A DNA stretch of 64,000 nucleotides from Rhodoplanes sp. Z2-YC6860 (GTDB lineage: Bacteria > Pseudomonadota > Alphaproteobacteria > Rhizobiales > Xanthobacteraceae): positions 7,028,029 to 7,092,028 of the forward strand of contig NZ_CP007440.1 in assembly GCF_001579845.1 (NCBI RefSeq), read 5' to 3'. Made by a program: the position numbers and the translations under genes. The stretch's first letter is position 1. Each line of letters starts with the position of its first letter. This document shows positions 1 through 64,000 of the stretch, in pieces. The notes beneath the pieces are model-generated. The model was not told where the DNA came from and ran no database searches. It worked only from the letters and a program-made list of their open reading frames with translations.

Positions 1-1
1 C

Positions 2-880
2 TCGGTCGATTTCGCAGCTTTCCGCACGCTTCTGAAATTCCATGAGACCCACGGCACCTCGGCGGTGCTGATCATGGGCTCGACCGGCGAAACCTCGATG
101 CTGTCGCCGGAGGAGAAAAAGCAGATCATCGTCGAATGCGCGAAGATGAAGACGGCCAAGATGCCGATCTTCTTCGGCTGCACCGGCAATAACACCGACT
201 CGACCATCGCCAGTGTCAAATTCGCGAAAGACAACGGCGCCGACGGCGCGATCCTCGCGGCGCCCGCCTACATCTGCGCGCCGGAGGCCGACATCGAGCA
301 ATTTTTCCTCGACATCGCCGACGCCACCGACCTGCCGCTCGGCATCTACAACAATCCGCCGCGGGTGAAGAGCGACCTGCACTGGGATCACCTGATCCGC
401 ATCTTCAAGCATCCGAACTATGTGGTGCACAAGGAATCGACCGGCCGCGTCGGCCAGGTCGCGCAGGTCTTGGCCGCCAGGCCCAACGTCTCGGTGATGT
501 GCTGCGACAGCCCCAATCTTGGCCTCGTGGTGCCGACCATGAGTCTCGGCGGTCACGGCACCGCCAACATGACCGGCAACATCGCGCCCGCCGAGCTCGC
601 CACCATCTCGAAGCCGTGGACGAGCTACGCGGAGGCCGAAGGCTTCAAGCAAGCCTATCTCGGGCTGCTGCCGCTCCTGCACTACACCTATTCGGCCATC
701 AATCCGGTCGCGGTGAAGTCGCTGATGAAGGCGCTCGGCATGCCGGCCGGCGATCTGCGCAAACCGCTGACCAACCTGGAAGGCGATGCGCTCGCCAAGG
801 GCGTGCGCATCGTGCAGGAGCTCGGGCTCGACAAGGTCTACGGCTACAAGGTCAAGCCGATCACCGCCGTCGCGGCCTGA
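2..880 (+). CDS. DapA/dihydrodipicolinate synthase-family lyase or aldolase (5' partial)
   Basis: A class I (Schiff-base) aldolase of the DapA/NAL family. The frame is open from base 2, so the true start lies before the window; only the first few residues of the barrel appear to be missing. The GSTGE phosphate/carboxylate-binding motif, the Tyr of IYNNP and a Lys in VVHKEST, the expected Schiff-base position, are all present. About 290 residues are visible, the usual family length. Members of this family act on pyruvate adducts (dihydrodipicolinate, 2-keto-3-deoxy sugar acids, N-acetylneuraminate), and sequence alone does not separate them. True lysine-pathway DapA is less likely, because a second paralogue at 29808-30683 sits beside a carboxylate transporter, which suggests catabolic roles for this group. 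It converges with the next gene with only 27 bp between them. Confidence 0.85.
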   Translation, partial: SVDFAAFRTLLKFHETHGTSAVLIMGSTGETSMLSPEEKKQIIVECAKMKTAKMPIFFGCTGNNTDSTIASVKFAKDNGADGAILAAPAYICAPEADIEQFFLDIADATDLPLGIYNNPPRVKSDLHWDHLIRIFKHPNYVVHKESTGRVGQVAQVLAARPNVSVMCCDSPNLGLVVPTMSLGGHGTANMTGNIAPAELATISKPWTSYAEAEGFKQAYLGLLPLLHYTYSAINPVAVKSLMKALGMPAGDLRKPLTNLEGDALAKGVRIVQELGLDKVYGYKVKPITAVAA

Positions 881-907
881 TGATCGCGATGCAGCAGCCG
901 GACACGC

Positions 908-1450
908 CTATTGGCACATGGCCCGGCTGATGAAGGTCACCGTGTAGCACTCCTGAGCGCCTTGCTGGCCGTTGAGAAGGGCCTTGGCCGGACATTCCTC
1001 GGCCGAGGTGAAGTCCATGCTCTTGCCGGTGTTGAAGCCCTGCTTGCGGCAAAGCTGCTCTGCGGCGGCGACACAGTCGGGCGCGCCGTTCGGGGCGGTG
1101 GCACAGCGCTCGCGGCCGCTCATGACTTTCGACTTCGGCAGATACGTCACGGCGTCGACCGCATCCTTGGTCGCCTCTGCCGCGCCCTTGCCGACCGCCG
1201 CCGCCTTCTCGTTGATATCACGGGAGTTGGCCGCGGCCTCGTCGCTGAGGTCGTCCATCCGGCGCTTCGCGCCTTCTAAAGAATCGCGAAAGTTCGTGGC
1301 GCTCTGATCGAAGAAGCGTCCGACCGACTCGATTAAGCCGGGGTTGCCCTTGCGGACCGGAGGCTGCTGCGGCGCCGCCTCCTGCGCAACCGCTGCCGGC
1401 ACAGACAGGACGGCGACCGCCGCCACGACGGCCCAACGCCATCCCTGCAT
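908..1450 (-). CDS. Small secreted protein of unknown function
   Basis: A 180-residue protein. The ATG at 1450 was chosen because it starts directly with a Sec signal peptide (MQGWRW, then a VVAAVAVLSVPAAVA core with an AVAQ cleavage site); an upstream in-frame ATG at 1513 would add 21 residues ahead of it. The mature part starts with a Gln/Pro stretch, then a charged amphipathic helical segment (roughly residues 40-95), then a C-terminal part with six cysteines that could form disulphides in the periplasm. No family is recognised. A helical plus Cys-rich layout is seen in several Hyphomicrobiales envelope proteins, but that is only a resemblance. Confidence 0.65.
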   Translation of the reverse strand: MQGWRWAVVAAVAVLSVPAAVAQEAAPQQPPVRKGNPGLIESVGRFFDQSATNFRDSLEGAKRRMDDLSDEAAANSRDINEKAAAVGKGAAEATKDAVDAVTYLPKSKVMSGRERCATAPNGAPDCVAAAEQLCRKQGFNTGKSMDFTSAEECPAKALLNGQQGAQECYTVTFISRAMCQ

Positions 1451-1698
1451 CCGACTCTCGGTGTTCAGCCTGCGCATCCGATTTAAACCAGCCGACCGGG
1501 GCCAGCCCTGCACCTATTTTGTCACGATCATACGACACTGGAGTGTAGCCCGCGAATGGCGGACCGCGATGGCAAAATTGAGGTACCGCAGTGCGTCAGA
1601 ATGCACATGACACCGGCGAATGAGCCGGCCAAAGTAGCCAGATACGGAGGCGCTGTCCCGAATCCGCAGCGGTTCCAAGGACCGCGGTCCTGAAGCCG

Positions 1699-2298
1699 TC
1701 AGGTGCCGGAATGGATCAGCATCTTGAGCGCGAGGTAGACGGCCACCAGAGCCAGCACCACGGCCAGCGCCACAAGGCCCAGGCGCTTTTCGATGAAGTG
1801 CTTGATCGGCTCGCCGTAACGCCGCAGCAGCCACGCAATGACGAAGAACTTGCCGCCGCGCGCCACGATCGCCGACGCGATAAACAACCAGATATTCACG
1901 GTGGCGGCGCCGGACAGGATGGTCACCACCTTCATCGGCGGCAGATGGGCAGCGCCGGAGGTGATCAGCATCAGCAGGATGGCGTCGCGGCTGGACGACG
2001 ACCGCAGCATCTCGAACTTGTCGAGGCTGCCGTAGAATTCGAGCACCGGACGGGCGATCAGCTCATAGGCGTAATAGCCGAGCAGCCAGCCGGCGATGCC
2101 GCCCAGCACCGACCCCACGGTCGCGATCAGCGCGTATCGATAGGCGCGTTCCGGCTTGGCCAATCCCATCGGCACAAGCAAAGCCTCGGCCGGGACGAGA
2201 AAGACGGAGCTTTCGACGAACGAAATGATGCCGAGCCACCACTCGGCGCTCTTGCGGGCTGCCAGCGACAGCGTCCAGTCATACAGTCGTTTCAACAT
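1699..2298 (-). CDS. YqaA/DedA-like VTT-domain membrane protein
   Basis: A 199-residue inner-membrane protein of the DedA/YqaA (SNARE-associated, VTT) superfamily. It shows the conserved FVESSVFLVPAEALL helix near residues 28-42, a Gly-rich GSVLGGIAGWLLGYY segment at about 82-96 that matches the re-entrant region, and two further hydrophobic helices toward the C-terminus. Members of the wider superfamily act in lipid scrambling or membrane homeostasis; the YqaA branch is poorly characterised. The gene is followed by the signal-bearing gene at 908-1450 on the same strand, 249 bp further on, with no sign of co-transcription. The family call is secure; the specific function is unknown. Confidence 0.8.
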   Translation of the reverse strand: MLKRLYDWTLSLAARKSAEWWLGIISFVESSVFLVPAEALLVPMGLAKPERAYRYALIATVGSVLGGIAGWLLGYYAYELIARPVLEFYGSLDKFEMLRSSSSRDAILLMLITSGAAHLPPMKVVTILSGAATVNIWLFIASAIVARGGKFFVIAWLLRRYGEPIKHFIEKRLGLVALAVVLALVAVYLALKMLIHSGT

Positions 2299-2380
2299 GG
2301 CGGGCTTGCTTACCGGCCGGGACAGGGTTTGTCCACGAGACCGGAGGTGGCCTCAGCGCCGCTTGGGCGCTTGGCGGCGT

Positions 2381-2773
2381 TCAACGCCGCTTGGGGACCC
2401 GGCGGCTCGCCAGCATCACGACCTTACGCCGCGCAGCGGGCTCGGGCAGCTTGGTCTTGATCTTCTTCGGCAGCTTCTCGGCGAGCCCGAACAGCCGCTC
2501 GCGGCGGTCCATCTCGTTCCAGACGTCCTGCGGCGCGACGCCGAGTTCGGACCACAGCACCACGAGATTGTAGAGCAGATCGGCGCTTTCGCGGACCACC
2601 GCCTCGCGCTCATCGGCCATGGCGTCGATGACGACCTCGATGGCTTCCTCGGCGAGCTTCTTAGCCATCTTGGCGCGGCCGGCCCGCAGCAGCTTTGCGG
2701 TGCGCGACACGGAGGGATCGGCTCCCTTCGCCGCCACGACTTGATCGAACAACCGCCCAAGCGAATCGCTCAT
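2381..2773 (-). CDS. HisE-family phosphoribosyl-ATP pyrophosphohydrolase-like protein
   Basis: A 130-residue all-alpha NTP pyrophosphohydrolase. The core matches HisE: TAKLLRAG, then EEAIEVV with the Mg-binding glutamates, then ESADLLYNLVVL. HisE hydrolyses phosphoribosyl-ATP to phosphoribosyl-AMP, the second step of histidine synthesis. The ATG at 2773 gives the expected MSDSL N-terminus; an upstream in-frame start at 2803 would add an unrelated 10 residues. About 30 C-terminal residues rich in Lys, Arg and Pro extend beyond the normal HisE end. No other his gene is near, whereas hisE often sits close to hisF, so this may be a second copy or a paralogue that acts on another nucleotide. Confidence 0.75.
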   Translation of the reverse strand: MSDSLGRLFDQVVAAKGADPSVSRTAKLLRAGRAKMAKKLAEEAIEVVIDAMADEREAVVRESADLLYNLVVLWSELGVAPQDVWNEMDRRERLFGLAEKLPKKIKTKLPEPAARRKVVMLASRRVPKRR

Positions 2774-2839
2774 GATGATTCTACATACACCGACACGCCT
2801 CACTTGTCGGTTAATAGCGAACCTTAACGAAGTAAGAAA

Positions 2840-2864
2840 AAGGCGCCGCGACTGGCGGCGCCTT
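2840..2864 (-). terminator. Intrinsic terminator of the small secreted protein gene
   Basis: A perfect 10-bp stem AAGGCGCCGC/GCGGCGCCTT with a 5-nt loop. Read on the minus strand it is followed by TTTCTTACTT, a U-rich tail. It lies 46 bp past the stop of the gene at 2911-3180. Confidence 0.75.
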
Positions 2865-2910
2865 GCAAGTTCACGTCGTGACCACTTCGGCGGTGATCTT
2901 GCCGACGAGT

Positions 2911-3180
2911 TCAGTAGCCGTAATAGCGATACGGGCCGCCATAGCCACCGTAGCCATAGGGAGCGTTGTAGTATCGGTACTCCTGGGCCTTCCGGTACTC
3001 GCGCGCCGCGGCGTAGGCGCCGACCGCGCCGATGATGCCGAGCATGACGCTCGCGGCCGCGGCGTTGCCGCGCCCGTAGTAGTGACGCGGAGCCGCAGAG
3101 GCCGGCGTGACCGCCGCAGTGGTGAGCGCAATCGCAGCCGCCGTGACGGCAGCAATGGCGCGATTACGAATGTTCAACAT
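2911..3180 (-). CDS. Small Gly/Tyr-rich secreted protein
   Basis: An 89-residue protein with a clear Sec signal peptide (basic MLNIRNR start, Ala-rich core, ASAAP cleavage region at about residue 30). The mature part has a Gly/Ala segment at about 42-58 that is hydrophobic enough for a glycine-zipper-like helix (MLGIIGAVGAYA), and a tail of repeated Tyr-Gly pairs ending in YRYYGY. Tyr/Gly-rich tails of this type are common in small rhizobial cell-surface proteins of unknown role. It has its own terminator downstream and a 180-bp gap upstream, so it is probably a single-gene transcript. Confidence 0.7.
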   Translation of the reverse strand: MLNIRNRAIAAVTAAAIALTTAAVTPASAAPRHYYGRGNAAAASVMLGIIGAVGAYAAAREYRKAQEYRYYNAPYGYGGYGGPYRYYGY

Positions 3181-3362
3181 GGCTTCGCCCTTTCGTTCGT
3201 GTAGCCCTCGACCGAGGTCGGAGCATCAACAGTGCAAATAGGCATCTGGTTCTGCGAACAAAGAGCTGCAGCCGGTGATGTTTTTGTAATGTAGATCAAC
3301 GGCTGTTCAGCTTCGCACACGCGCGCGTGAACGTGCGTTTCGCCGCAGCAAACAAGCCGCTG

Positions 3363-6300
3363 TCACTGCTCGTTTTCGCTGAGCAACGTCGCGTTACCGC
3401 CTGCAGCCGCGGTGTTGACCGTCACGGTCTGCTCGGTGGCAAAACGCCGCACATAGTTGGGGCCGCCTGCTTTCGGGCCGGTGCCCGACAAGCCAGTGCC
3501 GCCGAACGGCTGGGTGCCGACCACGGCGCCGATGATGCTGCGATTGATGTACACGTTGCCGTTGGCAAGCCGCGCGATGATCTTGTCGGCGACGGAGTCG
3601 ATGCGCGAGTGCACGCCAAGCGTCAGTCCCGTGCCGTTGCCGGCGATGTCGTCGAGCAGTTGGTCGAGCCGGTCGGCGCGCCAGCGCACCACATGCAGGA
3701 TCGGGCCGAATACTTCTTCTTTGAGGTCGCTCGCGCGGTCGAGCCGGATCATCGATGGCGGCACAAACAGGCCGCGCGCCGGCAGCGCGCGACTTTCGTC
3801 CCACCGGAAGATCACGCGCTTTTGCGCCGCCATCGCCTTGAGCCAGCCATCGAGCTTCTGCTTGGCGTCCTCGTCGATCACCGGGCCGACATGCGTCGCC
3901 GGATCGCGCGGATCGCCAAGCGCCAGCTCTCTCGCCGCGCCCGCGATCATCTCGACGATTCGATCGGCGACGTCTTCCTGCACGCAGAGCAACCGCAGCG
4001 CCGAGCAGCGCTGCCCGGCCGAGCGGAACGCCGACATCACCACATCGTCGGTGACTTGCTCGGGGAGCGCCGTCGCATCGACGATCATGGCATTGATGCC
4101 GCCGGTCTCCGCGATCAACGGCACGATCGGGCCGTCTTTCTTGGCGAGCGCACGGTTGATGATGCGGCCCACTTCGGTGGAGCCGGTGAACGCAACGCCG
4201 GCGACGCGCAGGTCGGCGGTCAGCGCCGCACCCACGTCGCCATAACCCGGCACGAACTGCAGCGCGCTGACGGGCACGCCGGCCTGATGAAGGATGCGTA
4301 TCGCCTCCGCGGCAACGAGCGGCGTCTGCTCAGCGGGCTTCGCCACCACCGCATTGCCGGCGGCGAGCGCCGCGGTCACCTGACCCAGGAAAATCGCCAG
4401 CGGGAAATTCCACGGACTGATGCAGACGAACACGCCGCGGCCACGATGACGCAGTTCGTTCGACTCGCCGGTCGGCCCGGGCATCGCATGCGGCACGAGC
4501 GTCTGCCGCGCCTGAGCGGCGTAGTAGCGACAGTAGTCCACCGCCTCGCGAAGTTCCGACAGGGCATCGTCGAGCGTCTTGCCGCCTTCGGCCTGCATCA
4601 GCGCGATCAGCCGGCCGCGCGAGGCTTCAAGAAGTTCGCCCGCCCGTTCCAGGACGTCGGCGCGGTGCTCCACCGGCGTGGCATTCCAGGCCGCGAGGCC
4701 CGCATGCGCCGCGGCCATCGCTTTTGCGGCGGTCGCGGCATCAGCCTCGGTCACTTGCCCGACGACCGCGCCATCGATCGGCGACAAAACCTGCCGCATC
4801 GTCCCAGGCGCGGCTTTGCCGTCGATCAATGGTGCGGCCTTGGCGTCCTTCGGCACGGCGGCAACGATTTCACCCTGCAGCGCCGCAAGCGCGGCGCGGT
4901 CGCCGAATTCGACACCGGACGAATTGAGCCGGGCCGGCCGATAGAGATCGCGCGGCAACGGAATGTGCGGATGCCGCGCCTGCTCCGGGCCCATGATCCA
5001 GGCCTGCGGGCGCTTCAGGATGTCCTCGACCGGCACCTTCGGATCGGCCGCCACCGCGACGAAGGATGAGTTGGCGCCGTTCTCCAGCAGCCGCCGCACC
5101 AAATAGGCCAACAGATCGCGATGGCTGCCGACCGGCGCATAGACCCGGCAGGCGGCGTCGGGCAAATCTTCCAGCAGCTTCTCGTAGAGCACCTCGCCCA
5201 TGCCGTGCAGGCGCTGGAACTCGTAGCCCTCGACGCCGCCCGCCTCCTCGATCACACTCGCTACCGTCAGCGCGTTGTGGGTCGCGAACTGCGGATAGAG
5301 CCTGGGCCGCGCCGCAAGCAGTTGCCGCAGGCACGCCATGTAGGACAGGTCCGTCATGGCCTTGCGGGTGAACACCGGATAGTCCGCGAGCCCACGTTCC
5401 TGTGCGCGCTTCACCTCGGTGTCCCAATAGGCGCCCTTCACCAGCCGCACCATCAGCCGCCGGCCGAGCGCATGCGCCGCGTTGTCGAGCCAGGAGATCG
5501 CCGCGCCGGCGCGCTTCTGATAGGCCTGCACTGCGAGCCCGAAGCCGTCCCAGCCGGCCAGCGATGGATCGGCGAGCACCTTACCGACCACGTCGAGCGA
5601 CAATTCCAGCCGGTCGGCCTCCTCGGCGTCGATCGTGAAGTTGAGATCATGGCGCTTGGCCAACCGCGCCAGTTCAAGCGCGCGCGGCACGAGCTCCTTC
5701 ATCACCCGCTCGCGTGACACCGCCTCGTAGCGCGGATGCAGCGCCGAGAGCTTCACCGAGATGCCCGGCCGTGCCGGCAGCCTGGCGTTGCCGGCCCGCG
5801 CGCCGATTGCGGCGATCGCATCCGCATAGGCCTCGAAATAGCGCGCCGCGTCGGCTCCGGTGCGCGCGCCCTCGCCCAGCATGTCGAACGAATAGCGGAA
5901 TTCGCGATGCGAGCCGGCGCGCGACAGCGCCTCCTCGATGGTCTGGCCCAGCACGAAGTGCGAGCCGAGGAGCCGCATCGCCTGCCGGGTGGCGAGGCGC
6001 ACCGTCGGCACGCCCAGGCGCTTGAGCAGGCTGTCGACGATGTTTTCCGGCGTCTCGCCAGGCTGGATCACCCGCGCCGTGACGCCGAGCGTCCAGGCCG
6101 AGGCCGACACCAGGAGGGTGCCCGAGGTGTCAGGCTCCGACCAGTCGCCGGCCGCGAGCTTGTCCTCGATCAGGGCGTCGGCCGTGGCGCCGTCGGGGAT
6201 GCGCAGCAGCGCCTCGGCCAGCACCATCAGAGCGAGGCCCTCCTTGGTCGAGAGCGAATAGGCGTGGAGAAAGTCCTCGATACCGCCGAGCCCGCCGGCG

Positions 6301-6470
6301 TGGTCCCGGATCGCCTCGATCAGGCTTCGCGCGCGAGCGTCGATGCGAGCTTCGGCGCCGTCATCGCGGAATGCTGCGGCCAAGAGGCGCCGTGCCAAAT
6401 CCCGGTCTGGCGGAGCGTAGGGCGCGGCAAAGGCCGGAGGTTCGGAGCGGCCACCCGGCTTGTCGGACAT
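3363..6470 (-). CDS. putA: Bifunctional proline dehydrogenase / L-glutamate gamma-semialdehyde dehydrogenase PutA
   Basis: A 1035-residue PutA that oxidises proline to pyrroline-5-carboxylate (FAD domain, roughly residues 150-480) and then glutamate semialdehyde to glutamate (NAD-dependent aldehyde dehydrogenase domain, roughly 530-1010). The ALDH half shows the general-base Glu in PLIAETGG, the nucleophilic Cys in SAGQRCSALR near residue 822, and FVCISPWNFPLA for cofactor binding. The PRODH half shows the conserved RLVKGAYWD strand, including KGAYWD. There is no N-terminal ribbon-helix-helix DNA-binding domain and no long C-terminal extension, so this is the shorter, non-regulatory PutA class; control must come from elsewhere. 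It is transcribed alone and diverges from the ABC importer at 6737. Proline is a major carbon source in soil and the rhizosphere. Confidence 0.95.
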   Translation of the reverse strand: MSDKPGGRSEPPAFAAPYAPPDRDLARRLLAAAFRDDGAEARIDARARSLIEAIRDHAGGLGGIEDFLHAYSLSTKEGLALMVLAEALLRIPDGATADALIEDKLAAGDWSEPDTSGTLLVSASAWTLGVTARVIQPGETPENIVDSLLKRLGVPTVRLATRQAMRLLGSHFVLGQTIEEALSRAGSHREFRYSFDMLGEGARTGADAARYFEAYADAIAAIGARAGNARLPARPGISVKLSALHPRYEAVSRERVMKELVPRALELARLAKRHDLNFTIDAEEADRLELSLDVVGKVLADPSLAGWDGFGLAVQAYQKRAGAAISWLDNAAHALGRRLMVRLVKGAYWDTEVKRAQERGLADYPVFTRKAMTDLSYMACLRQLLAARPRLYPQFATHNALTVASVIEEAGGVEGYEFQRLHGMGEVLYEKLLEDLPDAACRVYAPVGSHRDLLAYLVRRLLENGANSSFVAVAADPKVPVEDILKRPQAWIMGPEQARHPHIPLPRDLYRPARLNSSGVEFGDRAALAALQGEIVAAVPKDAKAAPLIDGKAAPGTMRQVLSPIDGAVVGQVTEADAATAAKAMAAAHAGLAAWNATPVEHRADVLERAGELLEASRGRLIALMQAEGGKTLDDALSELREAVDYCRYYAAQARQTLVPHAMPGPTGESNELRHRGRGVFVCISPWNFPLAIFLGQVTAALAAGNAVVAKPAEQTPLVAAEAIRILHQAGVPVSALQFVPGYGDVGAALTADLRVAGVAFTGSTEVGRIINRALAKKDGPIVPLIAETGGINAMIVDATALPEQVTDDVVMSAFRSAGQRCSALRLLCVQEDVADRIVEMIAGAARELALGDPRDPATHVGPVIDEDAKQKLDGWLKAMAAQKRVIFRWDESRALPARGLFVPPSMIRLDRASDLKEEVFGPILHVVRWRADRLDQLLDDIAGNGTGLTLGVHSRIDSVADKIIARLANGNVYINRSIIGAVVGTQPFGGTGLSGTGPKAGGPNYVRRFATEQTVTVNTAAAGGNATLLSENEQ

Positions 6471-6736
6471 GGTCTGTCATTCCCTCAGCGCGGCGACGCG
6501 ACCGGCTGCGCCGCGGGTTTCATTTTAGCAGCACGGGCCGCCGCCGACTGCCTGTCACGACGGCAGCGTGACAATCTCATGTGCAGAAACGCCGCCTTGC
6601 GACCTGGGACAGGGTGCGATCTTGCTCTTTCAAGCGGCATGTTCTTTGCTGTGCGGCAATTGAGCAAGGATCGCGACGGGCCGGCCCATCGACCGGCCTT
6701 CGGGATTGAGCCAAACGACCGTTCAGGGGTAGCGAC

Positions 6737-7777
6737 ATGGATGTGTTCCGCAAGTTCCGCCGCCGGGAAGCCGGCTTGATGCTCGCCGCGGCGCTTGCGG
6801 CCATGGTGATCGCGGCACCCGCCAGCGCGGAAACCCCGATCAAGTTCTCGTTGGACTTCAAGTTCGAAGGGCCTTCGGCCCCGTTCCTGGTCGCCATCGA
6901 CAAGGGCTACTTCAAGGCCGAAGGCCTGGACGTGACGATCGACACGTCAGCCGGGTCGATCGAGCCGATCAACCGCGTCGCGTCGGGCACCTACGACATG
7001 GGCTTCGCCGACATCAATTCGCTGATCAAGTTCCGGGACGCCAACCCGTCGAACGCCGTGAAGCCGGTGTTCATGGTCTACAACAAGCCGGCCTTCTCGA
7101 TCATCGGACGGAAAAGCCGCGGCGTGTCCAAGCCGAAAGACCTGGAAGGCCATGTGCTCGGCGCCCCGCCGCAGGATGGCGCCTATGCGCAGTGGAAGAT
7201 CTTCACGCAAGCCAACGAGATCGACGCCTCGAAGGTGAAGATCGAAGCGGTCGGCTTCCCGGTGCGCGAACCGATGCTGCAGAACGGCCAGGTCGACGCC
7301 ATCGCCGGCTTCTCATTCTCGTCCTTCATCAACCTGAAATCGATGGGCGTGCCGACCGACGACATCGTCGTGATGCTGATGGCCGACTACGGCGTCAATC
7401 TCTACGGCAACACCATCATCGTGAATCCGAAATTCGCCGCCGAGAAACCGGACGCCGTCAAAGGCTTCCTGCGCGCGCTCGTCAAGGGCCTCAGGGACAC
7501 CGCGAAGGATCCCGCAACCGCGGTCGACTCGGTGATCAAGCGCAACGACGTCGCCAAGAAACCGATCGAACTCGAGCGTCTGCGCATGGCGCTCAAGGAC
7601 AACATCCTCACCGACGAAGTGAAGGCCAACGGCTACGGCGCCGTCGTCGAGGAGCGGCTTGCCAAGTCGATCGATCAGATCGCACTGACCTACGAATTCA
7701 AGAACGGCAAGCCGAAGGCCGCCGACGCCTTCGACGCCTCGTTCCTGCCGCCTGCGGCCGAGCGCAAGGCGAACTAG
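6737..7777 (+). CDS. ABC importer substrate-binding protein, SsuA/THI5 (NMT1) family
   Basis: A 346-residue periplasmic binding protein, the first gene of a three-gene ABC importer operon. It has a signal peptide (about residues 1-31, ending ASAETP). The mature protein carries the NMT1/THI5-like fold signature: FVEG-like FKFEGPSAPFLVAIDKGYF, then a TYDMGFADINSL lobe. Family members bind sulfonates, taurine, nitrate, pyrimidines or aromatic acids. The absence of ssuD, tauD or thi genes nearby leaves the substrate open. The ATPase gene follows after 32 bp. Confidence 0.88.
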   Translation: MDVFRKFRRREAGLMLAAALAAMVIAAPASAETPIKFSLDFKFEGPSAPFLVAIDKGYFKAEGLDVTIDTSAGSIEPINRVASGTYDMGFADINSLIKFRDANPSNAVKPVFMVYNKPAFSIIGRKSRGVSKPKDLEGHVLGAPPQDGAYAQWKIFTQANEIDASKVKIEAVGFPVREPMLQNGQVDAIAGFSFSSFINLKSMGVPTDDIVVMLMADYGVNLYGNTIIVNPKFAAEKPDAVKGFLRALVKGLRDTAKDPATAVDSVIKRNDVAKKPIELERLRMALKDNILTDEVKANGYGAVVEERLAKSIDQIALTYEFKNGKPKAADAFDASFLPPAAERKAN

Positions 7778-7809
7778 AACGGCACGGGGCCAACGTTTCC
7801 GAGGGGGAT

Positions 7810-8598
7810 TTGTCTTTGACGGGGTTCATCAGTCTCGAGGGCGTCAGCCACGCCTACGGCGGGGCGACCAACGCTCCCGCTGTCGAAGGTCTCACGCTGG
7901 ACATCCAGGAGGGCGAGTTCGCCGCGGTGGTCGGCCCGTCCGGCTGCGGCAAGTCCACGTTGATGAAGCTCGCCACCGGATTGCAATTTCCCTTCAAGGG
8001 CAGCGTCAAGGTCGCGGGCGAAGCGGTGAGCAAGCCGGTCAAGATCGCCGGCATGGCGTTCCAGGCGCCGACCCTGCTGCCCTGGCGCACCACACTGGAG
8101 AACCTGCTGCTGCCGCTCGAGATCGTCGAGCCGCACCGGAGCGAAATCCGCCGTCGCCGCACCGAATATGCGGCCCGCGCCACAAACCTTCTGAGCTCGG
8201 TGGGGCTGCGCGACCAGGGCGAGAAATACCCATGGGAGCTGTCGGGCGGCATGCAGCAGCGCACCTCGCTGTGCCGCGCGCTCATTCACGAGCCGCAGCT
8301 CCTGATGCTCGACGAGCCGTTCGGCGCGCTCGATGCCTTCACCCGCGAGGAGCTGTGGTGCGTGATCCGCGACCTGCATGCGACGCGCAAGATCACGGTG
8401 TGCCTCGTCACCCATGACCTGCGCGAGGCGGTGTTCCTCGCCGACCGGGTGTTCGTGATGTCGGCGCGGCCGGGCCGCGTGATCGTCGAGAAGAAGATCG
8501 AACTGCCGCGGCCCCGTGAGCTCGACGTCACCTTTACGCAGGAATTCCAGGACATCGTCCACGAGTTGCGCAGCCACATCGTGCGGGCGCGGCAATGA
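7810..8598 (+). CDS. ABC importer ATP-binding subunit, SsuB/TauB family
   Basis: A 262-residue ATPase that energises the importer formed with the genes on either side. It has Walker A GPSGCGKST near residue 42, signature LSGGMQQRT near 143 and Walker B LMLDEPFGALD just after, followed by the switch His in LVTHD. The start is not ATG: TTG at 7810 and TTG at 7816 are both in frame behind GAGGGGG (7801-7807). The second has better spacing (8 nt), the first gives two more residues. Its stop overlaps the permease start by 4 nt (ATGA), which indicates translational coupling. Confidence 0.9.
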   Translation: MSLTGFISLEGVSHAYGGATNAPAVEGLTLDIQEGEFAAVVGPSGCGKSTLMKLATGLQFPFKGSVKVAGEAVSKPVKIAGMAFQAPTLLPWRTTLENLLLPLEIVEPHRSEIRRRRTEYAARATNLLSSVGLRDQGEKYPWELSGGMQQRTSLCRALIHEPQLLMLDEPFGALDAFTREELWCVIRDLHATRKITVCLVTHDLREAVFLADRVFVMSARPGRVIVEKKIELPRPRELDVTFTQEFQDIVHELRSHIVRARQ

Positions 8599-9368
8599 CG
8601 CGAAGCGAGCTGACGGTCCGCGCGGCGCCGTGGCTCTACACTGCAGCGATGTTCATCATCTGGGAAGCCGCAGTGCGGCTGTTCGGCATTCCCTCGTTCC
8701 TGCTGCCGCCGCCGAGCGCCGTCGCGGACGCCTTTGTCGACTACTGGGGTCCGATCTACCGGAACTCGCTGTTCACGCTCTCGACCACCGTGCTCGGCTT
8801 CGGCCTCGCGGTCGGTTTCGGGCTTCTGCTCGGTCTCGTCATCGGCTGGTCGCGGCAGATCTATGCCGGGCTTTATCCGCTGATGATCGGTTTCAACGCG
8901 ATCCCAAAGGTCGCCGTGGTGCCGATCCTGGTGCTGTGGTTCGGCATCGGCTTCATCCCGGCCGTGCTGACCGCGTTCCTGATCTCGTTCTTTCCGATCG
9001 TGGTGAACGTGGCGACCGGGCTTGCCACCATCGAGCCCGAGCTTGAAGACGTGCTGAAGGCGCTTGGCGCGAGCAAGCTCGACATCATGCGCAAGGTCGG
9101 CATCCCGCGCACGCTGCCCTACTTCTTCGGCTCGCTGAAGATTGCGATCACGCTGGCCTTCGTCGGCTCCGTGATCTCGGAAAGCATCGCGTCGAACCGC
9201 GGCATCGGCAACCTGATGCTGCAGGCCCAGGCGCAGTTTCAGGTGCCGCTGATCTTCGCGGGCCTGGTCGCGCTCGCGATCGAAGGCATCGTGATGTACT
9301 GGCTGATGGCGATCCTGGAGCAGCGCTCGACCCGCTGGGCCCAGCGCTCAGGATTTGCGCAGACTTAG
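8595..9368 (+). CDS. ABC importer permease, SsuC/TauC family
   Basis: A 257-residue inner-membrane permease with about six transmembrane helices. The cytoplasmic coupling (EAA) loop is visible around ELEDVLKALGASKLDIMRKV, and is followed by the family's LPYFFGSLKIA. It completes the transporter with the binding protein and ATPase upstream. The ATG overlaps the ATPase stop codon in an ATGA arrangement. The operon ends here: a palindromic repeat lies 18 bp after the stop, then a LysR gene in the opposite direction. Confidence 0.9.
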   Translation: MTRSELTVRAAPWLYTAAMFIIWEAAVRLFGIPSFLLPPPSAVADAFVDYWGPIYRNSLFTLSTTVLGFGLAVGFGLLLGLVIGWSRQIYAGLYPLMIGFNAIPKVAVVPILVLWFGIGFIPAVLTAFLISFFPIVVNVATGLATIEPELEDVLKALGASKLDIMRKVGIPRTLPYFFGSLKIAITLAFVGSVISESIASNRGIGNLMLQAQAQFQVPLIFAGLVALAIEGIVMYWLMAILEQRSTRWAQRSGFAQT

Positions 9369-9386
9369 GTTATCACTACTGCCGCG

Positions 9387-9494
9387 GTCATTCCGGGGCG
9401 CGCCGATAGGCGCGAACCCGGAATCCAGTTCCGCAAAGACTCTTTTTCATGGTCTGGATTCCGGGTTCGCCGCTTCGCGGCGCCCCGGAATGAC
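9387..9494. repeat. Cloverleaf-like palindromic repeat, copy A (108 bp)
   Basis: The outer arms GTCATTCCGGGGCG and CGCCCCGGAATGAC pair perfectly over 14 bp. Three hairpins sit inside: CGCGCC/GGCGCG, a long CGAACCCGGAATCCAG/CTGGATTCCGGGTTCG arm, and CCGC-TTC-GCGG. The same layout recurs in copy B at 21016-21151. It lies between the convergent ABC permease and LysR genes, and may also end transcription. It resembles the CCGGAATGAC-type intergenic repeats of Bradyrhizobium-related genomes. Confidence 0.85.
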
Positions 9495-9508
9495 AGCTGA
9501 GAGATTGA

Positions 9509-10411
9509 TCAAGCCGCCGACGTCCGATGGCCGCGGCTCAGGCTCGTCGGCACGGGCGGCGGATTGAGCGCCGCAACGATCGCCTCAGCGATTGCCTCGC
9601 GCTCCTGCATATCGGCGCCATCGCGCACATAGAGGCCGAGGAAGACATCCGGCAGCTTCGGCAGCGGCGCGTCCTCCCACACCTCGAGGCCCGGCAGGCT
9701 GGCGCGGCTCCTCGGCAGAGCCATCACGGCGGCGCCGGCGGCAACGACGTTGCCGAGCGCCACCAGACTCAAGGACGTGAAAACTCTCTCGTAGCCGCGG
9801 TTGGCCTGGCTGAGCGCGTTGATGCCGATGCGACCGAACAGGTGATCCTCGCCATAGGACGCGAGCGGCACCGGCCGGTTCGATTCGATCTCCATCGACG
9901 GCGCCCGGACCCAGACCATCGGCTCGGTCCAGAAGTAGCGCGTATCCAGCGATGGCCCGGTCGACGAGGCCCAGATCGCCAGATCGGTCTCGCCTTCGCG
10001 AAGATCGCGCAGCAGGTCGTCGGCGCCCGCGACGTAAAGATGGAACTGCAAATCCGGCTGGCTCGCACGCACCGCACCGATGCCGGCCGCCACGGCCGCC
10101 GCCGTGATGTCTCCGGTCGCACCGACCCGGATTGTCTTGGTCTCGATCTTCGGGCTCGCGATGTCCAGGATCTGATCGTTGATCGAGAGCAGCCGCCGCG
10201 CATAGTTGACCACGAGCTCGCCCGACGACGTGAGGCTGACGCCCGGCGCGCTCTTGTCCAGGAGGTCGGCGCCGAGCATGCCCTGGAGGCGTTTGATCTG
10301 TGCGCTGACGGCCGGCTGTGTCACACCGAGCGATTGCGCAGCCTTGGTGAAGCTCCGCAGGTCGACCACGGCTATCAAGGTCCGCAGCAAATCGGTCGGG
10401 ATATTGGTCAT
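9509..10411 (-). CDS. LysR-family transcriptional regulator
   Basis: A 300-residue LysR-type regulator. The N-terminal winged helix-turn-helix reads LRTLIAVVDLRSFTKAAQ, then LGVTQPAVSAQIKRLQ (about residues 9-45), and the rest is the periplasmic-binding-like effector domain. It converges on the ABC importer operon and diverges from ndvA across 370 bp. The target is unknown: neighbours on both sides are candidates, and LysR proteins most often control a divergent gene, which here would be ndvA. No clear T-N11-A palindrome stands out in the 370-bp gap. Confidence 0.9.
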   Translation of the reverse strand: MTNIPTDLLRTLIAVVDLRSFTKAAQSLGVTQPAVSAQIKRLQGMLGADLLDKSAPGVSLTSSGELVVNYARRLLSINDQILDIASPKIETKTIRVGATGDITAAAVAAGIGAVRASQPDLQFHLYVAGADDLLRDLREGETDLAIWASSTGPSLDTRYFWTEPMVWVRAPSMEIESNRPVPLASYGEDHLFGRIGINALSQANRGYERVFTSLSLVALGNVVAAGAAVMALPRSRASLPGLEVWEDAPLPKLPDVFLGLYVRDGADMQEREAIAEAIVAALNPPPVPTSLSRGHRTSAA

Positions 10412-10781
10412 ACCAGGTTGGCCCTTGATGGCAGCGCAGTCGCCATGTCGATCAGCCCGGGGCTCTCAGGATCCGCGTTTGTCAGCCGCGATGGTTCAAA
10501 TTCGGGTCGCACACTGTGCACGACGTTTAGAATCCTAGGGCATCTTATAATCCATTTCTACCATGCGGAAATAAAGTAAGACGTCGCACCGGTCCCTCTT
10601 TCGACATAAATGGTGAATTTGGCCGGCTCGGGCAAGCGCCGGCTATCTGGAAAACCCGCTTCCAAATCGTGTTAAGGTTCGCCAAAGACTGCCAAAGGGC
10701 CGGGGAAACCCCTACACCATCGGACCAACCACACGGCGCACCGCGACGCAGCCCAAACAATTACAAAACAAGCATATCACG
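10412..10781. other. Divergent intergenic region between the LysR gene and ndvA
   Basis: 370 bp without a credible gene. It is AT-richer than its surroundings near 10540-10620, consistent with promoters, and holds a GCCGGC/GCCGGC stem at 10622-10643. No convincing operator could be assigned by eye. Confidence 0.5.
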
Positions 10782-12599
10782 ATGAATTTTGTTCGTTTGT
10801 ACACGCGCGTTCTGGAAATGCTCGGAGACGAGTCCCGCCTCGCCTGGACTCTAGGGATCGCCAACCTGTCGCTGGCTGCGGCCCAGTTTGCGGAACCCAT
10901 CCTGTTCGGCCGTATCGTCGACGCGCTTTCCGGCGCACAGAACCGGAATGTGGCGCCGGCCTGGACCGATGTCGTCACGCTGCTCGGCGCCTGGGTCGCC
11001 TTCGGCCTGTTCGCCATCGTCTGCGGCGCGCTGGTCGCGCTGCATGCCGACCGCCTCTCGCACCGCCAGCGCCACGTGGTGATGAGCCGGTATTTCGAAC
11101 ACATTCTGCAGCTCCCGATGAGCTTCCACGGCACCATTCACTCGGGCCGGATGCTCAAGATCATGCTGTCGGGCACCGACGCCATGTGGTGGCTGTGGCT
11201 CGGTTTCTTTCGCGAGCATCTCGCCGCCTTCGTGTCACTGGTGATCCTGCTGCCGCTGTCGCTGTTCCTAAACTGGCGGCTCGCTTTGCTGCTGATCCTG
11301 CTCTGCATCGTGTTCGCCGCGCTGACGGTGCTGGTGGTGCGCCGCGCCGAGGAAGGCCAGAGCGCCGCCGAGCGCCACTATGGCGAACTCGCCGAACGCG
11401 CATCCGACACGCTCGGCAACGTCGCACTGGTGCAGAGCTTTGCCCGGGTCGAGCTTGAGGTCTCAGGCATCAAGGACATCGTCAACCGGCTGCTCAGCGC
11501 CCAGCTGCCGGTGCTGTCGTGGTGGGCGATCGGCGCTGTGCTGACGCGCGCCTCGACCACGCTCACGGTGCTTTCGATCTTTGTGGTCGGCATCTGGCTA
11601 AACATTCATGGCCTGACCACCGTGGGTGAGATCGTCACCTTCACGAGCTTTGCCGGTCTGGTGATCAACCGCCTGGAATTCGCCGTGAGCTTCGCCAACC
11701 GCCTGGTGCAGGACGCGCCGCGGCTGAAAGAGTTCTTCGAGGTCGCCGACACCGTGCCAGCCGTGCGCGACCGGCCCGACGCGGTCGATCCCGGCCGGGT
11801 CCGCGGCCTGGTCGAATTCTCCGACGTGTCGTTTTCCTACGACGGCAAGCGCCCCGCGGTCAGCGATCTCGGCTTCACGGCACTGCCCGGCGAGATCATC
11901 GCGCTGGTCGGTCCCACCGGCGCCGGCAAAACGACCGCTCTGGCGCTGCTGCATCGCGTATTCGATCCGCAGTCCGGCACCATCAAGCTGGACGGCATGG
12001 ACATCCGCGGGCTGAAGCTCGAGGGGCTTCGCCGCAACATCGGCGTGGTGTTCCAGGAGGTGCTGCTGTTCAACCGCTCGATTGCCGAGAACTTGCGAGT
12101 CGGCAAGCCGGACGCCACCGACGAGGAGATCCGCGTCGCGGCCGAGCGCGCGCAGGCGCTGGAGTTCATCCGGAGCCACGCCCAGGGCTTCGAGGCGCCG
12201 GTCGGCGAGCGGGGCCGCATGCTGTCGGGCGGCGAGCGTCAGCGGCTGTCGATCGCGCGCGCACTTCTGAAGAACCCGCCGATTCTCATTCTCGACGAAG
12301 CGACCAGCGCGCTCGACGCCACCACCGAGGTGAAGGTGTGGACCGCGCTCGACGAGCTGATGCGCGACCGCACCACCTTCGTGATCGCGCACCGCCTTTC
12401 CACCGTCCGCAACGCCACCCGCATCCTGGTGTTCGAGCACGGCCGCGTCGTCGAGAGCGGCACCTATGACGAACTCCTGCGCCGCGGCGGCGCCTTCACC
12501 GAGCTCGCCCGCGCCCAGTTCCTGATCGCCGATGACACAGGCGCTGCGCCTGCGGCCGATGCGGCGGCGCCGGTCGCCGCCGAAGACGCCGCGCAGTAA
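10782..12599 (+). CDS. ndvA: Cyclic beta-glucan exporter NdvA/ChvA (ABC exporter)
   Basis: A 605-residue half-size ABC exporter with the membrane domain first (about residues 15-300, six helices) and the ATPase second (about 345-580). The N-terminus ([15 protein letters not shown], then LANL-like [19 protein letters not shown]) is typical of NdvA/ChvA, which exports cyclic beta-1,2-glucan to the periplasm in rhizobia and Agrobacterium. Walker [10 protein letters not shown] lies near residue 380 and signature [10 protein letters not shown] near 480, followed by [10 protein letters not shown]. About 20 Ala-rich residues extend the C-terminus. No glucan synthase (ndvB) is in the window. ATG 10782 is preceded by an AT-rich stretch without a strong Shine-Dalgarno. 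The gene stands alone and ends at a strong terminator. Confidence 0.87.
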
Positions 12600-12642
12600 T
12601 CGCCTCGGTCGGCGCCCGACATCGCTTAGTCAAGACAACAAA

Positions 12643-12668
12643 GGGGCATGCACCGGAGTGCATGCCCC
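12643..12668. terminator. Bidirectional terminator between ndvA and the phosphoesterase gene
   Basis: A perfect 11-bp stem GGGGCATGCAC/GTGCATGCCCC with a CGGA loop, between two convergent genes. The U-tract is short on both strands (TT then CGCCTT on plus; TTTGTTG on minus), so it fits best as the terminator of the minus-strand gene with weaker plus-strand action. Confidence 0.7.
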
Positions 12669-12702
12669 TTCGCCTTGAAAGATTACGCCTCGTGATCAAA
12701 GG

Positions 12703-13839
12703 CTACTTGATTGTGCCCTGCGCGAACAGATCCGACAGGTTGGTCGCCGTCGCCGCGGCACCCAGGAAGGGGTAGCCGTGCGGGGGATCGACGTGGAAGA
12801 TTTCCTGCATCGTGCGCAGCGTCGAGGAGTGCGAATACTGGATCGTGTTCGAGTACGGCACCCCCTTCACGTTCGGGTGCGCGGACTTCGAAATGACCAT
12901 GAAGGGAATTTTGCGGCTGGAATCGTCTCCGCCCTCGCTCTCATCCCACCACACCAGGATTGCGCCATGGTCCTGATAGGCGTCCGAGGCCATGATCAAA
13001 GGTATCGTGCGGGCCAGGAAATTGTCTCCCGTCGCGATCGCAGATTGATCACCCGTGTATGATCCGAAGCCGGTGGACAGCGACGAGTGCGCGTCGTTGA
13101 ACTGGTTCGGCGTGATCCAGGTGTAGTCGGCGACGTTATTGCTCGCCAGATCGAGCGCCAGCTGCTGCAGCGGCGGATAATTCAGCCGCATCGGGTTCGA
13201 GGTTGTTTTATCGCAGCCACCGGCGGTGTCGGTGAAGAACACCATCGGGTTGTGCTTGGCCGCGTAGTTGAACTGCTTCGAATAGTTGTACGCATTGGTT
13301 CCAGGAGCGGTGTAGCTGCCACTCGTGCTGAACAGCGGAACGGTCCACTGACTCTGTGGCAGCGGCGTGTTGGTGGCGTCCACATTGATGTCTTCCTGAT
13401 ACGACCGCCACGACTTCCGGGCCGTCGTCAGATAGGTGCTCAGGTGCTGAGTGGTCGACTGGACGGTGTCGGGGGTGCAGTCGGCGTGGTAGGGATTGTC
13501 GTCGTTAGCCACGCCGAAATTGGTGCCCGCTTCGGACCAGATGTAGTTGGGCTCCGACGGGTGATCACCCACGGCAGCGTTGATATAGCCATTCGCAAAG
13601 GCGACCTGGCTGCTGATGCCGGAGGTGCCATTCACCAGGCTGTTCATGAAAGGCGCAGCCGGATTCTGAAAGATCTGTCCGGGGCTGGTTTGCGTGCTCG
13701 GCTGCGTCCAATTGTGGTTCTCCATCGCGATCACGAACACCTTCTTGATGGTGTCCGCATGCGCGGGGAAACTGCCCAGACCCACGGCTCCGGCGAGCGC
13801 CAACGCACTCACCGTCCATCGAAATTTTGAATGAAGCAT
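12703..13839 (-). CDS. Secreted phosphoesterase (acid phosphatase/phospholipase C superfamily)
   Basis: A 378-residue exported hydrolase of the phosphoesterase family PF04185 (the alkaline-phosphatase-like fold that includes AcpA and PLC). The ATG at 13839 places a Sec signal peptide first (basic start, ALALAGAVGLGSFPAHA); in-frame ATGs further upstream would bury it. The metal site begins with MENHNW right after the signal, typical of the family, and ILVWWDESEGG near the C-terminal third supplies the second metal-binding cluster. Likely substrates are phosphate esters or phospholipids in the periplasm or medium. The gene stands alone and no pho-box was recognised upstream. Confidence 0.85.
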   Translation of the reverse strand: MLHSKFRWTVSALALAGAVGLGSFPAHADTIKKVFVIAMENHNWTQPSTQTSPGQIFQNPAAPFMNSLVNGTSGISSQVAFANGYINAAVGDHPSEPNYIWSEAGTNFGVANDDNPYHADCTPDTVQSTTQHLSTYLTTARKSWRSYQEDINVDATNTPLPQSQWTVPLFSTSGSYTAPGTNAYNYSKQFNYAAKHNPMVFFTDTAGGCDKTTSNPMRLNYPPLQQLALDLASNNVADYTWITPNQFNDAHSSLSTGFGSYTGDQSAIATGDNFLARTIPLIMASDAYQDHGAILVWWDESEGGDDSSRKIPFMVISKSAHPNVKGVPYSNTIQYSHSSTLRTMQEIFHVDPPHGYPFLGAAATATNLSDLFAQGTIK

Positions 13840-14006
13840 GGTCTTCCATCCTGGTTGGCACCGTTGTTCGGTGCAGTCGCGCCCCGGACGAGAAGATTGC
13901 GAGTCCATGTTACGTTGCGTTGTCATAGAAATTACGCTGCGATGTCATCGCAACAAAATGAAACTAATTTTCCGCACAGAGAAAAATCCGGGTTGGGGGA
14001 ATAAAA

Positions 14007-14939
14007 ATGGAAGTTCTGGTTTTCGAGAACGGAAGCCACATCAACGCCGCGGCGTTACGTCGTGAGTTCCCCGACCTGAAAATCCACGACACCGCCGATA
14101 CCGCCGAAGCCTTGCGCCTGGGCGGGAATGCCGAGGTGCTTGTCGCATTGGCGCATCACGTCTCGGACGATCTTCTGACCGCGATGCCGAAGCTGCGCTG
14201 GATTGCGGCGCTGACGACCGGCACCGATCACCTGAACGGCCTCAAGCATCTGCGGAAGAACGTGCTCGTGACCAATGGACGCGGCATCCACGGCCCGCAG
14301 ATGTCCGAGCTTGCGATCATGAACATGATCGCGTTGTCGCGCCGCTTGCCGCAGATGCAGCGCAATCAAGCCGCGGCGAAGTGGGAGCGCTGGCCTCAGC
14401 CGGTGCTGCAGGAAAAGACCGTGGTGATCATCGGCGTGGGCCAGATCGGCGAGTGCTTGGCCGACCGCTGCCGGGCGTTCGGCATGAAGATCGTCGGCGT
14501 CAGCGACGCGCGGCCCAAAATTCCCGGCTTCGACAAGGTGTTTCCACGAACGAAGCTCAAGGACGCCGCCGCGCTCGCCGACTTCCTCGTGGTGCTCGTG
14601 CCTCTCACCGCCGAGACGCAGCACATGATCAGCGATGACGTCCTCGCGGCGATGAAGCCTTCGTCGTTCATCATCAACATCGCGCGCGGCGACGTGATCG
14701 ACGAGGCAGCGCTGATCCGCCGCCTTCAGGACGGCCGCATCGCTGGCGCCGGCCTCGACGTGTTCGCCGAGGAGCCGCCGGCACCCGACAACCCGCTCTG
14801 GTCGATGCCCAACGTGATCATGACGCCGCGCATCGGCGGCATGAGCGATCGCTATCCCGAGCAGGCCTTTCCGCTGATGGTGCACAATCTCCGCGCCTTC
14901 GCCGACGGGCGGCTCAAGGACATGCGGAACGTGGTCTGA
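14007..14939 (+). CDS. D-2-hydroxyacid dehydrogenase-family protein lacking the catalytic His
   Basis: A 310-residue NAD(P)-dependent dehydrogenase of the D-isomer-specific 2-hydroxyacid family. The Rossmann motif VIIGVGQIGE lies at about residues 138-147. Two catalytic residues are in place: Arg227 in NIARGD and Glu256 in AEEPP. The position 19 residues after the Glu, where the family has the proton-donating His of the TPHIG motif, reads TPRIGG (Arg275). The protein may therefore have altered chemistry, act as a reductase with another acid, or be a binding protein. The gene begins at an ATG preceded by TTGGGGGAATAAAA. It lies upstream of the amidohydrolase with 114 bp between them, so co-transcription is possible. 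Confidence 0.85.
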   Translation: MEVLVFENGSHINAAALRREFPDLKIHDTADTAEALRLGGNAEVLVALAHHVSDDLLTAMPKLRWIAALTTGTDHLNGLKHLRKNVLVTNGRGIHGPQMSELAIMNMIALSRRLPQMQRNQAAAKWERWPQPVLQEKTVVIIGVGQIGECLADRCRAFGMKIVGVSDARPKIPGFDKVFPRTKLKDAAALADFLVVLVPLTAETQHMISDDVLAAMKPSSFIINIARGDVIDEAALIRRLQDGRIAGAGLDVFAEEPPAPDNPLWSMPNVIMTPRIGGMSDRYPEQAFPLMVHNLRAFADGRLKDMRNVV

Positions 14940-15053
14940 ACCGTCACCTCTTCATTCGGCCCGATTGCCTAACATCCTGCGACGGGACAGGATGCCACGA
15001 TAATTGACGCCGGCTGGCATCGCATGAGCCGGCTTTGAATTGGGAGGACTGCC

Positions 15054-16148
15054 ATGAACCGCCGCGACTTCATCTACGCCGCATCTGCCGGCGCTGCATC
15101 GACAACGATCCCATCGCAGACATTTGCGCAGGCCAATCGCGAAAACACGAGCGAGGCGCCAAAGCCGAAGTCGAAACTCCGGACCATCACCCTCGAAGAA
15201 CACTTCATCACGCCCGGATTCATTTCCGGGCCGGGCAAGGGCTTTGTTGAAGGACTCCAGCGACGTGGCCCTCCCGGCGTGAAAATTTTTCAGCAGCTTC
15301 AGGACGTCGGCGATGGACGGTTGGCGGAGATGGACGCCGCCGGCATCGACATGCAGGTGCTTTCGCTGAATTCTCCCGGCGTCGAGCAGGCTGAAGCGTC
15401 CGATCAGGTCGTATTGTCCCGCGACACGAACGATTTTCTCGCCGATGTGGTGAAGAGGAATCCAAAGCGCTTCGCGGGCTTCGTCTGCCTGCCGGTCGCG
15501 GCTCCTGATCAAGCCGCCGAGGAGTTGGACCGCCGGATCAAGCAGGGCTTCAAGGGCACGCTCATCAACGGCCACAGCCGCGGCCGCTATCTCGACGACA
15601 AGTTCTTTTCGCCGATCCTGGAGCGCGCCGAGGCCCTCAATGTGCCGATCTACCTGCACCCGACGGTGCCGACGAAACCCGTCGTCGATGCGCTGTACGG
15701 CGGCTTTTCGCCGCCGGTGAGCGCCTCGTTCGCGTCGGCCGGCTGGGGCTGGCACATCGAAACCGGCGTGCATCTCATCCGTATGATCCTCGGCGGGGTG
15801 TTCGACCGTTATCCGAAACTGCAAGTCGTGATCGGGCACCTCGGCGAGGGCGTTCCCTTCATGCTGCCGAGGCTCAACAGAAATATGCCGCCGGAGATGA
15901 CCAAGCTGCAGCGTCCGCTGGCCGCGTATCTTCGCGAAAACGTCCACTACACGTTCGCGGGCTTCAATTTCCCGGCGACGTTCCTCGATCTGCTGCTCGA
16001 GGTCGGCGCCGAGCGGATCATGTTCTCGGTCGACCACCCGTTCGGATCGATGGTGGAAGCGCGCACGTTCCTGGACAACATTCCGATCACCCAGACCGAT
16101 CGCGAACGCATCGCGCACGGCAATGCGGAGCGGCTGTTCAAGATTTAG
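15054..16148 (+). CDS. Tat-exported amidohydrolase of the resorcylate decarboxylase-like family
   Basis: A 364-residue TIM-barrel protein (amidohydrolase_2, PF04909). It starts with a twin-arginine signal, MNRRDFIYAASAG, cleaved near TFAQA (about residue 27). The mature N-terminus ITLEEHF has the Glu-x-His metal motif seen in gamma-resorcylate and 2,3-dihydroxybenzoate decarboxylases. YLHPTVP, VIGHLGEG and FSVDHPFG provide the remaining metal-binding His residues and Asp. Most members of this branch are cytoplasmic, so export of a pre-folded, metal-loaded protein is notable. It probably decarboxylates or hydrolyses an aromatic or lactone substrate in the periplasm. A strong terminator follows. 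Confidence 0.85.
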   Translation: MNRRDFIYAASAGAASTTIPSQTFAQANRENTSEAPKPKSKLRTITLEEHFITPGFISGPGKGFVEGLQRRGPPGVKIFQQLQDVGDGRLAEMDAAGIDMQVLSLNSPGVEQAEASDQVVLSRDTNDFLADVVKRNPKRFAGFVCLPVAAPDQAAEELDRRIKQGFKGTLINGHSRGRYLDDKFFSPILERAEALNVPIYLHPTVPTKPVVDALYGGFSPPVSASFASAGWGWHIETGVHLIRMILGGVFDRYPKLQVVIGHLGEGVPFMLPRLNRNMPPEMTKLQRPLAAYLRENVHYTFAGFNFPATFLDLLLEVGAERIMFSVDHPFGSMVEARTFLDNIPITQTDRERIAHGNAERLFKI

Positions 16149-16189
16149 CGGCCCGTCTGCCTGACGCTGGAAAATACGGCGCGACTCGA

Positions 16190-16224
16190 CGACCGCCCGG
16201 TCCCGCATTCGGACCGGGCGGTCG
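16190..16224 (+). terminator. Intrinsic terminator after the amidohydrolase gene
   Basis: A perfect 14-bp stem CGACCGCCCGGTCC/GGACCGGGCGGTCG around a 7-nt loop, followed by CGCTTTTGG. It closes the transcript that ends at 16148. Confidence 0.85.
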
Positions 16225-16239
16225 CGCTTTTGGCATCAT

Positions 16240-16286
16240 TAGTTTGGACTCAAACCATTTGACCTCAAACTATATGCTGGTAGGCT
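16240..16286 (+). promoter_or_regulatory. Probable promoter and MarR operator of the marR-monooxygenase operon
   Basis: An inverted repeat TAGTTTG (16240-16246) / CAAACTA (16266-16272), with CTCAAAC repeated directly at 16249 and 16264 (15-bp pitch). It overlaps a plausible -35 TTGACC (16259-16264), with a -10-like TAGGCT (16281-16286) 16 bp further on. A repressor bound here would block RNA polymerase, which fits autoregulation by the MarR protein encoded 20 bp downstream. Confidence 0.6.
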
Positions 16287-16305
16287 TCGAACCCGGGAGG
16301 CCTCG

Positions 16306-16848
16306 ATGCTGCGGCGATCATCGGCAGGGACAAAACAGCGGACGGCTGCGAAATCGCATGCTCCTGCGCCGGTCAAACTGGGCTGGCTCGGCGGCACCGT
16401 CGGCTTCTATCTGCGCACCGCGCAGGAGGCCGCCTTCCAGGCCTATTCGCGAAAGGCGAACGGCGCGGACGCGCGGCCGTGGCGTTTTGCGGTGCTGTCG
16501 CTGATCGGCGCCAATTCCGGGCTCACCCAGGGCGAGCTTGCGGCGGCGTTACGCCGCAACACGTCGAGCCTGACGCCCGTGCTCGACGATCTCTGCCGGC
16601 AGGGATACGTGACCAGAGAGCGGCTCGAAAGCGACCGCAGGACTTACGCGCTGAAGCTCACGCCGAAAGGCAAGGCTGCGGAAGCCAAGCTGCTCGCGGC
16701 CGCGATGGCCCACGAACGCGACATCGACCGGATCGTCGGCGCCCATCGCGCGCAGTTCGTCCGCATTCTGAAAGGTCTCGCCTCCGCGCTCACGCAGGAG
16801 GGCTCGCTGAAATTACAGGCGTCACCGCGCAACAGGACGGGCGATTGA
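16306..16848 (+). CDS. MarR-family transcriptional regulator
   Basis: A 180-residue winged-helix regulator. The wHTH core spans roughly residues 60-125 with LTQGELAAALRR as the first helices, SLTPVLDDLCRQGYVTRE as recognition helix and start of the wing, and ESDRRTYALKLTPKG as the classic MarR beta-wing (DRR motif). A basic, Ala/Lys-rich N-terminal extension of about 25 residues precedes the domain. The stop codon overlaps the start of the downstream monooxygenase (TGATG), so the two are translationally coupled. The usual arrangement is that the regulator represses its own operon until a small aromatic or electrophilic ligand releases it. Confidence 0.9.
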   Translation: MLRRSSAGTKQRTAAKSHAPAPVKLGWLGGTVGFYLRTAQEAAFQAYSRKANGADARPWRFAVLSLIGANSGLTQGELAAALRRNTSSLTPVLDDLCRQGYVTRERLESDRRTYALKLTPKGKAAEAKLLAAAMAHERDIDRIVGAHRAQFVRILKGLASALTQEGSLKLQASPRNRTGD

Positions 16849-17879
16849 TGATCAAGCCATGGGTCTTCGAGTTCTTTCCGGAGCTGGGTGGCGAGGATCG
16901 CGATCCCGATCCGCAGGACGTGGCAGCGTATTTTACGCGCTATCTCGATTTGTGGGCGCGCGACGAGGCGCTGGGATTCGAAGGCATCTTCTTCAGCGAG
17001 CACCACTTCGGCGGATCGTTCTCCGCCTCGCCAAACCTTCTGATCGCGAGCGTTGCCGCGCGGACGCGCAAGCTTCGCCTCGGGGTCATGGGCGTGGTGG
17101 TACCGTACTATCATCCCGCGCGCGTGATCGAGGAAATGGGGCTGCTGGATTATCTCACCGGCGGCCGTCTCGAACTCGGCACCGCGGTCGGCGTGCCGCA
17201 GGAGCTGGCGCGTCTTGGTCTGACCATGGATGAGGCGCGCGAGCGCAGCAACGAGATCACCGACGCGATCGATGCGGCGCTCAGCCAGCGAGTCATTTCA
17301 CACCAGGGGAAGCATTTTTCGTTTTCCAACCTGCGACTCCTGCCTCGAACGTTCCAGCGGCCGTCGCCGCCGCGATGGACTGCGGTGGTGAGTCCCGACT
17401 CCGCCCGGCGGGCCGCGCGCCGCGGCTTGAAGATTTCGACCGGTTTCAACTCCGTCGCGACGATCAAGGCGATCTTCGACGCCTACCGCGACGAAGCCAA
17501 GGCCGCAGGCTTGTCCGCCGGACCCGATTGCCTGGCGCTGCGCCGGCGCGTGACGATCGGCGCGACAACCGATCAGGCCCGGACTTGCGCCACCGCGGTG
17601 GCGGCGCGCCTGCAGTCCTATGTGGCCCAGGATTCCAGGGTCACACAGCACGTTCCGGACAGCCCGGCAAAATCCGGCAGCTTCGCGGTCAGCGACGATG
17701 AATTCATCACAGGAACGCCGAAGCAGGCCGCGTCCCAGATCGTCGAACAGTGCCGGGCCATCGGCGCCGGACATTTTCTGACAGTGCTGAACTGGGGCGC
17801 CCCGATCGATGAAGTGGAACAGGCGCACGAAACGTTCGGCCAAGAGGCGATCCCGCTGTTGCGCGCCGCCGGCGTTTGA
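16848..17879 (+). CDS. Luciferase-like (LLM class) flavin-dependent monooxygenase
   Basis: A 343-residue TIM-barrel oxidoreductase of the bacterial luciferase superfamily, using FMNH2 or F420 with oxygen. Typical features are FSEHHFGG near residue 45, LGVMGVVVPYYHPARVIEEM at about 80-100 and LTGGRLELGTAVG at about 103-115. The ATG at 16848 shares one base with the MarR stop, so it is coupled to the regulator. Substrates of the family include long-chain aldehydes, sulfonates, terpenes and aminopolycarboxylates; nothing here decides between them. A flavin reductase partner is not encoded nearby. Confidence 0.88.
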   Translation: MIKPWVFEFFPELGGEDRDPDPQDVAAYFTRYLDLWARDEALGFEGIFFSEHHFGGSFSASPNLLIASVAARTRKLRLGVMGVVVPYYHPARVIEEMGLLDYLTGGRLELGTAVGVPQELARLGLTMDEARERSNEITDAIDAALSQRVISHQGKHFSFSNLRLLPRTFQRPSPPRWTAVVSPDSARRAARRGLKISTGFNSVATIKAIFDAYRDEAKAAGLSAGPDCLALRRRVTIGATTDQARTCATAVAARLQSYVAQDSRVTQHVPDSPAKSGSFAVSDDEFITGTPKQAASQIVEQCRAIGAGHFLTVLNWGAPIDEVEQAHETFGQEAIPLLRAAGV

Positions 17880-18034
17880 TCCCGATCGGGGACTGCCAGC
17901 ACCGGCACCCGAAGATTTTTGGGTGCAATTACAGCTTTCGCCTCACCATTCGCCGTTGCGGCGCTGTCGGGCCTTTATCTTGGTCAGAGCTTGGCGCATT
18001 TTTCTTACCTGATCCAAGACCGGCACGACTTTCA

Positions 18035-20416
18035 ATGAACCACGCTCGGGGAATGAATTTACGAGGCTTCGGCCAAACGACGCAGGCCGTGAGCATCTTT
18101 ATCATTTCATTTCTCTTTTTCTTACGCTTGGCGAGACCGTTCGACTTTGGATTCATGCGTTCGGGCTTGGATCCATCTTGGGTGGCCGTTTCCACATGGG
18201 CGCGGGAATCCGGGTTGGCCTTCGGCTCCGATTTCGTGTTCACGGCGGGCCCGCTATCCAATTTTTACACTCGCTATTTTTCTTCTGCGCTGTCGATTCC
18301 CTTTGTTTTGCTATGGCTTCTTTTTGTTTCCATTGCCGCGCTCGTCCTTGCGAGGCTCCTTCTCATTGGTAAAGCGGGCTGGGGTCATTGGGCGCTCGCG
18401 CTCGCAAGCATCCTTTTGCTGAGTACGGTTGCATTCTTGGATTTCAATAGTTTGATGTTTTTCGTCTGCCTGCTGTTGGCGGTCAGTACGTTCCAGGCCC
18501 CGCGATCGAGATCGATTGAAATCCTGTTGCCATTCGTGATGGCGGCGCTTTCACTCGCAAAATTCTCGGTGTTCCCGCTTGCCGTCGTTTCCGTGGTGCT
18601 CAGCGATTTGATGCGGGTGTCCTCCCGGCAGGCCCCGTGTTCCACAATCGTTTTTGGTCTGAGTATCGTTGGGCTGTTTCTTTCGACCGGCGGGACACTG
18701 ACCGGGCTGGTCGCGTTTCTCATCTCCTATACGGAAGTGGCCGCAGGCTACACGGTGGCGATGGCCTTGAACGGCAGATTTGCCGAGGTTGCCGTGTGGG
18801 CGACGATCGCCTTGTTGTTTGTCGGCGGCGCGGCCGTCGAAGGAAAACGAACTTGGTCCGCACCCTTTGCACTTCTTTTGGCTGTGTTGGGCTTCTACCT
18901 TTTTATATGCATGAAGGCCGGTTTCGTTCGTCACGATGGGCACGGGCAGATCGCGTGGTCGGGCCTTTCCCTGGCCGCAATGATCTGGGCTGTTCGTTCT
19001 GCCGGATATGGCCATGCCCTTTGGGCTTTGCTGAACGTCGCATTTGCGATTGGCTCCGCCGATTTGGGGCACCGGTACTACGTCGATCAGAACAGATCGT
19101 ATGTCGCTCCCCCGGCTGCGGTTCTGGCACAGGTGTTGACACAGGCGAACGCCGGGCTCGAGTTGATCCGGTCACCGGCCGCATGGTTGAGTGCGCGGCA
19201 GGCGCGCCAAGCCAGCGCAGTCGAAGCCGTGAAGGCGGCGAAACCGTTGCCCGCGCTCGCAGGCACTGTCGATATCCTTCCATCGGCCCAAGCCGAGGTC
19301 ATCGCGAACGGATTGAACTATCGTCCGCGCCCCACCGTACAGGAATACAACACCTATTCTCAGCCTCTGATTGCGCGCAACCGCGCCTTCTTCAGCGGCG
19401 ATCGAGCGCCGGATTATTTTCTGTTCCAACCAGGCTCCATTGATGGACGACATCCGGCTTCGGCCGAAGGACCGCTCTGGCCATTGTTTCTGACGCGGTA
19501 TGAAACCTCGGATTGGACACAGGACTATTTGCTGCTCAAACGCCGCGACGTCGCGCTTCAATCGATCTTGAATGACAGCGTGGATATCCAGGGCAGTTTC
19601 GAAGAAGCGGTTGCGTTTCCTCGGCGCGGACAGCCGGAATTTGTGTCGATCGACGTACGGCCGAATTTGATAGGCCGTCTGGCCGCGATTTTGTTGAAGC
19701 TACCCGAACTGAATTTGGAACTTACTTTTTCGGACGGAGCGCAAAGCCGCTATCGTCTGATCCCGGACATTCATCGCGAAGGTGTGCTTCTCTCGCCGAC
19801 AGTGAACAGTGTCGCGGACTACGCCAACCTGGCGAACGGCATATTGGCTGATTTTCCGCCAAGTTCGTGGCCTGTTGCCATTCGTGTGACCGGCTCCGCG
19901 GGCTATTCATATTTCTATGATCGTTCGATTCGATTTCGTTTTGCCTCGCTTGACCTCGAACCTCTGAGACGGGCGGCGACCGGAACCCGCTTTCTGGACA
20001 GCCTGAACGATCGAATGGAAGATCTGCGTGCCGCCAAGTCCCGGCTGAAACCCAACCCTCCTTATCTTGTTGATTCACCGGAAGGCATCTTCGCGCATGC
20101 GCCTTCTGAGATCGCGGTTGCGACGGAGGGGGCTACCCGGGTGCGGCTTGGATTCGGGATTCGCGCGGGGGCCTATGACAGCGGAGACACCGACGGCGTA
20201 TGCTTCAGTGTGAGGCTGCCAGGCGCCGGCGGTGTTCTCTTCGAGCGATGTCTTGATCCAAAGACGACAGCAAAGGATCGCGGCATCGTCGAAGCCACGG
20301 TGGACTTGCCGGCCGGCACGAATGAGGTCATCGCCGCAACCAGTTGCCGGTCGAATTGCAATTGGGACTGGTCATTCTGGACCAGAATTCGCCCGGAACC
20401 ATCGACCACACCTTGA
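18035..20416 (+). CDS. Large polytopic membrane protein of unknown function
   Basis: A 793-residue protein. The N-terminal half (about residues 12-380) has roughly ten hydrophobic helices, e.g. VSIFIISFLFFLRLA and FVLLWLLFVSIAALVLARLLL. The C-terminal half is soluble and reads like an extracytoplasmic beta-rich domain. The plan resembles GT-C-type or O-antigen-ligase-type membrane enzymes, but no catalytic motif was recognised. ATG 18035 was chosen because it begins just ahead of the first helix; an ATG at 18053 is an alternative and the in-frame region before 18035 is not protein-like. Codon use is rich in TTT, TTG, ATT and the GC content is visibly lower than in neighbours, a sign of recent acquisition. 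No partner genes adjoin it. Confidence 0.7.
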   Translation: MNHARGMNLRGFGQTTQAVSIFIISFLFFLRLARPFDFGFMRSGLDPSWVAVSTWARESGLAFGSDFVFTAGPLSNFYTRYFSSALSIPFVLLWLLFVSIAALVLARLLLIGKAGWGHWALALASILLLSTVAFLDFNSLMFFVCLLLAVSTFQAPRSRSIEILLPFVMAALSLAKFSVFPLAVVSVVLSDLMRVSSRQAPCSTIVFGLSIVGLFLSTGGTLTGLVAFLISYTEVAAGYTVAMALNGRFAEVAVWATIALLFVGGAAVEGKRTWSAPFALLLAVLGFYLFICMKAGFVRHDGHGQIAWSGLSLAAMIWAVRSAGYGHALWALLNVAFAIGSADLGHRYYVDQNRSYVAPPAAVLAQVLTQANAGLELIRSPAAWLSARQARQASAVEAVKAAKPLPALAGTVDILPSAQAEVIANGLNYRPRPTVQEYNTYSQPLIARNRAFFSGDRAPDYFLFQPGSIDGRHPASAEGPLWPLFLTRYETSDWTQDYLLLKRRDVALQSILNDSVDIQGSFEEAVAFPRRGQPEFVSIDVRPNLIGRLAAILLKLPELNLELTFSDGAQSRYRLIPDIHREGVLLSPTVNSVADYANLANGILADFPPSSWPVAIRVTGSAGYSYFYDRSIRFRFASLDLEPLRRAATGTRFLDSLNDRMEDLRAAKSRLKPNPPYLVDSPEGIFAHAPSEIAVATEGATRVRLGFGIRAGAYDSGDTDGVCFSVRLPGAGGVLFERCLDPKTTAKDRGIVEATVDLPAGTNEVIAATSCRSNCNWDWSFWTRIRPEPSTTP

Positions 20417-21015
20417 GCGGCCGAATTGACCGCTCGATGCATGAAGGCGACCGCAGCCACCGTTGTGATCGGAAGGCGCGGATTGTCTCTGCCGTTGACG
20501 CACGAAAATGTTCATGTTATGTGTTGGCTTGCCTTGCTCGTTGAGGGCGTCGACTAGGGACGTCTATTTGGCGGAGCAGGGTGTGGCGCCTGCAGACGTG
20601 GCCCGTAACCACGTCCCAGGGTGCGATGCCATCGTCCGTCCCCGATGAGGGGGCCGCCTTCAGTGGCAGGGCGCGATCGGGTGAAGGGCCAAGGCAACGC
20701 GGCCTTAGGTGAAGGGTTCGTCCCGCACCGTCCGATCGAATCTCGAACGGCGGTATCGCAATAAATCGCCGCGGTGGAGCGCCGGAAGGCGCGCCTGCCC
20801 TCGCAAGGGCGGGCGGGGTGCCTTCGCAAGGTGCCCCAGTGAGACCTGCGCCGTTTCGGCGCTCCGCCTCCCTCAGGGAGGCATGAAAGAAACCGGGCCA
20901 GGCCCGGAAAACCGACAGGGAAATCTGGCGATCCGCGCGATCCATCGCGTGGAGCCGAGGACGCATGTCTGCATGACAACAAAATATGCAAAGTGCGTGA
21001 CGTTCTCTCCACACG
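20417..21015. other. Gene-free region with a tandem run of short hairpins
   Basis: About 600 bp without a convincing gene; open frames on both strands have protein-unlike Arg/Pro/Gly composition. From 20595 it carries closely packed perfect stems: GACGTGG/CCACGTC (20595-20615), GCGCC/GGCGC (20779-20792), GCCCT/AGGGC (20797-20810), a 10-bp stem with two G-U pairs (20815-20837), GCGCCG/CGGCGC (20848-20862), GCCTCCC/GGGAGGC (20866-20882) and CCGGGCC/GGCCCGG (20893-20907). This may be a structured RNA or a dispersed repeat. The stretch 20417-20590 shows nothing. Confidence 0.6.
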
Positions 21016-21151
21016 GTCATTCCGGGGCGCGCCCATCAGCGCGTTTACGCGCGTCTTCGACGCGCTATGGGCGCGAACCCGGAATCCAGACAAGCAGGCG
21101 TTTTCTCCAGAACTGGATTCCGGATCGCCGCTTCGCGGCAGCCGGAATGAC
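21016..21151. repeat. Cloverleaf-like palindromic repeat, copy B (136 bp)
   Basis: The same plan as copy A (9387-9494): outer GTCATTCCGG/CCGGAATGAC, a long ACCCGGAATCCAG/CTGGATTCCGG arm and a GCCGC-TTC-GCGGC hairpin. The first arm is enlarged: GCGCCCAT pairs with ATGGGCGC and encloses a nested AGCGCG/CGCGCT stem. It sits 35 bp beyond the stop of the minus-strand thiolase gene. Confidence 0.85.
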
Positions 21152-21186
21152 GACGGAGTTTGCCGATGCAACGTCGGATGAACGAG

Positions 21187-22353
21187 CTACTTGATCCGCT
21201 CCAGCACGCTCACGTAATTCGCCACGGCCGCGCCGCCCATGTTGAAAATGCCGGCGAGCTTGGCGTCGCGCACCTGGATGTCGCCCGCCGTGCCCGTCAA
21301 CTGCATGGCGCAGAGCGCATGCATCGACACCCCTGTCGCGCCGATCGGATGGCCCTTGGCTTTCAATCCGCCCGACGGATTGACCGGCAGCTTGCCGCCC
21401 TTCTGGGTCCAGCCTTCCTTGATGGCGCGCGCGCCCTGCCCTTCCGGCACAAGGCCCATCGCTTCGTATTCGATCAGCTCGGCAACCGTGAAGCAGTCGT
21501 GTGTCTCGACCAGCGACAGATCGTCGAGCGTGATGCCGGCATCCTTCAGTGCGCGCTGCCAGGCAAGCGTACAGCCTTCGAACTTCAGGATGTCGCGCTT
21601 CGACATCGGCAGGAAGTCCTGCACGTGCGCCGTGGCACGAAACGCCACCGCCTTCTTCAGCTGCAGCGCGGTCTCGACATCGGCCAGCACCACGGCGGCC
21701 GCGCCGTCGGACACCAGCGAACAGTCGGTGCGCTTCAACGGCCCCGCGACAAACGGGTTCTTGTCGCTCACGGTGCGGCAGAAGTCGTAACCGAGATCCT
21801 TGCGCAGCTGCGCGTAAGGATTGCCGACGCCGTTCTTGTGGTTCTTCGCGGCAATCATCGCCAGCGCGTCGGACTGATCGCCCCAGCGTTGGAAATAGAG
21901 TCCCGCAATTTTGCCGAAAATGCCGGCGAAGCCGCCTTCGATGTCGGCCTCCTCGCGCACGTAGGACGCTTTCAACAGGTTTTTGCCGATCTCAGGACCG
22001 GGCGTCGTGGTCATCTGTTCGACGCCGACCACAAGGACGATGCGTGCCGACTTGGCGGCAAGCGACCGCAAGCCAAGATGAACGGCGGCTGAACCGGTGG
22101 CGCAGGCATTCTCCACGCGCAAGGCACGCTTGAAACGCAGATCGGGCGACGCCTGCAGCACCAGCGAGGCTGTGAAATCCTGCGCCGAGAACCCCGCGTT
22201 AAAATGGCCGAGCACGATCTCGTCCACATCTTTTGCTTCGATCCCGGCGTCCTTGAGCGCGCCATTGGCGGCCTTGACCACCAGGCTTTCGACGGTTTCG
22301 CCATCGAGTCTGCCGAACGGCGTATGCGCCCAACCCACGATGCAGCCGGTCAT
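21187..22353 (-). CDS. Thiolase-family acetyl-CoA acetyltransferase (SCP-x/lipid-transfer type)
   Basis: A 388-residue thiolase. The nucleophilic Cys lies in NACATGSAA (about residue 83-91), ETHDCFT gives the His of the SCP-x branch, and GGLKAKGHPIGATG near residue 340 supplies the other His and the CoA-contacting loop. The branch-specific ETHDCF replaces the NEAFA motif of classical biosynthetic or beta-ketothiolases, so a sterol or branched-chain 3-ketoacyl-CoA thiolase is the closest fit. The standard SCP-x partner, a DUF35/OB-fold Zn protein, is not adjacent. The gene stands alone with 170 bp to the divergent carboxypeptidase gene. Confidence 0.88.
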   Translation of the reverse strand: MTGCIVGWAHTPFGRLDGETVESLVVKAANGALKDAGIEAKDVDEIVLGHFNAGFSAQDFTASLVLQASPDLRFKRALRVENACATGSAAVHLGLRSLAAKSARIVLVVGVEQMTTTPGPEIGKNLLKASYVREEADIEGGFAGIFGKIAGLYFQRWGDQSDALAMIAAKNHKNGVGNPYAQLRKDLGYDFCRTVSDKNPFVAGPLKRTDCSLVSDGAAAVVLADVETALQLKKAVAFRATAHVQDFLPMSKRDILKFEGCTLAWQRALKDAGITLDDLSLVETHDCFTVAELIEYEAMGLVPEGQGARAIKEGWTQKGGKLPVNPSGGLKAKGHPIGATGVSMHALCAMQLTGTAGDIQVRDAKLAGIFNMGGAAVANYVSVLERIK

Positions 22354-22583
22354 GACGGTCTCCTGTGCCGAATTTTGGTCGCTTTCCTTTGGAAATGGAA
22401 TTTACCACGCTTCGGACTGGTTCAAGCCCGGTTCCACGATAAACCATGAACCCGGGTCCAGCGCGACAAGACTGTGCGCTTTTCCTGACGCCTTTTCCTG
22501 ACGCTTGGCCTGTGGTTTAGATAGTGGAACTATCGGGTGATCCCACATTCGTTTCGAGGCCGGACAACAGAACGGACCCGCCA

Positions 22584-24110
22584 GTGAAATTCGTGTCGTC
22601 GAAGCGCCCCTTGATGTTCGTCGCGGCTCTCGCCCTCACCAGCACGACCCTGGCCGGCGCGGCGCAGGCCTCGTCGCCGACCGAGGCCGCACTGCTGATC
22701 GAAGCTGACACCGGCAAGGTGCTGTACGCAGAGAACGCCGGCGTGCCGTGGTATCCGGCCTCGCTGTCCAAGCTGATGACGATGTATGTCGTGCTGCAGG
22801 CGGTGAAGAACAAGCGCATCACCCTCGACAACCTCTACACTGTTTCGGCCCGTGCCGCCTCGCAGGCGCCGTCGAAGATGGGCTTCAAGCCCGGCACCCA
22901 GCTCACCGTCGACAACGCGCTGAAGATGCTGATGGTCAAGTCGGCCAACGACATGGCCGTGGTGCTCGCCGAAGGCACCTCCGGCTCCGTCGAGGCCTTC
23001 GCGTCCGAGATGATCCAGACCAGCCGCAACCTCGGCATGACGCAGTCGCATTGGGTCAATCCGAACGGCCTGCCGGCCGACGAGCAGATCACCTCGGCGC
23101 GCGACCTCGGCATTCTCGCCCGCGCGCTGATCCACGATTTTCCGGAATACGACATGTACTGGCACATTCCGGCGATTCAGTTGGGCAAAAAGGTGATGCG
23201 CAACTACAACACGCTGATCGGCCGCTATGACGGCGCCGACGGCATGAAGACCGGCTTCATCTGCGCATCGGGCTTCAACCTGGTCGCGTCGGCGACGCGC
23301 AACAACAAGCGGCTGATCGCAGTCGTGCTCGGCGCCAAGTCCTCGCCTTATCGCGGCGCCAAGGCCGCAGGGCTCCTGGAGCGCGGCTTCAACCGCGGCG
23401 CGCTGTCCTGGCTCACGCCGTCGCTCGGCACCGTGGAGCAGATCAAGACCGTCGACATGTCGCCACCGGACCTGCGCGATGAGATGTGCGGGCCGCACCG
23501 CAAGCGGCCAGCCGCCGAAGAGGCCGACGACGAGACCAGCGAAGATCCGCAGATGACGCTGTCCAATCTGCCCGCGAGCAGCGGCAAGGCCTCCACGCTT
23601 CTCAAGGAGCGGCCGGGCGCCGTACAGACCATCGCGGTGTTCCTCGGTGCCGCCAAGAAGGCCGCCGAGACCCAGTTCGCCGAAGCGCGGACCAAGCTCT
23701 CGAAGCTCGCGAAGGGCAAGGGCGGCAAGACCGAGGCCATGATCCGCGATCCGCACACCGCGCCACTGCCGGACGATCCGGCGGCCGCGACGATTGCCTC
23801 GACCGCGCCGGCTGCGGCCCCGGCCGCAAAGCCGCAAGTGTTGCCGGCTCAAACCGCTGCATCTGCGCCGGCCGCCCGGCCGATTTCGGGCGAGATCTAC
23901 AATCCGATGATGGCGTTTGCGCCAGCCGCCGCCAAAAACGAACCGGCCCCGCTCACCGCCACGCCGGACGCCCGGACCACGGTCGACGTGCCGCTGCCGC
24001 GGCCACGGCCGAAGCTTGCGATCGCTGCCGCGGCTAAGCGCGCTGCTGTCGCGCCGCATGCCGCACCTGGCACGGCCACTGCGGCCGCACCCACCCCGGT
24101 CCGCCGCTGA
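22584..24110 (+). CDS. D-alanyl-D-alanine carboxypeptidase (PBP5/6 class, DacC-like)
   Basis: A 508-residue penicillin-binding protein that trims the terminal D-Ala of peptidoglycan stem peptides. The three serine-transferase motifs are in order: SLSK near residue 60, SAN near 120 and KTG near 222. A signal peptide (about residues 1-31, ending AAQASS) precedes the domain. The GTG at 22584 was chosen because it starts directly before the basic end of this signal; an ATG at 22524 adds 20 residues. After about residue 300 the protein continues as a long Ala/Pro-rich, low-complexity tail in place of the usual compact C-terminal beta domain plus amphipathic anchor, possibly as a wall-spanning linker. 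Confidence 0.9.
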   Translation: MKFVSSKRPLMFVAALALTSTTLAGAAQASSPTEAALLIEADTGKVLYAENAGVPWYPASLSKLMTMYVVLQAVKNKRITLDNLYTVSARAASQAPSKMGFKPGTQLTVDNALKMLMVKSANDMAVVLAEGTSGSVEAFASEMIQTSRNLGMTQSHWVNPNGLPADEQITSARDLGILARALIHDFPEYDMYWHIPAIQLGKKVMRNYNTLIGRYDGADGMKTGFICASGFNLVASATRNNKRLIAVVLGAKSSPYRGAKAAGLLERGFNRGALSWLTPSLGTVEQIKTVDMSPPDLRDEMCGPHRKRPAAEEADDETSEDPQMTLSNLPASSGKASTLLKERPGAVQTIAVFLGAAKKAAETQFAEARTKLSKLAKGKGGKTEAMIRDPHTAPLPDDPAAATIASTAPAAAPAAKPQVLPAQTAASAPAARPISGEIYNPMMAFAPAAAKNEPAPLTATPDARTTVDVPLPRPRPKLAIAAAAKRAAVAPHAAPGTATAAAPTPVRR

Positions 24111-24244
24111 CGCGATCACTTTTGTCGCAGTGTGCAGCGCACACGGCATGGCCCGGTTCGGTTGAGGGTTGCGCAACCCTTTGGTGCTAGTACATCCGCG
24201 AACGGCGGCGAATCGAGCCGCTTTGCGAACCTGCTTCGGCTCTC

Positions 24245-26041
24245 ATGGAATTCTTCGATCGGCTGAGGGGCGACATCGTCTACGCGATGAGCGCGTTTCG
24301 CGCGCTCCGCTTGACCACACCGATCGCGAAGCATCCGGCGCGGGTGTTTCCGGTCGTGCTCGCCGAGGCCGCCGGACGCTTCGGCGACGCGCCTGCGCTG
24401 ATCTCCGAGCGCGAGCGCTTCAGCTACCGCGCGCTCGGAGAACGCGCCAACCGCTATGCACGCTGGGCGCGGCAGCAGAATCTGGCCAAGGGCGAGACCG
24501 TCTGCCTGCTGATGCCGAATCGGCCGGAATACATGGCAGCCTGGCTCGGCATCACCAGCGCCGGCGGGGTCGTCGCGCTGATCAACATCAACCTGGTCGG
24601 CCCCTCGCTCGCCCACTGCATCGACATCGTCGAGCCGAAACACATCATCGTCGCGAGCGAACTCAACGGCGTGTTCGCCACAGCACAGGGACTGCTGAAA
24701 TCCAAAGCCGAGATCTGGTCGCACGGCGAAAGCGCGGAGTGGCCCCGCATCGACACCGCGGTCGACGCGTTGCCGGGTGACGCACTCGCCGCATCGGAGC
24801 GGCCGACGCTCACCATCGAAGACCGCGCGCTCTACATCTACACGTCGGGCACCACAGGTCTGCCAAAGGCCGCCAACATCAATCACTACCGCATCATGCT
24901 CGCCGCCAACGGCTTCGCCGGCATGATGAACGTAAAGCCCGACGATCGCATGTATGACTGCCTGCCGATGTATCACACCGCCGGCGGCGTGGTGGCGACC
25001 GGCGCGATGCTGGTCAGCGGCGGCTCGGTGGTGGTCCGGGAAAAATTCTCGGTCCGCGAATTCTGGGACGACGTGGCGAAGAACGACTGCACGATGTTTC
25101 AGTACATCGGTGAGCTGTGCCGCTATCTTGCCAATTCGCCGCAGAACCCGAACGAAACGCGACACAAGATCCGGCTGGCCTGCGGCAACGGCCTGCGCCC
25201 CGACCTCTGGGAGGCATTCCAGCAGCGTTTCCGCATTCCGAAAATTCTCGAATTCTACGGCGCGACCGAAGGCAACGTGAACATCTTCAATTGCGACGGC
25301 AAGCCTGGCGCCGTCGGTCGCGTGCCGTGGTTTGCGGCGCATCGCTTTCCGGTCGCGGTCGTGCGCTTCGATGTCGAGAAGCAGCAGCCGATGCGCAATG
25401 CGCAAGGCTTCTGCGAGACCTGCGCGCCGAACGAACCGGGCGAGGTCATCGGCCGCATCGTCAACGATCCATCGAAACCAGCCAACCGCTTCGAAGGTTA
25501 CGCGGCCTCGACGCAGAACGAAAACAAGATCCTGCGTGATGTGTTCGTCAAGGGCGACGTCTGGTTCCGCACAGGCGACCTGATGCGGCAAGACGAGCGC
25601 GGCTATTTCTATTTCGTCGACCGCGTCGGCGATACCTTCCGCTGGAAAGGCGAGAACGTCTCGACCACCGAAGTCGCCGAAGCGATCAATGCGCTGCCCG
25701 GCGTGCAGGACGCCAATGTCTACGGCGTCTCCGTCACAGGGCGCGACGGCCGCGCCGGAATGGCAGCGATCACCTGCAAGAGTCCGTGCGATCTTGTCGC
25801 GCTCCATGCGCATCTCAGCGCGGACTTGCCCGAGTACGCGCGGCCGGTGTTCATCCGGCTGCAGAACGAGCTCGAAGTCACCTCGACCTTCAAGCAGAAG
25901 AAGGTCGATCTGGTGCGCGAAGGCTTCAACCCGGCGGCCGTTCGCGACCCGATCTATTTCAACGATCCTGCCGCGAAGGCTTTCGTGCGGCTCGACGACC
26001 AGCTCTATCAGCGCATCGAGGGCGGGGAGATCCGGCTGTGA
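24245..26041 (+). CDS. Long/very-long-chain acyl-CoA synthetase (FATP family)
   Basis: A 598-residue AMP-forming fatty-acyl-CoA ligase. The P-loop YTSGTTGLPKAA is near residue 200, the adenine motif FYGATEGN near 340, WFRTGDLM near 440 and the FATP-branch linker FRWKGENVSTTEV near 465. The last of these separates the FATP/VLACS group from FadD. It charges long-chain fatty acids with CoA, often at the membrane. The stop TGA overlaps the GTG start of the DUF924 gene, so the two are translationally coupled. Confidence 0.9.
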   Translation: MEFFDRLRGDIVYAMSAFRALRLTTPIAKHPARVFPVVLAEAAGRFGDAPALISERERFSYRALGERANRYARWARQQNLAKGETVCLLMPNRPEYMAAWLGITSAGGVVALININLVGPSLAHCIDIVEPKHIIVASELNGVFATAQGLLKSKAEIWSHGESAEWPRIDTAVDALPGDALAASERPTLTIEDRALYIYTSGTTGLPKAANINHYRIMLAANGFAGMMNVKPDDRMYDCLPMYHTAGGVVATGAMLVSGGSVVVREKFSVREFWDDVAKNDCTMFQYIGELCRYLANSPQNPNETRHKIRLACGNGLRPDLWEAFQQRFRIPKILEFYGATEGNVNIFNCDGKPGAVGRVPWFAAHRFPVAVVRFDVEKQQPMRNAQGFCETCAPNEPGEVIGRIVNDPSKPANRFEGYAASTQNENKILRDVFVKGDVWFRTGDLMRQDERGYFYFVDRVGDTFRWKGENVSTTEVAEAINALPGVQDANVYGVSVTGRDGRAGMAAITCKSPCDLVALHAHLSADLPEYARPVFIRLQNELEVTSTFKQKKVDLVREGFNPAAVRDPIYFNDPAAKAFVRLDDQLYQRIEGGEIRL

Positions 26042-26580
26042 TCGCGTCTTACGCCCAGGTGCTCGCGTTCTGGCGCGAAGCCGGCAAGGACAAATGGTTC
26101 GAAAAAGACGCGGCTTTTGACGAAGCGATCCGCAGACGGTTTCTCGAAACCTACGAGGCCGCGGCCGCGGGGCAGCTCAAGGAGTGGGAAGAAAGCCGCG
26201 AAGGCGCGCTCGCCCTCGTCATCGTGCTCGATCAGTTTCCGCGCAACATGTTCCGCGGCAGCGCCCGCGCCTTTGCGGCCGATCATCTCGCCCGCGGCAT
26301 CGCCGATCGCGCCATGGCGCTCGGTTTCGATCTCGCCACGCCAGTCGAGGAGCGCGCCTTCTTTTATCTGCCGTTCGAGCACTCCGAACAGCTCGCCGAT
26401 CAGGAGCGTTGCTGCACGCTGTTTCGCGCAACGGGCGACGCCGATAATGTGAAATGGGCGGAGCTGCACGCCGATATCATCCGCCGCTTCGGCCGCTTCC
26501 CGCATCGCAATGTCGTGCTCGGCCGCGCGACCACCGCCGAGGAGCAGGCTTTCCTCGATGGCGGTGGCTTCACGGGCTGA
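26038..26580 (+). CDS. DUF924-family protein
   Basis: A 180-residue all-alpha cytoplasmic protein of the DUF924 family. Typical signatures are VLAFWREAGKDKWF at the N-terminus, VLDQFPRNMFRG near residue 62 and YLPFEHSE near 107. The fold is TPR-like; function is not established. GTG at 26038 overlaps the stop of the acyl-CoA synthetase gene (GTGA), which decides the start and shows coupling to it. The pairing with an acyl-CoA ligase hints at a lipid-linked role, but this is inference from context only. Confidence 0.85.
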   Translation: MIASYAQVLAFWREAGKDKWFEKDAAFDEAIRRRFLETYEAAAAGQLKEWEESREGALALVIVLDQFPRNMFRGSARAFAADHLARGIADRAMALGFDLATPVEERAFFYLPFEHSEQLADQERCCTLFRATGDADNVKWAELHADIIRRFGRFPHRNVVLGRATTAEEQAFLDGGGFTG

Positions 26581-26689
26581 CCTGCACTCGCCGGTTAGAC
26601 CAAGGTCGTTTGCTCTGAACCACCGCGCCTCTGGACCTGACCGCAAAACCGGCTCTTAATGGTCATCAGGGAGTCCAGGGAGAGCCTAT

Positions 26690-27667
26690 ATGTCGTTGTG
26701 GGTCCGTAGCATTTGCCGCGGCGCGCTGGTTGCGGGCGCAGCGCTCGCCGCCGGTTCGTTCGTGACACCGGCCGTTGCCCAGATGGAGCTGAAGATTGTC
26801 GCGCCGGCCGCGCCCGGCGGCGGCTGGGACCAGACCGCGCGTTCGATGCAGCAGGCGTTGATCGCCGAGAAGCTCGTCAAGAGCGCGCAGGTCGTCAACA
26901 TCGCGGGCGCTGGCGGCACCATTGGCCTCGCCCAGTTCGTCAACGGCGCCAAGGGCGACGGCAACCAGCTCATGGTCAACGGCTTTGTCATGGTCGGCGC
27001 CATCCTGCTGAACAAGTCCCCAGTCTCGATGTCGCAGATCACGCCGATCGCGCGCATCACCGAGGAGACCCAGGTGATGGTCGTGCCGGCCAACTCGCCG
27101 ATCAAAGATGCCAAGGACCTCGCCGAAGCGGTGAAGAGGGATGTTGCCAAGGTGACCTTCGCGGGCGGCTCCGCCGGCGGCGTCGATCACATCATGGCGG
27201 CGCTGTTCGTCGGCGCGGTGGGCGCCGACGCATCCAAGGTCAACTACGTACCGTTCTCCGGCGGCGGCGAATCGCTTGCTGCCATCCTCGGTGGCAAGGT
27301 CACGGCCGGCATTTCCGGCGTGTCGGAATACGAGGGCCAGATCAAGGCCGGCAAACTTCGCGCCATCGGTGTGACCTCGCCAAACCGGATGCCCGGCTAC
27401 GACATCCCGACCTTCAAGGAGCAGGGCGTCGATCTCGTTCTCACCAACTGGCGCTCGGTGTTCGGCGCACCCGGCATCAACGACGCGCAGAAGAAGGCGC
27501 TCGGCGAGGTCGTCGAGAAGATGGTGAAGTCCAACGCCTGGAAGGAAATCCTCAAGCAGAAGGGCTGGGACGACGCCTACATGTCGGGTGACGAATTCGC
27601 CAAGTTCCTGGCGAACGAGCAGACCCGCGTCGCCACTGCGATGAAGACCGTCGGACTGGTCAAATAA
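26690..27667 (+). CDS. tctC: Tripartite tricarboxylate transporter substrate-binding protein TctC (Bug family)
   Basis: A 325-residue periplasmic binding protein of the TTT family. The signal peptide ends near VTPAVAQ (about residue 28). Bug hallmarks are [17 protein letters not shown] and the [10 protein letters not shown] loop, which contact the carboxylate ligand. It is the first gene of a complete tctC-tctB-tctA set, unlike the three other Bug receptor genes in the window, which stand without membrane partners. Ligands of the family are citrate, tricarballylate and related acids, or aromatic acids. A DapA-family enzyme ends the cluster, so the ligand may be an acid it processes. Confidence 0.92.
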
Positions 27668-27734
27668 CCGGCGGCAGCATCACCGGGCCGGCTGAACGCC
27701 GGCCTGCAGACGAGGTCGAAGGCTGGGGGGGCCG

Positions 27735-28211
27735 ATGATGAGCACAAGCGAGACGCATCAGGTCGACCGCGCGGGCATCGCGATCGCCGTTCTGCTGCTG
27801 GTGATTGCCGCGGTGACCGCCTGGGATTCTTCGACACTCGAACTCGCGCCAACCTACGGCCTCGGCCCGAAGATGATGGCCTATGTGGTCGCGGCCGGCA
27901 TGACCGTGATCGGCATCGCCAATCTGATCATGGCGCTGCGCGGTGGTTTTCCCGAGCGCGAGAGCTATGACCCGAAGGCCATCGCGCTGATCCTCGGCGG
28001 TTTCGCGGCGCTCATTGCGATCATCGCCTTCGGCGGCGGCTTCATTCCGGCAACAGCGGTGCTGTTTGCCGCGACAGCGGCGGCCTTCGGCCGCAAGGCG
28101 ATCGTGACCGACCTGCTCATCGGCGCCGTGCTCGGTGTCGTCGTCTACCTGCTGTTCGACAAGGTGCTGACCTTGTCGCTCCCGGCAGGCCCGCTCGAAC
28201 GGCTGCTGTGA
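27735..28211 (+). CDS. tctB: Tripartite tricarboxylate transporter small membrane subunit TctB
   Basis: A 158-residue protein with four predicted transmembrane helices (e.g. IAIAVLLLVIAAVTAWDS and IALILGGFAALIAIIAFGGG) and a short hydrophilic loop after the second. The family assignment rests on size, helix layout and its position between tctC and tctA. It is the poorly conserved small subunit that pairs with TctA. The start could be the first or second ATG of an ATGATG pair. tctA begins 9 bp after its stop. Confidence 0.85.
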   Translation: MMSTSETHQVDRAGIAIAVLLLVIAAVTAWDSSTLELAPTYGLGPKMMAYVVAAGMTVIGIANLIMALRGGFPERESYDPKAIALILGGFAALIAIIAFGGGFIPATAVLFAATAAAFGRKAIVTDLLIGAVLGVVVYLLFDKVLTLSLPAGPLERLL

Positions 28212-28220
28212 GGCCCGGCC

Positions 28221-29720
28221 ATGGAAGCGCTCGCATCCCTGATCCACGGCCTCACCATCGCCTGCCAGCCGATGAACCTGCTTTACGCGCTGGTCGGCGT
28301 GCTGCTCGGCACCGCCGTCGGCGTGCTGCCGGGCATCGGCCCGGCGCTGACGGTGGCGCTGCTGCTGCCGATCACCTTCAAGCTCGATCCCGCCGGCTCG
28401 CTGATCATGTTCGCCGGCATTTATTACGGCGGCATGTATGGCGGCTCGACCACCTCGATCCTGATCAACACGCCGGGCGAAAGCGCCTCGATGGTCACGG
28501 CGCTCGAGGGCAACAAGATGGCCAAGGCCGGCCGCGCCGGTCCTGCACTCGCAACGGCCGCGATCGGTTCGTTCGTCGCCGGCACCATCGCGACGCTCGG
28601 CATCGTGTTCCTCGCGCCGTGGCTCGTGAACGTCGCGGTGAATTTCGGGCCGGAGGATTACTTCGCGCTGATGTGCCTCGCCTTCGTCACCGTGTCGGCG
28701 ACATTTGGAGACTCGCCCATTCGGGGACTCACAAGCCTGCTGATCGGCCTGACGCTCGGCCTCGTCGGCATCGACAAGCTGACCGGCCAGCCGCGGCTCT
28801 CGTTTGGCGTGCCGGACCTCCTCGATGGCGTTGAGGTAACGACGCTCGCGGTGGGACTGTTCGCGGTCGGCGAAGCGCTCTACGTCGCCTCGCGGCGCCA
28901 TCTGGTCGAGGAGAAGCTCGAGCCGGTGCGCGGCTCGCTCTGGATGACGGCGGCGGACTGGTCGCGCTCCTGGAAGCCATGGATCCGCGGCACTCTGTTC
29001 GGCTTCCCGATCGGCGCGCTGCCGGCGGGCGGCGCCGAGATCCCGACATTCCTCTCGTACTCGACCGAGCGCCGCCTCGCGAAGCACCCCGAGGAATTCG
29101 GCAAGGGTGCAATCGAAGGCGTCGCCGGTCCCGAGGCCGCCAACAACGCCTCGGCGGCGGGCACGCTGGTGCCGCTGTTGACGCTTGGCCTGCCGACCTC
29201 GGCCACCGCCGCGATGCTGCTTGCCGGTTTCCAGCAATATGGCCTCAATCCGGGACCGCTGCTGTTCGCCGAGAAGCCGGATCTGGTTTGGGGCCTGATC
29301 GCGAGCCTGTTCATCGCCAACGGCATGCTGCTCGTTCTCAATCTGCCGCTGGTCGGACTGTGGGTGCGGCTCCTCGCCATTCCAACACCGTGGCTCTACG
29401 CCGGCATCCTGGTGTTCGCCACCATGGGCACCATCGCCGCGAAGCCTTCGGTGGTCGAGCTGTCGATGCTGGCGGGCTTCGGCGTGATGGGGTTTATCAT
29501 GCGCCGTTTCGACTATCCGGTCGCGCCGGTGGTGGTCGGGCTCATTCTCGGGCCGGTCGCCGAAAGCCAATTGCGCCGCGCGCTGCAGATCAGCCTCGGT
29601 GACCCGATGGTGCTGCTGCAAAGCCCAATGTCGGCGACGCTGCTCGGCGTCGCGCTGCTGGCGCTGATCGCGCCCTTCGCGCTGAAAGGCATGAATCGCT
29701 TCAAGGCCGGCGAGGATTGA
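28221..29720 (+). CDS. tctA: Tripartite tricarboxylate transporter large membrane subunit TctA
   Basis: A 499-residue permease with about twelve transmembrane helices. It shows the conserved family motif [17 protein letters not shown] (about residues 34-50), the [20 protein letters not shown] loop at about 70-89, and the second inverted-repeat copy of this loop further on ([15 protein letters not shown] near 330). It forms the sodium- or proton-coupled carboxylate transporter together with tctB and tctC directly upstream. Length and motif content are normal. Confidence 0.95.
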
Positions 29721-29807
29721 TCGCTCCCTTTGCAATAGATGACCGATCCACGCTTGACCGGGACGCTAAGCTGAAGCACTGCATGCGGATCAGCAGGTGT
29801 CATCAGC

Positions 29808-30683
29808 ATGACCGATTTCCACGGCGTCTTCCCCTATCTCGTCTCGCCCGTCGATGCCGCAGGCCGCATCAAGACCGACGTGCTGGGCACGCTTTGTGAC
29901 GATCTCATCAAGGCCGGCGTGCATGGGCTCACGCCGCTCGGCTCGACCGGCGAGTTCGCCTATCTCAATGCCGAGCAGCGCATTGCCATGGTGCAAGCCA
30001 CCATCGAAGCGACCCAAAAGCGCGTGCCGGTGGTCGCGGGCGTCGCTGCGACCACGACCGCCGACGCCGTCGCGCAGGCCAAGACCTATCAGAAGCTTGG
30101 CGCCGACGGCATCCTTGCCATCCTCGAATCCTACTTTCCGCTGAAGGACGCTCAGGTCGAGGCCTACTTCCGCGCCATCGCCGACGCCGTGCACATCCCA
30201 GTGGTGCTTTACACCAATCCGCAATTCCAGCGCAGCGATCTCAGCCTCGATGTGATCGCGCGCCTCAGCGCGCATCCGCGCATCGGCTATATCAAGGACG
30301 CCTCGACCAACACCGGCCGGCTGCTCTCGATCATGAACCGATGCCCGGACATCCAGGTGTTCTCGGCCTCGGCGCATATCCCGGCAGCCGTGATGTTGAT
30401 CGGCGGGGTGGGCTGGATGGCGGGGCCGGCCTGCATCGTGCCGCGGCAAAGTGTCCAACTCTATGAGTTGTGTCGTACCGGTCGCTGGGACGAAGCCATG
30501 ACGTTGCAGCGCAAGCTCTGGGGCATCAACGAGGCCTTCGCGCGCTTCAATCTTGCGGCCTGCGTCAAGGCCGGGCTGTCGATCCAGGGCTATGACGTCG
30601 GCGACCCGGTGCCGCCGCAGCCGGCGCTGACGCCGGACGAACGCAAGATCGTCGAGAAAACGCTGGCCGGGCTTGGCCCCTAG
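29808..30683 (+). CDS. DapA/dihydrodipicolinate synthase-family lyase or aldolase
   Basis: A 291-residue class I aldolase, with GSTGEF near residue 45, VLYTNP with the catalytic Tyr near 133 and IGYIKDAST with the Schiff-base Lys near 163. It follows tctA by 87 bp on the same strand, so it probably belongs to the transporter operon and acts on the transported acid or a product of it. It is clearly distinct from the copy at 1-880. Because DapA itself is usually encoded in a housekeeping context, catabolic aldolase or dehydratase activity is more probable for this copy. Confidence 0.88.
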
Positions 30684-30783
30684 GACGATTCGGCACCCCG
30701 CACCCAACCGAATGTTAACGGTTCCTTGCTAGGCCTGCTCGGCTTAAGAGCCGCACCCGGACGCGGCCGTGCCGAGGTGTTGC

Positions 30784-32184
30784 GTGGCGTTGACCGAGTC
30801 GCAAAATCCGGATCGTCCGGCCCGTCCGCCGGTGAGCGGGCTCGTCACACATATTCGCGCCCGACTCAATGCCTGGCTCGCCGACACCAGCGATCGCTCG
30901 GTGACGCAACGCGTGGCAAGCGCAGCCTTCCTCATCCGGGTCTGCAGCGCAGCGCTGATCTATCTTTCGCAGATCGTGCTCGCGCGCTGGATGGGTCGCA
31001 CCGAGTTCGGCATCTACGTCTATGTCTGGACCTGGGTGACACTCGTCGGTGATATGGCGGACTTGGGTCTCGCCACCACGGCGCAGCGCTTCATTCCCGA
31101 ATATGCCAAGCTTCAAGCGTTCGATAAGCTGCGCGGCTTTGTCGCCCGCAGCCGCTGGCTTGCGATCGCAAGTGCCAGCATCATCGCGCTCAGCGGCCTC
31201 CTCCTGATCCGAATGCTGGAGCCCTACCTTGACGACGTTGTCGAGGTGCCGCTGTCGATCGCCTGCGTCACGCTGCCGTTCTACAGCCTGATGCAGATGC
31301 AGGACGGCATTGCCCGCTCCTACGACTGGATCGATCTCGCGCTGCTGCCGCCCTACATCGTGCGCCACGTCGTGATGCTGGTGCTGATCCTGGCGGCGTT
31401 CCTTTTGAGCTTTGAGACCACAGCCGAGACCGCGGTGACCGCCGTCGCGATCTCGTTCGCGCTCACCGTGGTCGGTCAGACCGTGCTGCTTAACAGGCGG
31501 CTGGCGCGCACCATCGAAGCCGGCCCTCGCGCTTACGAGACCAAGACCTGGTTCAAGGTCTCGCTGCCGATCCTGATGGTGGAAGGCTTCTATGTGCTGC
31601 TGACTTCGACCGACATCCTCGTGCTGCAGCAATTCCGCACCCCCGACGATGTGGCAATCTACTATGCGGCCGCCAAGACGCTGGCGCTGATCGCATTCGT
31701 GCATTTTGCCGTCTCGGCTGCCGTGGCGCACCGTTTCAGCAAGTACCATATCGGCGACCATCGCGAAGAACTCGAAAACATCCTCGCCGATTCCATCCGC
31801 TGGACGTTCTGGGCTTCGCTTGCCGCCTGTGTCGTCGTCCTCGCGATGGGCCAGCCGCTGCTCTGGCTGTTCGGACCGCAATTCACCGGCGGCTTCCATC
31901 TGATGTGGATTCTTGCCGTGGGACTGATGGCGCGAGCTTCGGTCGGCCCCATCGAGCGGCTGCTCAACATGCTCGGTGAGCAGCGCGCTTGCGCCAGTGT
32001 CTATGCCGGAGCGTTTGCGCTCAATCTCGTGCTCTGCGTCATTCTCGTTCCGCGGATCGGCGTCGAGGGCGCGGCGGTGTCGACCACGACCGCCTTGATC
32101 TTCGAATCCGTACTTCTGTTCGCCGTCACCAGAAAGCGGCTCGGGCTTCACGTCTTCATCTGGAGCCGCGCCAAATCGCGCTGA
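30784..32184 (+). CDS. Polysaccharide flippase/exporter of the MOP (Wzx-like) superfamily
   Basis: A 466-residue integral membrane protein with about twelve helices and the first-helix features of Wzx/RfbX flippases (AAFLIRVCSAALIYLSQIVLARWMG, then FGIYVYVWTWV). These translocate lipid-linked glycans across the inner membrane. GTG at 30784 was chosen because GAGG lies 6 nt upstream (30774-30777); a GTG at 30769 would add five residues. The next gene, an acyltransferase, begins 7 bp after its stop, so they form an operon. No glycosyltransferase genes are nearby, so this is an orphan polysaccharide module. Confidence 0.82.
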   Translation: MALTESQNPDRPARPPVSGLVTHIRARLNAWLADTSDRSVTQRVASAAFLIRVCSAALIYLSQIVLARWMGRTEFGIYVYVWTWVTLVGDMADLGLATTAQRFIPEYAKLQAFDKLRGFVARSRWLAIASASIIALSGLLLIRMLEPYLDDVVEVPLSIACVTLPFYSLMQMQDGIARSYDWIDLALLPPYIVRHVVMLVLILAAFLLSFETTAETAVTAVAISFALTVVGQTVLLNRRLARTIEAGPRAYETKTWFKVSLPILMVEGFYVLLTSTDILVLQQFRTPDDVAIYYAAAKTLALIAFVHFAVSAAVAHRFSKYHIGDHREELENILADSIRWTFWASLAACVVVLAMGQPLLWLFGPQFTGGFHLMWILAVGLMARASVGPIERLLNMLGEQRACASVYAGAFALNLVLCVILVPRIGVEGAAVSTTTALIFESVLLFAVTRKRLGLHVFIWSRAKSR

Positions 32185-32190
32185 CCAACC

Positions 32191-33333
32191 ATGCACGCGC
32201 CACTCAGCAAATTCTATCGGGTCGAATGGCTTGAAGCGTCCGCGCTCGCGCCGCTCGCCGACGAAATGAAGACGCTGGCCGGCCGCGCCGCCGAACCGAA
32301 TGTGTTCTACGAGCCGGCCTTCATGCTCGCGGCCGCACCCGTGTTTGGCGCCGGTGTGGGCGCAACGCTGGTTCGCACTTCGGCCGGCCGTCTCGCCGGC
32401 GTGTTTCCGGCGCGCCGGGAGCGGCCGCAGGGCGGCCTCATGCCGATGCTGACGGGCTGGACGCATCCTTTCGGGCCGCTTGGCGTGCCGCTGGTCGACC
32501 GCGACGATCCTGAAGGCATCATCACCGCGTGGCTCGATCGGCTTGCACACGATCCCAAAACGCCGTCGTTTCTGTTGATGCCTTATGTGCCGGAGTCAGG
32601 CCCGTTCGCGACTGCGCTCGATGCCGTGCTCGCGCAAAGGGGGCAGGCCAACGCCCGCTTCGGCCATCACGAGCGAGCTCTGCTCGATCCGGGAAGCGAG
32701 CGCGCAAGCTATATCGAACGCGCAATGTCCTCGGGTCGCCGCAAGGAGCTTCGCCGCCAGCGGCGGCGCCTCGAAGACGTTGCGCCCGTTACGTTCACGC
32801 AGGCCACCGGTCCGGACGAAGTCACCGCTGCGCTCGAGGATTTTCTTCTGCTGGAGGCGAGCGGCTGGAAGGGCGCAGCCGGCAGCGCCATCGTCGACGA
32901 TCCGTCGATCAAGACGTTCGTGCAGACGGCCGTTGCCGGGCTCGCGGCCGATCGCCACGCCCGCGTCGACCGCATGCTGCTCGACGGCCGCGCCATCACC
33001 GCGACGGTGACACTGCAAAGCGGCAACACCGCCTGGTGCTGGAAAATTGCTTATGACGAGGGCATGGCTCGCTTCTCGCCAGGCGTGCAGCTCGTCTGCG
33101 ATTTGACCGAACGGCTGATGGCAGACGCCAATGTCGCGCGGGTCGATTCCTGCGCCGCCGCCGAGCATCCCATGATCGACCATATCTGGCGCGAGCGCCT
33201 CGCAGTCGCCGATCGGCTGATCGCGGTGCGGCGCTCAATGATTCCGTTCGCGCTGGCCTGCCACATGGAGCGGCTGCGCCGGGACGCGATCGCCGCGGCC
33301 AAACAGCTCCGCAACCGCCTGCGCGGCCGCTGA
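32191..33333 (+). CDS. GNAT-fold N-acyltransferase (CelD/BioF2-like)
   Basis: A 380-residue cytoplasmic protein with a double GNAT fold of the Acetyltransf_6/CelD type. The second half shows the family block RRKELRRQRRRLE (about residues 183-195), FLLLEASGWKG with the conserved Glu-Trp region near 225, and WKIAYDEGMARFSPGVQL at about 283-300, the acyl-CoA binding core. It is encoded 7 bp after the flippase gene. Members are often associated with surface polysaccharide synthesis, where they may acylate a sugar or lipid. The gene ends 6 bp from a convergent acyl-CoA ligase gene. Confidence 0.8.
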   Translation: MHAPLSKFYRVEWLEASALAPLADEMKTLAGRAAEPNVFYEPAFMLAAAPVFGAGVGATLVRTSAGRLAGVFPARRERPQGGLMPMLTGWTHPFGPLGVPLVDRDDPEGIITAWLDRLAHDPKTPSFLLMPYVPESGPFATALDAVLAQRGQANARFGHHERALLDPGSERASYIERAMSSGRRKELRRQRRRLEDVAPVTFTQATGPDEVTAALEDFLLLEASGWKGAAGSAIVDDPSIKTFVQTAVAGLAADRHARVDRMLLDGRAITATVTLQSGNTAWCWKIAYDEGMARFSPGVQLVCDLTERLMADANVARVDSCAAAEHPMIDHIWRERLAVADRLIAVRRSMIPFALACHMERLRRDAIAAAKQLRNRLRGR

Positions 33334-33339
33334 AGCCGC

Positions 33340-34968
33340 TCAGGCGTTCGAGCGCAACAGGCGCCGGATCACCTTGCCGGTCGTGGTCATTGGCATCTCG
33401 TCGATGAAAGCGATCTCACGCGGATATTCATGGGCCGAGAGCCGCTTGCGCACAAATGCCTGGATCTCGTCCGCCAGCGCCGGCGACGCCGCCTGGCCGG
33501 TCTTGAGCACGATGAACGCTTTGACGATCTCGGCTCGGACCGGGTCAGGCTTGCCGATCACCGCAGCAAGCGCCACAGCCGGATGCTGGATCAGGCAGTC
33601 TTCGATCTCGCCCGGCCCGATGCGATATCCCGACGAGTTGATCACATCGTCATCGCGGCCGACAAAGGTGAAGTAGCCCTCCTCGTCGATCACGCCCTGG
33701 TCGCCGGTGGTCATCCAATCGCCGATGAATTTCTCCCGTGTGGCTTCCGGTTTGCCCCAATATTCCAGGAACATCACCGGGTCCGGCCGCTTCACCGCGA
33801 TCTGGCCGAGTTCGCCAGGCTTCCGCACACGGCCCTCGCCGTCGATCACCGCGACGGTGTGGCCCGGGATCGCCTTGCCGATCGCACCCGGCCGCACCAC
33901 GCCGATCGCGGCGCACGATCCGATCACGAGATTGCATTCGGTCTGGCCGTAGAACTCGTTGATCGTCATGCCGAGCGCGGACTTGCCCCACTCGAAGGTC
34001 TCGGCACCCAGCGCCTCGCCGCCAGAGCCGACCGAGCGCAACACGAAATTATAGCGGCCGCGCGGATTTGGCACCGCGCGCAGCATGCGCAGCGCGGTCG
34101 GCGGAATGAAGGCGTTGCGCACGCCATGCCGCGCCATCAGCGCGAAGGCTTCCTCGGGATCGAACTTGTCGAAGCGCCGCGCCACCACCGGCACGCCGCA
34201 ATAGAGGCTCGGCAGCAAGCAATCGAGCAAGCCGCCGGCCCAGGCCCAGTCGGCCGGCGTCCAGAAGCGGTCGCCGGGCTGCGGGAAAAATTCATGGGGG
34301 AGTTCGATGCCAGGCATATGGCCGATCAAGACGCGATGGGCGTGCAGCGCGCCCTTCGGCTGGCCGGTGGTGCCGGACGTGTAGATCATCATCGCCGGAT
34401 CGTCGGCCGTGGTCGGCACCGGCGTGAAATTCGATGAGGCGCGCGTGAGCGCGTCGTGGAAACTGAGTGCGCCGTCGTCGGCGCCGTCGACCGAAAGGAC
34501 GAACCGCAACGCGGCCAGCGAGTCCGCCTGCGCGCGCTTGATCTCCGCGAGCTTGGCCACGCCCTGTGCGTTGGTGATCAACGCCTTGGCGCCGGCGTTC
34601 TGCAGACGATACGCAAGCGCATCGGTCCCGAACAACGCCGCAAGCGGCAGCGCGATGGCGCCGAGCTTGTAGATCGCAATGTGAATCGCCGCGACCTCCG
34701 GCGTCTGCGGCAAGAGGATCGCGACGCGATCGCCGCGCGCAACGCCCTGCGCCGCGAGGGCATTGGCAAGCCGGTTCGATGTCTCGCGCAACCAGCCGTA
34801 GCTCACGTCCTGCGCGCGGCCGTCGGCGCCGGCCGCGACGATCGCAAGCCGGCCCGGATCGCGCTCGGCCCAGCGGTCGCAGACCTCGACACCGATGTTG
34901 AATTGCACGGGCCTCGGCCAGCGGAACTCGCGGACCAGGTCGTCGTAGCTGCGGCTTTCCGGCAACAT
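33340..34968 (-). CDS. Acyl-CoA ligase/AMP-dependent synthetase (medium-chain or aryl acid type)
   Basis: A 542-residue adenylate-forming ligase. The P-loop MIYTSGTTGQPKGA lies at about residues 192-206, the adenine motif EFYGQTECN near 340, MTTGDQG near 418 and the C-terminal catalytic Lys in TGKVIRR near 530. The sequence TPADWAWAGGLLDCLLPSL is typical of the acetyl/propionyl and medium-chain subfamily, including benzoate- and cyclohexanecarboxylate-type ligases. It could start the degradation of an aromatic or alicyclic acid, but specificity is not visible. It is a single-gene unit. Confidence 0.88.
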   Translation of the reverse strand: MLPESRSYDDLVREFRWPRPVQFNIGVEVCDRWAERDPGRLAIVAAGADGRAQDVSYGWLRETSNRLANALAAQGVARGDRVAILLPQTPEVAAIHIAIYKLGAIALPLAALFGTDALAYRLQNAGAKALITNAQGVAKLAEIKRAQADSLAALRFVLSVDGADDGALSFHDALTRASSNFTPVPTTADDPAMMIYTSGTTGQPKGALHAHRVLIGHMPGIELPHEFFPQPGDRFWTPADWAWAGGLLDCLLPSLYCGVPVVARRFDKFDPEEAFALMARHGVRNAFIPPTALRMLRAVPNPRGRYNFVLRSVGSGGEALGAETFEWGKSALGMTINEFYGQTECNLVIGSCAAIGVVRPGAIGKAIPGHTVAVIDGEGRVRKPGELGQIAVKRPDPVMFLEYWGKPEATREKFIGDWMTTGDQGVIDEEGYFTFVGRDDDVINSSGYRIGPGEIEDCLIQHPAVALAAVIGKPDPVRAEIVKAFIVLKTGQAASPALADEIQAFVRKRLSAHEYPREIAFIDEMPMTTTGKVIRRLLRSNA

Positions 34969-35318
34969 GCGGCGAAAAACTAACGACGAGCCATGTTCCG
35001 GTCCAGCCGGAACGCCAAAATAGTCCCCTTATGAGACAATGGAAACTCCTCACGAAATGGTGGCAGCGCGCGAAACCTCAGACGGCATCTGCGTTTGCGC
35101 GGATCGGGCCGCAGACTTTGCATGACGTTGCTGCATTTGCGCAATGCGTGCGCGCGATTCATCGCATGAATGCTGGGTTTCTCGCATCGTGCGGACTCGC
35201 GCAGCCGATCCGGCCGGCTGCATTGCCCGGTTAAGGGTAAGCCGCTAGCCTCGAACGTCGGCCCAGTCGGGCTGCTTGAGTTTCGTGTTCGCGTGTCCAA
35301 GTAGAGTGAGTGCGTAGC
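34969..35318. other. Gene-free interval upstream of the acyl-CoA ligase gene
   Basis: 350 bp. It holds a perfect GTTCCGG/CCGGAAC hairpin with a TCCAG loop (34995-35013) right at the ligase start and otherwise no recognisable element. A short open frame at 35031-35234 was judged non-coding because it lacks a clear ribosome binding site and family features. Confidence 0.45.
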
Positions 35319-35528
35319 GTGATCGACGTCGACGTTGTGCTGGTGAATATGGACGAGCAGACCGCGTACTGCTCCGACGGCGTCACGCGTGCGATTTTCG
35401 AGATGTACGACTGCGATGCCCAGCCGACCGAAGATCCCGACTGCGCGATTGCTGCAGTCGTAAAGGTCGCCGAGGATCAATACATTCTCCTGAACCTCAC
35501 CGGCGAAGATCAGGCGAAGTTGCACTAA
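35319..35528 (+). CDS. Small conserved-looking acidic protein of unknown function
   Basis: A 69-residue protein (an upstream GTG at 35310 would add three residues). It is acidic, with MDEQTAYCSDGVTRAIFEMYDC and two closely spaced acidic clusters, and has two Cys residues. Composition and a stop directly before an intrinsic terminator favour it being real, but no family was recognised and the start codon is GTG with only a weak GAGTGAG upstream. It converges with the HU gene. Confidence 0.5.
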   Translation: MIDVDVVLVNMDEQTAYCSDGVTRAIFEMYDCDAQPTEDPDCAIAAVVKVAEDQYILLNLTGEDQAKLH

Positions 35529-35569
35529 GCCAGTTGCTGTGCGCCGCACAGACTGAGATCGAAGAACAG

Positions 35570-35597
35570 AACGCCCAGCCCTCTCGGGCCGGGCGTT
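35570..35597. terminator. Terminator between the small acidic protein gene and the HU gene
   Basis: AACGCCC-A-GCCC / GGGC-C-GGGCGTT stem, 11 paired positions with one A/C mismatch and a TCTC loop. It is followed on the plus strand by TTGTATTT. It lies between two convergent genes and may serve both. Confidence 0.7.
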
Positions 35598-35628
35598 TGT
35601 ATTTCCATCAAACGAAATCGAGAAAGCG

Positions 35629-35946
35629 TCAGACTGCTTCCTTCAGCTCCTTGGCGGCGCGGAAGGCTACCTTCTTGCTCGCTTTGATTTCGATCGGCTC
35701 ACCGGTCGCGGGGTTGCGGCCCATGCGCGCCGCACGCTTGCGAACCTGAAGGACGCCGAGGCCGACGAGACGGATACGGTCGCCTTTCTTCAGATGCTTT
35801 GTGACGAGGTTGACGAGATCACCGAGGAGGGCTTCGGCCTGCTTCTTCGGCATCTCATGATCCTCGGCCAAGGTGGCGGCTAGGTGCTTGAGGCTGACGG
35901 TATTCTGCTTGGCCTTCGCGGCGGCGGCTGCTGGCTGAGTGGCCAT
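35629..35946 (-). CDS. HU-family DNA-binding protein
   Basis: A 105-residue nucleoid protein of the HU/IHF superfamily with about 15 extra N-terminal residues rich in Ala and Lys. The dimer core has the expected order: helix 1-2 (SLKHLAATLAEDHEM), the GDRIRLVGLGVLQVRKRAARMGRNPATGEPIEI arm and beta-ribbon with the DNA-intercalating Pro in RNPATGE, and the C-terminal helix VAFRAAKELKEAV. The RNPxTG signature is fully conserved. The extended N-terminus and divergent sequence suggest a paralogue alongside a main HU. Confidence 0.88.
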   Translation of the reverse strand: MATQPAAAAAKAKQNTVSLKHLAATLAEDHEMPKKQAEALLGDLVNLVTKHLKKGDRIRLVGLGVLQVRKRAARMGRNPATGEPIEIKASKKVAFRAAKELKEAV

Positions 35947-36106
35947 TGTGTCGAAACTCCTCTGAAATGATGCGCTCTGAATACACGGAATTGGGCGCTC
36001 CGCAACGCATTACCCGGCATTTCGCTCAATTCAAGGCAGTCCAGGGAACCACCGCAGGGCTGTCTTGGCTAAGAAAAACTAGCGAAAAACGCCTGATTTT
36101 AGAGGG

Positions 36107-36709
36107 TTATCCCCTGTGATCATCGGGCGCAGCGAGAATCAGGGTCCAGAACACCTTGTACTTGGAATTGGGCGTATAGACCGCCGCAATGCCCATTTTT
36201 GTTACGCCGCTATGCAGCATATTGGCCCGATGCGGAGGCGAATCGCGCCAGCCTGAGAAAGCCTCGGCGAGTGTGTGATAGCCCGCGCCGATGTTCTCGA
36301 CCGCAACCTTCGCATCGTAGCCCGACCGCTTGACACGCTGCTGAAATGGTCCCGCGGCATCATGCTCGAAGCGATTCTTGCTCGCCATGGCGCGCGACTG
36401 CTCTTCCGCCATCTTCATCAGACGATCGTCGAGGCTGACGATGCCGAGCCCGTTGTTGCGGCGATAGCCGGAGATCATCGACGCCGCCGCCTTGGCATCG
36501 AGCTGCGCATCGGTCGAGGCCATGCTCTCGTAGAAAGTCGGCTTGCTCGGCGGCTTATAGGTCTCGCTCGAGCAGCCGATCAGGCCGCCCGTGAACGAGC
36601 ACAACGTTATGGCCTGCGCGGCGCGCCAGAAGCCGTCGGCGAACATGAGAATCCCCACCCCGAGCGGGACAAGGACTACCACCGCAAACCTTGACCGAAA
36701 GTTGAGCAA
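36107..36709 (-). CDS. CAP-domain (SCP/PR1-like) envelope protein
   Basis: A 200-residue protein with a CAP domain (about residues 75-195). It shows NNGLGIVSLDDRLMKMAEEQ, HDAAGPFQQRV and NIGAGYHTLAEAFSGWRDSPPHRANM, the last being the typical CAP signature with a conserved HRANM. Bacterial CAP proteins are exported; some bind lipids. A start at 36709 gives a hydrophobic signal anchor. An internal ATG at 36646 would start a lipoprotein-like signal ending in LIGC, which would make it a lipoprotein. It follows the amidohydrolase gene (36740) closely but is separated from its stop by 30 bp, so it could read from the same transcript. Confidence 0.82.
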   Translation of the reverse strand: MLNFRSRFAVVVLVPLGVGILMFADGFWRAAQAITLCSFTGGLIGCSSETYKPPSKPTFYESMASTDAQLDAKAAASMISGYRRNNGLGIVSLDDRLMKMAEEQSRAMASKNRFEHDAAGPFQQRVKRSGYDAKVAVENIGAGYHTLAEAFSGWRDSPPHRANMLHSGVTKMGIAAVYTPNSKYKVFWTLILAAPDDHRG

Positions 36710-36739
36710 CCCCGACCTCTGCCCCTAAATCGCCAGCTC

Positions 36740-37738
36740 TCAGCTGAATTTCATGTTCAGCAGCCGCTCGGCGTTCCCGACCATGATCTTCTTATAGACA
36801 GCTGAGTCGAGATTAAGGCCGTCAATGGCCTGGATATGCACCGGAATGGCGGCGAGCGGCGCGTCGGTGGCGAACACCACCCGCTCCGGACCGAAAAAGC
36901 TGATCCCGCACGGCAGACCATAGGTCCCGCCAAACATCGCAGTGTCGGCGTAGAACTCCTTGAAATATTCGAGGTGCGGCCGCTTCAGCGAGGACAGCAC
37001 CTTGGTGTGGTCCTCGTCGACCGTGCGCGAGCCGAGCACGTCCATGCCGGGTCCAATGCGGCCGTCGAAGTATGGGATCATGCCGCCGCCGAGATGGTGC
37101 GTGATCAGTTTGAGATTCGGATGGCGATCGTAGATGCCGTCGAACACCAGCCGGCACATCGCGATCGTGGTCTCGTAGGGCCAGCCAAAGCACCACCACA
37201 TCTCGAAGCGCGAACGTGGCTCGGACGCATAGTCGGACATCGCCGACGTGCGCGCCGGATGAATCCAGATCGGCAGATCGTGCTTCGCCATCGCGGCGAA
37301 GAACGGCTTAAAGCGCAGCTCGTCGAGCGGATGCCCGGTGATGTTGGTGAAGGTCTGCACGCCCCTGGCGCCCATCTTGATGGCGCGCTCGGCTTCCGCG
37401 ATCGAGAAGTCGACGTCGTTCATGTTGACGGCGGCGGCGAAGGCCGGAAAGCGCTTGGGATATTTCGCGACCAGCTCGGCCATCGAGTCGTTGGCGACCT
37501 TGGCCAGATTGTTGGCGACCGCTCCCTCGGCGATGTCTTCAATCGGCGGATTGGGCAGTGAGATGATCTGCCGGTAATCGTCACCGATCGCATCCATGTC
37601 CTTGAAGCGCAGATCGAGATCGAACAGCTTGCGCACGCTGCGCAGCCGCTTGCCCATGTTGCCGAGCTTCGGCGAGCCGCGCTCCAGCTCCTGGAAGAAA
37701 CGCTCGGGGAAGATGTGGGTGTAGATGTCGACGATCAT
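36740..37738 (-). CDS. ACMSD-type amidohydrolase with a modified metal motif
   Basis: A 332-residue TIM-barrel protein of the ACMSD/amidohydrolase_2 family, likely a decarboxylase or hydrolase of an aromatic ring-cleavage product. The N-terminal metal motif, usually Asp-x-His-x-His, reads DIYTHIFP, so the first His is Tyr. The other metal-site segments are present: IWIHPAR near residue 175, ITHHLGG near 225 and FATDAP near 300 with the Asp. It is the last gene of the leftward operon (monooxygenase, LigA, LigB, Bug, amidohydrolase), 40 bp after the Bug gene. This position makes action on a product of the LigAB dioxygenase plausible. Confidence 0.85.
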   Translation of the reverse strand: MIVDIYTHIFPERFFQELERGSPKLGNMGKRLRSVRKLFDLDLRFKDMDAIGDDYRQIISLPNPPIEDIAEGAVANNLAKVANDSMAELVAKYPKRFPAFAAAVNMNDVDFSIAEAERAIKMGARGVQTFTNITGHPLDELRFKPFFAAMAKHDLPIWIHPARTSAMSDYASEPRSRFEMWWCFGWPYETTIAMCRLVFDGIYDRHPNLKLITHHLGGGMIPYFDGRIGPGMDVLGSRTVDEDHTKVLSSLKRPHLEYFKEFYADTAMFGGTYGLPCGISFFGPERVVFATDAPLAAIPVHIQAIDGLNLDSAVYKKIMVGNAERLLNMKFS

Positions 37739-37778
37739 GGTCCCTCCGGCAGAATTGCGGCGAGACTATACGGCATCA

Positions 37779-38759
37779 TCAGTCGAGCGAAATACCCGCA
37801 TCCTTGATGACCTTGGTCCATTTGCCGTGCTCGGCGCGAATGAAGCTGTTCAGGCGTTGCGGTTCGACCGTCATGACGTCACCGCCGACCGCGACGAAGC
37901 GAGCTTCGAGCTCCGGCATGGCGGCCGCGATCTCCTTCTGCAGGCGCTCGATCCCGGGCTGCGGCGTATGCACCGGCGCAAACAGGCCGATCCAGGAATC
38001 GACATCGAGGCCCCGCACGCCCTGCTCCGCCATGGTCGGCACGTCGGGTGCGTCCCTAAGCCGCTGTGAAGCGAGCACGGCCACGCCCTTGATCTGCTTG
38101 CTCTTGAGATAAGGAATGGCCGCGGTCGAGGAATCGAAGAACAGGTCGACACGGCCCGAGATCAAATCTGGATAGACCGCGGAGGAGCTTCGATACGGCA
38201 CCTCCTGCAGCTTGGCGCCCGTCTGCTTCATGAAGGCCGTGCCAACGACCTGCTGGCCACTGCCGATGCCGGCGTGCGCAAGCCGCAACTCTTCGGGATT
38301 TGTCTGGGCCTTCTTGATGAGGGCATCGACCGGCGTGAACGGAAAGTCCGCCGGCGCGATCAGCACGTAAGCGAGCTTGTAGACCACCGCGATTGGCACG
38401 AGCTGCGCCAGCGGATCGTAGGGCGGCTTCTTGTACAGCGCCTCGTTGAACACGATGTTGCTCAAGCCACCAACCAGCAGCGTATAACCGTCTGGCTGCG
38501 AAGCGATCACCGACTGCGTGCCGACGATGGTGCCCGCGCCGCTGCGATTCTCGACCACGACGCCCTGACCGAGCCGCTTGCTCAACTGATCGGCGACCAC
38601 GCGGGCCACGACGTCATAGCTTCCAGCCGGCCCCGTCGGCACGACGATCTTGATGGCACGGTTCGGATAGTCGTCAGCCTTCGCTGAAATCGCGCTGACC
38701 GAAACGGACACCAAGGCAAGCACTGCCAAACGCGCGCGAACCGTCCAACCCAACGCCAT
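37779..38759 (-). CDS. Solo Bug-family (TctC-like) substrate-binding protein
   Basis: A 326-residue periplasmic binding protein, with a signal peptide (about residues 1-28, ending ISAKADD) and the family motif IKIVVPTGPAGSYDVVAR. There are no tctAB genes in the operon. Many Bug proteins are encoded away from membrane partners and may share the TctAB of another locus or act as sensors. It lies between the ligB-like gene (28 bp) and the amidohydrolase gene in the leftward operon, so it probably binds the aromatic acid that the operon degrades. Confidence 0.9.
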   Translation of the reverse strand: MALGWTVRARLAVLALVSVSVSAISAKADDYPNRAIKIVVPTGPAGSYDVVARVVADQLSKRLGQGVVVENRSGAGTIVGTQSVIASQPDGYTLLVGGLSNIVFNEALYKKPPYDPLAQLVPIAVVYKLAYVLIAPADFPFTPVDALIKKAQTNPEELRLAHAGIGSGQQVVGTAFMKQTGAKLQEVPYRSSSAVYPDLISGRVDLFFDSSTAAIPYLKSKQIKGVAVLASQRLRDAPDVPTMAEQGVRGLDVDSWIGLFAPVHTPQPGIERLQKEIAAAMPELEARFVAVGGDVMTVEPQRLNSFIRAEHGKWTKVIKDAGISLD

Positions 38760-38787
38760 CCCTGTCCTCCCGGCCGTGTCTTTTTAT

Positions 38788-39621
38788 CTACGCCGGCAAT
38801 CGCCATTCCGCGAAAGCGCAGCCGACGTAGATTTCCTCGAGCGGCGCATAGCCGATCAGGTTGAAACCCTGGTTGCCCGCGGCCGCATGCGCGACCACCC
38901 AATTGCGGACCTCGTGGCCGCCGTTGCCGGTGTGCCGCACATCGTGCTCCAGCGTGGCGGCAAGCCTGGCTGGATCGCCGTTTTCGAACAGCGAGATGCA
39001 GGTCCGGTCGAAAGCCTCGTCGATCTGGCCCATGCCGGGCTCGCCGATGAAATGGCTCAAGCCGCCCGTTGCAAGCACTGCCACTCGAAGCTTTTGCGGA
39101 TAGCTCTCGATGGCCGCCCGCAGCATCGAGCCCCAGGCGAGACAGCGCCGCATCGTCGGCATCGGGTCATCGACCTCGTTGACGACGATCGGAACGATCG
39201 GCGGGACCGGGTCGATCTCCATGCGCCACAGCGGCAGGCAGAAGCCGTGATCGAGCGTCATGCGGTGCGACAACGATGGATCGAAGTCGCGCTGCAAGGC
39301 CGTATCCATAAGGTGCCGGGCGAAACTCGGATGTCCGGTGAGAACCGGATGATTGAAGCGCGTTTTCAGAAACGGCTCGGGCGGCCCGTCATGCTCCTCG
39401 CCGATCCCAATGCAGAAGGCCGGAAAATTGTTGAGGAAGAAGTTGCACCAGTGATCCGGAGACACGATCACCAGCACGTCGGGCCGCGTCGCCATCAATC
39501 GCTGGCCGACACGTTCGAATCCTTCCGTGACCGACTTGCGCGTGGGCGCCGACAGCGTGTCCCATTCGCGGGCAATCATCGGCCCGTGGCTGGCGGCAAA
39601 GACCCCGACGAGATTAGCCAT
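38788..39621 (-). CDS. Class III extradiol ring-cleavage dioxygenase, catalytic (LigB-like) subunit
   Basis: A 277-residue non-heme Fe(II) dioxygenase of the LigB superfamily, cleaving a catecholic ring next to its hydroxyls. His12 in AASHGP and His57 in SPDHW match the two Fe-binding His residues of LigB, TGGLSHF carries the catalytic base His, and a C-terminal Glu provides the third ligand. Its start overlaps the ligA-like gene end by 8 nt, so the two subunits are coupled. The substrate is likely a protocatechuate- or gallate-like ring or a substituted catechol, and cannot be fixed from sequence. Confidence 0.88.
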   Translation of the reverse strand: MANLVGVFAASHGPMIAREWDTLSAPTRKSVTEGFERVGQRLMATRPDVLVIVSPDHWCNFFLNNFPAFCIGIGEEHDGPPEPFLKTRFNHPVLTGHPSFARHLMDTALQRDFDPSLSHRMTLDHGFCLPLWRMEIDPVPPIVPIVVNEVDDPMPTMRRCLAWGSMLRAAIESYPQKLRVAVLATGGLSHFIGEPGMGQIDEAFDRTCISLFENGDPARLAATLEHDVRHTGNGGHEVRNWVVAHAAAGNQGFNLIGYAPLEEIYVGCAFAEWRLPA

Positions 39622-39898
39622 GTGACGCTTGCTCCTTGAATTCCGTGTGGCCGGGCAATTCGTTCAGCCGCCTGATGAACTCCGCGTCCTTGACGCCGAG
39701 GATCGCGTAGTAGAATCGCAGCAGATAGGCGTTGGTGCGCGGCACCAGCACGGCGATGTCGTCTTCGATCACGGCACGGCGCACTTCGGCGCTCATCGGG
39801 TAGCGCGCCAGCACTGCCTCGCGATCTTTCTTGAACTCGCCAGCGAGCGCCGGCTGCTGCAGATCGAAAAACAGTTTGTTGAGCCAGTAATCTCTCAT
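39614..39898 (-). CDS. Extradiol dioxygenase small (LigA-like) subunit
   Basis: A 94-residue LigA-domain protein, the small subunit that forms a lid over the active site of the LigB subunit. The conserved helical segments RRAVIEDDIAVLVPRTNAYLLRF and ILGVKDAEFIRRLNEL match. It is encoded directly before the catalytic subunit, overlapping by 8 nt; stand-alone ligA plus ligB is the classical protocatechuate 4,5-dioxygenase arrangement. It starts 9 bp after the monooxygenase gene ends. Confidence 0.85.
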   Translation of the reverse strand: MRDYWLNKLFFDLQQPALAGEFKKDREAVLARYPMSAEVRRAVIEDDIAVLVPRTNAYLLRFYYAILGVKDAEFIRRLNELPGHTEFKEQASHG

Positions 39899-39907
39899 GG
39901 CTTTGCC

Positions 39908-41119
39908 TCAGTATTGACCTTTGGGCTCGAGGCCAAGCGCATGCTGGCCATACATCGTGCTCACGGCATCCCAGTTCATGCTGACATGCACGCCTCCGGC
40001 ATGGGCATCGCGCCAGGCGCGCTGGATCGGCTTGCCGGTGAAGATGCTCTGTCCTCCCGACGCCAGGAACAAGGCATCGACCGCCTGGATTGCGAGCCGC
40101 ACGCTGAACGCCTGGGCCAGCCGGTTGCGCTGCCGCAGATCAAGATCGGCCTGCTCGCCACGCTCCGCCGCGCCCATGGCCTGCTCCAACGCGTGAAAGA
40201 TCATCAGCCGCGCGGCGTCGATCGAGCCGGTTGCTTCCGCGACGCGGCTTTGCACCGTGGCGAACTCCGCCATGCGGTTGTTGCCGCCGGCGACGGCGCC
40301 GCGCGTGGTGCGCACCTTGGCCATCTCGATGAAATCCGCGAGCGCGCCTTCGGCAATCCCGAAGACGGGCGTCACCAGCGCAAACGGCAGCGCCGAAAGC
40401 ATCGATTGCCGGTACAGCGGATTGTCATGAACAGCCGCACCCGGCGTCGTGCCGTTGAGCAGGTCGGCGATCGGGACCACACGATGCGCGGGGACAAAGA
40501 CGTCATCGGCGATGGTGTTCTTGCTGCCGGTGGCGGCGAGCCCCATCGTGTACCAGTTGTCGTCGAAGCTCACGTCGGCGCGCGGCAGCAGGAAGAACGC
40601 AGGCCTTGGCGAAGCGCCGTCCTTCGCCGGCGGAATCATGCCGCCAAGAAACAGCCACTGCGCATGATCGCAGCCGCTGGTGAAGCTCCAATTGCCGGAG
40701 AGGCGATAACCGCCATCGGCGGCAACGGCTTTGCCGACGGGCGCATATGAGCCCGCCGCGATGGCGTCGGGATCGGACCAATATTCGTCCTGCGCCTCTC
40801 TCGGAAACGTTGCGGCCAGCCACTGATGAACGATGCCGAGGCTGAACACCCAGCCGGCCGATCCGCAACCCGCCGCGACCGGCGCGACAGCGCGGACCAG
40901 CGCATCGAAGCCGTATTCGTAGCCGCCATACACCGCAGGCTGCAGAATTCGGAACAGACCTGCTTCGCGCATCCGCGCCACGACCCCGGGCGCCACCACC
41001 CGATTGGCTTCGGAGCGTTCCGCTTCCGCGCGAACCAGCGTATGGATCGCATCCGCGCGCGATACGAGATCGTCGACGCTCGGACGGGATGCGGCGGCTC
41101 GAAGGCTAATCAGCGTCAT
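39908..41119 (-). CDS. Acyl-CoA dehydrogenase-fold flavin monooxygenase (HsaA/HpaB-like)
   Basis: A 403-residue protein of the acyl-CoA dehydrogenase superfamily in the type-2 C-terminal branch used by two-component flavin hydroxylases (HsaA, hydroxyphenylacetate oxygenase C2). Typical blocks are LGIVHQWLAATFP near residue 95, LSGNWSFTSGCDHAQWLFLGG at about 140-160, YTMGLAATGSKN near 190 and VFVPAHRVV near 205. It would ortho-hydroxylate a phenol to give the catechol for the LigAB enzyme encoded next. A flavin reductase subunit is not visible nearby and must be supplied by another locus. It is the first gene of the operon, with the LysR operator upstream. Confidence 0.82.
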   Translation of the reverse strand: MTLISLRAAASRPSVDDLVSRADAIHTLVRAEAERSEANRVVAPGVVARMREAGLFRILQPAVYGGYEYGFDALVRAVAPVAAGCGSAGWVFSLGIVHQWLAATFPREAQDEYWSDPDAIAAGSYAPVGKAVAADGGYRLSGNWSFTSGCDHAQWLFLGGMIPPAKDGASPRPAFFLLPRADVSFDDNWYTMGLAATGSKNTIADDVFVPAHRVVPIADLLNGTTPGAAVHDNPLYRQSMLSALPFALVTPVFGIAEGALADFIEMAKVRTTRGAVAGGNNRMAEFATVQSRVAEATGSIDAARLMIFHALEQAMGAAERGEQADLDLRQRNRLAQAFSVRLAIQAVDALFLASGGQSIFTGKPIQRAWRDAHAGGVHVSMNWDAVSTMYGQHALGLEPKGQY

Positions 41120-41203
41120 ATCAACGATTCCCGGCTTGGTCGTTCGATTGACTGGGCTGTTCTACGCCAGACCTGGGATCGCAAGGAGATGTCAAGAAAC
41201 GCA

Positions 41204-41228
41204 TAGCGATGCCAATTTGATATCGCTA
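41204..41228. promoter_or_regulatory. LysR-type operator between the monooxygenase operon and the LysR gene
   Basis: TAGCGAT (41204-41210), an 11-nt spacer, then ATCGCTA (41222-41228): a perfect 7-bp dyad whose innermost bases give the exact T-N11-A LysR box. It lies 10 bp before the LysR start and 84 bp from the monooxygenase start, the usual position for a LysR protein that activates a divergent operon and represses itself. Confidence 0.8.
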
Positions 41229-41238
41229 AACTCGTGCC

Positions 41239-42162
41239 GTGAAACTCGCCCAACTCAGCTACGTCGCCGCGATTGCCGAGCGCGGCAGCCTGCGCGCCGC
41301 AGCGCGGCACCTCGGCGTGGCCCAGCCGGCGTTCTCACGCAGCATCGCAGAGCTGGAACGCGAATTGGGCGCACCGCTGTTCGAACGTCGCGCCAAGGGC
41401 ATGGTGGCAACGCCGCTTGGCGAGGCGTTCGCCAAACGCGCCGCTGCCATCCTCAACGACATCGAACGTGCCAAGGATGAATTCGCCCAGCTCCAGGGCC
41501 ACGCGGTCGGCCGTGTGACGGTCGGACTGTCGATCGCGGCACATCTGCGGCTGCTGCCGAAGGCGCTGCGGCCGTTTCGCAATCGCTATCCAAAGGTTCG
41601 CCTGCGCATTATCGAGGGCCTTTATCCGACCCTCGCGCCCGGCCTGCTGGATGGCAGCGTGGATTTCTACGTCGGACCCGATCCAGGATTGAAGCTGCCG
41701 CAGACGCTGCGCAAGGAGATGGTGCTTTCCGGCGAACGGGCCGTGCTGTGCCGCATCGGACATCCGATGGAGAACGTAACGTCTCTGAAGCAGCTCGGCG
41801 GTGCCGAATGGATCACCACGTCGATCACGCCGCGTGCCGAGAGCGAGCTCGGCGACCTGTTCAAGCGCTATCGCCTGCCTGCTCCGACCGTGGCATTGCA
41901 GAGTCAATCTGCGCTGACGCTGCTGACGTGTCTGACCAATTCCGATCTGCTGGCCATGGCGCCGGCGCAGTGGACCACGTCGCCGATTGCCAACCGGCTC
42001 CTGACGACGATCCCGGTCAAGGAGCAGCTCTTCGCCGCGCCGATCATCGCGGTCACGCGCTCGGACGTTCCTTTGGCTCCGGCCGCAATCGCGCTGCTCG
42101 ACGTGCTGAAGCGCGTTGCCGGCCAAGGCGCTGCCGAGGTTCGAAGCGCAAGAGCTTCGTGA
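41239..42162 (+). CDS. LysR-family regulator of the aromatic cluster
   Basis: A 307-residue LysR regulator. The wHTH reads LAQLSYVAAIAERGSLRAAA, then LGVAQPAFSRSIAELERELGAPLFER (about residues 3-50), and the rest is the effector-binding domain. The start is GTG at 41239, only 10 bp after a perfect LysR operator. Its position, divergent from the monooxygenase-LigAB operon and 116 bp before the Rieske gene on its own strand, makes it the likely inducer-dependent activator for both sides. Confidence 0.92.
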   Translation: MKLAQLSYVAAIAERGSLRAAARHLGVAQPAFSRSIAELERELGAPLFERRAKGMVATPLGEAFAKRAAAILNDIERAKDEFAQLQGHAVGRVTVGLSIAAHLRLLPKALRPFRNRYPKVRLRIIEGLYPTLAPGLLDGSVDFYVGPDPGLKLPQTLRKEMVLSGERAVLCRIGHPMENVTSLKQLGGAEWITTSITPRAESELGDLFKRYRLPAPTVALQSQSALTLLTCLTNSDLLAMAPAQWTTSPIANRLLTTIPVKEQLFAAPIIAVTRSDVPLAPAAIALLDVLKRVAGQGAAEVRSARAS

Positions 42163-42278
42163 GAACGGCGCGGGTCCATGCTTGCCCGGACAAAACCTGC
42201 GGCCTATGAATTAACCTGCGGGTTAAGATGAGCGCCGCGCTCGAATAATGCGAATGAAAAGCGGGAAGGAAGCACGTT

Positions 42279-42644
42279 ATGGCTGAAGTTTTTGTCGCCA
42301 AGGTTGCGGACTTTCCCGACGGCGAACGCAAGATCGTGCAGCACGGCGCCCACGACATCGGCGTGTTCCACTGGGAAGGCGAGTTCTACGCCTATTCGAA
42401 CCTCTGCCTGCACCAGGGCGGCCCGGCCTGCGAAGGCCTGATCATGCATCAGGTCGAAGACGTGATCGGCCCGGACAAGACCTGGGTCGGCCAGAAATTT
42501 TCCGACAGCCAGGTCAACTTCGTCTGCCCGTGGCATGGCTACGAATACGATCTGAAGACCGGCGAATGCGTGCCTGACCGGCGCCTGCGCCTTCGCAAGT
42601 ACAGCGTGGTCCGCCGCGGCGACGACGTTTTCGTATCGATCTGA
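42279..42644 (+). CDS. Small Rieske [2Fe-2S] protein with an insert between its ligand pairs
   Basis: A 121-residue Rieske-type protein. The two ligand pairs are Cys43-x-His45 (CLH) and Cys83-x2-His86 (CPWHG). The stretch between them is 37 residues, about 20 longer than in ordinary Rieske ferredoxins. It may be an electron donor to an oxygenase or a small oxygenase-associated subunit. No Rieske oxygenase large subunit is encoded nearby, so its partner is unknown. It is the first of three closely spaced genes (27 bp and 24 bp gaps) with the amidohydrolase and the FAD monooxygenase. Confidence 0.85.
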   Translation: MAEVFVAKVADFPDGERKIVQHGAHDIGVFHWEGEFYAYSNLCLHQGGPACEGLIMHQVEDVIGPDKTWVGQKFSDSQVNFVCPWHGYEYDLKTGECVPDRRLRLRKYSVVRRGDDVFVSI

Positions 42645-42671
42645 CTCACATCCGGACGAAAGAGCACGACC

Positions 42672-43889
42672 ATGGAACTGCCGCTCAGCAACGACCGCCG
42701 CATGAAGGTCGACGAGTTCGACTCCGGCAAGATGCTCGCCAACGCGGCGCGCCAAGCGAAACAACGCAAGTATGATCAGTTCCCGATCATCGATGTCGAC
42801 TCGCACCACTACGAGCTGGAGTCGTTCAACGAGATCCTGGAATACATGTCCGACCCGGTGATGAAGCAGCTCGCCCAGATGGCGAACTCCGGCAACTCCA
42901 AGGGCGTCGGCGTGATGCCGGGCGGCGTCGGCTACCAGGACATGGGCGGCCGCGCCATCCGCTATCCGTTGCGCAGGATCGAGAAGCCCGAGCCCGGCGT
43001 GCACCGCGACATCTCGCTGACGCGACGCTGGATGGACGCGATGGGCGTCGACATCGCAGTGCTGTTCCCCTCGCCGATGCTGCAGCTCGGCCTGCATCCG
43101 CAGGTCGAGGCCGAGGTCGCGCTGTCCTTTGCCTACAACCGCTGGCTCAGCGAGCGCGTGCTGGAAGAGGAAGCGCGCATCCGCTCAATGGTCTATCTGC
43201 CGCTCAACGACCCCGACGCCAGCATCCGCATGGTGAAGGAATTCGCCGGGAAGAAGGGCGTGTCGGGCTTCATGATCACCTCGGTGCGTTTCAAACCGGT
43301 GCATCACAACAGCTACATGCGGCTCTATTCGATGATCGAGGAGACCGGCCTGCCGCTCGCCTTCCACGCCGGATACAACTGGGGCGAACAGTCGATGGGC
43401 CTGATGAACAAGTTCATCTCGGTCCATGCGCTGGGCTTCGTCTGGTACAACATGGTCCACATGACCAACTGGGTGCTGAACGCGCTGCCCGAGCGCTTTC
43501 CCAAGCTGAAAGTGATCTGGATCGAGAGCGGGCTCGCCTGGCTGCCCTTCATGATCCAGCGGCTCGACAACGAGTACATGATGCGCTCGTCGGAGTGCCC
43601 GGGCCTGAAGAAGCTGCCCGGCGAATACATCACCGACATGTTCTACACGTCGCAGCCGATGGAAATTCCACGCGACATGAGCCTGCTCGAAGCAACCTTC
43701 AAGTGCATCAAGGCGGACAGCCAGCTGCTGTACTCGTCGGACTATCCGCATTGGGATTTCGACCTGCCGTCGACGATCTACGACCTGCCATTCTTGAAGG
43801 AAAAGGCTAAGCGCGACATCCTGGGCGGCAACGCGGTCAAGCTGTTCAAGCTGGACATCGGAAGCAACAAGCTCGCCAAGGTGGCGTGA
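42672..43889 (+). CDS. Amidohydrolase-family protein (amidohydrolase_2)
   Basis: A 405-residue TIM-barrel protein of the ACMSD-like branch. The N-terminal motif is IDVDSHHYE, the Asp-x-Asp-Ser-His form found in longer members of this family; LAFHAGYNWG near residue 235, IWIESGLAWLPF near 280 and YSSDYPHWD near 358 provide the remaining metal and substrate residues. It is distinct in length and motif from the amidohydrolase of the leftward operon. Placed between a Rieske protein and an aromatic hydroxylase, it probably hydrolyses or decarboxylates an aromatic metabolite. Confidence 0.85.
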   Translation: MELPLSNDRRMKVDEFDSGKMLANAARQAKQRKYDQFPIIDVDSHHYELESFNEILEYMSDPVMKQLAQMANSGNSKGVGVMPGGVGYQDMGGRAIRYPLRRIEKPEPGVHRDISLTRRWMDAMGVDIAVLFPSPMLQLGLHPQVEAEVALSFAYNRWLSERVLEEEARIRSMVYLPLNDPDASIRMVKEFAGKKGVSGFMITSVRFKPVHHNSYMRLYSMIEETGLPLAFHAGYNWGEQSMGLMNKFISVHALGFVWYNMVHMTNWVLNALPERFPKLKVIWIESGLAWLPFMIQRLDNEYMMRSSECPGLKKLPGEYITDMFYTSQPMEIPRDMSLLEATFKCIKADSQLLYSSDYPHWDFDLPSTIYDLPFLKEKAKRDILGGNAVKLFKLDIGSNKLAKVA

Positions 43890-43913
43890 AGCAAAGGACC
43901 ACGCGTAAAAGCC

Positions 43914-45587
43914 ATGAACGCCGCGACGAACGCAGATCAAGTGGTGATCGTCGGCGGCGGCCCGGTCGGCATGATGCTGGCACTGAATCTCGCGGCGCTC
44001 GGCGTCTGCAGCACGCTGATCAACCGCGAGACCGGCCCGCGCTGGCACCCCAAGGGCTCGACGCAGAACGCCCGCACCATGGAGCACTACCGGCGGCTCG
44101 GCATCGTCGATGCAGTGCGCGCCGTTGGCCTGCCGCGCGACCTGCAGACCGACGTGACCTATTTCACCACCTTGGACGGCTGGGAGCTCGCGCGCCTCAC
44201 GATGCCGTCCGAGGGCGAGAAGCTTGCGGCGCGCGCCGCGGCGCCCGCTGACGACCAGGAGGTCGAGCCGCTTTACCGCTGCAACCAGATGCACGCCGAA
44301 GCGGTGCTGTTCGACCAGGTGCAGGCCTGCGCGCTGGTCGACAAACGCTACGGCCATGAGTGCACGAGCTGGCGAGAGGATGCCGACGGCGTCACCGCCG
44401 AAATCGAGAACCTCGCGAACGGCCGACGCGAAACCATCCGCGGGCGTTACATCGCGGGTTGCGACGGCGCACGCGGCATCGTGCGGCAGCAGCTCGGCTA
44501 CGCCTATCGCGGCGAGACGCCGACCATGCAGCCGTATCTCGGCGGGCCGATGGTCTCGACTTACATTCGCGCGGCGGACATTCCGAAGGTCGCGCGGACG
44601 CGCTGCTGGCAATACTGGGTGGTCAACACCCACATCCGCGCCAATATCGTCGCGGTCGACGGCAAGTCCGAGTTTCTCTTTACGACCAAGCTGGATCGTC
44701 CCGATCAGGAGCCCGACGAGGCGAGGATCGCCAAGGCGTTCCGCGACGCCGTCGGCCACGACATCGCGGTCGAATTCGTCGGCCACGGCACCTGGACGGC
44801 CGGACAGTTTTTTGTCGCCGAGAAATTCGGCGCGGGCCGCGCCTGGCTTGCGGGCGACGCCGTGCACCTGTTTACGCCGACCGGCGGCTTCGGCATGAAC
44901 ACCGGCGTCGATGACGCGGCCAATCTCGGCTGGAAGCTCGCCGCCATGGTGCAGGGCTGGGGCGGGGCGCAACTGCTCGACAGTTACGAGGCCGAGCGGC
45001 AGCCGGTCGCGTTCCGCAACACCGGCGCCTCCAAGGCGTTGAACAGCAACGTCAACGCCACGCCGGTTGCGCCCGAGATCGGCCAGACCTCCGCCGCGGG
45101 CGACGCAGCGCGCCGCGTGGCCGGCGAATATCTCAGCGGCGGCCGGCCGGAATTCGCGTCGCTCGGCGTGCAGCTTGGCGCGCGCTACGACTCCTCGTCA
45201 ATCACGGTGTCAGACGGTACGCCACCGCCCGCCGATGATCTGTTCGACTACCGGCCGAGCGGCGTGCCAGGCGGCCGAGCGCCGCATGTGTGGATCGGAG
45301 AGCGCCACGAAGCGGGCGACTCGCTGTTCGACCGCTTCGGGACCGGTTTCACGGTGCTGCGGCTTGGGCGTAAGCCCGCGAAAGCCGATGGCCTGCTGGC
45401 GGCGTTTGCTAAGAAAAACGTGCCGGTGAAAACCATCGACGTCGACGGCGCCGTGGCGCGCGATCTTTACGAACGCGATATCGTGGTGGTGCGGCCGGAT
45501 CAGCACATCGCCTGGCGCGGCAATGCCGATCCGGCCGATGCCGAGGCCGTGGTCGCGCAAATGATCGGGCAGCAGAAATCGAACTGA
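43914..45587 (+). CDS. FAD-dependent aromatic hydroxylase (PHBH/MhpA-like)
   Basis: A 557-residue single-component flavin monooxygenase that hydroxylates a phenolic ring using NAD(P)H and oxygen. The FAD site starts with VVIVGGGPVGMMLA (about residues 10-23), the RTMEHYRRLG region follows, and GDAVHLFTPTGGFGMNTG (about 318-335) is the GD motif. The C-terminal 170 residues form the thioredoxin-like domain of the MhpA/phenol hydroxylase group, so this is not p-hydroxybenzoate hydroxylase in the strict sense. It ends 7 bp from a convergent Bug gene. Confidence 0.9.
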   Translation: MNAATNADQVVIVGGGPVGMMLALNLAALGVCSTLINRETGPRWHPKGSTQNARTMEHYRRLGIVDAVRAVGLPRDLQTDVTYFTTLDGWELARLTMPSEGEKLAARAAAPADDQEVEPLYRCNQMHAEAVLFDQVQACALVDKRYGHECTSWREDADGVTAEIENLANGRRETIRGRYIAGCDGARGIVRQQLGYAYRGETPTMQPYLGGPMVSTYIRAADIPKVARTRCWQYWVVNTHIRANIVAVDGKSEFLFTTKLDRPDQEPDEARIAKAFRDAVGHDIAVEFVGHGTWTAGQFFVAEKFGAGRAWLAGDAVHLFTPTGGFGMNTGVDDAANLGWKLAAMVQGWGGAQLLDSYEAERQPVAFRNTGASKALNSNVNATPVAPEIGQTSAAGDAARRVAGEYLSGGRPEFASLGVQLGARYDSSSITVSDGTPPPADDLFDYRPSGVPGGRAPHVWIGERHEAGDSLFDRFGTGFTVLRLGRKPAKADGLLAAFAKKNVPVKTIDVDGAVARDLYERDIVVVRPDQHIAWRGNADPADAEAVVAQMIGQQKSN

Positions 45588-45594
45588 GCGTTCT

Positions 45595-46584
45595 TTACTT
45601 GGGCGCGGCGAGTTTCAGACCCGACAACTCCGCCAGTGCGCCTTGCCGTGCAACCTCTTCGCGCATGAACTTGTCGAATTTTTCCGGCGTGTTCTCGTCG
45701 GCCGCAGGCGGCGCCATGCCGAGCTCGGCCATCCGCTTCTTGAACACGTCGGTCTGCAGCACTTCGTTCAAATGCCTGCTGAGAAAGTCGACAATCGGCT
45801 TCGGCGTCTTGGCCGGGGCCGCGAGCCCCACAAAACCGCGCTGATCGATGGCGAAGCCGAGCTCCGCCATGGTCGGCACGTCAGGCCAGGCTTCCATGCG
45901 CTTGGGCGCCGCGATCGCCAGAGGCCGCACATTGCCGGAGTCGACGAGCGGCTTGCCCTGCGAGAAGAACGTGAATGCGCCCTGAATCGCGCCGGTCGCA
46001 ACTGCGGCCGCCGCATCGCCCGAGCCGCGATACGGCACCGCCGTGATCTGAGTCTTGGCCATGGAGTTCAACTGCGCCAGCGACAGCCCGGGCGATGAAG
46101 CCGGGCCGGAGGTGCCGAAGCTGAATTTGCCGGGATTGGCCGCAGCGTCGGCCAGAAATTCCTTGAACGTCTTGTATGGAAGCTTGGCATTGACGATCAC
46201 CACCAGCGGCGGACCGTCGACGATCCAGCCGATCTGCGCGAAATCGTCAGTCGGGCTGTAGTTCACCGGCAGGTAGTGCAGATTCTGCGTGTCGGCGAGC
46301 GAATTGGCGAACAGCGTATAACCATCAGGCGTGCCGCGCGCCGCGTAAGCCGCGCCGACCACACCCGAGCCGCCGGTGCGGTTCTCGATCACGAAACCCT
46401 GGCCAAGCTTTTCCTGCAGCATCGTCGCCGCGAGCCGTGCCGGCACGTCAGTCAGCCCGCCGGCCGGAAACGGCACCACCATAGTGACCGGTCGCGACGG
46501 ATAATTCTCGGGCTGCGCCTGCGCGGCGATGCCGGCCAACAGCAGCATGCCGATGGCGATCAGGCTTTGACGTCGAAAACTCAT
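45595..46584 (-). CDS. Solo Bug-family (TctC-like) substrate-binding protein
   Basis: A 329-residue periplasmic binding protein. The ATG at 46584 starts the signal peptide (MSFRRQSLIAIGMLLLAG, ending AQAQP); a more upstream in-frame start would add about 30 non-signal residues. The family block RPVTMVVPFPAGGLTDVPAR follows. There is no tctAB nearby. It converges with the aromatic hydroxylase gene and probably takes up a substrate for this region. Confidence 0.9.
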   Translation of the reverse strand: MSFRRQSLIAIGMLLLAGIAAQAQPENYPSRPVTMVVPFPAGGLTDVPARLAATMLQEKLGQGFVIENRTGGSGVVGAAYAARGTPDGYTLFANSLADTQNLHYLPVNYSPTDDFAQIGWIVDGPPLVVIVNAKLPYKTFKEFLADAAANPGKFSFGTSGPASSPGLSLAQLNSMAKTQITAVPYRGSGDAAAAVATGAIQGAFTFFSQGKPLVDSGNVRPLAIAAPKRMEAWPDVPTMAELGFAIDQRGFVGLAAPAKTPKPIVDFLSRHLNEVLQTDVFKKRMAELGMAPPAADENTPEKFDKFMREEVARQGALAELSGLKLAAPK

Positions 46585-46883
46585 GGCTTGCTCCCGCTCG
46601 CTTTCAAATCGCGCAACAGGCCTGCATGACGCATGCCAGCCATGCTCGCCGCAACGGGGTGGCTGTGCTGATGGCACAGTCCTGCCACCCAGTGCGGCAA
46701 TTCAAGACCAAAGGGGACGTCATGACCAGCGCCAAGCCTGGTCAGAAGCCTGCGGCCGAACCGCTCACTTCGGTCGAACTGGGCGCGGGCAGGATCTGGT
46801 TCGCGCAAAGCATGGTCGTGCATCGAGCGCGGCCTTGCCGCCATATGACGGCAAGATCGAGATTCAATATCGCCGTAGTTGCG
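46585..46883. other. Intergenic region with a possible gene remnant
   Basis: 299 bp between two minus-strand genes. On the plus strand, AAAGGGGACGTC stands directly before an ATG at 46722, a good ribosome binding site; the frame then reads MTSAKPGQKPAAEPLTSVEL and continues for 98 codons into the antisense of the transglycosylase gene. Its start looks gene-like while the rest is Arg-rich, so a 5' remnant of a decayed gene is possible. Confidence 0.3.
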
Positions 46884-47945
46884 TTATCCCCTCGCCGGCG
46901 GGTTTCGCATAATCACGCAAGCACCGTGGTTGCGGCGGATGCGATTGCAGATGTCGTAAGCCGCCGCTCGGTTCGGTGCGCCGATCCGAACCTGGTAGAA
47001 CGGCCGCGTGCCACGTGACAGCAATCGCTGCTCGACAATAATCGGGTCGACACCCGCCATCACGTCCAGATGCAATCGCTCCAATGACACGTAGTGGCCA
47101 AGGATCGCCTGCCGCGAAAAGCCTGCGGTCAGGATCACGCCCCAGGGCTGTCTGGTGCCTTGCACCACTCGCGTTTCAAGCGCCTCGACGAACGGATTGT
47201 TGGGTGCGCGCTTCAGTGTCGCGATCAGCACGCCGCAATCGGCGCCGCCCTGCTGCTTCTGGACGGTGGCATCGCCGCCCTTCGACCACTGCTCCACGGT
47301 GGAGCCCGTGATCGCATAGACATAATGCCGCGTCTGCGACGGCATCGGGCCACTCCCCGCCAGCCATTCGCGCACCCGGCGTGGGCCGGCGTTGTAGGCT
47401 GCGGCCGCGAGCCCGAGGTTGCCGAACTGGCGGCGCAGATCGCGCAGAAATTCTGCCGATTTCGGCAGCGCCTGGATCGGATCAAATGGATTGAGCAATT
47501 GCCGCTCTGCCGCGGTGCCAGGCATGAACTGGGCGATGCCCTGGGCGCGCTTGCCGTTGCGTGTCACCGGCCCGACCGCGTCGGCACGGAACCGGCTCTC
47601 CTGCCAGATCACACGGGCGAAGAACTCGACCGGCAGACCGTTGGCGCGCGCCGAAGACTCGACGAGGAGGCAGACCGATCTTTGGGCATCGGTCACCGAC
47701 ACCGGTTTGATCGGCCCAACCGGCGGTTCCAAGTCTGCAGATGTCTTGTCGGCCGATGTATTTTTGTCAGGCTCCGCGGGGGCGTCGGCGGGCTTCGCGG
47801 CTTCGGCAGGCTTTGCGGAATCCACCGGTTCGGCGGGCTTGGCCGCCTCGGCGGGTGTCTTTGGCTGTTCCTGCCCGACTGCAGGAAGCATCAGCAAAGC
47901 CAGAATGGCGAGCCCCAGCGCGTGCCGCATCAAATCGCATCTCAA
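46884..47945 (-). CDS. Lytic transglycosylase (SLT domain) with SPOR-like C-terminus
   Basis: A 353-residue exported peptidoglycan-cleaving enzyme. It has a signal peptide (ending AVGQE), a linker with repeated AKPAE units (about residues 30-70), and a soluble lytic transglycosylase domain at about 95-200 with the catalytic Glu in FFARVIWQESRF, QGIAQFMPGT and LAAAAYNAGPRRV. The C-terminal 80 residues (YQVRIGAPNRAAAYDICNRI) resemble a SPOR-type septal-peptidoglycan-binding domain. ATG 47945 was taken as start; ATG at 47930 also works. Confidence 0.88.
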   Translation of the reverse strand: MRCDLMRHALGLAILALLMLPAVGQEQPKTPAEAAKPAEPVDSAKPAEAAKPADAPAEPDKNTSADKTSADLEPPVGPIKPVSVTDAQRSVCLLVESSARANGLPVEFFARVIWQESRFRADAVGPVTRNGKRAQGIAQFMPGTAAERQLLNPFDPIQALPKSAEFLRDLRRQFGNLGLAAAAYNAGPRRVREWLAGSGPMPSQTRHYVYAITGSTVEQWSKGGDATVQKQQGGADCGVLIATLKRAPNNPFVEALETRVVQGTRQPWGVILTAGFSRQAILGHYVSLERLHLDVMAGVDPIIVEQRLLSRGTRPFYQVRIGAPNRAAAYDICNRIRRNHGACVIMRNPPARG

Positions 47946-47961
47946 TCCGTTCGGGAGGAAC

Positions 47962-48924
47962 CTAGTGCGCGCTGCCCGCCTCGCGCAGGAAACCGAGCTT
48001 GCGCATCACCGGCTCGTCGGTGACACGGAACAGCACCGCGCCGCTGTCGCTCGCGTGGGTGTGCTCGCGCCATGACGGAACCACAATCACATCGCCGCGG
48101 TTCCAGGCGAGCTTTGCGCCCTCGACCTCGGTCGTGCCCGACCCTTGCACCACGCCGAACACGCTGTTGGCCATCACCTTGCGTGTCCTAGTGCTTTGAC
48201 CGGCGGCGAGACCGATCATCGACAGCGCCATGGTGTCGAGCGCCGCATCGAGCGCGACCTCCGCGGCGTGGCCGTCGCTGCGTGATGCAGCATCGGCGAG
48301 CCGCGCTCTGGTCTCATGCCACGGAAAGTGCATGGGCGACGCATTCGGCACCACGCTTTCCTTCTCGAAGTCGTCGGGATGCGGCTCGAAAAACATCGGC
48401 TCGAGCAGATGCACCAGCGGCACGTCGAGCACGTCAAGCCAGTAGGCGCAGGCGCGGCTGTCATTGCCATGACCGTGCCAGCACCAGTTCGGCGTCAGCA
48501 CCACGTCACCCGGCATCATCGACAGCCGCTCGCCGTTGACGATGGTGTAGGCGCCGGGCTCGGCATCGACGATGAGACGGAGCGCATTCGGCGTGTGGCG
48601 GTGCGAGCGTGCCTTCTCGCCCGGCATGATCATCTGATAGGCGCAAACGATGGTTCGCGAGGTGGCGTAACCTTCGGCGGGATTCTGCAGGATGAGATTT
48701 CTCCGCTCGGCCAGCTCGGTGTTGATCAGCCGGCCTGCGGCATCAAGCGCGCCCTTGGCCTGCGCATAGCTCCACACGAAGGGCTGAAAGTTCTTCCTGG
48801 GCTCGGCCCACAGCGACGGCGTCGGCTTCGCCCAGCCCGCGCCCATGCGGATCGGAGAGAGCTGCGAATAAAGCTCCTCAAGCGTGCCGGATTGTGCGAG
48901 CTGCTGCGGCGTCGGATTGCTCAT
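47962..48924 (-). CDS. Gentisate 1,2-dioxygenase-like cupin dioxygenase
   Basis: A 320-residue bicupin Fe(II) dioxygenase. Gentisate 1,2-dioxygenases open 2,5-dihydroxybenzoate to maleylpyruvate, and the sequence matches the family: SHRHTPNALRLIVD in cupin 1 (Fe ligands at the His pair), the cupin 2 block GDVIVVPSWREHTH, and EPMFFEPHPDD in between. Related family members act on salicylate or 1-hydroxy-2-naphthoate, so exact specificity is uncertain. The ATG at 48924 gives the shorter form; upstream in-frame starts at 48945 and 48960 exist. It is divergent from a Bug receptor gene. There is no maleylpyruvate hydrolase or isomerase in the window. Confidence 0.82.
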   Translation of the reverse strand: MSNPTPQQLAQSGTLEELYSQLSPIRMGAGWAKPTPSLWAEPRKNFQPFVWSYAQAKGALDAAGRLINTELAERRNLILQNPAEGYATSRTIVCAYQMIMPGEKARSHRHTPNALRLIVDAEPGAYTIVNGERLSMMPGDVVLTPNWCWHGHGNDSRACAYWLDVLDVPLVHLLEPMFFEPHPDDFEKESVVPNASPMHFPWHETRARLADAASRSDGHAAEVALDAALDTMALSMIGLAAGQSTRTRKVMANSVFGVVQGSGTTEVEGAKLAWNRGDVIVVPSWREHTHASDSGAVLFRVTDEPVMRKLGFLREAGSAH

Positions 48925-49055
48925 GCGGGCACCTATGTCAGCCATCAAGGCGGCAAACATTACATTGGAATGACGCCGCTGCCGAGAGCGTGCACTTGGT
49001 TTTGCGCGCGGTTTCGATCATAGAAAGCACAACAACAATTCGGGAGGGCGCAACC

Positions 49056-50027
49056 ATGGGCAAGCGGCACGGTTTTGCTTCGGCATTGATCGCGGGTCTG
49101 CTGTCGTTCAGCACGCCGGCATTCGCCGGCTATCCCGACCGGCCGATCACGATGATCGTGCCGTTCGCGCCCGGCGGACCGGTGGACATCATCGCGCGGA
49201 TTCTCTCGACCTTCATGCCGCAAACGCTCGGGCAAAGCCTTGTCGTCGACAATCGCGGCGGTGCTGCCGGCAACATCGGTATGGGTCAGGCCGCGCACGC
49301 CAAGCCCGATGGCTACACCGTCCTGATGACGTCGACGGCGATCTCGGTGAACCCCGCGCTGTTCAAGAACCTGCCCTACGATCCGATCAAGGACTTCATC
49401 CCGATTTCCGAGCTCGTCAACGCGCCGAACGTGCTGGTGGTGCGTCCGGATTCCGGCATGAACACCGTGGCCGATCTTGTCGCCCGCGTGAAAGCTGCGC
49501 CCGGCACCTTCAGCTATGGCAGCCCCGGTGCTGGCACCAAGTCGCATCTCACGGGCGAACAACTGAAGCTGCGTGCCGGCATCGACATGGTGCACGTGCC
49601 ATTTCGCGGCGCGGGTCCGGCCGCGCAAGCCGTGCTCGCCAACCAGCTCCAGGTCGCCTCTGTTGCACTCGCCGCGGCGGAGCCGCTGATCAAGTCCGGA
49701 GATCTCAAGGCGCTGGCGGTCACCGGCGAGAAGCGCTGGTTCTCGCTGCCCAACGTGCCGACCATGATCGAGTCCGGCTATCCGAATTTCGTCTCTGATA
49801 CCTTCAACGCGCTGTTCGTTCCGGCGGGCACGCCGCAGGACGTGGTCGATGTGCTCGTAAAATCGAGCCAGGCCGCGATGCGCCGTCCGGAGGCGTTGGA
49901 TGCCGCGCGCAAAGCGGGCTTCGAAGTCGTGGCCGGCACCCCCGATCAACTGGCGCGGCGCGTTGCCACGGAGATCGACAGCGTGCGTGATCTGGTCGCC
50001 AAGGCCGGTATCAAGACGGAAAACTGA
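49056..50027 (+). CDS. Solo Bug-family (TctC-like) substrate-binding protein
   Basis: A 323-residue periplasmic binding protein. The ATG at 49056 has a strong GGGAGGG 7 nt upstream and begins the signal peptide (MGKRHGFASALIAGLL, ending PAFAG). The mature protein opens with RPITMIVPFAPGGPVDIIAR and VVDNRGGAAGNIG, the ligand loops. It is the fourth Bug gene in this window and is divergent from the gentisate dioxygenase gene, so both may be controlled together. Confidence 0.92.
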   Translation: MGKRHGFASALIAGLLSFSTPAFAGYPDRPITMIVPFAPGGPVDIIARILSTFMPQTLGQSLVVDNRGGAAGNIGMGQAAHAKPDGYTVLMTSTAISVNPALFKNLPYDPIKDFIPISELVNAPNVLVVRPDSGMNTVADLVARVKAAPGTFSYGSPGAGTKSHLTGEQLKLRAGIDMVHVPFRGAGPAAQAVLANQLQVASVALAAAEPLIKSGDLKALAVTGEKRWFSLPNVPTMIESGYPNFVSDTFNALFVPAGTPQDVVDVLVKSSQAAMRRPEALDAARKAGFEVVAGTPDQLARRVATEIDSVRDLVAKAGIKTEN

Positions 50028-50369
50028 ACGCCCACCGACGGACATTTCCACAGCGGCAACAATCCTGACGGCGGCTGATGCGAGCCGCCAGCGATCCTGC
50101 ATTTCTCCTGGATTCGCGGGCTGTTCGACGCTCGCGCGAGGCTCGGGCAGGCTGTGGAAAACGCGTGGAAAACCCACCCTGATCCGACACCTTGCTGTCC
50201 CAAAATAGATCAACAAACAAAATGACTTAGCCACAAAATTTGCGATTAACAAACCGTAAAGATGCCGCTAGGTTGACCGCACTGTGAGGAGGCCATGGGG
50301 GGCTCAGCCCAGGTTCTGAGCCGTGTCACTTGCGCGGGATGAGCCGCGTTTTTTGTTAGGGAGCGTTGG
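50028..50369. other. Long leader region upstream of the secreted protein gene
   Basis: 342 bp with no gene. AT-rich sequence at 50200-50270 looks promoter-like. Downstream it contains a GGCTCAG/CTGAGCC stem (about 50301-50322) and an intrinsic-terminator-like hairpin at 50333-50354, so a leader RNA or small RNA may end just before the next gene. Confidence 0.45.
50333..50354 (+). terminator. Terminator-like hairpin in the leader of the secreted protein gene
   Basis: CGCGG, a 6-nt loop, CCGCG, then six T residues (50349-50354). It lies 15 bp before the ATG of the gene at 50370 and reads in the same direction, so it could attenuate the gene or end a small RNA. Confidence 0.55.
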
Positions 50370-50915
50370 ATGAAGTACCTCACAGTGTGCAAGGGGGCTC
50401 TGCTGGCTGTTGTGCTCGCAGTCGCCGCCACCCCGGCCATGGCCGGCGACCGCGGCGGTGGTTACCGCAACGATTGCTACAAGTGCCCGCAGCCTCGGCC
50501 GAACTACGACTCGACCGAAGTGTTGAAGCAAACGCGTGACGTCGATCACTCACGGGTCATCGAGACCCAGAGCGTGGTCCCGACGAAGCGCCTGATCGAG
50601 ACCAATCACCTGATCATCCGCGAGAACGAGACTCGCAATATTGGTACGATTCAGCACAACCACACGATTATCGAGAAAGAACTGGTCCTGACGAAGCACA
50701 ACGTTGACACCAAGAACGTCAACACCTTCGTCAATCTCGTCGAGCACAAGTACCACACTGAGCGAAAGCACATCGTCGAGGAGCGCGAGCTGCCCGGCGA
50801 GAGGCGCGACATCACGTGTAACTGTGATCGCGGTGGCCCGCTCCAGGTGTACGGCCAGGCTGAACCTGCCGACGCCTATGCCCGGGCGCCGAAATACGTG
50901 AAGGGCCGGTACTGA
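50370..50915 (+). CDS. Secreted protein of unknown function with a charged central region
   Basis: A 181-residue protein with a Sec signal (MKYLTVCKGALLAVVLAVAA, cleaved after PAMAG). The mature part is highly polar, rich in His, Asn, Lys and Glu (e.g. NHTIIEKELVLTKHNVDTKN), and has four Cys residues (two in CYKCP, two in CNC). The His/Asn/Glu density could indicate metal binding, but no motif is definite. It has a good GGGAG ribosome site and sits after a terminator-like leader. No family recognised. Confidence 0.7.
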   Translation: MKYLTVCKGALLAVVLAVAATPAMAGDRGGGYRNDCYKCPQPRPNYDSTEVLKQTRDVDHSRVIETQSVVPTKRLIETNHLIIRENETRNIGTIQHNHTIIEKELVLTKHNVDTKNVNTFVNLVEHKYHTERKHIVEERELPGERRDITCNCDRGGPLQVYGQAEPADAYARAPKYVKGRY

Positions 50916-50928
50916 TCTGCGCGACCTA

Positions 50929-51027
50929 GGGCATGATCCCGAAAAGTGCGAAGCGGTTTTCGGAACAGATCATACCTGACCAAGCAAAGGAGCGACGGAT
51001 CCGATTCGACGAAGTTGGATCGGATCC
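50929..51027. repeat. Two-hairpin dispersed repeat, copy 1 (99 bp)
   Basis: The first module is a CATGATC/GATCAT outer stem with an inner CCGAAAA/TTTTCGG stem around GTGCGAAGCGG. The second is a 14-position GGATCCGATTCGAC / GTTGGATCGGATCC stem around GAA. Copy 2 is at 61720-61818 with the same length and plan. It belongs to a class of intergenic palindromes common in Hyphomicrobiales. Confidence 0.85.
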
Positions 51028-51151
51028 GGGCGCGGCTCATAACACCGCCGCAGCCTGACAGGCTCGGTGACAGCCGCCCCGCGGGGAAACCTGCGGGGCG
51101 GTTTTGCTTTTTCAGCGAACGATAATTGTGGAAGGCGTCGCGGCGGCGATT

Positions 51152-51228
51152 TGGTACAGGAGGGTGGATTTGAACCACCGACCTCTGGTTCCACAGACCA
51201 GCGCTCTAACCAACTGAGCTACTCCTGC
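51152..51228 (-). tRNA. tRNA-His (anticodon GTG), CCA encoded
   Basis: A complete cloverleaf on the minus strand: acceptor GCAGGAG/CTCCTGT, D arm GCTC...GAGC, anticodon stem CTGGT/ACCAG with loop CTGTGGA (anticodon GTG), T arm GGTGG/CCACC, discriminator A73 and encoded CCA. The base before position 1 is C and the discriminator is A, so the usual tRNA-His identity pair G-1:C73 is missing, a feature described for a large alphaproteobacterial clade. Confidence 0.97.
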
Positions 51229-51431
51229 GCCTGCCGTGAGCGGGGCGGAAACTAGGAGCAAAGGCCGGGCTTGGCAAGCCAACGGGCGGATTTGCCGGTT
51301 AAATGTAGCTCATGCCGGGCGGTCAGGCAGCCCAGGTTCGCGCCAGCGACCGGCACGCCCCGCCCCGTGGCGCTACATTGGCGGCTAGTCCTCCTGGCTG
51401 AGCAGAGGATGTCAGGGCCTAAGCGCGAAAA

Positions 51432-51454
51432 AGCCCGAGCCGTGAGCTCGGGCT
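51432..51454 (-). terminator. Intrinsic terminator of the phasin gene
   Basis: A perfect 9-bp stem AGCCCGAGC/GCTCGGGCT with a 5-nt loop. Read on the minus strand it is followed by TTTTTCGCGC. It lies 42 bp past the stop of the phasin gene at 51496. Confidence 0.85.
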
Positions 51455-51495
51455 TGCTCGCCATGCGGCGCCCGCAGGCGCCGATGTGACCTCTA

Positions 51496-51978
51496 TCAGG
51501 CCGCCTTCTTGAAGGCGCTGCTCATGGTCGCTTTCAGCGGCTCGGTGGTCTCGGTTGCGACCTTCTGGGCCAACGCCGAAAGCTCCTTGGTCTGGGCACT
51601 GAACGCCTCGTACTGGCCGCGCAGATGCGCGGTCGACAGTTCGATCGCCTCGGACACCGACTTCACCGTGAGAAGCTTGCCGGCATAGTCGAAGCTCGAA
51701 TTGGTGTTGGCGCGCGCGGCCTCGATGATCTTGAGGCCGTAGTCGGTGAAACCCCGGCTCGCGGTGGCGTAGCTATCCTCGATGACGCCGGTCGCCTCCT
51801 CGGTGGCGGCCTTCATCTTCTCCCAGTTGTCCTTGCACTGGGTGACGCTTTTCTCCGCGAACTCGCGGAATGCGGACGGGACTTCGAACTTCGGCATTTC
51901 GAAACGCGGAATCTCAAACTTCGGGAATTCGACGTCGGACGACTTCGATTTCGATTTGCTGGTGCTGATATCGGACAT
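51496..51978 (-). CDS. Phasin-family protein (polyhydroxyalkanoate granule-associated)
   Basis: A 160-residue phasin, an amphipathic helical protein that coats PHA granules. The N-terminus is a repeated FPKFEIPRFEMPKFEVP segment, followed by the helical phasin_2 domain (FREFAEKSVTQCKDNWEKMKAA, about residues 37-130) with FDYAGKLL and the AHLRGQYEAF block. The ATG at 51978 has AGGAAGGTG upstream; a longer in-frame start at 52143 reads as non-coding. A second phasin gene lies 240 bp upstream. A TTGC/GCAA palindrome cluster in its promoter is a candidate PhaR site. Confidence 0.9.
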   Translation of the reverse strand: MSDISTSKSKSKSSDVEFPKFEIPRFEMPKFEVPSAFREFAEKSVTQCKDNWEKMKAATEEATGVIEDSYATASRGFTDYGLKIIEAARANTNSSFDYAGKLLTVKSVSEAIELSTAHLRGQYEAFSAQTKELSALAQKVATETTEPLKATMSSAFKKAA

Positions 51979-52123
51979 GGCGTTCACCTTCCTGTCGTGT
52001 TGATCAGGCGGCCGCATCGATCTCAATAGGCTTCCGGACCGCCGCCTTGTCCCTGTCCGGAGCGCCAGTGCCGCCCGGTCGTTGACCCGTGCGGCTAATT
52101 TCAAGCGGAATATAGGCGGGGTA

Positions 52124-52156
52124 TTGCTGCAATGCAACATCAATATTGCAGTGCAA
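52124..52156. promoter_or_regulatory. TTGC/GCAA palindromes, candidate PhaR sites
   Basis: TTGCTGCAA (52124-52132) and TTGCAGTGCAA (52146-52156) are two adjacent dyads with TGC/GCA half-sites in AT-rich DNA upstream of the phasin gene. PhaR, the PHA-responsive repressor of phasin genes, recognises TGC-rich dyads of this kind, so autoregulation by PHA level is plausible. Confidence 0.5.
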
Positions 52157-52219
52157 TATAAATTTTAATCTGCGGCCGATTCTATAAGTAAAGACAGCTA
52201 TTTATCGGTATCTCGGTAG

Positions 52220-52609
52220 TCAACCGGTGCCTTTCCCGTTGCCGGCCGGGGGCGCCGCAGCAGCGCCAGCGCTTTGAGCAAGTTCCCGGGCCTGCTCGGT
52301 CAGCGCCTGAATCTGCGCTTTGACGAAATCGGCATGCAGGCGCATGACCTCCTCGCCATCCTTGGCGTGCAGGAGCCGTTGCGCGAAGTCAAAAGACGCC
52401 GCGATATTACGCTCCGAGAACGTCACCACCTTCTGTTGAAGCCCACGGAAGCCCCACGGCGCCGTGCCGGTCTGACCCTCGAAGGTCGAGATGGTGCGCT
52501 GGGTTGCGGCCATTAGTTCATCAAAGGCTTTTCTGGCCTGGGCCACGCTTTGCTCCGCGAAGGCGCGCATCTCAGGCGGAAACATGGTGTTGAATGGATT
52601 GTCGGTCAT
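52220..52609 (-). CDS. Phasin-family protein
   Basis: A 129-residue phasin-like protein, shorter than its neighbour and without the Phe/Pro repeats. The helical core runs from MRAFAEQSVAQARKAFDELM to FDFAQRLLHAKDGEEVMRLHADFVKAQ (about residues 14-105), and the tail is Ala/Pro/Gly-rich. It lies directly upstream of the first phasin on the same strand, separated by a regulatory-looking AT-rich gap, so each probably has its own promoter. Both would bind PHA granules. Confidence 0.88.
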   Translation of the reverse strand: MTDNPFNTMFPPEMRAFAEQSVAQARKAFDELMAATQRTISTFEGQTGTAPWGFRGLQQKVVTFSERNIAASFDFAQRLLHAKDGEEVMRLHADFVKAQIQALTEQARELAQSAGAAAAPPAGNGKGTG

Positions 52610-52819
52610 GGTGCTTCCTCCCCATGAGACGGGCTGTTGTTCAGCGCGTTAACTACAGAACGCATGGTGGCCCAAAAAGATCATCGGTCACCCTAATTAA
52701 GGTTAGGCTCAATCACCCGGCCCGGAAACCCCACACTGCGTGGACCTCGAGACCCCCTGAGACTATGACGATTTCCCTAAAATCGGTCAGAACCGTTATT
52801 GGACTTGCGGGGCACGTGC

Positions 52820-55800
52820 GTGGTGAGTGAGACCAAGTCTCCGCTCGAATATCTCAGCGACCCACGGTTGGCGCCGTACGCAACCGGCTCAGTGCCGGTA
52901 TGGCTGTGGAGCGCCGATGCGACCCATATCCTGTGGGGCAATCCGACCGCGGCCGCAATCTTCAACGCTGCCTCGCCGGCGGCACTGCAGGGCCACACCA
53001 TCGACCCCAAGGGCTCGGCTGCGCTGCAAATCGCGCGGCTTGCCGGAACGCTACCGCACGGCTCCACGCCGCGGCTCGAGCGACTGCGTGGATTCGGCGG
53101 TCGTTTCGGCGGCGCACTGCTTTGCAACTGCGCGCGCATCACGATGACGGATCGGGTGCCGGCGATCCTCGTGGTCAGCACCGAAGCCGCCGGACCCAAG
53201 CTTTCGCTCGGTGAGCAGGCCAAACGGCTGCTCGCCGGCACCGACGCGGCCGCCGCGCTGTTTGCCGCCGATGGCGCGCTTCTCTCTGCGACAGCGGCCG
53301 CCGGCGCACTGCTCGGCAATAACACCTCGCTTGCTGCACTGAACGCGACGCCGCTTGCCGAGAAGGCGTTCGCCTCCGGCCGCGCCGAAGGCGCAATCAA
53401 CGAAGCCGATATGACGCTCCAGCGCGTCGGAGCCGATGCCTCGACACTTCTGCTTGCGATGTTGACGCCGCGCGAGACGGTCGCTGCGCCCGCTCCGGTC
53501 AGAGTTGAAACTGAAGTCGAGCCGCCGAACGGCGAAGCGCCCGCTGCTCCTGCGCTCGACACAATGGCGCCAATGCCAGCGACCGACACGCCCCAGGCTC
53601 CGCCGTTGCAGCCTGAGACGGCGCAAACCACGCCGGCTGCGCCTGCTGAGCCCGGGCCTGCTGAGCCTGCATCTGCTGAGCCTGCTGCAGCGCCCCCCTC
53701 GCCTGCCGCAATCGCGAGCGAGCGCCGCGCGCCGCTGCGGTTCGTCTGGCAGATGGATTCCGGTCAGGGCTTCTCGATCGCCTCGGACGAGTTTCTTGCG
53801 CTGATCGGCAAAGGCCCAGCGTCCACGCTCGGCCGGCCGTGGACTGAAATCGCCACGGCCCTGAGCCTCGATCCCGAGGGCCAAGTGGAGCGCGCGCTTG
53901 CCTCGCGCGACACGTGGTCAGGCATCATCGTGTCGTTCCCGGTCGAAGGCAGCAATGCGCGGGTCGACGCCGAGCTGTCGGGACTTCCAGTGTTCGATCG
54001 CGACCGTAACTTGCGCGGCTATCGCGGCTTCGGCATCTGCCGCAACGTGGCGCAGCTCAACCAACTGATACAAGCCCGCGCCGCGGAGACGCCTGGCGCA
54101 CCGGCTTCACGCGTCGAGCCGTCGTTATTCCGCGACGAGCCGCCGCCCGCTTCTACCTCGGCCGAGAATGTGGTGCCGTTCCCCTCGGCACCGACCGACG
54201 GTCCGCCGGCGCTTTCGCCGATCGAGCGCAAGGCCTTCAGCGAGCTCGCCAGCCGCTTGACCGCACAGCTGCGCGGCCGCGAGCTGCCGCAAAATCGCGA
54301 GACGCCAAGCCCGACGTCGATCGCACCCGAAGCCGTCGCGGCTTCGCCGCAGAGCCCTGCCGAAGAACCTGCTGCCGAGCTCCCATCTCCTCCGCCCGCG
54401 GTCGAGCGCGCGCCGGAACACCCGGCGCTGCCCGCTGCCGCAGACTCGGCGAGCGACGCGCGGCCGATCCTCGACCGCTTGCCGGTCGGCGTCCTGGTCT
54501 ACCGCCTCGACAAGCTGATCTACGCCAACCGCGCCTTCTTGGAGTGGACCGGCTATGGCGAACTTTCGGCGCTGGAGGAAGCGGGCGGCCTCGACGCACT
54601 GTTCGTCGGGCCCAGTCGGGACGAGCCGACACCCAACAACGGCTCCAAAGCGCTGACGATCGCGACCAACAAGGGCAGCCAGGTCCCCGTGAAGGCGCGG
54701 CTGTTCACCTCGCCATGGAACGGCGAATCCGCTCTGGTTCTGATGCTGACCAGCGTCGGGACCGACGACAACAAGAAAAATTTTGAGCAGGCCCTGCGGG
54801 AAGCCAAGTCCGAGGCCGGCGAATTGCGCGCCATCCTCGACACCACCGCCGATGGCGTGGTGCTGCTCGACGCGAACGGCCAGATCACCTCGATCAATAC
54901 CAGCGCCGAGGTGATGTTCGGCTACCAGAGCCGCGAACTCGCCGGACGGCCGTTTGCGAGTCTGCTTGCTCAGGACAATCAGCACATCGCCGAACAGATG
55001 CTCGACAGCGTCAACCGCCAGCCGTCGGCGGAGCCGAATGGACGAGACGTGATCGGCCGACGCAGCAGCGGCACCGAATTCCCGCTGTTCATCACCTTCG
55101 GTGCGCTGCCGGCCGAGAACAAGCGCTGCGCCATCGCGCGCGATTTGACGCTATGGAAACGCGCCGAGCAGGAGCTGATCGCAGCAAAGCGGGAGGCCGA
55201 ACGGGTTTCGGCCACGAAATCGGATTTCCTCGCCAAGATCAGCCACGAGATCCGCACGCCGCTCAACGCCATGATCGGCTTCTCCGAGATCATGATGCAG
55301 GAGCGCTTCGGCTCGATCGGCAACGAGCGCTACCAGCAGTATCTCGCGGACATCCACGCCTCCGGCGGCCATGTCATCTCGCTGCTCAACGACCTGCTCG
55401 ATCTGTCGAAGATCGAGGCAGGGAAGCTCGAGCTGAACTTTGCGGACGTCAATCTCAACGATCTCACCCAGCAATGCGTCGCGATGATGCAGCCACAGGC
55501 CAATCGTGAGCGCATCATCATCCGTACTTCGCTGCCGCAAGACCTGCCGCAGGTCACTGCCGACCCGCGCTCGGTGCGCCAGATCGTGCTGAATCTCCTG
55601 TCCAACTCGATCAAGTTCACGAGCGCCGGCGGCCAGGTGATCGTGTCGACGGCGCTCGACGACCAGCACGATGTGGTGCTGCGCGTGCGCGATACCGGCG
55701 TCGGTATGAGCGAGCGGGATCTCACCATCGCCATGGAGCCGTTCCGGCAGCTCGCAACGTCGTCGCGCTGGGGTTCGGGCGGCCAAGGCCTTGGTCTGCC

Positions 55801-55915
55801 GCTGACCAAAGCTCTGGCGGAAGCGAACCGCGCGCGCTTCAAGATCAGAAGCGGCGTCAACGCCGGCACGCTGGTCGAGGTGGCTTTCTCAGGCACGCGG
55901 ATGGCCGCCGAATAG
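52820..55915 (+). CDS. pdhS: PdhS-like (PleC/DivJ family) PAS-domain sensor histidine kinase
   Basis: A 1031-residue cytoplasmic kinase. The C-terminal half has two PAS domains (about residues 545-620 and 670-770), the H-box KISHEIRTPLN with phospho-accepting His near 809, and the ATPase boxes NLLSNSIKF (N), DTGVGMS (G1) and GLGLPLT (G2). The sequence around the H-box (FSEIMMQERFGSIGNERYQQYL) and the overall length closely match PdhS of Brucella, which controls DivK phosphorylation and the asymmetric cell cycle. The N-terminal 540 residues are poorly conserved and contain long Ala/Pro-rich stretches. GTG at 52820 has GCGGGG 7 nt upstream; GTG at 52823 is an alternative. Confidence 0.85.
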   Translation: MVSETKSPLEYLSDPRLAPYATGSVPVWLWSADATHILWGNPTAAAIFNAASPAALQGHTIDPKGSAALQIARLAGTLPHGSTPRLERLRGFGGRFGGALLCNCARITMTDRVPAILVVSTEAAGPKLSLGEQAKRLLAGTDAAAALFAADGALLSATAAAGALLGNNTSLAALNATPLAEKAFASGRAEGAINEADMTLQRVGADASTLLLAMLTPRETVAAPAPVRVETEVEPPNGEAPAAPALDTMAPMPATDTPQAPPLQPETAQTTPAAPAEPGPAEPASAEPAAAPPSPAAIASERRAPLRFVWQMDSGQGFSIASDEFLALIGKGPASTLGRPWTEIATALSLDPEGQVERALASRDTWSGIIVSFPVEGSNARVDAELSGLPVFDRDRNLRGYRGFGICRNVAQLNQLIQARAAETPGAPASRVEPSLFRDEPPPASTSAENVVPFPSAPTDGPPALSPIERKAFSELASRLTAQLRGRELPQNRETPSPTSIAPEAVAASPQSPAEEPAAELPSPPPAVERAPEHPALPAAADSASDARPILDRLPVGVLVYRLDKLIYANRAFLEWTGYGELSALEEAGGLDALFVGPSRDEPTPNNGSKALTIATNKGSQVPVKARLFTSPWNGESALVLMLTSVGTDDNKKNFEQALREAKSEAGELRAILDTTADGVVLLDANGQITSINTSAEVMFGYQSRELAGRPFASLLAQDNQHIAEQMLDSVNRQPSAEPNGRDVIGRRSSGTEFPLFITFGALPAENKRCAIARDLTLWKRAEQELIAAKREAERVSATKSDFLAKISHEIRTPLNAMIGFSEIMMQERFGSIGNERYQQYLADIHASGGHVISLLNDLLDLSKIEAGKLELNFADVNLNDLTQQCVAMMQPQANRERIIIRTSLPQDLPQVTADPRSVRQIVLNLLSNSIKFTSAGGQVIVSTALDDQHDVVLRVRDTGVGMSERDLTIAMEPFRQLATSSRWGSGGQGLGLPLTKALAEANRARFKIRSGVNAGTLVEVAFSGTRMAAE

Positions 55916-56039
55916 GGCCACTTCCCGTGCACCACCCCTGGTGCCGGCCATCGGCCCGATTATGATGGCTGACGCATCCTACGTCCGGGTTCCCGGCCGT
56001 CCTGCTCCCTGCCGCCGTAACAAATTGCGAGGAAACGTC

Positions 56040-56891
56040 ATGCCGTTCGCCAAAGTCCGCGGAGTGAATATTTTCTATCAGGTCATCGGCGATCACGGCC
56101 CCTGGGTCGCGCTGATCACCGGCGGACGGCGCGGCCACGACGAATTCGTGCCGCTCGCCACCAAGCTTGCCAACGCCGGCTATCGCGTTGTGCTTCACGA
56201 CCGCCGCAACACCGGCCGGTCCGATGTGCTGATCGAGGGCGATACTGCCGAGGAAATTCTCTGGCTCGACGACCTGCACGAGTTGCTCAAGCAGCTCAAC
56301 GCCGTTCCGACTTTCATCGGCGGCTCATCGGCGGGCGCACGCACAGCCATGCGCTATTACGTGCGCTTCCCGAACGACACGCGCGGGCTGCTGCTGATGC
56401 GGGTGACCGGCGGCGCCTTCGCGGCCGCTCGCCTGCCGGAGAACTACTACGGCATGTTCATCAAAGCCGCGCAGCAGGGCGGCATGGCCGCAGTCTGCGC
56501 CACCGAGCAGTACCAGGAGCGCATCGTCGCCAATCCCGCGACGCGCGACCGCCTGATGGCGATGAACCCTCAAGACTACATCAAGGTGATGTCGAACTGG
56601 CAGGACCAGTTCATCGCCTCGACCAAAATGGAGGTGTTCGGCATGACCGACGCCGACCTCGCTTCGATCAAGGTTCCTGCCGTGGTCATTCCAGGCAACG
56701 ACCAGACCCACGCCTCGGTGAACGGAAAGCTCGCGGCGAGCAAAATCCCCGGCGCGGTGCTGCACATGCTGCCGATCCAGGATCAGGAGGTTCCGCTCAT
56801 CAACTATACCGAATGGGCGCCCTACGAGAACGAGATCGCCGACACATTCCTGTCGTTGATGCGAAAAGCCGGCGCATCGAAGGCGGCCTGA
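56040..56891 (+). CDS. Alpha/beta-hydrolase fold protein
   Basis: A 283-residue hydrolase. The oxyanion region GGRRGHDEF, then HDRRNTGRSD (as in HDxRGxGxSD), the nucleophile elbow GGSSAGART (Ser near residue 98), and the C-terminal VVIPGNDQTH with acid Asp and His candidates are all present. Such enzymes hydrolyse esters, C-C bonds or lactones. The ATG at 56040 follows GAGGAAACGTC; the earlier in-frame ATG is not protein-like in context. It is downstream of the kinase gene, 124 bp, with no obvious link. A C-C hydrolase of the MhpC type is possible but unsupported. Confidence 0.83.
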   Translation: MPFAKVRGVNIFYQVIGDHGPWVALITGGRRGHDEFVPLATKLANAGYRVVLHDRRNTGRSDVLIEGDTAEEILWLDDLHELLKQLNAVPTFIGGSSAGARTAMRYYVRFPNDTRGLLLMRVTGGAFAAARLPENYYGMFIKAAQQGGMAAVCATEQYQERIVANPATRDRLMAMNPQDYIKVMSNWQDQFIASTKMEVFGMTDADLASIKVPAVVIPGNDQTHASVNGKLAASKIPGAVLHMLPIQDQEVPLINYTEWAPYENEIADTFLSLMRKAGASKAA

Positions 56892-57016
56892 CGGCCGTTG
56901 TTGGAGATGCGATGAACCTGACGCAATGCAGTCTGTCAGGTTTCCACGGCTGACGTCCGAGCTGGAAAACGGCTAAGCTCAGTCTGCCGGCGTATGCTGG
57001 CGGACGGGTGGAGACC

Positions 57017-57766
57017 ATGCCCATGTTGCATGCGCTTCGGACGTTGCTGATTGCGGTTGCAATCATCACGCTGGCGCCGCTGGCGCGAGCCGCCGAAGAA
57101 GTCGACCTGCTGCTGGTGCTCGCGTCCGACGTTTCCCGCAGTGTCGACCAAGCCAAGTTCCAGTTGCAGCGCGAGGGCTACGCGGCGGCGATCACTGACA
57201 AGCGCGTGCTGGAGGCGATCACCGCCGGCCGCATGCGCCGCATCGCTGTCGCTTTCGTCGAATGGTCCGGCGTCACATCGCAGCGCGTGGTGATCGACTG
57301 GACCCTGATCGATGGCGCCGACGCTGCGCGCAAGTTCAGCGACCAGCTCATCGAATTGCCCCGCTCGTTCGCCGAGCGCACCTCGATCAGCGGCGGCATC
57401 GATTTCTCCATGGGGCTCCTGGCACGCGCGCCCTATGAGGCGCCACGCCGCACCATCGACGTATCCGGCGACGGCACCAACAATTCCGGACGCGACGTGA
57501 CGCTCGCCCGCGACGAGGCCATCGCAAAGGGCGTCACGATCAACGGCCTCGTGATCCTCAGCGAACGGCCGATGCCGTGGAATCCGGAGCATACCAACCC
57601 GCCGGGCGGGCTCGCAGAATATTACCGGACCAACGTGGTTGGCGGCCCGAGCGCGTTCGTCGTCGTGGCGGAGGATTTCAATTCGTTCGGCCAGGCCATC
57701 GTCAAAAAGCTGATTGCCGAGATTGCCGACCTCAGTTTCCCGAAGCGTCTGCTCCCTGGCGGCTGA
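57017..57766 (+). CDS. DUF1194-family protein (von Willebrand A-like)
   Basis: A 249-residue exported protein of the DUF1194 family, with a signal peptide ending near ARAAEE (about residue 23) and then a VWA-like domain with a MIDAS-type VLASDVSRSVD (about residues 33-44). Further typical motifs are AVAFVEWSG and VSGDGTNNSGRDV. The domain is thought to bind metal and protein ligands; the exact role is unknown. A GTG three codons upstream is an alternative start. It stands alone before the CoA-transferase operon. Confidence 0.85.
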   Translation: MPMLHALRTLLIAVAIITLAPLARAAEEVDLLLVLASDVSRSVDQAKFQLQREGYAAAITDKRVLEAITAGRMRRIAVAFVEWSGVTSQRVVIDWTLIDGADAARKFSDQLIELPRSFAERTSISGGIDFSMGLLARAPYEAPRRTIDVSGDGTNNSGRDVTLARDEAIAKGVTINGLVILSERPMPWNPEHTNPPGGLAEYYRTNVVGGPSAFVVVAEDFNSFGQAIVKKLIAEIADLSFPKRLLPGG

Positions 57767-57875
57767 CGGCCCTTCCCGCGACCTCCTGCCTGCCCACCTG
57801 GTGCTTGATCGCGGTTCGCGGTCCAGGGTACAGAAATTGCATGATTATGCGGAACGTGTGGGGAGGTTTGCGTCC

Positions 57876-58583
57876 ATGAACAAGGTGTATCCCGACGCCA
57901 AGGCGGCGTTGGCCGGCCTGCTGAAGGACGGCATGCTGATAGCGGCCGGCGGCTTCGGTCTGTGCGGCATCCCGGAGGTACTGATCCAGGCGATCCGCGA
58001 AGCCGGCGTGAAGAACCTCACGATCGTATCGAACAACGCTGGCGTTGATGGCGCCGGCTTGGGCCTGCTGCTCGAGACCAAGCAGGTCAAAAAGATGATT
58101 TCGTCCTACGTGGGCGAAAACAAGCTGTTTGCCCAGCAGTTTCTCGCCGGCGAACTCGAGATCGAGTTCAATCCGCAAGGCACGCTCGCCGAACGGCTGC
58201 GCGCCGGCGGCGCTGGCATTCCGGCGTTCTTCACCCGCACCGGTGTCGGCACCGACATCGCCAAGGGAAAGGAAGAGCGCGTGTTCGACGGTGAGAAGTA
58301 CATCATGGAGCGCGGCATCGTCGCCGACCTCTCCATTGTGCACGCCTGGAAGGGCGACACCGAAGGCAACCTCGTCTACCGGAAGACCGCGCGGAACTTC
58401 AATCCGATGGTCGCCACAGCCAGCAAACACACGGTCGCGCAGGTCGAAAACCTGGTCGAGCCGGGACAGATCAATCCCGACCACATCATCACGCCGGGCG
58501 TCTACGTGAAACGAATGATCCACGTCCCCAATGCGGTGAAACACATCGAACAGCGCACCGTGCGCAAAAAAGTTCTCGCTTAA
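57876..58583 (+). CDS. scoA: 3-oxoacid CoA-transferase subunit A (SCOT type)
   Basis: A 235-residue alpha subunit of a family I CoA-transferase. The conserved GGFGLCGIPEVLI, TIVSNNAGVDG and FFTRTGVGT motifs match. It exchanges CoA between succinyl-CoA and acetoacetate or a related 3-oxoacid. A GGGAGG site stands 9 nt before the ATG at 57876; earlier in-frame starts are not credible. The beta subunit gene follows after 12 bp, so they form an operon. In this PHA-forming bacterium, as the phasins suggest, it would recycle acetoacetate from PHB breakdown. Confidence 0.92.
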   Translation: MNKVYPDAKAALAGLLKDGMLIAAGGFGLCGIPEVLIQAIREAGVKNLTIVSNNAGVDGAGLGLLLETKQVKKMISSYVGENKLFAQQFLAGELEIEFNPQGTLAERLRAGGAGIPAFFTRTGVGTDIAKGKEERVFDGEKYIMERGIVADLSIVHAWKGDTEGNLVYRKTARNFNPMVATASKHTVAQVENLVEPGQINPDHIITPGVYVKRMIHVPNAVKHIEQRTVRKKVLA

Positions 58584-58595
58584 GGAGAGAGACCC

Positions 58596-59261
58596 ATGTC
58601 CTGGACTCGCGAGCAGATGGCGGAACGCGCGGCGCAGGAGCTGCGCGACGGCTTCTACGTCAATCTCGGCATCGGCATTCCGACGCTGGTGTCGAACTAC
58701 ATCCCGACCGGCATGAGCGTTCAGCTGCAAAGCGAGAACGGCATGCTGGGATTCGGCCCCTTCCCCTATGAAGGCGAGGAAGACCCCGACCTGATCAACG
58801 CCGGCAAGCAGACCGTCACTGAGCTGCCGACCACGAGCTTCTTCTCCTCGGCCGACAGCTTCGCGATGATCCGCGGCGGCCATGTCGACCTTGCATTGCT
58901 CGGCGCCATGCAGGTCGCAGAGAACGGCGACCTCGCCAACTGGATGATCCCCGGCAAGATGGTGAAGGGCATGGGCGGCGCCATGGACCTGGTCGCCGGC
59001 GTCAAGAAGGTCGTGGTGATCATGGAGCACTCGGCCAAGAACAAGGATGGCTCCGTTGACGCGAAGCTCCTGCACACGTGCTCGCTGCCGCTGACCGGCG
59101 CCGGCGTGGTCGACATGATTATTACCGATCTCGGCGTGTTCAATATCGACCGCAAGGGGGGCGGCGGAATGACGCTGATCGAGCTCGCTCCGGGCACCAG
59201 CCTGGAAGAGATCAAATCCAAGACCGAAGCCAATTACCGCGTGGCTTTGAAGAACAACTGA
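58596..59261 (+). CDS. scoB: 3-oxoacid CoA-transferase subunit B (SCOT type)
   Basis: A 221-residue beta subunit with the catalytic Glu47 in the SENG motif ([14 protein letters not shown]), on which CoA thioester intermediates form. It also has [10 protein letters not shown] near residue 25 and [18 protein letters not shown] near 105. It is encoded 12 bp after the A subunit and completes the heterodimer or heterotetramer. A strong hairpin lies 30 bp after the stop. Confidence 0.93.
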
Positions 59262-59291
59262 CCTGCGGCAAATCGCGATAGCTTCGCGCAC

Positions 59292-59316
59292 TTCGTGGCC
59301 GGGCACCGGCCACGAA
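59292..59316 (+). terminator. Hairpin after the CoA-transferase operon
   Basis: A perfect 11-bp stem TTCGTGGCCGG/CCGGCCACGAA with a GCA loop. There is no U tract on the plus strand, so efficient intrinsic termination is uncertain. Confidence 0.5.
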
Positions 59317-59399
59317 AGGGTCACAGATAACGGCCATTTTCCCTGTCCACGGCCGCGCGCTATACTGCCCCGGCTTCAAGCATAGACACGGATCGATCT

Positions 59400-61337
59400 G
59401 TGACCGCGGCAACCGGACTCAAGCGCCTGGGCATCCCTGTCGCCGCCATCGTGCTGGCGTGCTTCGCGGCACTTGCCGCGGTTTCGTTTTTCATGCCGTT
59501 CGACACCGTGCGTGACGCGGCCAAAGCCGAGATCCGCAATGTCACCGGCCTCGACGTGGTGCTGAAAGGCGACGTTGACGTTTCGCTGTTTCCGACCGGC
59601 TCCATCACGTTTGCCAATGTGACGCTCGGCGAAGATTCCAATCCGGTTCTGGTGGCCGATCAGCTGATCGCGCGGCTGCGCTTCATTCCCTTGATCACGG
59701 GGCGCATCGAGATATCCGATATTGCGTTGATCAAGCCGAGGATCAGAGTCAATTATGATCGCGACGGCCGCTCGAACTGGGCCGCCACCGTCGAGACTTT
59801 GGCGCGCGCACTCGGCCCCAAAGCCAACCGGCCGGTCAACGTCGCGTCGTTCTCGGAAATCCGGATCGACGACGGCGTTATCGACGTCAACGATGCCGCG
59901 CGCGGCATCAAAGAGACGCTCAGCGACGTTGATCTGGCGCTGGCCTGGCCGTCGATCTCCAAGAGCTTCGCGGCCACCGGCCGCTTCGTGTGGCACAGCG
60001 AGCCGGTCGACGCGGCGGTGACGCTGACCGATTTTGCCGCAGCGCTTGCGGGCGACCGTTCGGGATTCAAAGTCCGGTTGAGTGGCCCACCGATCAAGCT
60101 CGCCTTCGACGGCAACGTCAGCACCAGCCCGACATTGAAAGTCGACGGCACGACCGCTGCCGATTCCGCGTCACTGCGCGACACTTTGCGCTGGGCGGGC
60201 TACCAGCCCAACGTTGGCGGCGGCTTCGGCCGCTTTGCCATCAAGGCCAAAACCAGCGTCGCCTCGGGTACGATCGCGCTCTCCACCGTCAACATCGAGC
60301 TGGACGGCAACGTGGCCGAAGGCGTGCTGACCTTCTCGACCGACGGGCGGCGCTCGATGCAGGGCACGCTCGCGGCCGACGATCTGAATCTGACGCCCTA
60401 TCTCGGCACGATCCGGCTGCTCACCGCCAACGAGCGCGACTGGAATGGCGGCCCGCTCTCGTTCGACGATCTCAGCGGGTTCGATCTCGATCTGCGGCTT
60501 TCCGCGGCGCGCATCGCGATTCAGCGCGCCAAGCTCGGACGCACCGCCGTGGCGCTCAATCTGCGAGGCGGCAAGCTCAACGTCACGATCGGCGAATCCC
60601 AGGCCTTCGGCGGTGTGCTGAAAGGCACGCTCTCGGCTTCGGCCGCCGACGGCGGCGCCGATTTCAAATCGCAGATGCAGTTCGTCGATGTCGATCTCGA
60701 AAACTGCCTGAACGATCTGTTCCAGTTCCGCCGGCTTGATGGCCGTGGCGACATGGAGCTCAACCTCGACGCGTCCGGCAACAGCGTGCTGGCGCTCACC
60801 CGCAGCATGAACGGCTCGGCCAAGCTTGTGGGCCGCCAGGGCGCGATGATCGGGCTCAACGTCGAGCAATTGCTGCGACGGCTCGAACGGAGGCCGCTGT
60901 CCGGCACCGGCGATTTCCGCAACGGCCGCACTCCGTTCGAAAAGCTCAACGTCGACATCAAGATCGCTCAAGGGGTGGCGACGGTCGAGAATGTCAGCAT
61001 GGAAGGCTCCAAGGTCCGGCTCGGGCTCGGCGGCCAGGCCTCGATTCCGGCGCGCGACTTCGACCTGCGTGGCGTCGCAGCGCTCGCCTCGAGCGGCGCG
61101 GCCGACGCGCAGCCCGCGTTCGAACTGCCTTTCGTGGTGCAAGGCCAATGGGAGGATCCGATCATCCTTCCCGACACCCAGAGCCTGATGCAGCGCTCGC
61201 CACTGGCAAGCCCCCTCCTCAACGCGCTCAAGAGCCGGGGCAATTCGAAAGACACGGTGCGCGACGCGCTGGAGCGGCTGATCCCCGGCGCGCTGGGCGG
61301 TGCACCGACCGGCGCCACCCCGCCGGCGGAACGCTGA
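59400..61337 (+). CDS. AsmA-family inner-membrane/periplasmic protein
   Basis: A 645-residue protein of the AsmA/YhdP family, related to bridge-like lipid-transfer proteins. It has an N-terminal signal anchor (IPVAAIVLACFAALAAVSFF, about residues 12-31), then a family-typical RNVTGLDVVLKGDVDVSLFP start. The periplasmic body is a long beta-rich domain with repeated amphipathic strands and ends with the AsmA_2 region (FELPFVVQGQW...PIILPD) near 575. It has a role in outer-membrane lipid traffic or assembly. GTG at 59400 is the only convincing start. Confidence 0.85.
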   Translation: MTAATGLKRLGIPVAAIVLACFAALAAVSFFMPFDTVRDAAKAEIRNVTGLDVVLKGDVDVSLFPTGSITFANVTLGEDSNPVLVADQLIARLRFIPLITGRIEISDIALIKPRIRVNYDRDGRSNWAATVETLARALGPKANRPVNVASFSEIRIDDGVIDVNDAARGIKETLSDVDLALAWPSISKSFAATGRFVWHSEPVDAAVTLTDFAAALAGDRSGFKVRLSGPPIKLAFDGNVSTSPTLKVDGTTAADSASLRDTLRWAGYQPNVGGGFGRFAIKAKTSVASGTIALSTVNIELDGNVAEGVLTFSTDGRRSMQGTLAADDLNLTPYLGTIRLLTANERDWNGGPLSFDDLSGFDLDLRLSAARIAIQRAKLGRTAVALNLRGGKLNVTIGESQAFGGVLKGTLSASAADGGADFKSQMQFVDVDLENCLNDLFQFRRLDGRGDMELNLDASGNSVLALTRSMNGSAKLVGRQGAMIGLNVEQLLRRLERRPLSGTGDFRNGRTPFEKLNVDIKIAQGVATVENVSMEGSKVRLGLGGQASIPARDFDLRGVAALASSGAADAQPAFELPFVVQGQWEDPIILPDTQSLMQRSPLASPLLNALKSRGNSKDTVRDALERLIPGALGGAPTGATPPAER

Positions 61338-61459
61338 GATCGCCGGAAATCCTGACTTATTTGAACATCCGCCCCGCCGGACAGGCGTGATTAAGGCGTT
61401 TCGACTATGATTGCGGCGACGAATCACTCCGCAGGCGCCCCGCCTGCGAAGAGGACCGG

Positions 61460-61720
61460 ATGTTTCACCCTTTGATCCGCTCGCTGGTCAAGATCGCGGT
61501 GGCGTCCCTGATCGTCGGGACGGTCCTCACCCATTTCGGGATCACGCCCGAAATGCTGATCAAGGAATTCGGTTTTTCCTACGAGAAGATCGAGGATCTG
61601 GCGCGCCGCGGCCTGTCCTGGGCCATGCCGAGCCTGATGGTGGGCGCCATGGTGATCCTGCCGGTCTGGTTCCTGATGTACCTGTTCCGGCCGCCGGGCG
61701 GCAGCCCGAACCACGATTAG
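61460..61720 (+). CDS. Small two-helix membrane protein (DUF6460-like)
   Basis: An 86-residue protein with two transmembrane helices (LVKIAVASLIVGTVLTHFG and SLMVGAMVILPVWFLMYLF) separated by a short amphipathic segment with FGFSYEKIEDLARRG. The layout matches small Hyphomicrobiales proteins of the DUF6460 type. The gene is AsmA-proximal but separated by 122 bp. The stop TAG at 61718-61720 is immediately joined to the two-hairpin repeat at 61720, which may act as its terminator. Confidence 0.8.
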   Translation: MFHPLIRSLVKIAVASLIVGTVLTHFGITPEMLIKEFGFSYEKIEDLARRGLSWAMPSLMVGAMVILPVWFLMYLFRPPGGSPNHD

Positions 61721-61818
61721 AGCATGATCCCGAAAAGTGTGAAGCGGTTTTCGGAAAAGATCATGCTCAAACAAGAGCAAGAAGCGACGGGTCTGATTCA
61801 ACGAAGTTGAATCAGACC
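61720..61818. repeat. Two-hairpin dispersed repeat, copy 2 (99 bp)
   Basis: The outer GAGCATGATC/GATCATGCTC stem is perfect (10 bp) with an inner CCGAAAA/TTTTCGG. The second module is a perfect 13-bp GGTCTGATTCAAC/GTTGAATCAGACC stem around GAA. The length is identical to copy 1 (50929-51027). It ends next to the left end of the IS630 element. Confidence 0.88.
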
Positions 61819-61821
61819 CTA

Positions 61822-62868
61822 GAGCGGTTCACTTCTTTTCTGAATCGCTGGGGATTCCGCTGGGCTTCGAATTGTGATTCAAGCTGCTGGCTGGGTTGGA
61901 GGCCAGCAGCTCATGACCCGACCTCTGTCCAATGATCTGCGTGAGCGTGTCGTTGCGGCGGTGCGGAACGGTGAGAGCTGCCGGACGGTGGCTTCGCGGT
62001 TCGGCGTGGCGGTGTCGTCGGTGGTGAAGTGGTCTCAGCGCTATCGGACGACTGGCTCAGTGTCGCCGAGCAAGATGGGTGGATATCGCAAGCCGGTGCT
62101 CGATCCGCATCGGGCCTTCATCCTGGAGCGCATCAGACAGACCCCGCATCTGACCCTGCATGGGCTGAAGGACGAACTTACCGCGCGTGGGGTAAAGGTC
62201 TCGCACAATGCCGTGTGGCTGTTCCTGCGGCGCGAAGACCTGCGGTTCAAAAAAAACACTGTTCGCGCTTGAACAGGCCCGGGCCGACATCGCCCGCAGA
62301 CGAAAGCGCTGGCGATCCTGGCAGGCCGGTCTCGATCCACGGCGTTTGGTCTTCATCGACGAAACCTGGATCAAGACCAGCATGGCCCCGCTGCGCGGAT
62401 GGGGACGCAAGGGCGATCGCCTGCGAGCTTACGCGCCGCATGGTCATTGGCGGACGCTGACCTTCCTCGGCGCGCTCCGCCACGACGGCCTCACAGCCCC
62501 TTGCGTGTTCGATGGCCCGATCAACGGCGAGTGCTTCCGAGCCTATGTCCAGCAGCAACTCGTTCCCGCACTGAAGGCCGGCGATATTGTCGTCATGGAC
62601 AACCTCGGAAGCCACAAGGCTGCCGTGCTGCGACAGATCATAAGAGCAGCCGGAGCCAGGCTCTGGTACCTGCCGCCCTACTCGCCGGACCTCAATCCGA
62701 TCGAGCAGGCCTTCGCCAAGATCAAACATTGGATGCGCATGGCTCAAAGGCGCACCATCGACGATGTCTGGCGCCAAATCGGCAGCCTCGTCACAACCAT
62801 AGGCCCCCGCGAATGCAGCAACTACTTCGCAAACGCCGGATACGCTTCCGTCAAATTGTGAACCGCTC
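61822..62868 (+). mobile_element. IS630-family insertion sequence (1047 bp)
   Basis: A complete element flanked by TA (61820-61821 and 62869-62870), the standard IS630 target duplication. The inverted ends are GAGCGGTTCAC at 61822-61832 and GTGAACCGCTC at 62858-62868. It contains one transposase gene in two frames. It lies between the two-hairpin repeat and the PotC-like gene. Confidence 0.93.
61913..62861 (+). CDS. IS630-family transposase, two frames joined at an A8 run
   Basis: DDE transposase. The first part (61913-62272) carries the helix-turn-helix DNA-binding region (LRERVVAAVRNGES, SRFGVAVSSVVKWSQRY) and the second, in the frame of 62208-62861, the DDE catalytic core: FIDETW (D), VVMDNLGSH (D) and DLNPIEQAF (E). 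The frames meet at eight A residues (62249-62256), where seven A would give one continuous frame; a +1 shift or its equivalent is needed. Several IS630 elements use programmed frameshifting at such runs, so the gene may be active; an inactivating insertion is the alternative. Confidence 0.88.
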
Positions 62869-63683
62869 TAGGCGGCGGCGTTGGCTTCTCGCGCCGCGCG
62901 GAGCTCGGCCCGCTTGGCGAACAGCGCCGCGCCGGTCACGCCCAAAGCCACCACCACGATCATGACGGTGCAGATGGCGTTGATCTCCGGCTTCACGCCG
63001 AGGCGGACCTCCGAATAGATCCGCATCGGCAGCGTCGTCGCACCCGGCCCGGTGGAGAAGCTCGCGATCACCAGGTCATCGAACGACAGCGTGAAGGCAA
63101 GCATCCAGCCCGCAGCCACCGCCGGAAAGATCAGCGGCAAGGTGACGACCATGAAGGTCTTCAACGGCGGGCAGCCCAAGTCCATCGCGGCTTCTTCGAG
63201 ACTTCGATCGAAACTCACCAGCCGCGACTGCACCACCACGGTGACGAAGCTCGCCGTCACGGTGGTGTGGGCGATAACCACGGTCCAGAAGCCGCGGTCG
63301 GCGTTGATGGCCACGAACAGCAGCAGCAGCGACAGACCGGTGATCACCTCGGGCATCACCAGCGGCGCGTAGACCATGCCGGCGAACGCGGTGCGGCCGA
63401 TGAAGCGCCCGGAGCGGACCAGCACCACCGCGGCGAGTGTGCCGAGCACAGTCGCAGCGGTGGCCGACAGCGCGGCGATCCGCAGGCTGTTCCAGGCGGC
63501 CTCCAGCATTGCGCCGTCGTGCAGCAGTTCGACGTACCAGCGCGTCGACCAGCCGCCCCACACCGTAACCAGCCGCGAGGCGTTGAACGAATAGATCACC
63601 AGGATCGCGATGGGCAGATAGAGGAAAGCCAGCCCCAGCGCGATCGAGACGACATTGAAGGCGGAGAGACCCTTGCGCATCAA
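62868..63683 (-). CDS. ABC importer permease, PotC-like (spermidine/putrescine type)
   Basis: A 271-residue inner-membrane permease with about six helices. The EAA loop reads LEEAAMDLGCPPLKTFMVVTLPLI (about residues 163-186), characteristic of the PotC/AfuB branch. FLYLPIAILVIYSFN near the N-terminus and LAFTLSFDDLVIASF near 200 are also typical. Its start overlaps the stop of the upstream permease gene (4 nt), so the two form one operon. The stop codon TAG (62868-62870) touches the right end of the IS630 element. The substrate is likely a polyamine. Confidence 0.9.
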   Translation of the reverse strand: MMRKGLSAFNVVSIALGLAFLYLPIAILVIYSFNASRLVTVWGGWSTRWYVELLHDGAMLEAAWNSLRIAALSATAATVLGTLAAVVLVRSGRFIGRTAFAGMVYAPLVMPEVITGLSLLLLFVAINADRGFWTVVIAHTTVTASFVTVVVQSRLVSFDRSLEEAAMDLGCPPLKTFMVVTLPLIFPAVAAGWMLAFTLSFDDLVIASFSTGPGATTLPMRIYSEVRLGVKPEINAICTVMIVVVALGVTGAALFAKRAELRAAREANAAA

Positions 63684-64000
63684 CGGCCTCCGGAGTCGTT
63701 TTCCAGATCACGCAGCTGCAGGCGCTCGTAGATCAGGATCGGAAACAGCAGGATCACCAGCAGCGCGATGGCGATGGCGGAGGCCACCGGCCAGTCCTTG
63801 TTCTGGAAGAACTCGGTCCACAACGTCTGGCCGATCATCATGGCGTTCGAGCCGCCGAGCAGATCGGGGATCACGAACTCGCCGGCGATCGGGATGAAAC
63901 ACAGCAGCGCGCCGGCCGCGGCGCCCGAGGCCGACAGCGGCACGGTGACGAGCCAGAACGTCTTCCAGTGCGGGCAGCCGAGATCGGCCGCCGCTTCAAG
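63680..64000 (-). CDS. ABC importer permease, PotB-like (5' partial, runs off the window)
   Basis: The C-terminal 106 residues of a permease of the PotB type, open to the window edge. The EAA loop (EAAADLGCPHWKTFWLVTVPL) is complete, followed by GEFVIPDLLGGSNAMMIGQ and a last helix IAIALLVILLFPILIY. It is encoded upstream of the PotC-like permease with a 4-nt overlap and is presumably preceded by an ATPase and binding protein gene beyond the window. Confidence 0.9.
   Translation of the reverse strand, partial: LEAAADLGCPHWKTFWLVTVPLSASGAAAGALLCFIPIAGEFVIPDLLGGSNAMMIGQTLWTEFFQNKDWPVASAIAIALLVILLFPILIYERLQLRDLENDSGGR

What the first reader, a model, noticed from the sequence alone, without database searches (positions are those of the whole stretch)
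20595..20949. Tandem array of short perfect hairpins in a 600-bp gene-free region
At least seven perfect stem-loops are packed between 20595 and 20907, six of them in about 130 bp (20779-20907), plus a palindrome at 20936-20949. Stem lengths are 5-10 bp with 1-7 nt loops. The 10-bp stem at 20815-20837 has a U-G and a G-U pair if transcribed from the plus strand but two A-C mismatches on the minus strand, which points to a plus-strand RNA. Open frames on either strand lack protein-like composition. This looks like a structured non-coding RNA or a compound dispersed element; I cannot match it to a named RNA family.
Basis: partly seen in the sequence, partly recalled or inferred. Interest (0 to 1): 0.7.

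Follow-up and report, generated by a model that had tools for sequence, protein, structure and literature searches.

The report
Dispersed, evenly spaced structured RNA gene
The hairpin cluster is part of a roughly 360-letter folded non-coding RNA gene that this bacterium carries in about fifty evenly spaced copies and that many related bacteria also carry; it matched no RNA family we searched and its job is unknown.

Summary
In detail: the hairpins are parts of one larger fold. Window 20495-20889 is one copy of a repeated gene: a promoter-like sequence, then a ~360-nt plus-strand RNA. Covariation supports the fold: in 29 sequences 37 of 61 pairs have changes on both sides and 93% of cells pair, against 43-48% with partners slid; 12 sequences left out of that alignment pair at 89% against 38-49%. 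The host genome has 51-54 copies; 26 of 40 other genomes sampled from its family have 1-19. Rfam 15 has no match.

The host rRNA leader's boxA pattern occurs 27 times in the genome: 26 at copies, one in the rrn leader. Ten host promoters overlap GTTC-N7-GTTC, the alphaproteobacterial LexA box. The window copy has only degenerate forms of both, and neither is family-wide. Host copies are never closer than 40 kb, where about 12 closer gaps are expected. Nine same-genus orthologous sites lack the window copy.

I read it as a new structured-RNA family spreading as a mobile transcription unit; its mover and function are unknown.

The parts
20495..20523 (+). Promoter-like sequence: -35 TTGACG (20495-20500), 17-nt spacer, weak -10 TATGTG (20518-20523). 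Homology to several other copies begins at about the -35 box.
   Evidence: A degenerate LexA-type direct repeat GTTC-N7-GTGT starts at 20510; ten other host copies have an exact GTTC-N7-GTTC in their promoters. None of 35 host promoters passes a loose TTGACA-16/18-TATAAT match.
20531..20582 (+). 5' stem P1 (20531-20539 with 20574-20582) with inner hairpin P2 (20546-20552 with 20558-20565)
   Evidence: P1 has 8 of 9 pairs with changes on both sides.
20583..20772 (+). Large multi-branch domain closed by a long-range helix GTGGCG (20583-20588) / CGCCGC (20767-20772)
   Evidence: 98.9% of cells paired over 29 sequences, 2 of 6 pairs with changes on both sides.
20596..20614 (+). Arm with a 7-nt loop (CCCGTAA here; CUCGYAA in many relatives)
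   Evidence: 6 of 6 pairs with changes on both sides.
20638..20654 (+). Arm whose loop is ACUACG-like in many relatives
   Evidence: 6 of 6 pairs with changes on both sides.
20773..20868 (+). 3' domain: long stem GGTGGAGCGCCG...CGGCGCTCCGCC carrying variable arms, here 20797-20810 and 20815-20837
   Evidence: Core pairs change in step in distant relatives: GGAGCGCCG, GGCGCGCCG, GGGGCGCCG or GAAGCGCCG with the matching partner (read).
20866..20882 (+). Closing hairpin GCCTCCCTCAGGGAGGC
20893..20990 (+). 3' tail of the repeat. Many host copies end here in a small hairpin plus the rrn-type boxA GGCTGTTTGANANNTGAATC; the window copy has at most a remnant (about 20966-20990).

Best explanation
Shown by sequence: the locus is one copy of a family of structured non-coding RNA genes for which I found no description. 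A full copy has a promoter-like sequence, a ~360-nt multi-domain RNA and, in 27 of 41 host copies examined, an rRNA-type boxA about 90 nt after the 3' domain, often with a small boxB-like hairpin before it. Inferred: RNA polymerase starts just downstream of the -10 box and the plus-strand RNA folds as a 5' stem, a closed multi-branch domain and a long 3' stem. The boxA would load the Nus antitermination factors, as in the rRNA leader. In some copies LexA would hold the promoter off until DNA damage. The unit spreads as DNA to new intergenic sites, so I read it as a non-autonomous mobile element whose structured RNA is its functional core, as a scaffold for a mobility protein or as an RNP that favours its own upkeep. 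Spread near an existing copy is limited by something like target immunity or by selection on spacing. The mover, the RNA's protein partner and the effect on the cell are not known.
For: RNA. Copies: (49 of 51 5'-domain hits have a 3' domain 122-138 nt on). Distribution. Promoter: outside the host a loose sigma70 match lies in -75..0 of 17 of 48, against 2 of 48 in a control stretch; host copies keep 17-nt spacing in two promoter types (read). LexA box in 10 of 35 host promoters, in three registers, 0 of 35 in -400..-75 (motif for alphaproteobacteria: PMC3323433, passage seen). boxA. Mobility: two copies 98.4% identical over 504 bp, from 7 nt before the -35-like box to 2 nt past boxA, with unrelated flanks; 9 of 9 same-genus orthologous sites found lack the window copy. 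Spacing.
Against: No expression data were available. None of 35 host promoters matches the loose sigma70 pattern, against 1 of 35 in the control stretch, so the host promoters rest on conservation and spacing alone. No target-site duplication was detectable (25 copies: mean longest match 2.48 nt against 2.24 in shuffles), and no transposase, reverse transcriptase or other mover was identified. boxA was found in 27 of 41 host tails but only 8 of 49 elsewhere, and the LexA box is not enriched in other genomes (1 of 48, as in the control). The window copy lacks an intact form of either. A purely selfish repeat would not need a structure kept over families unless the RNA works in its own spread.
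Confidence: 0.5

Rival explanations
1. A host-serving RNA: the many copies give dosage, and repeated U-turn-like loops (CUCGYAA, GAUCGCAA) on covarying arms bind and titrate a protein, as CsrB-type sponge RNAs do (comparison recalled).
For: In the P5 arm the loop is largely kept while the stem around it changes. Variable regions carry one to four arms, many with a similar loop (read). Some promoters look regulated.
Against: 14 of the 40 other family genomes sampled had no match. The window site is not shared by relatives. No candidate protein is known. Not every arm has the loop.
Confidence: 0.2
2. A cis element: a portable promoter plus antiterminator that drives transcription into neighbouring DNA.
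For: Promoter-like sequence at one end and rrn-type boxA at the other in many host copies. A few copies lie before a co-directional gene, e.g. L002.
Against: The next predicted gene is on the opposite strand for 24 of 31 host copies with one called, and other genomes show no fixed arrangement (home-made gene finder). boxA was not found in 41 of 49 tails elsewhere.
Confidence: 0.12
3. A DNA-level repeat of the REP or MITE kind, transcribed only by accident.
For: It is dispersed, intergenic and often next to other palindromic repeats.
Against: Compensatory changes, many through G-U pairs, and strand-specific fold energy argue for selection on an RNA. No target duplications were found.
Confidence: 0.04
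4. On spacing only (compatible with the readings above): regular spacing is a by-product, because pairs inserted close together are lost by recombination between them.
For: Host copies are similar enough to recombine, and their modules look exchanged.
Against: Inverted neighbours, which would not delete, are just as far apart (22 pairs, minimum 47 kb; 31 direct pairs, minimum 40 kb).
Confidence: 0.25

Closest known systems
Br-REP1 and Br-REP2 (Bradyrhizobium repeats, PMC5082802)
   Same: Dispersed, intergenic, palindromic, in related bacteria; seen in transcripts.
   Different: Their consensus hairpins are about 20-40 nt. This unit is about 400-500 bp, multi-domain, with its own promoter-like sequence. 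A Br-REP2-like stretch (TCATTCCGGGG) lies next to it at 21017-21027.
rRNA operon leader with boxB-boxA antiterminator
   Same: In many host copies: promoter-like sequence, later a small hairpin and boxA; the host's 16S leader matches the same boxA pattern.
   Different: No rRNA follows, and a ~360-nt structured RNA lies between promoter and boxA. boxA was not found in 41 of 49 tails outside the host.
Large structured bacterial RNAs of unclear function (OLE, GOLLD, ROOL, HEARO/omega RNA; recalled)
   Same: Large, strongly covarying, some multicopy and mobile (HEARO).
   Different: No Rfam model matches, no partner gene was found, and no guide-like variable segment is seen at the 5' end.
LexA-controlled type I toxin mRNAs such as tisB (recalled)
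   Same: Structured, SOS-controlled transcript; some type I systems are multicopy.
   Different: No reading frame is kept across copies.

Membership tests
Any Rfam 15 family | Covariance-model score at or above the curated threshold | tested here: not met
   Whole window at gathering thresholds: only a tRNA. 13 loci with copies, at E up to 5 (6 loci) or 3 (7 loci), gave five weak hits, each far below its gathering score.
Br-REP1 / Br-REP2 | Short palindromic consensus given in PMC5082802 | tested here: not met
   By eye, against the consensus: not seen in 20495-20990; an 11-nt piece of Br-REP2 lies beside it (21017-21027).
rRNA operon leader | boxA of the host's own rrn leader | tested here: met
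   Pattern GGCTGTTTGANANNTGAATC: 27 in the genome, 25 at 80-121 nt after a 3' domain, 1 at a short-form copy by eye, 1 in the rrn leader 219 nt before 16S. Met by many host copies, not by the window copy, which has at most a remnant.
rRNA operon leader | Followed by rRNA genes | tested here: not met
   One 16S match in the genome, at C1:1423287-1424771.
LexA (SOS) regulon | GTTC-N7-GTTC in the promoter | tested here: inconclusive
   10 of 35 host promoters, three registers, 0 of 35 in control; window copy has one degenerate half-site; 1 of 48 elsewhere, as in control. No binding or induction data.
IscB/TnpB omega RNA (HEARO) | Match to the HEARO covariance model | tested here: not met
   No Rfam match; that HEARO is in the library is recalled.
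IscB/TnpB omega RNA (HEARO) | Adjacent IscB or TnpB gene | not tested
   Neighbouring genes were not searched for these families.
DNA transposon / MITE | Target-site duplication | tested here: not met
   No excess of flanking direct repeats in 25 copies; old copies could have lost them.
Type I toxin-antitoxin mRNA | Conserved small reading frame | tested here: not met
   Start codons at shared columns of A3 open frames of scattered length, and host tails break frame.

The most novel reading that the evidence does not exclude
The copies are architectural: evenly spaced, mostly leading-strand, rRNA-like transcription units whose untranslated, antiterminated transcription marks or insulates chromosome domains, with the structured RNA as an anchor. 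In the host 54 units sit 40-492 kb apart on 8.19 Mb (CV 0.58; 2 of 200,000 random placements as even, 0 of 200,000 with so large a minimum), and 35 of 51 are co-directional with replication as judged from GC skew (p 0.01). That spacing is of the order reported for chromosome interaction domains in other bacteria (recalled). Regular spacing has not been shown in a second genome.
Probability: 0.1. Interest if true: 0.95.

Novelty: categorically new. Interest (0 to 1): 0.8.

Why it matters
Large structured bacterial RNAs with many domains are few (recalled). In this one 10 of 13 helices show changes on both sides, and it occurs in several families of its order. An RNA gene that often carries an rRNA antiterminator, sometimes a DNA-damage switch, and whose copies keep at least 40 kb apart in its host would join three subjects that are usually apart: non-coding RNA, mobile DNA and chromosome layout. 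It gives direct tests of whether an RNA can drive or police the spread of a bacterial repeat.

Tried and rejected
Leader of downstream genes: disfavoured for the host, where 24 of 31 next genes are on the other strand. Toxin mRNA: no conserved frame. Known Rfam RNA: none. Plasmid- or phage-borne element: no blastn match of the window copy in 72,556 plasmid or 50,697 phage records; the one viral-contig pattern match (L211) lacks the rest of the element by eye and reads as chance. Target-site duplications: none. Loose sigma70 match in host promoters: 0 of 35, control 1 of 35. LexA box as a family-wide trait: not supported outside the host. boxA as a family-wide trait: 8 of 49 tails outside the host. 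Prior description: the paper searches listed nothing whose title or abstract start describes it; PMC5082802 (outline and found passages) and PMC4842269, PMC2267715, PMC3323433, PMC10250234 (found passages only) were looked into. Papers outside that library were not seen.

Rows dropped before counts: A3 uses 29 of 43 non-redundant full-length sequences (103 before removing near-duplicates). The 14 left out were chosen by eye: L073 (reference runs off its contig), L172 (doubtful), the others as divergent or similar to kept ones. To check for bias, 12 of the 14 (all but L073 and L172) were added to A3 with its columns fixed: 598 of 671 cells pair (89.1%), against 38-49% with partners slid. A2 uses 32 of 53. 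A1 uses the 28 left after removing near-duplicates, false matches and ones cut by a locus end (65 matches before). The promoter rows keep false matches: L136 among the 35 host rows, and L068 (-), L079 (first), L097 (+), L161 and L172 by eye among the 48 others.

Full report
Observation. Five perfect stems lie in 20779-20907, against 1.6 expected from dinucleotide shuffles, and none of 496 stretches of the window matches that. The sixth needs two G-U pairs that form only on the plus strand. The plus strand of 20525-20885 folds far better than its shuffles (z -5.5); the minus strand less so (z -2.2).

It is a repeat. A blastn search of the host genome (G000, one contig of 8,193,889 bases, window at 7028029-7092028) with 20560-20960 scored 40 places, all matching (89 candidates, 40 scored). 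Covariance models of the 5' domain (R2) and 3' domain (R1) found 51 and 52 places in the host; 49 pair up 122-138 nt apart (150 of 8152 and 150 of 17662 first-look candidates were scored). Of the two unpaired R2 hits, one is a fragment and one is a copy split by an island whose other half is an R1-only hit. Three short-form copies without the middle domain (two R1-only hits, one seen by its boxA) bring the count to about 54. No element overlapped a predicted gene, 0 of 78 (home-made gene finder).

It looks like a transcription unit. Alignment of host copies shows homology beginning at a promoter-like sequence. One type is TTGAC with TAAGTT 17 nt on, the other TTTGCA with TAGACG 17 nt on. In other genera the same place often holds TTGACA and TATATT: a loose sigma70 match lies in -75..0 of 17 of 48 promoters, against 2 of 48 in a control stretch. 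The host promoters do not pass that test: 0 of 35, control 1 of 35. Pairwise comparison of 34 host copies shows alignment ends clustering at the promoter, just after it, before the 3' domain, after the last hairpin and after boxA, so modules seem to be exchanged between copies. One pair is 98.4% identical over 504 bp from 7 nt before the -35-like box to 2 nt past boxA and unrelated outside.

It is a structured RNA. The full-length alignment A3 (29 sequences from several genera) gives 61 pairs, 37 with changes on both sides. Against the controls: 93.3% of cells paired, against 82% in column shuffles (0 of 500 as high) and 43-48% when partners are slid; 216 cells with double changes, against 74 shuffled and 28-58 slid. 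The structure was derived from the same alignment, which favours it over slid versions. Twelve sequences that had been left out of A3 pair at 89.1%, against 38-49% slid. Ten of 13 helices have at least one pair changed on both sides; the other three do not. A long-range helix GCGGCG/CGCCGC (window 20583-20588 with 20767-20772) closes the middle domain. The 3' domain is a long stem with one to four arms that vary in sequence while staying able to pair (read). In distant families the core stem itself changes in step: GGAGCGCCG, GGCGCGCCG, GGGGCGCCG or GAAGCGCCG, each with its complement (read).

Distribution. With R2, 26 of 40 other genomes of the family have 1-19 copies, in 26 of 40 genera counting the host's (93 candidates scored per genome). 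A named-genome pattern scan gave 67 stretches, most from Rhodoplanes, Pseudorhodoplanes, Pseudolabrys, Rhodopseudomonas, Afipia and unnamed Hyphomicrobiales or Xanthobacteraceae, plus three likely chance or misbinned records. Order-wide samples find it in other families too: 9 of 297 with R1 (11 candidates scored each) and 6 of 120 with R2 (31 scored each), host included; these are lower bounds, and copies read by eye show the same anatomy. In a class-wide sample only the host matched among 143 (26 scored each). No plasmid or phage record matched the window copy.

boxA. The pattern GGCTGTTTGANANNTGAATC occurs 27 times in the genome (0 in the reversed control): 25 lie 80-121 nt after an R1 hit, one is at a short-form copy, and one is in the leader of the only 16S gene found, 219 nt upstream of it. 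A small hairpin with changing stem sits just before it in many copies (read), the boxB-boxA order described for rrn leaders (PMC10250234, passages). Allowing up to 4 mismatches, 27 of 41 host tails and 8 of 49 other tails have it, and none of the 90 in either control stretch. The window copy has no match.

LexA box. Ten of 35 host promoters contain GTTC-N7-GTTC, the direct repeat given for alphaproteobacterial LexA (PMC3323433, passage). Eight are in one homologous register; L015 and L124 carry it at different positions, which chance hardly gives (0 of 35 in the 325 nt upstream). Outside the host it is not enriched (1 of 48, control 1 of 48). The window copy has GTTC-N7-GTGT.

Mobility. The thiolase gene beside the window copy was found in 9 of 10 other same-genus genomes. 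None of the nine loci has the element by R1, R2 or eye; in seven of nine a predicted gene, ABC-transporter-like by eye, ends 0-20 nt away. The host site is thus rearranged or inserted; the gene upstream differs too, so insertion of the element alone is not shown. No target duplication was found.

Spacing. The 51 R2 hits have a smallest gap of 40,170 bp; about 11 gaps under 40 kb are expected at random, and none of 20,000 simulations had so large a minimum. With 54 copies the coefficient of variation is 0.58, reached by 2 of 200,000 simulations. Inverted neighbours avoid each other as much as direct ones, so deletion between repeats is not the whole answer. 35 of 51 are co-directional with replication as judged from GC skew of 20 samples (p 0.01; 0.002-0.024 for two other choices of origin and terminus); with 54 copies, 36 of 54 (p 0.02; 0.004-0.04). 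In other genomes the test is weak: the 15 of 17 listed copies of G034 have a minimum of about 40.6 kb within contigs, which chance could give, and G041 has two copies about 9.8 kb apart.

Mechanism. Shown: a conserved structured plus-strand RNA sequence behind promoter-like DNA, multicopy, dispersed, evenly spaced in the host, in many host copies followed by the host's rrn boxA. Inferred: that it is transcribed, that Nus factors load at boxA, that LexA represses some copies, that the unit is mobile. Unknown: what moves it and what the RNA does.

Noticed in passing
window 21014-21160: Palindromic repeat of the Br-REP kind (TCATTCCGGGG...CCGGAATCCAG...) right after the element; many of the 27 host copies listed have one of three such repeat types just downstream of boxA.
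   Followed up: partly
L242 (G000:C1:1968250-1988240): One copy is split by a ~19-kb island with the direct repeat CCCCGATGAGGG at both ends, inside an arm of the RNA; the island has DUF5906 and ATP-dependent DNA ligase matches. RNA genes of this family may serve as integration sites.
   Followed up: partly
L145, L136, L243 (host); L070, L082, L091, L099 (others): Short subfamily that by eye lacks the middle domain but keeps the 3' stem with large arms and, in some, promoter-like sequence and boxA.
   Followed up: partly
L063:4632-4840 (-): A copy whose 3'-domain arm seems to carry another palindromic repeat as an insert, lengthening the arm without breaking it.
   Followed up: no
Promoters of copies in other genera, e.g. 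L186, L115, L050, L210: Palindromes such as TCCTATAGGA or ATCCTAGGAT between -35 and -10, possibly operators; another upstream type reads CTTATCCCCGCCC...CCTTACAAT (L155, L171, L187).
   Followed up: no
Host copies with TTTGCATTTnCGCAAATCACGwGTAGACG (e.g. L006, L016): The commoner host promoter type has a conserved imperfect inverted repeat around TTTGC...GCAAA, possibly a site for a regulator other than LexA.
   Followed up: no
window 17876-20416 (+): 846-codon open frame just upstream with no Pfam match at E 0.01; seven of nine same-genus relatives have another gene there.
   Followed up: no
window 51155-51228 (-): tRNA gene.
   Followed up: no
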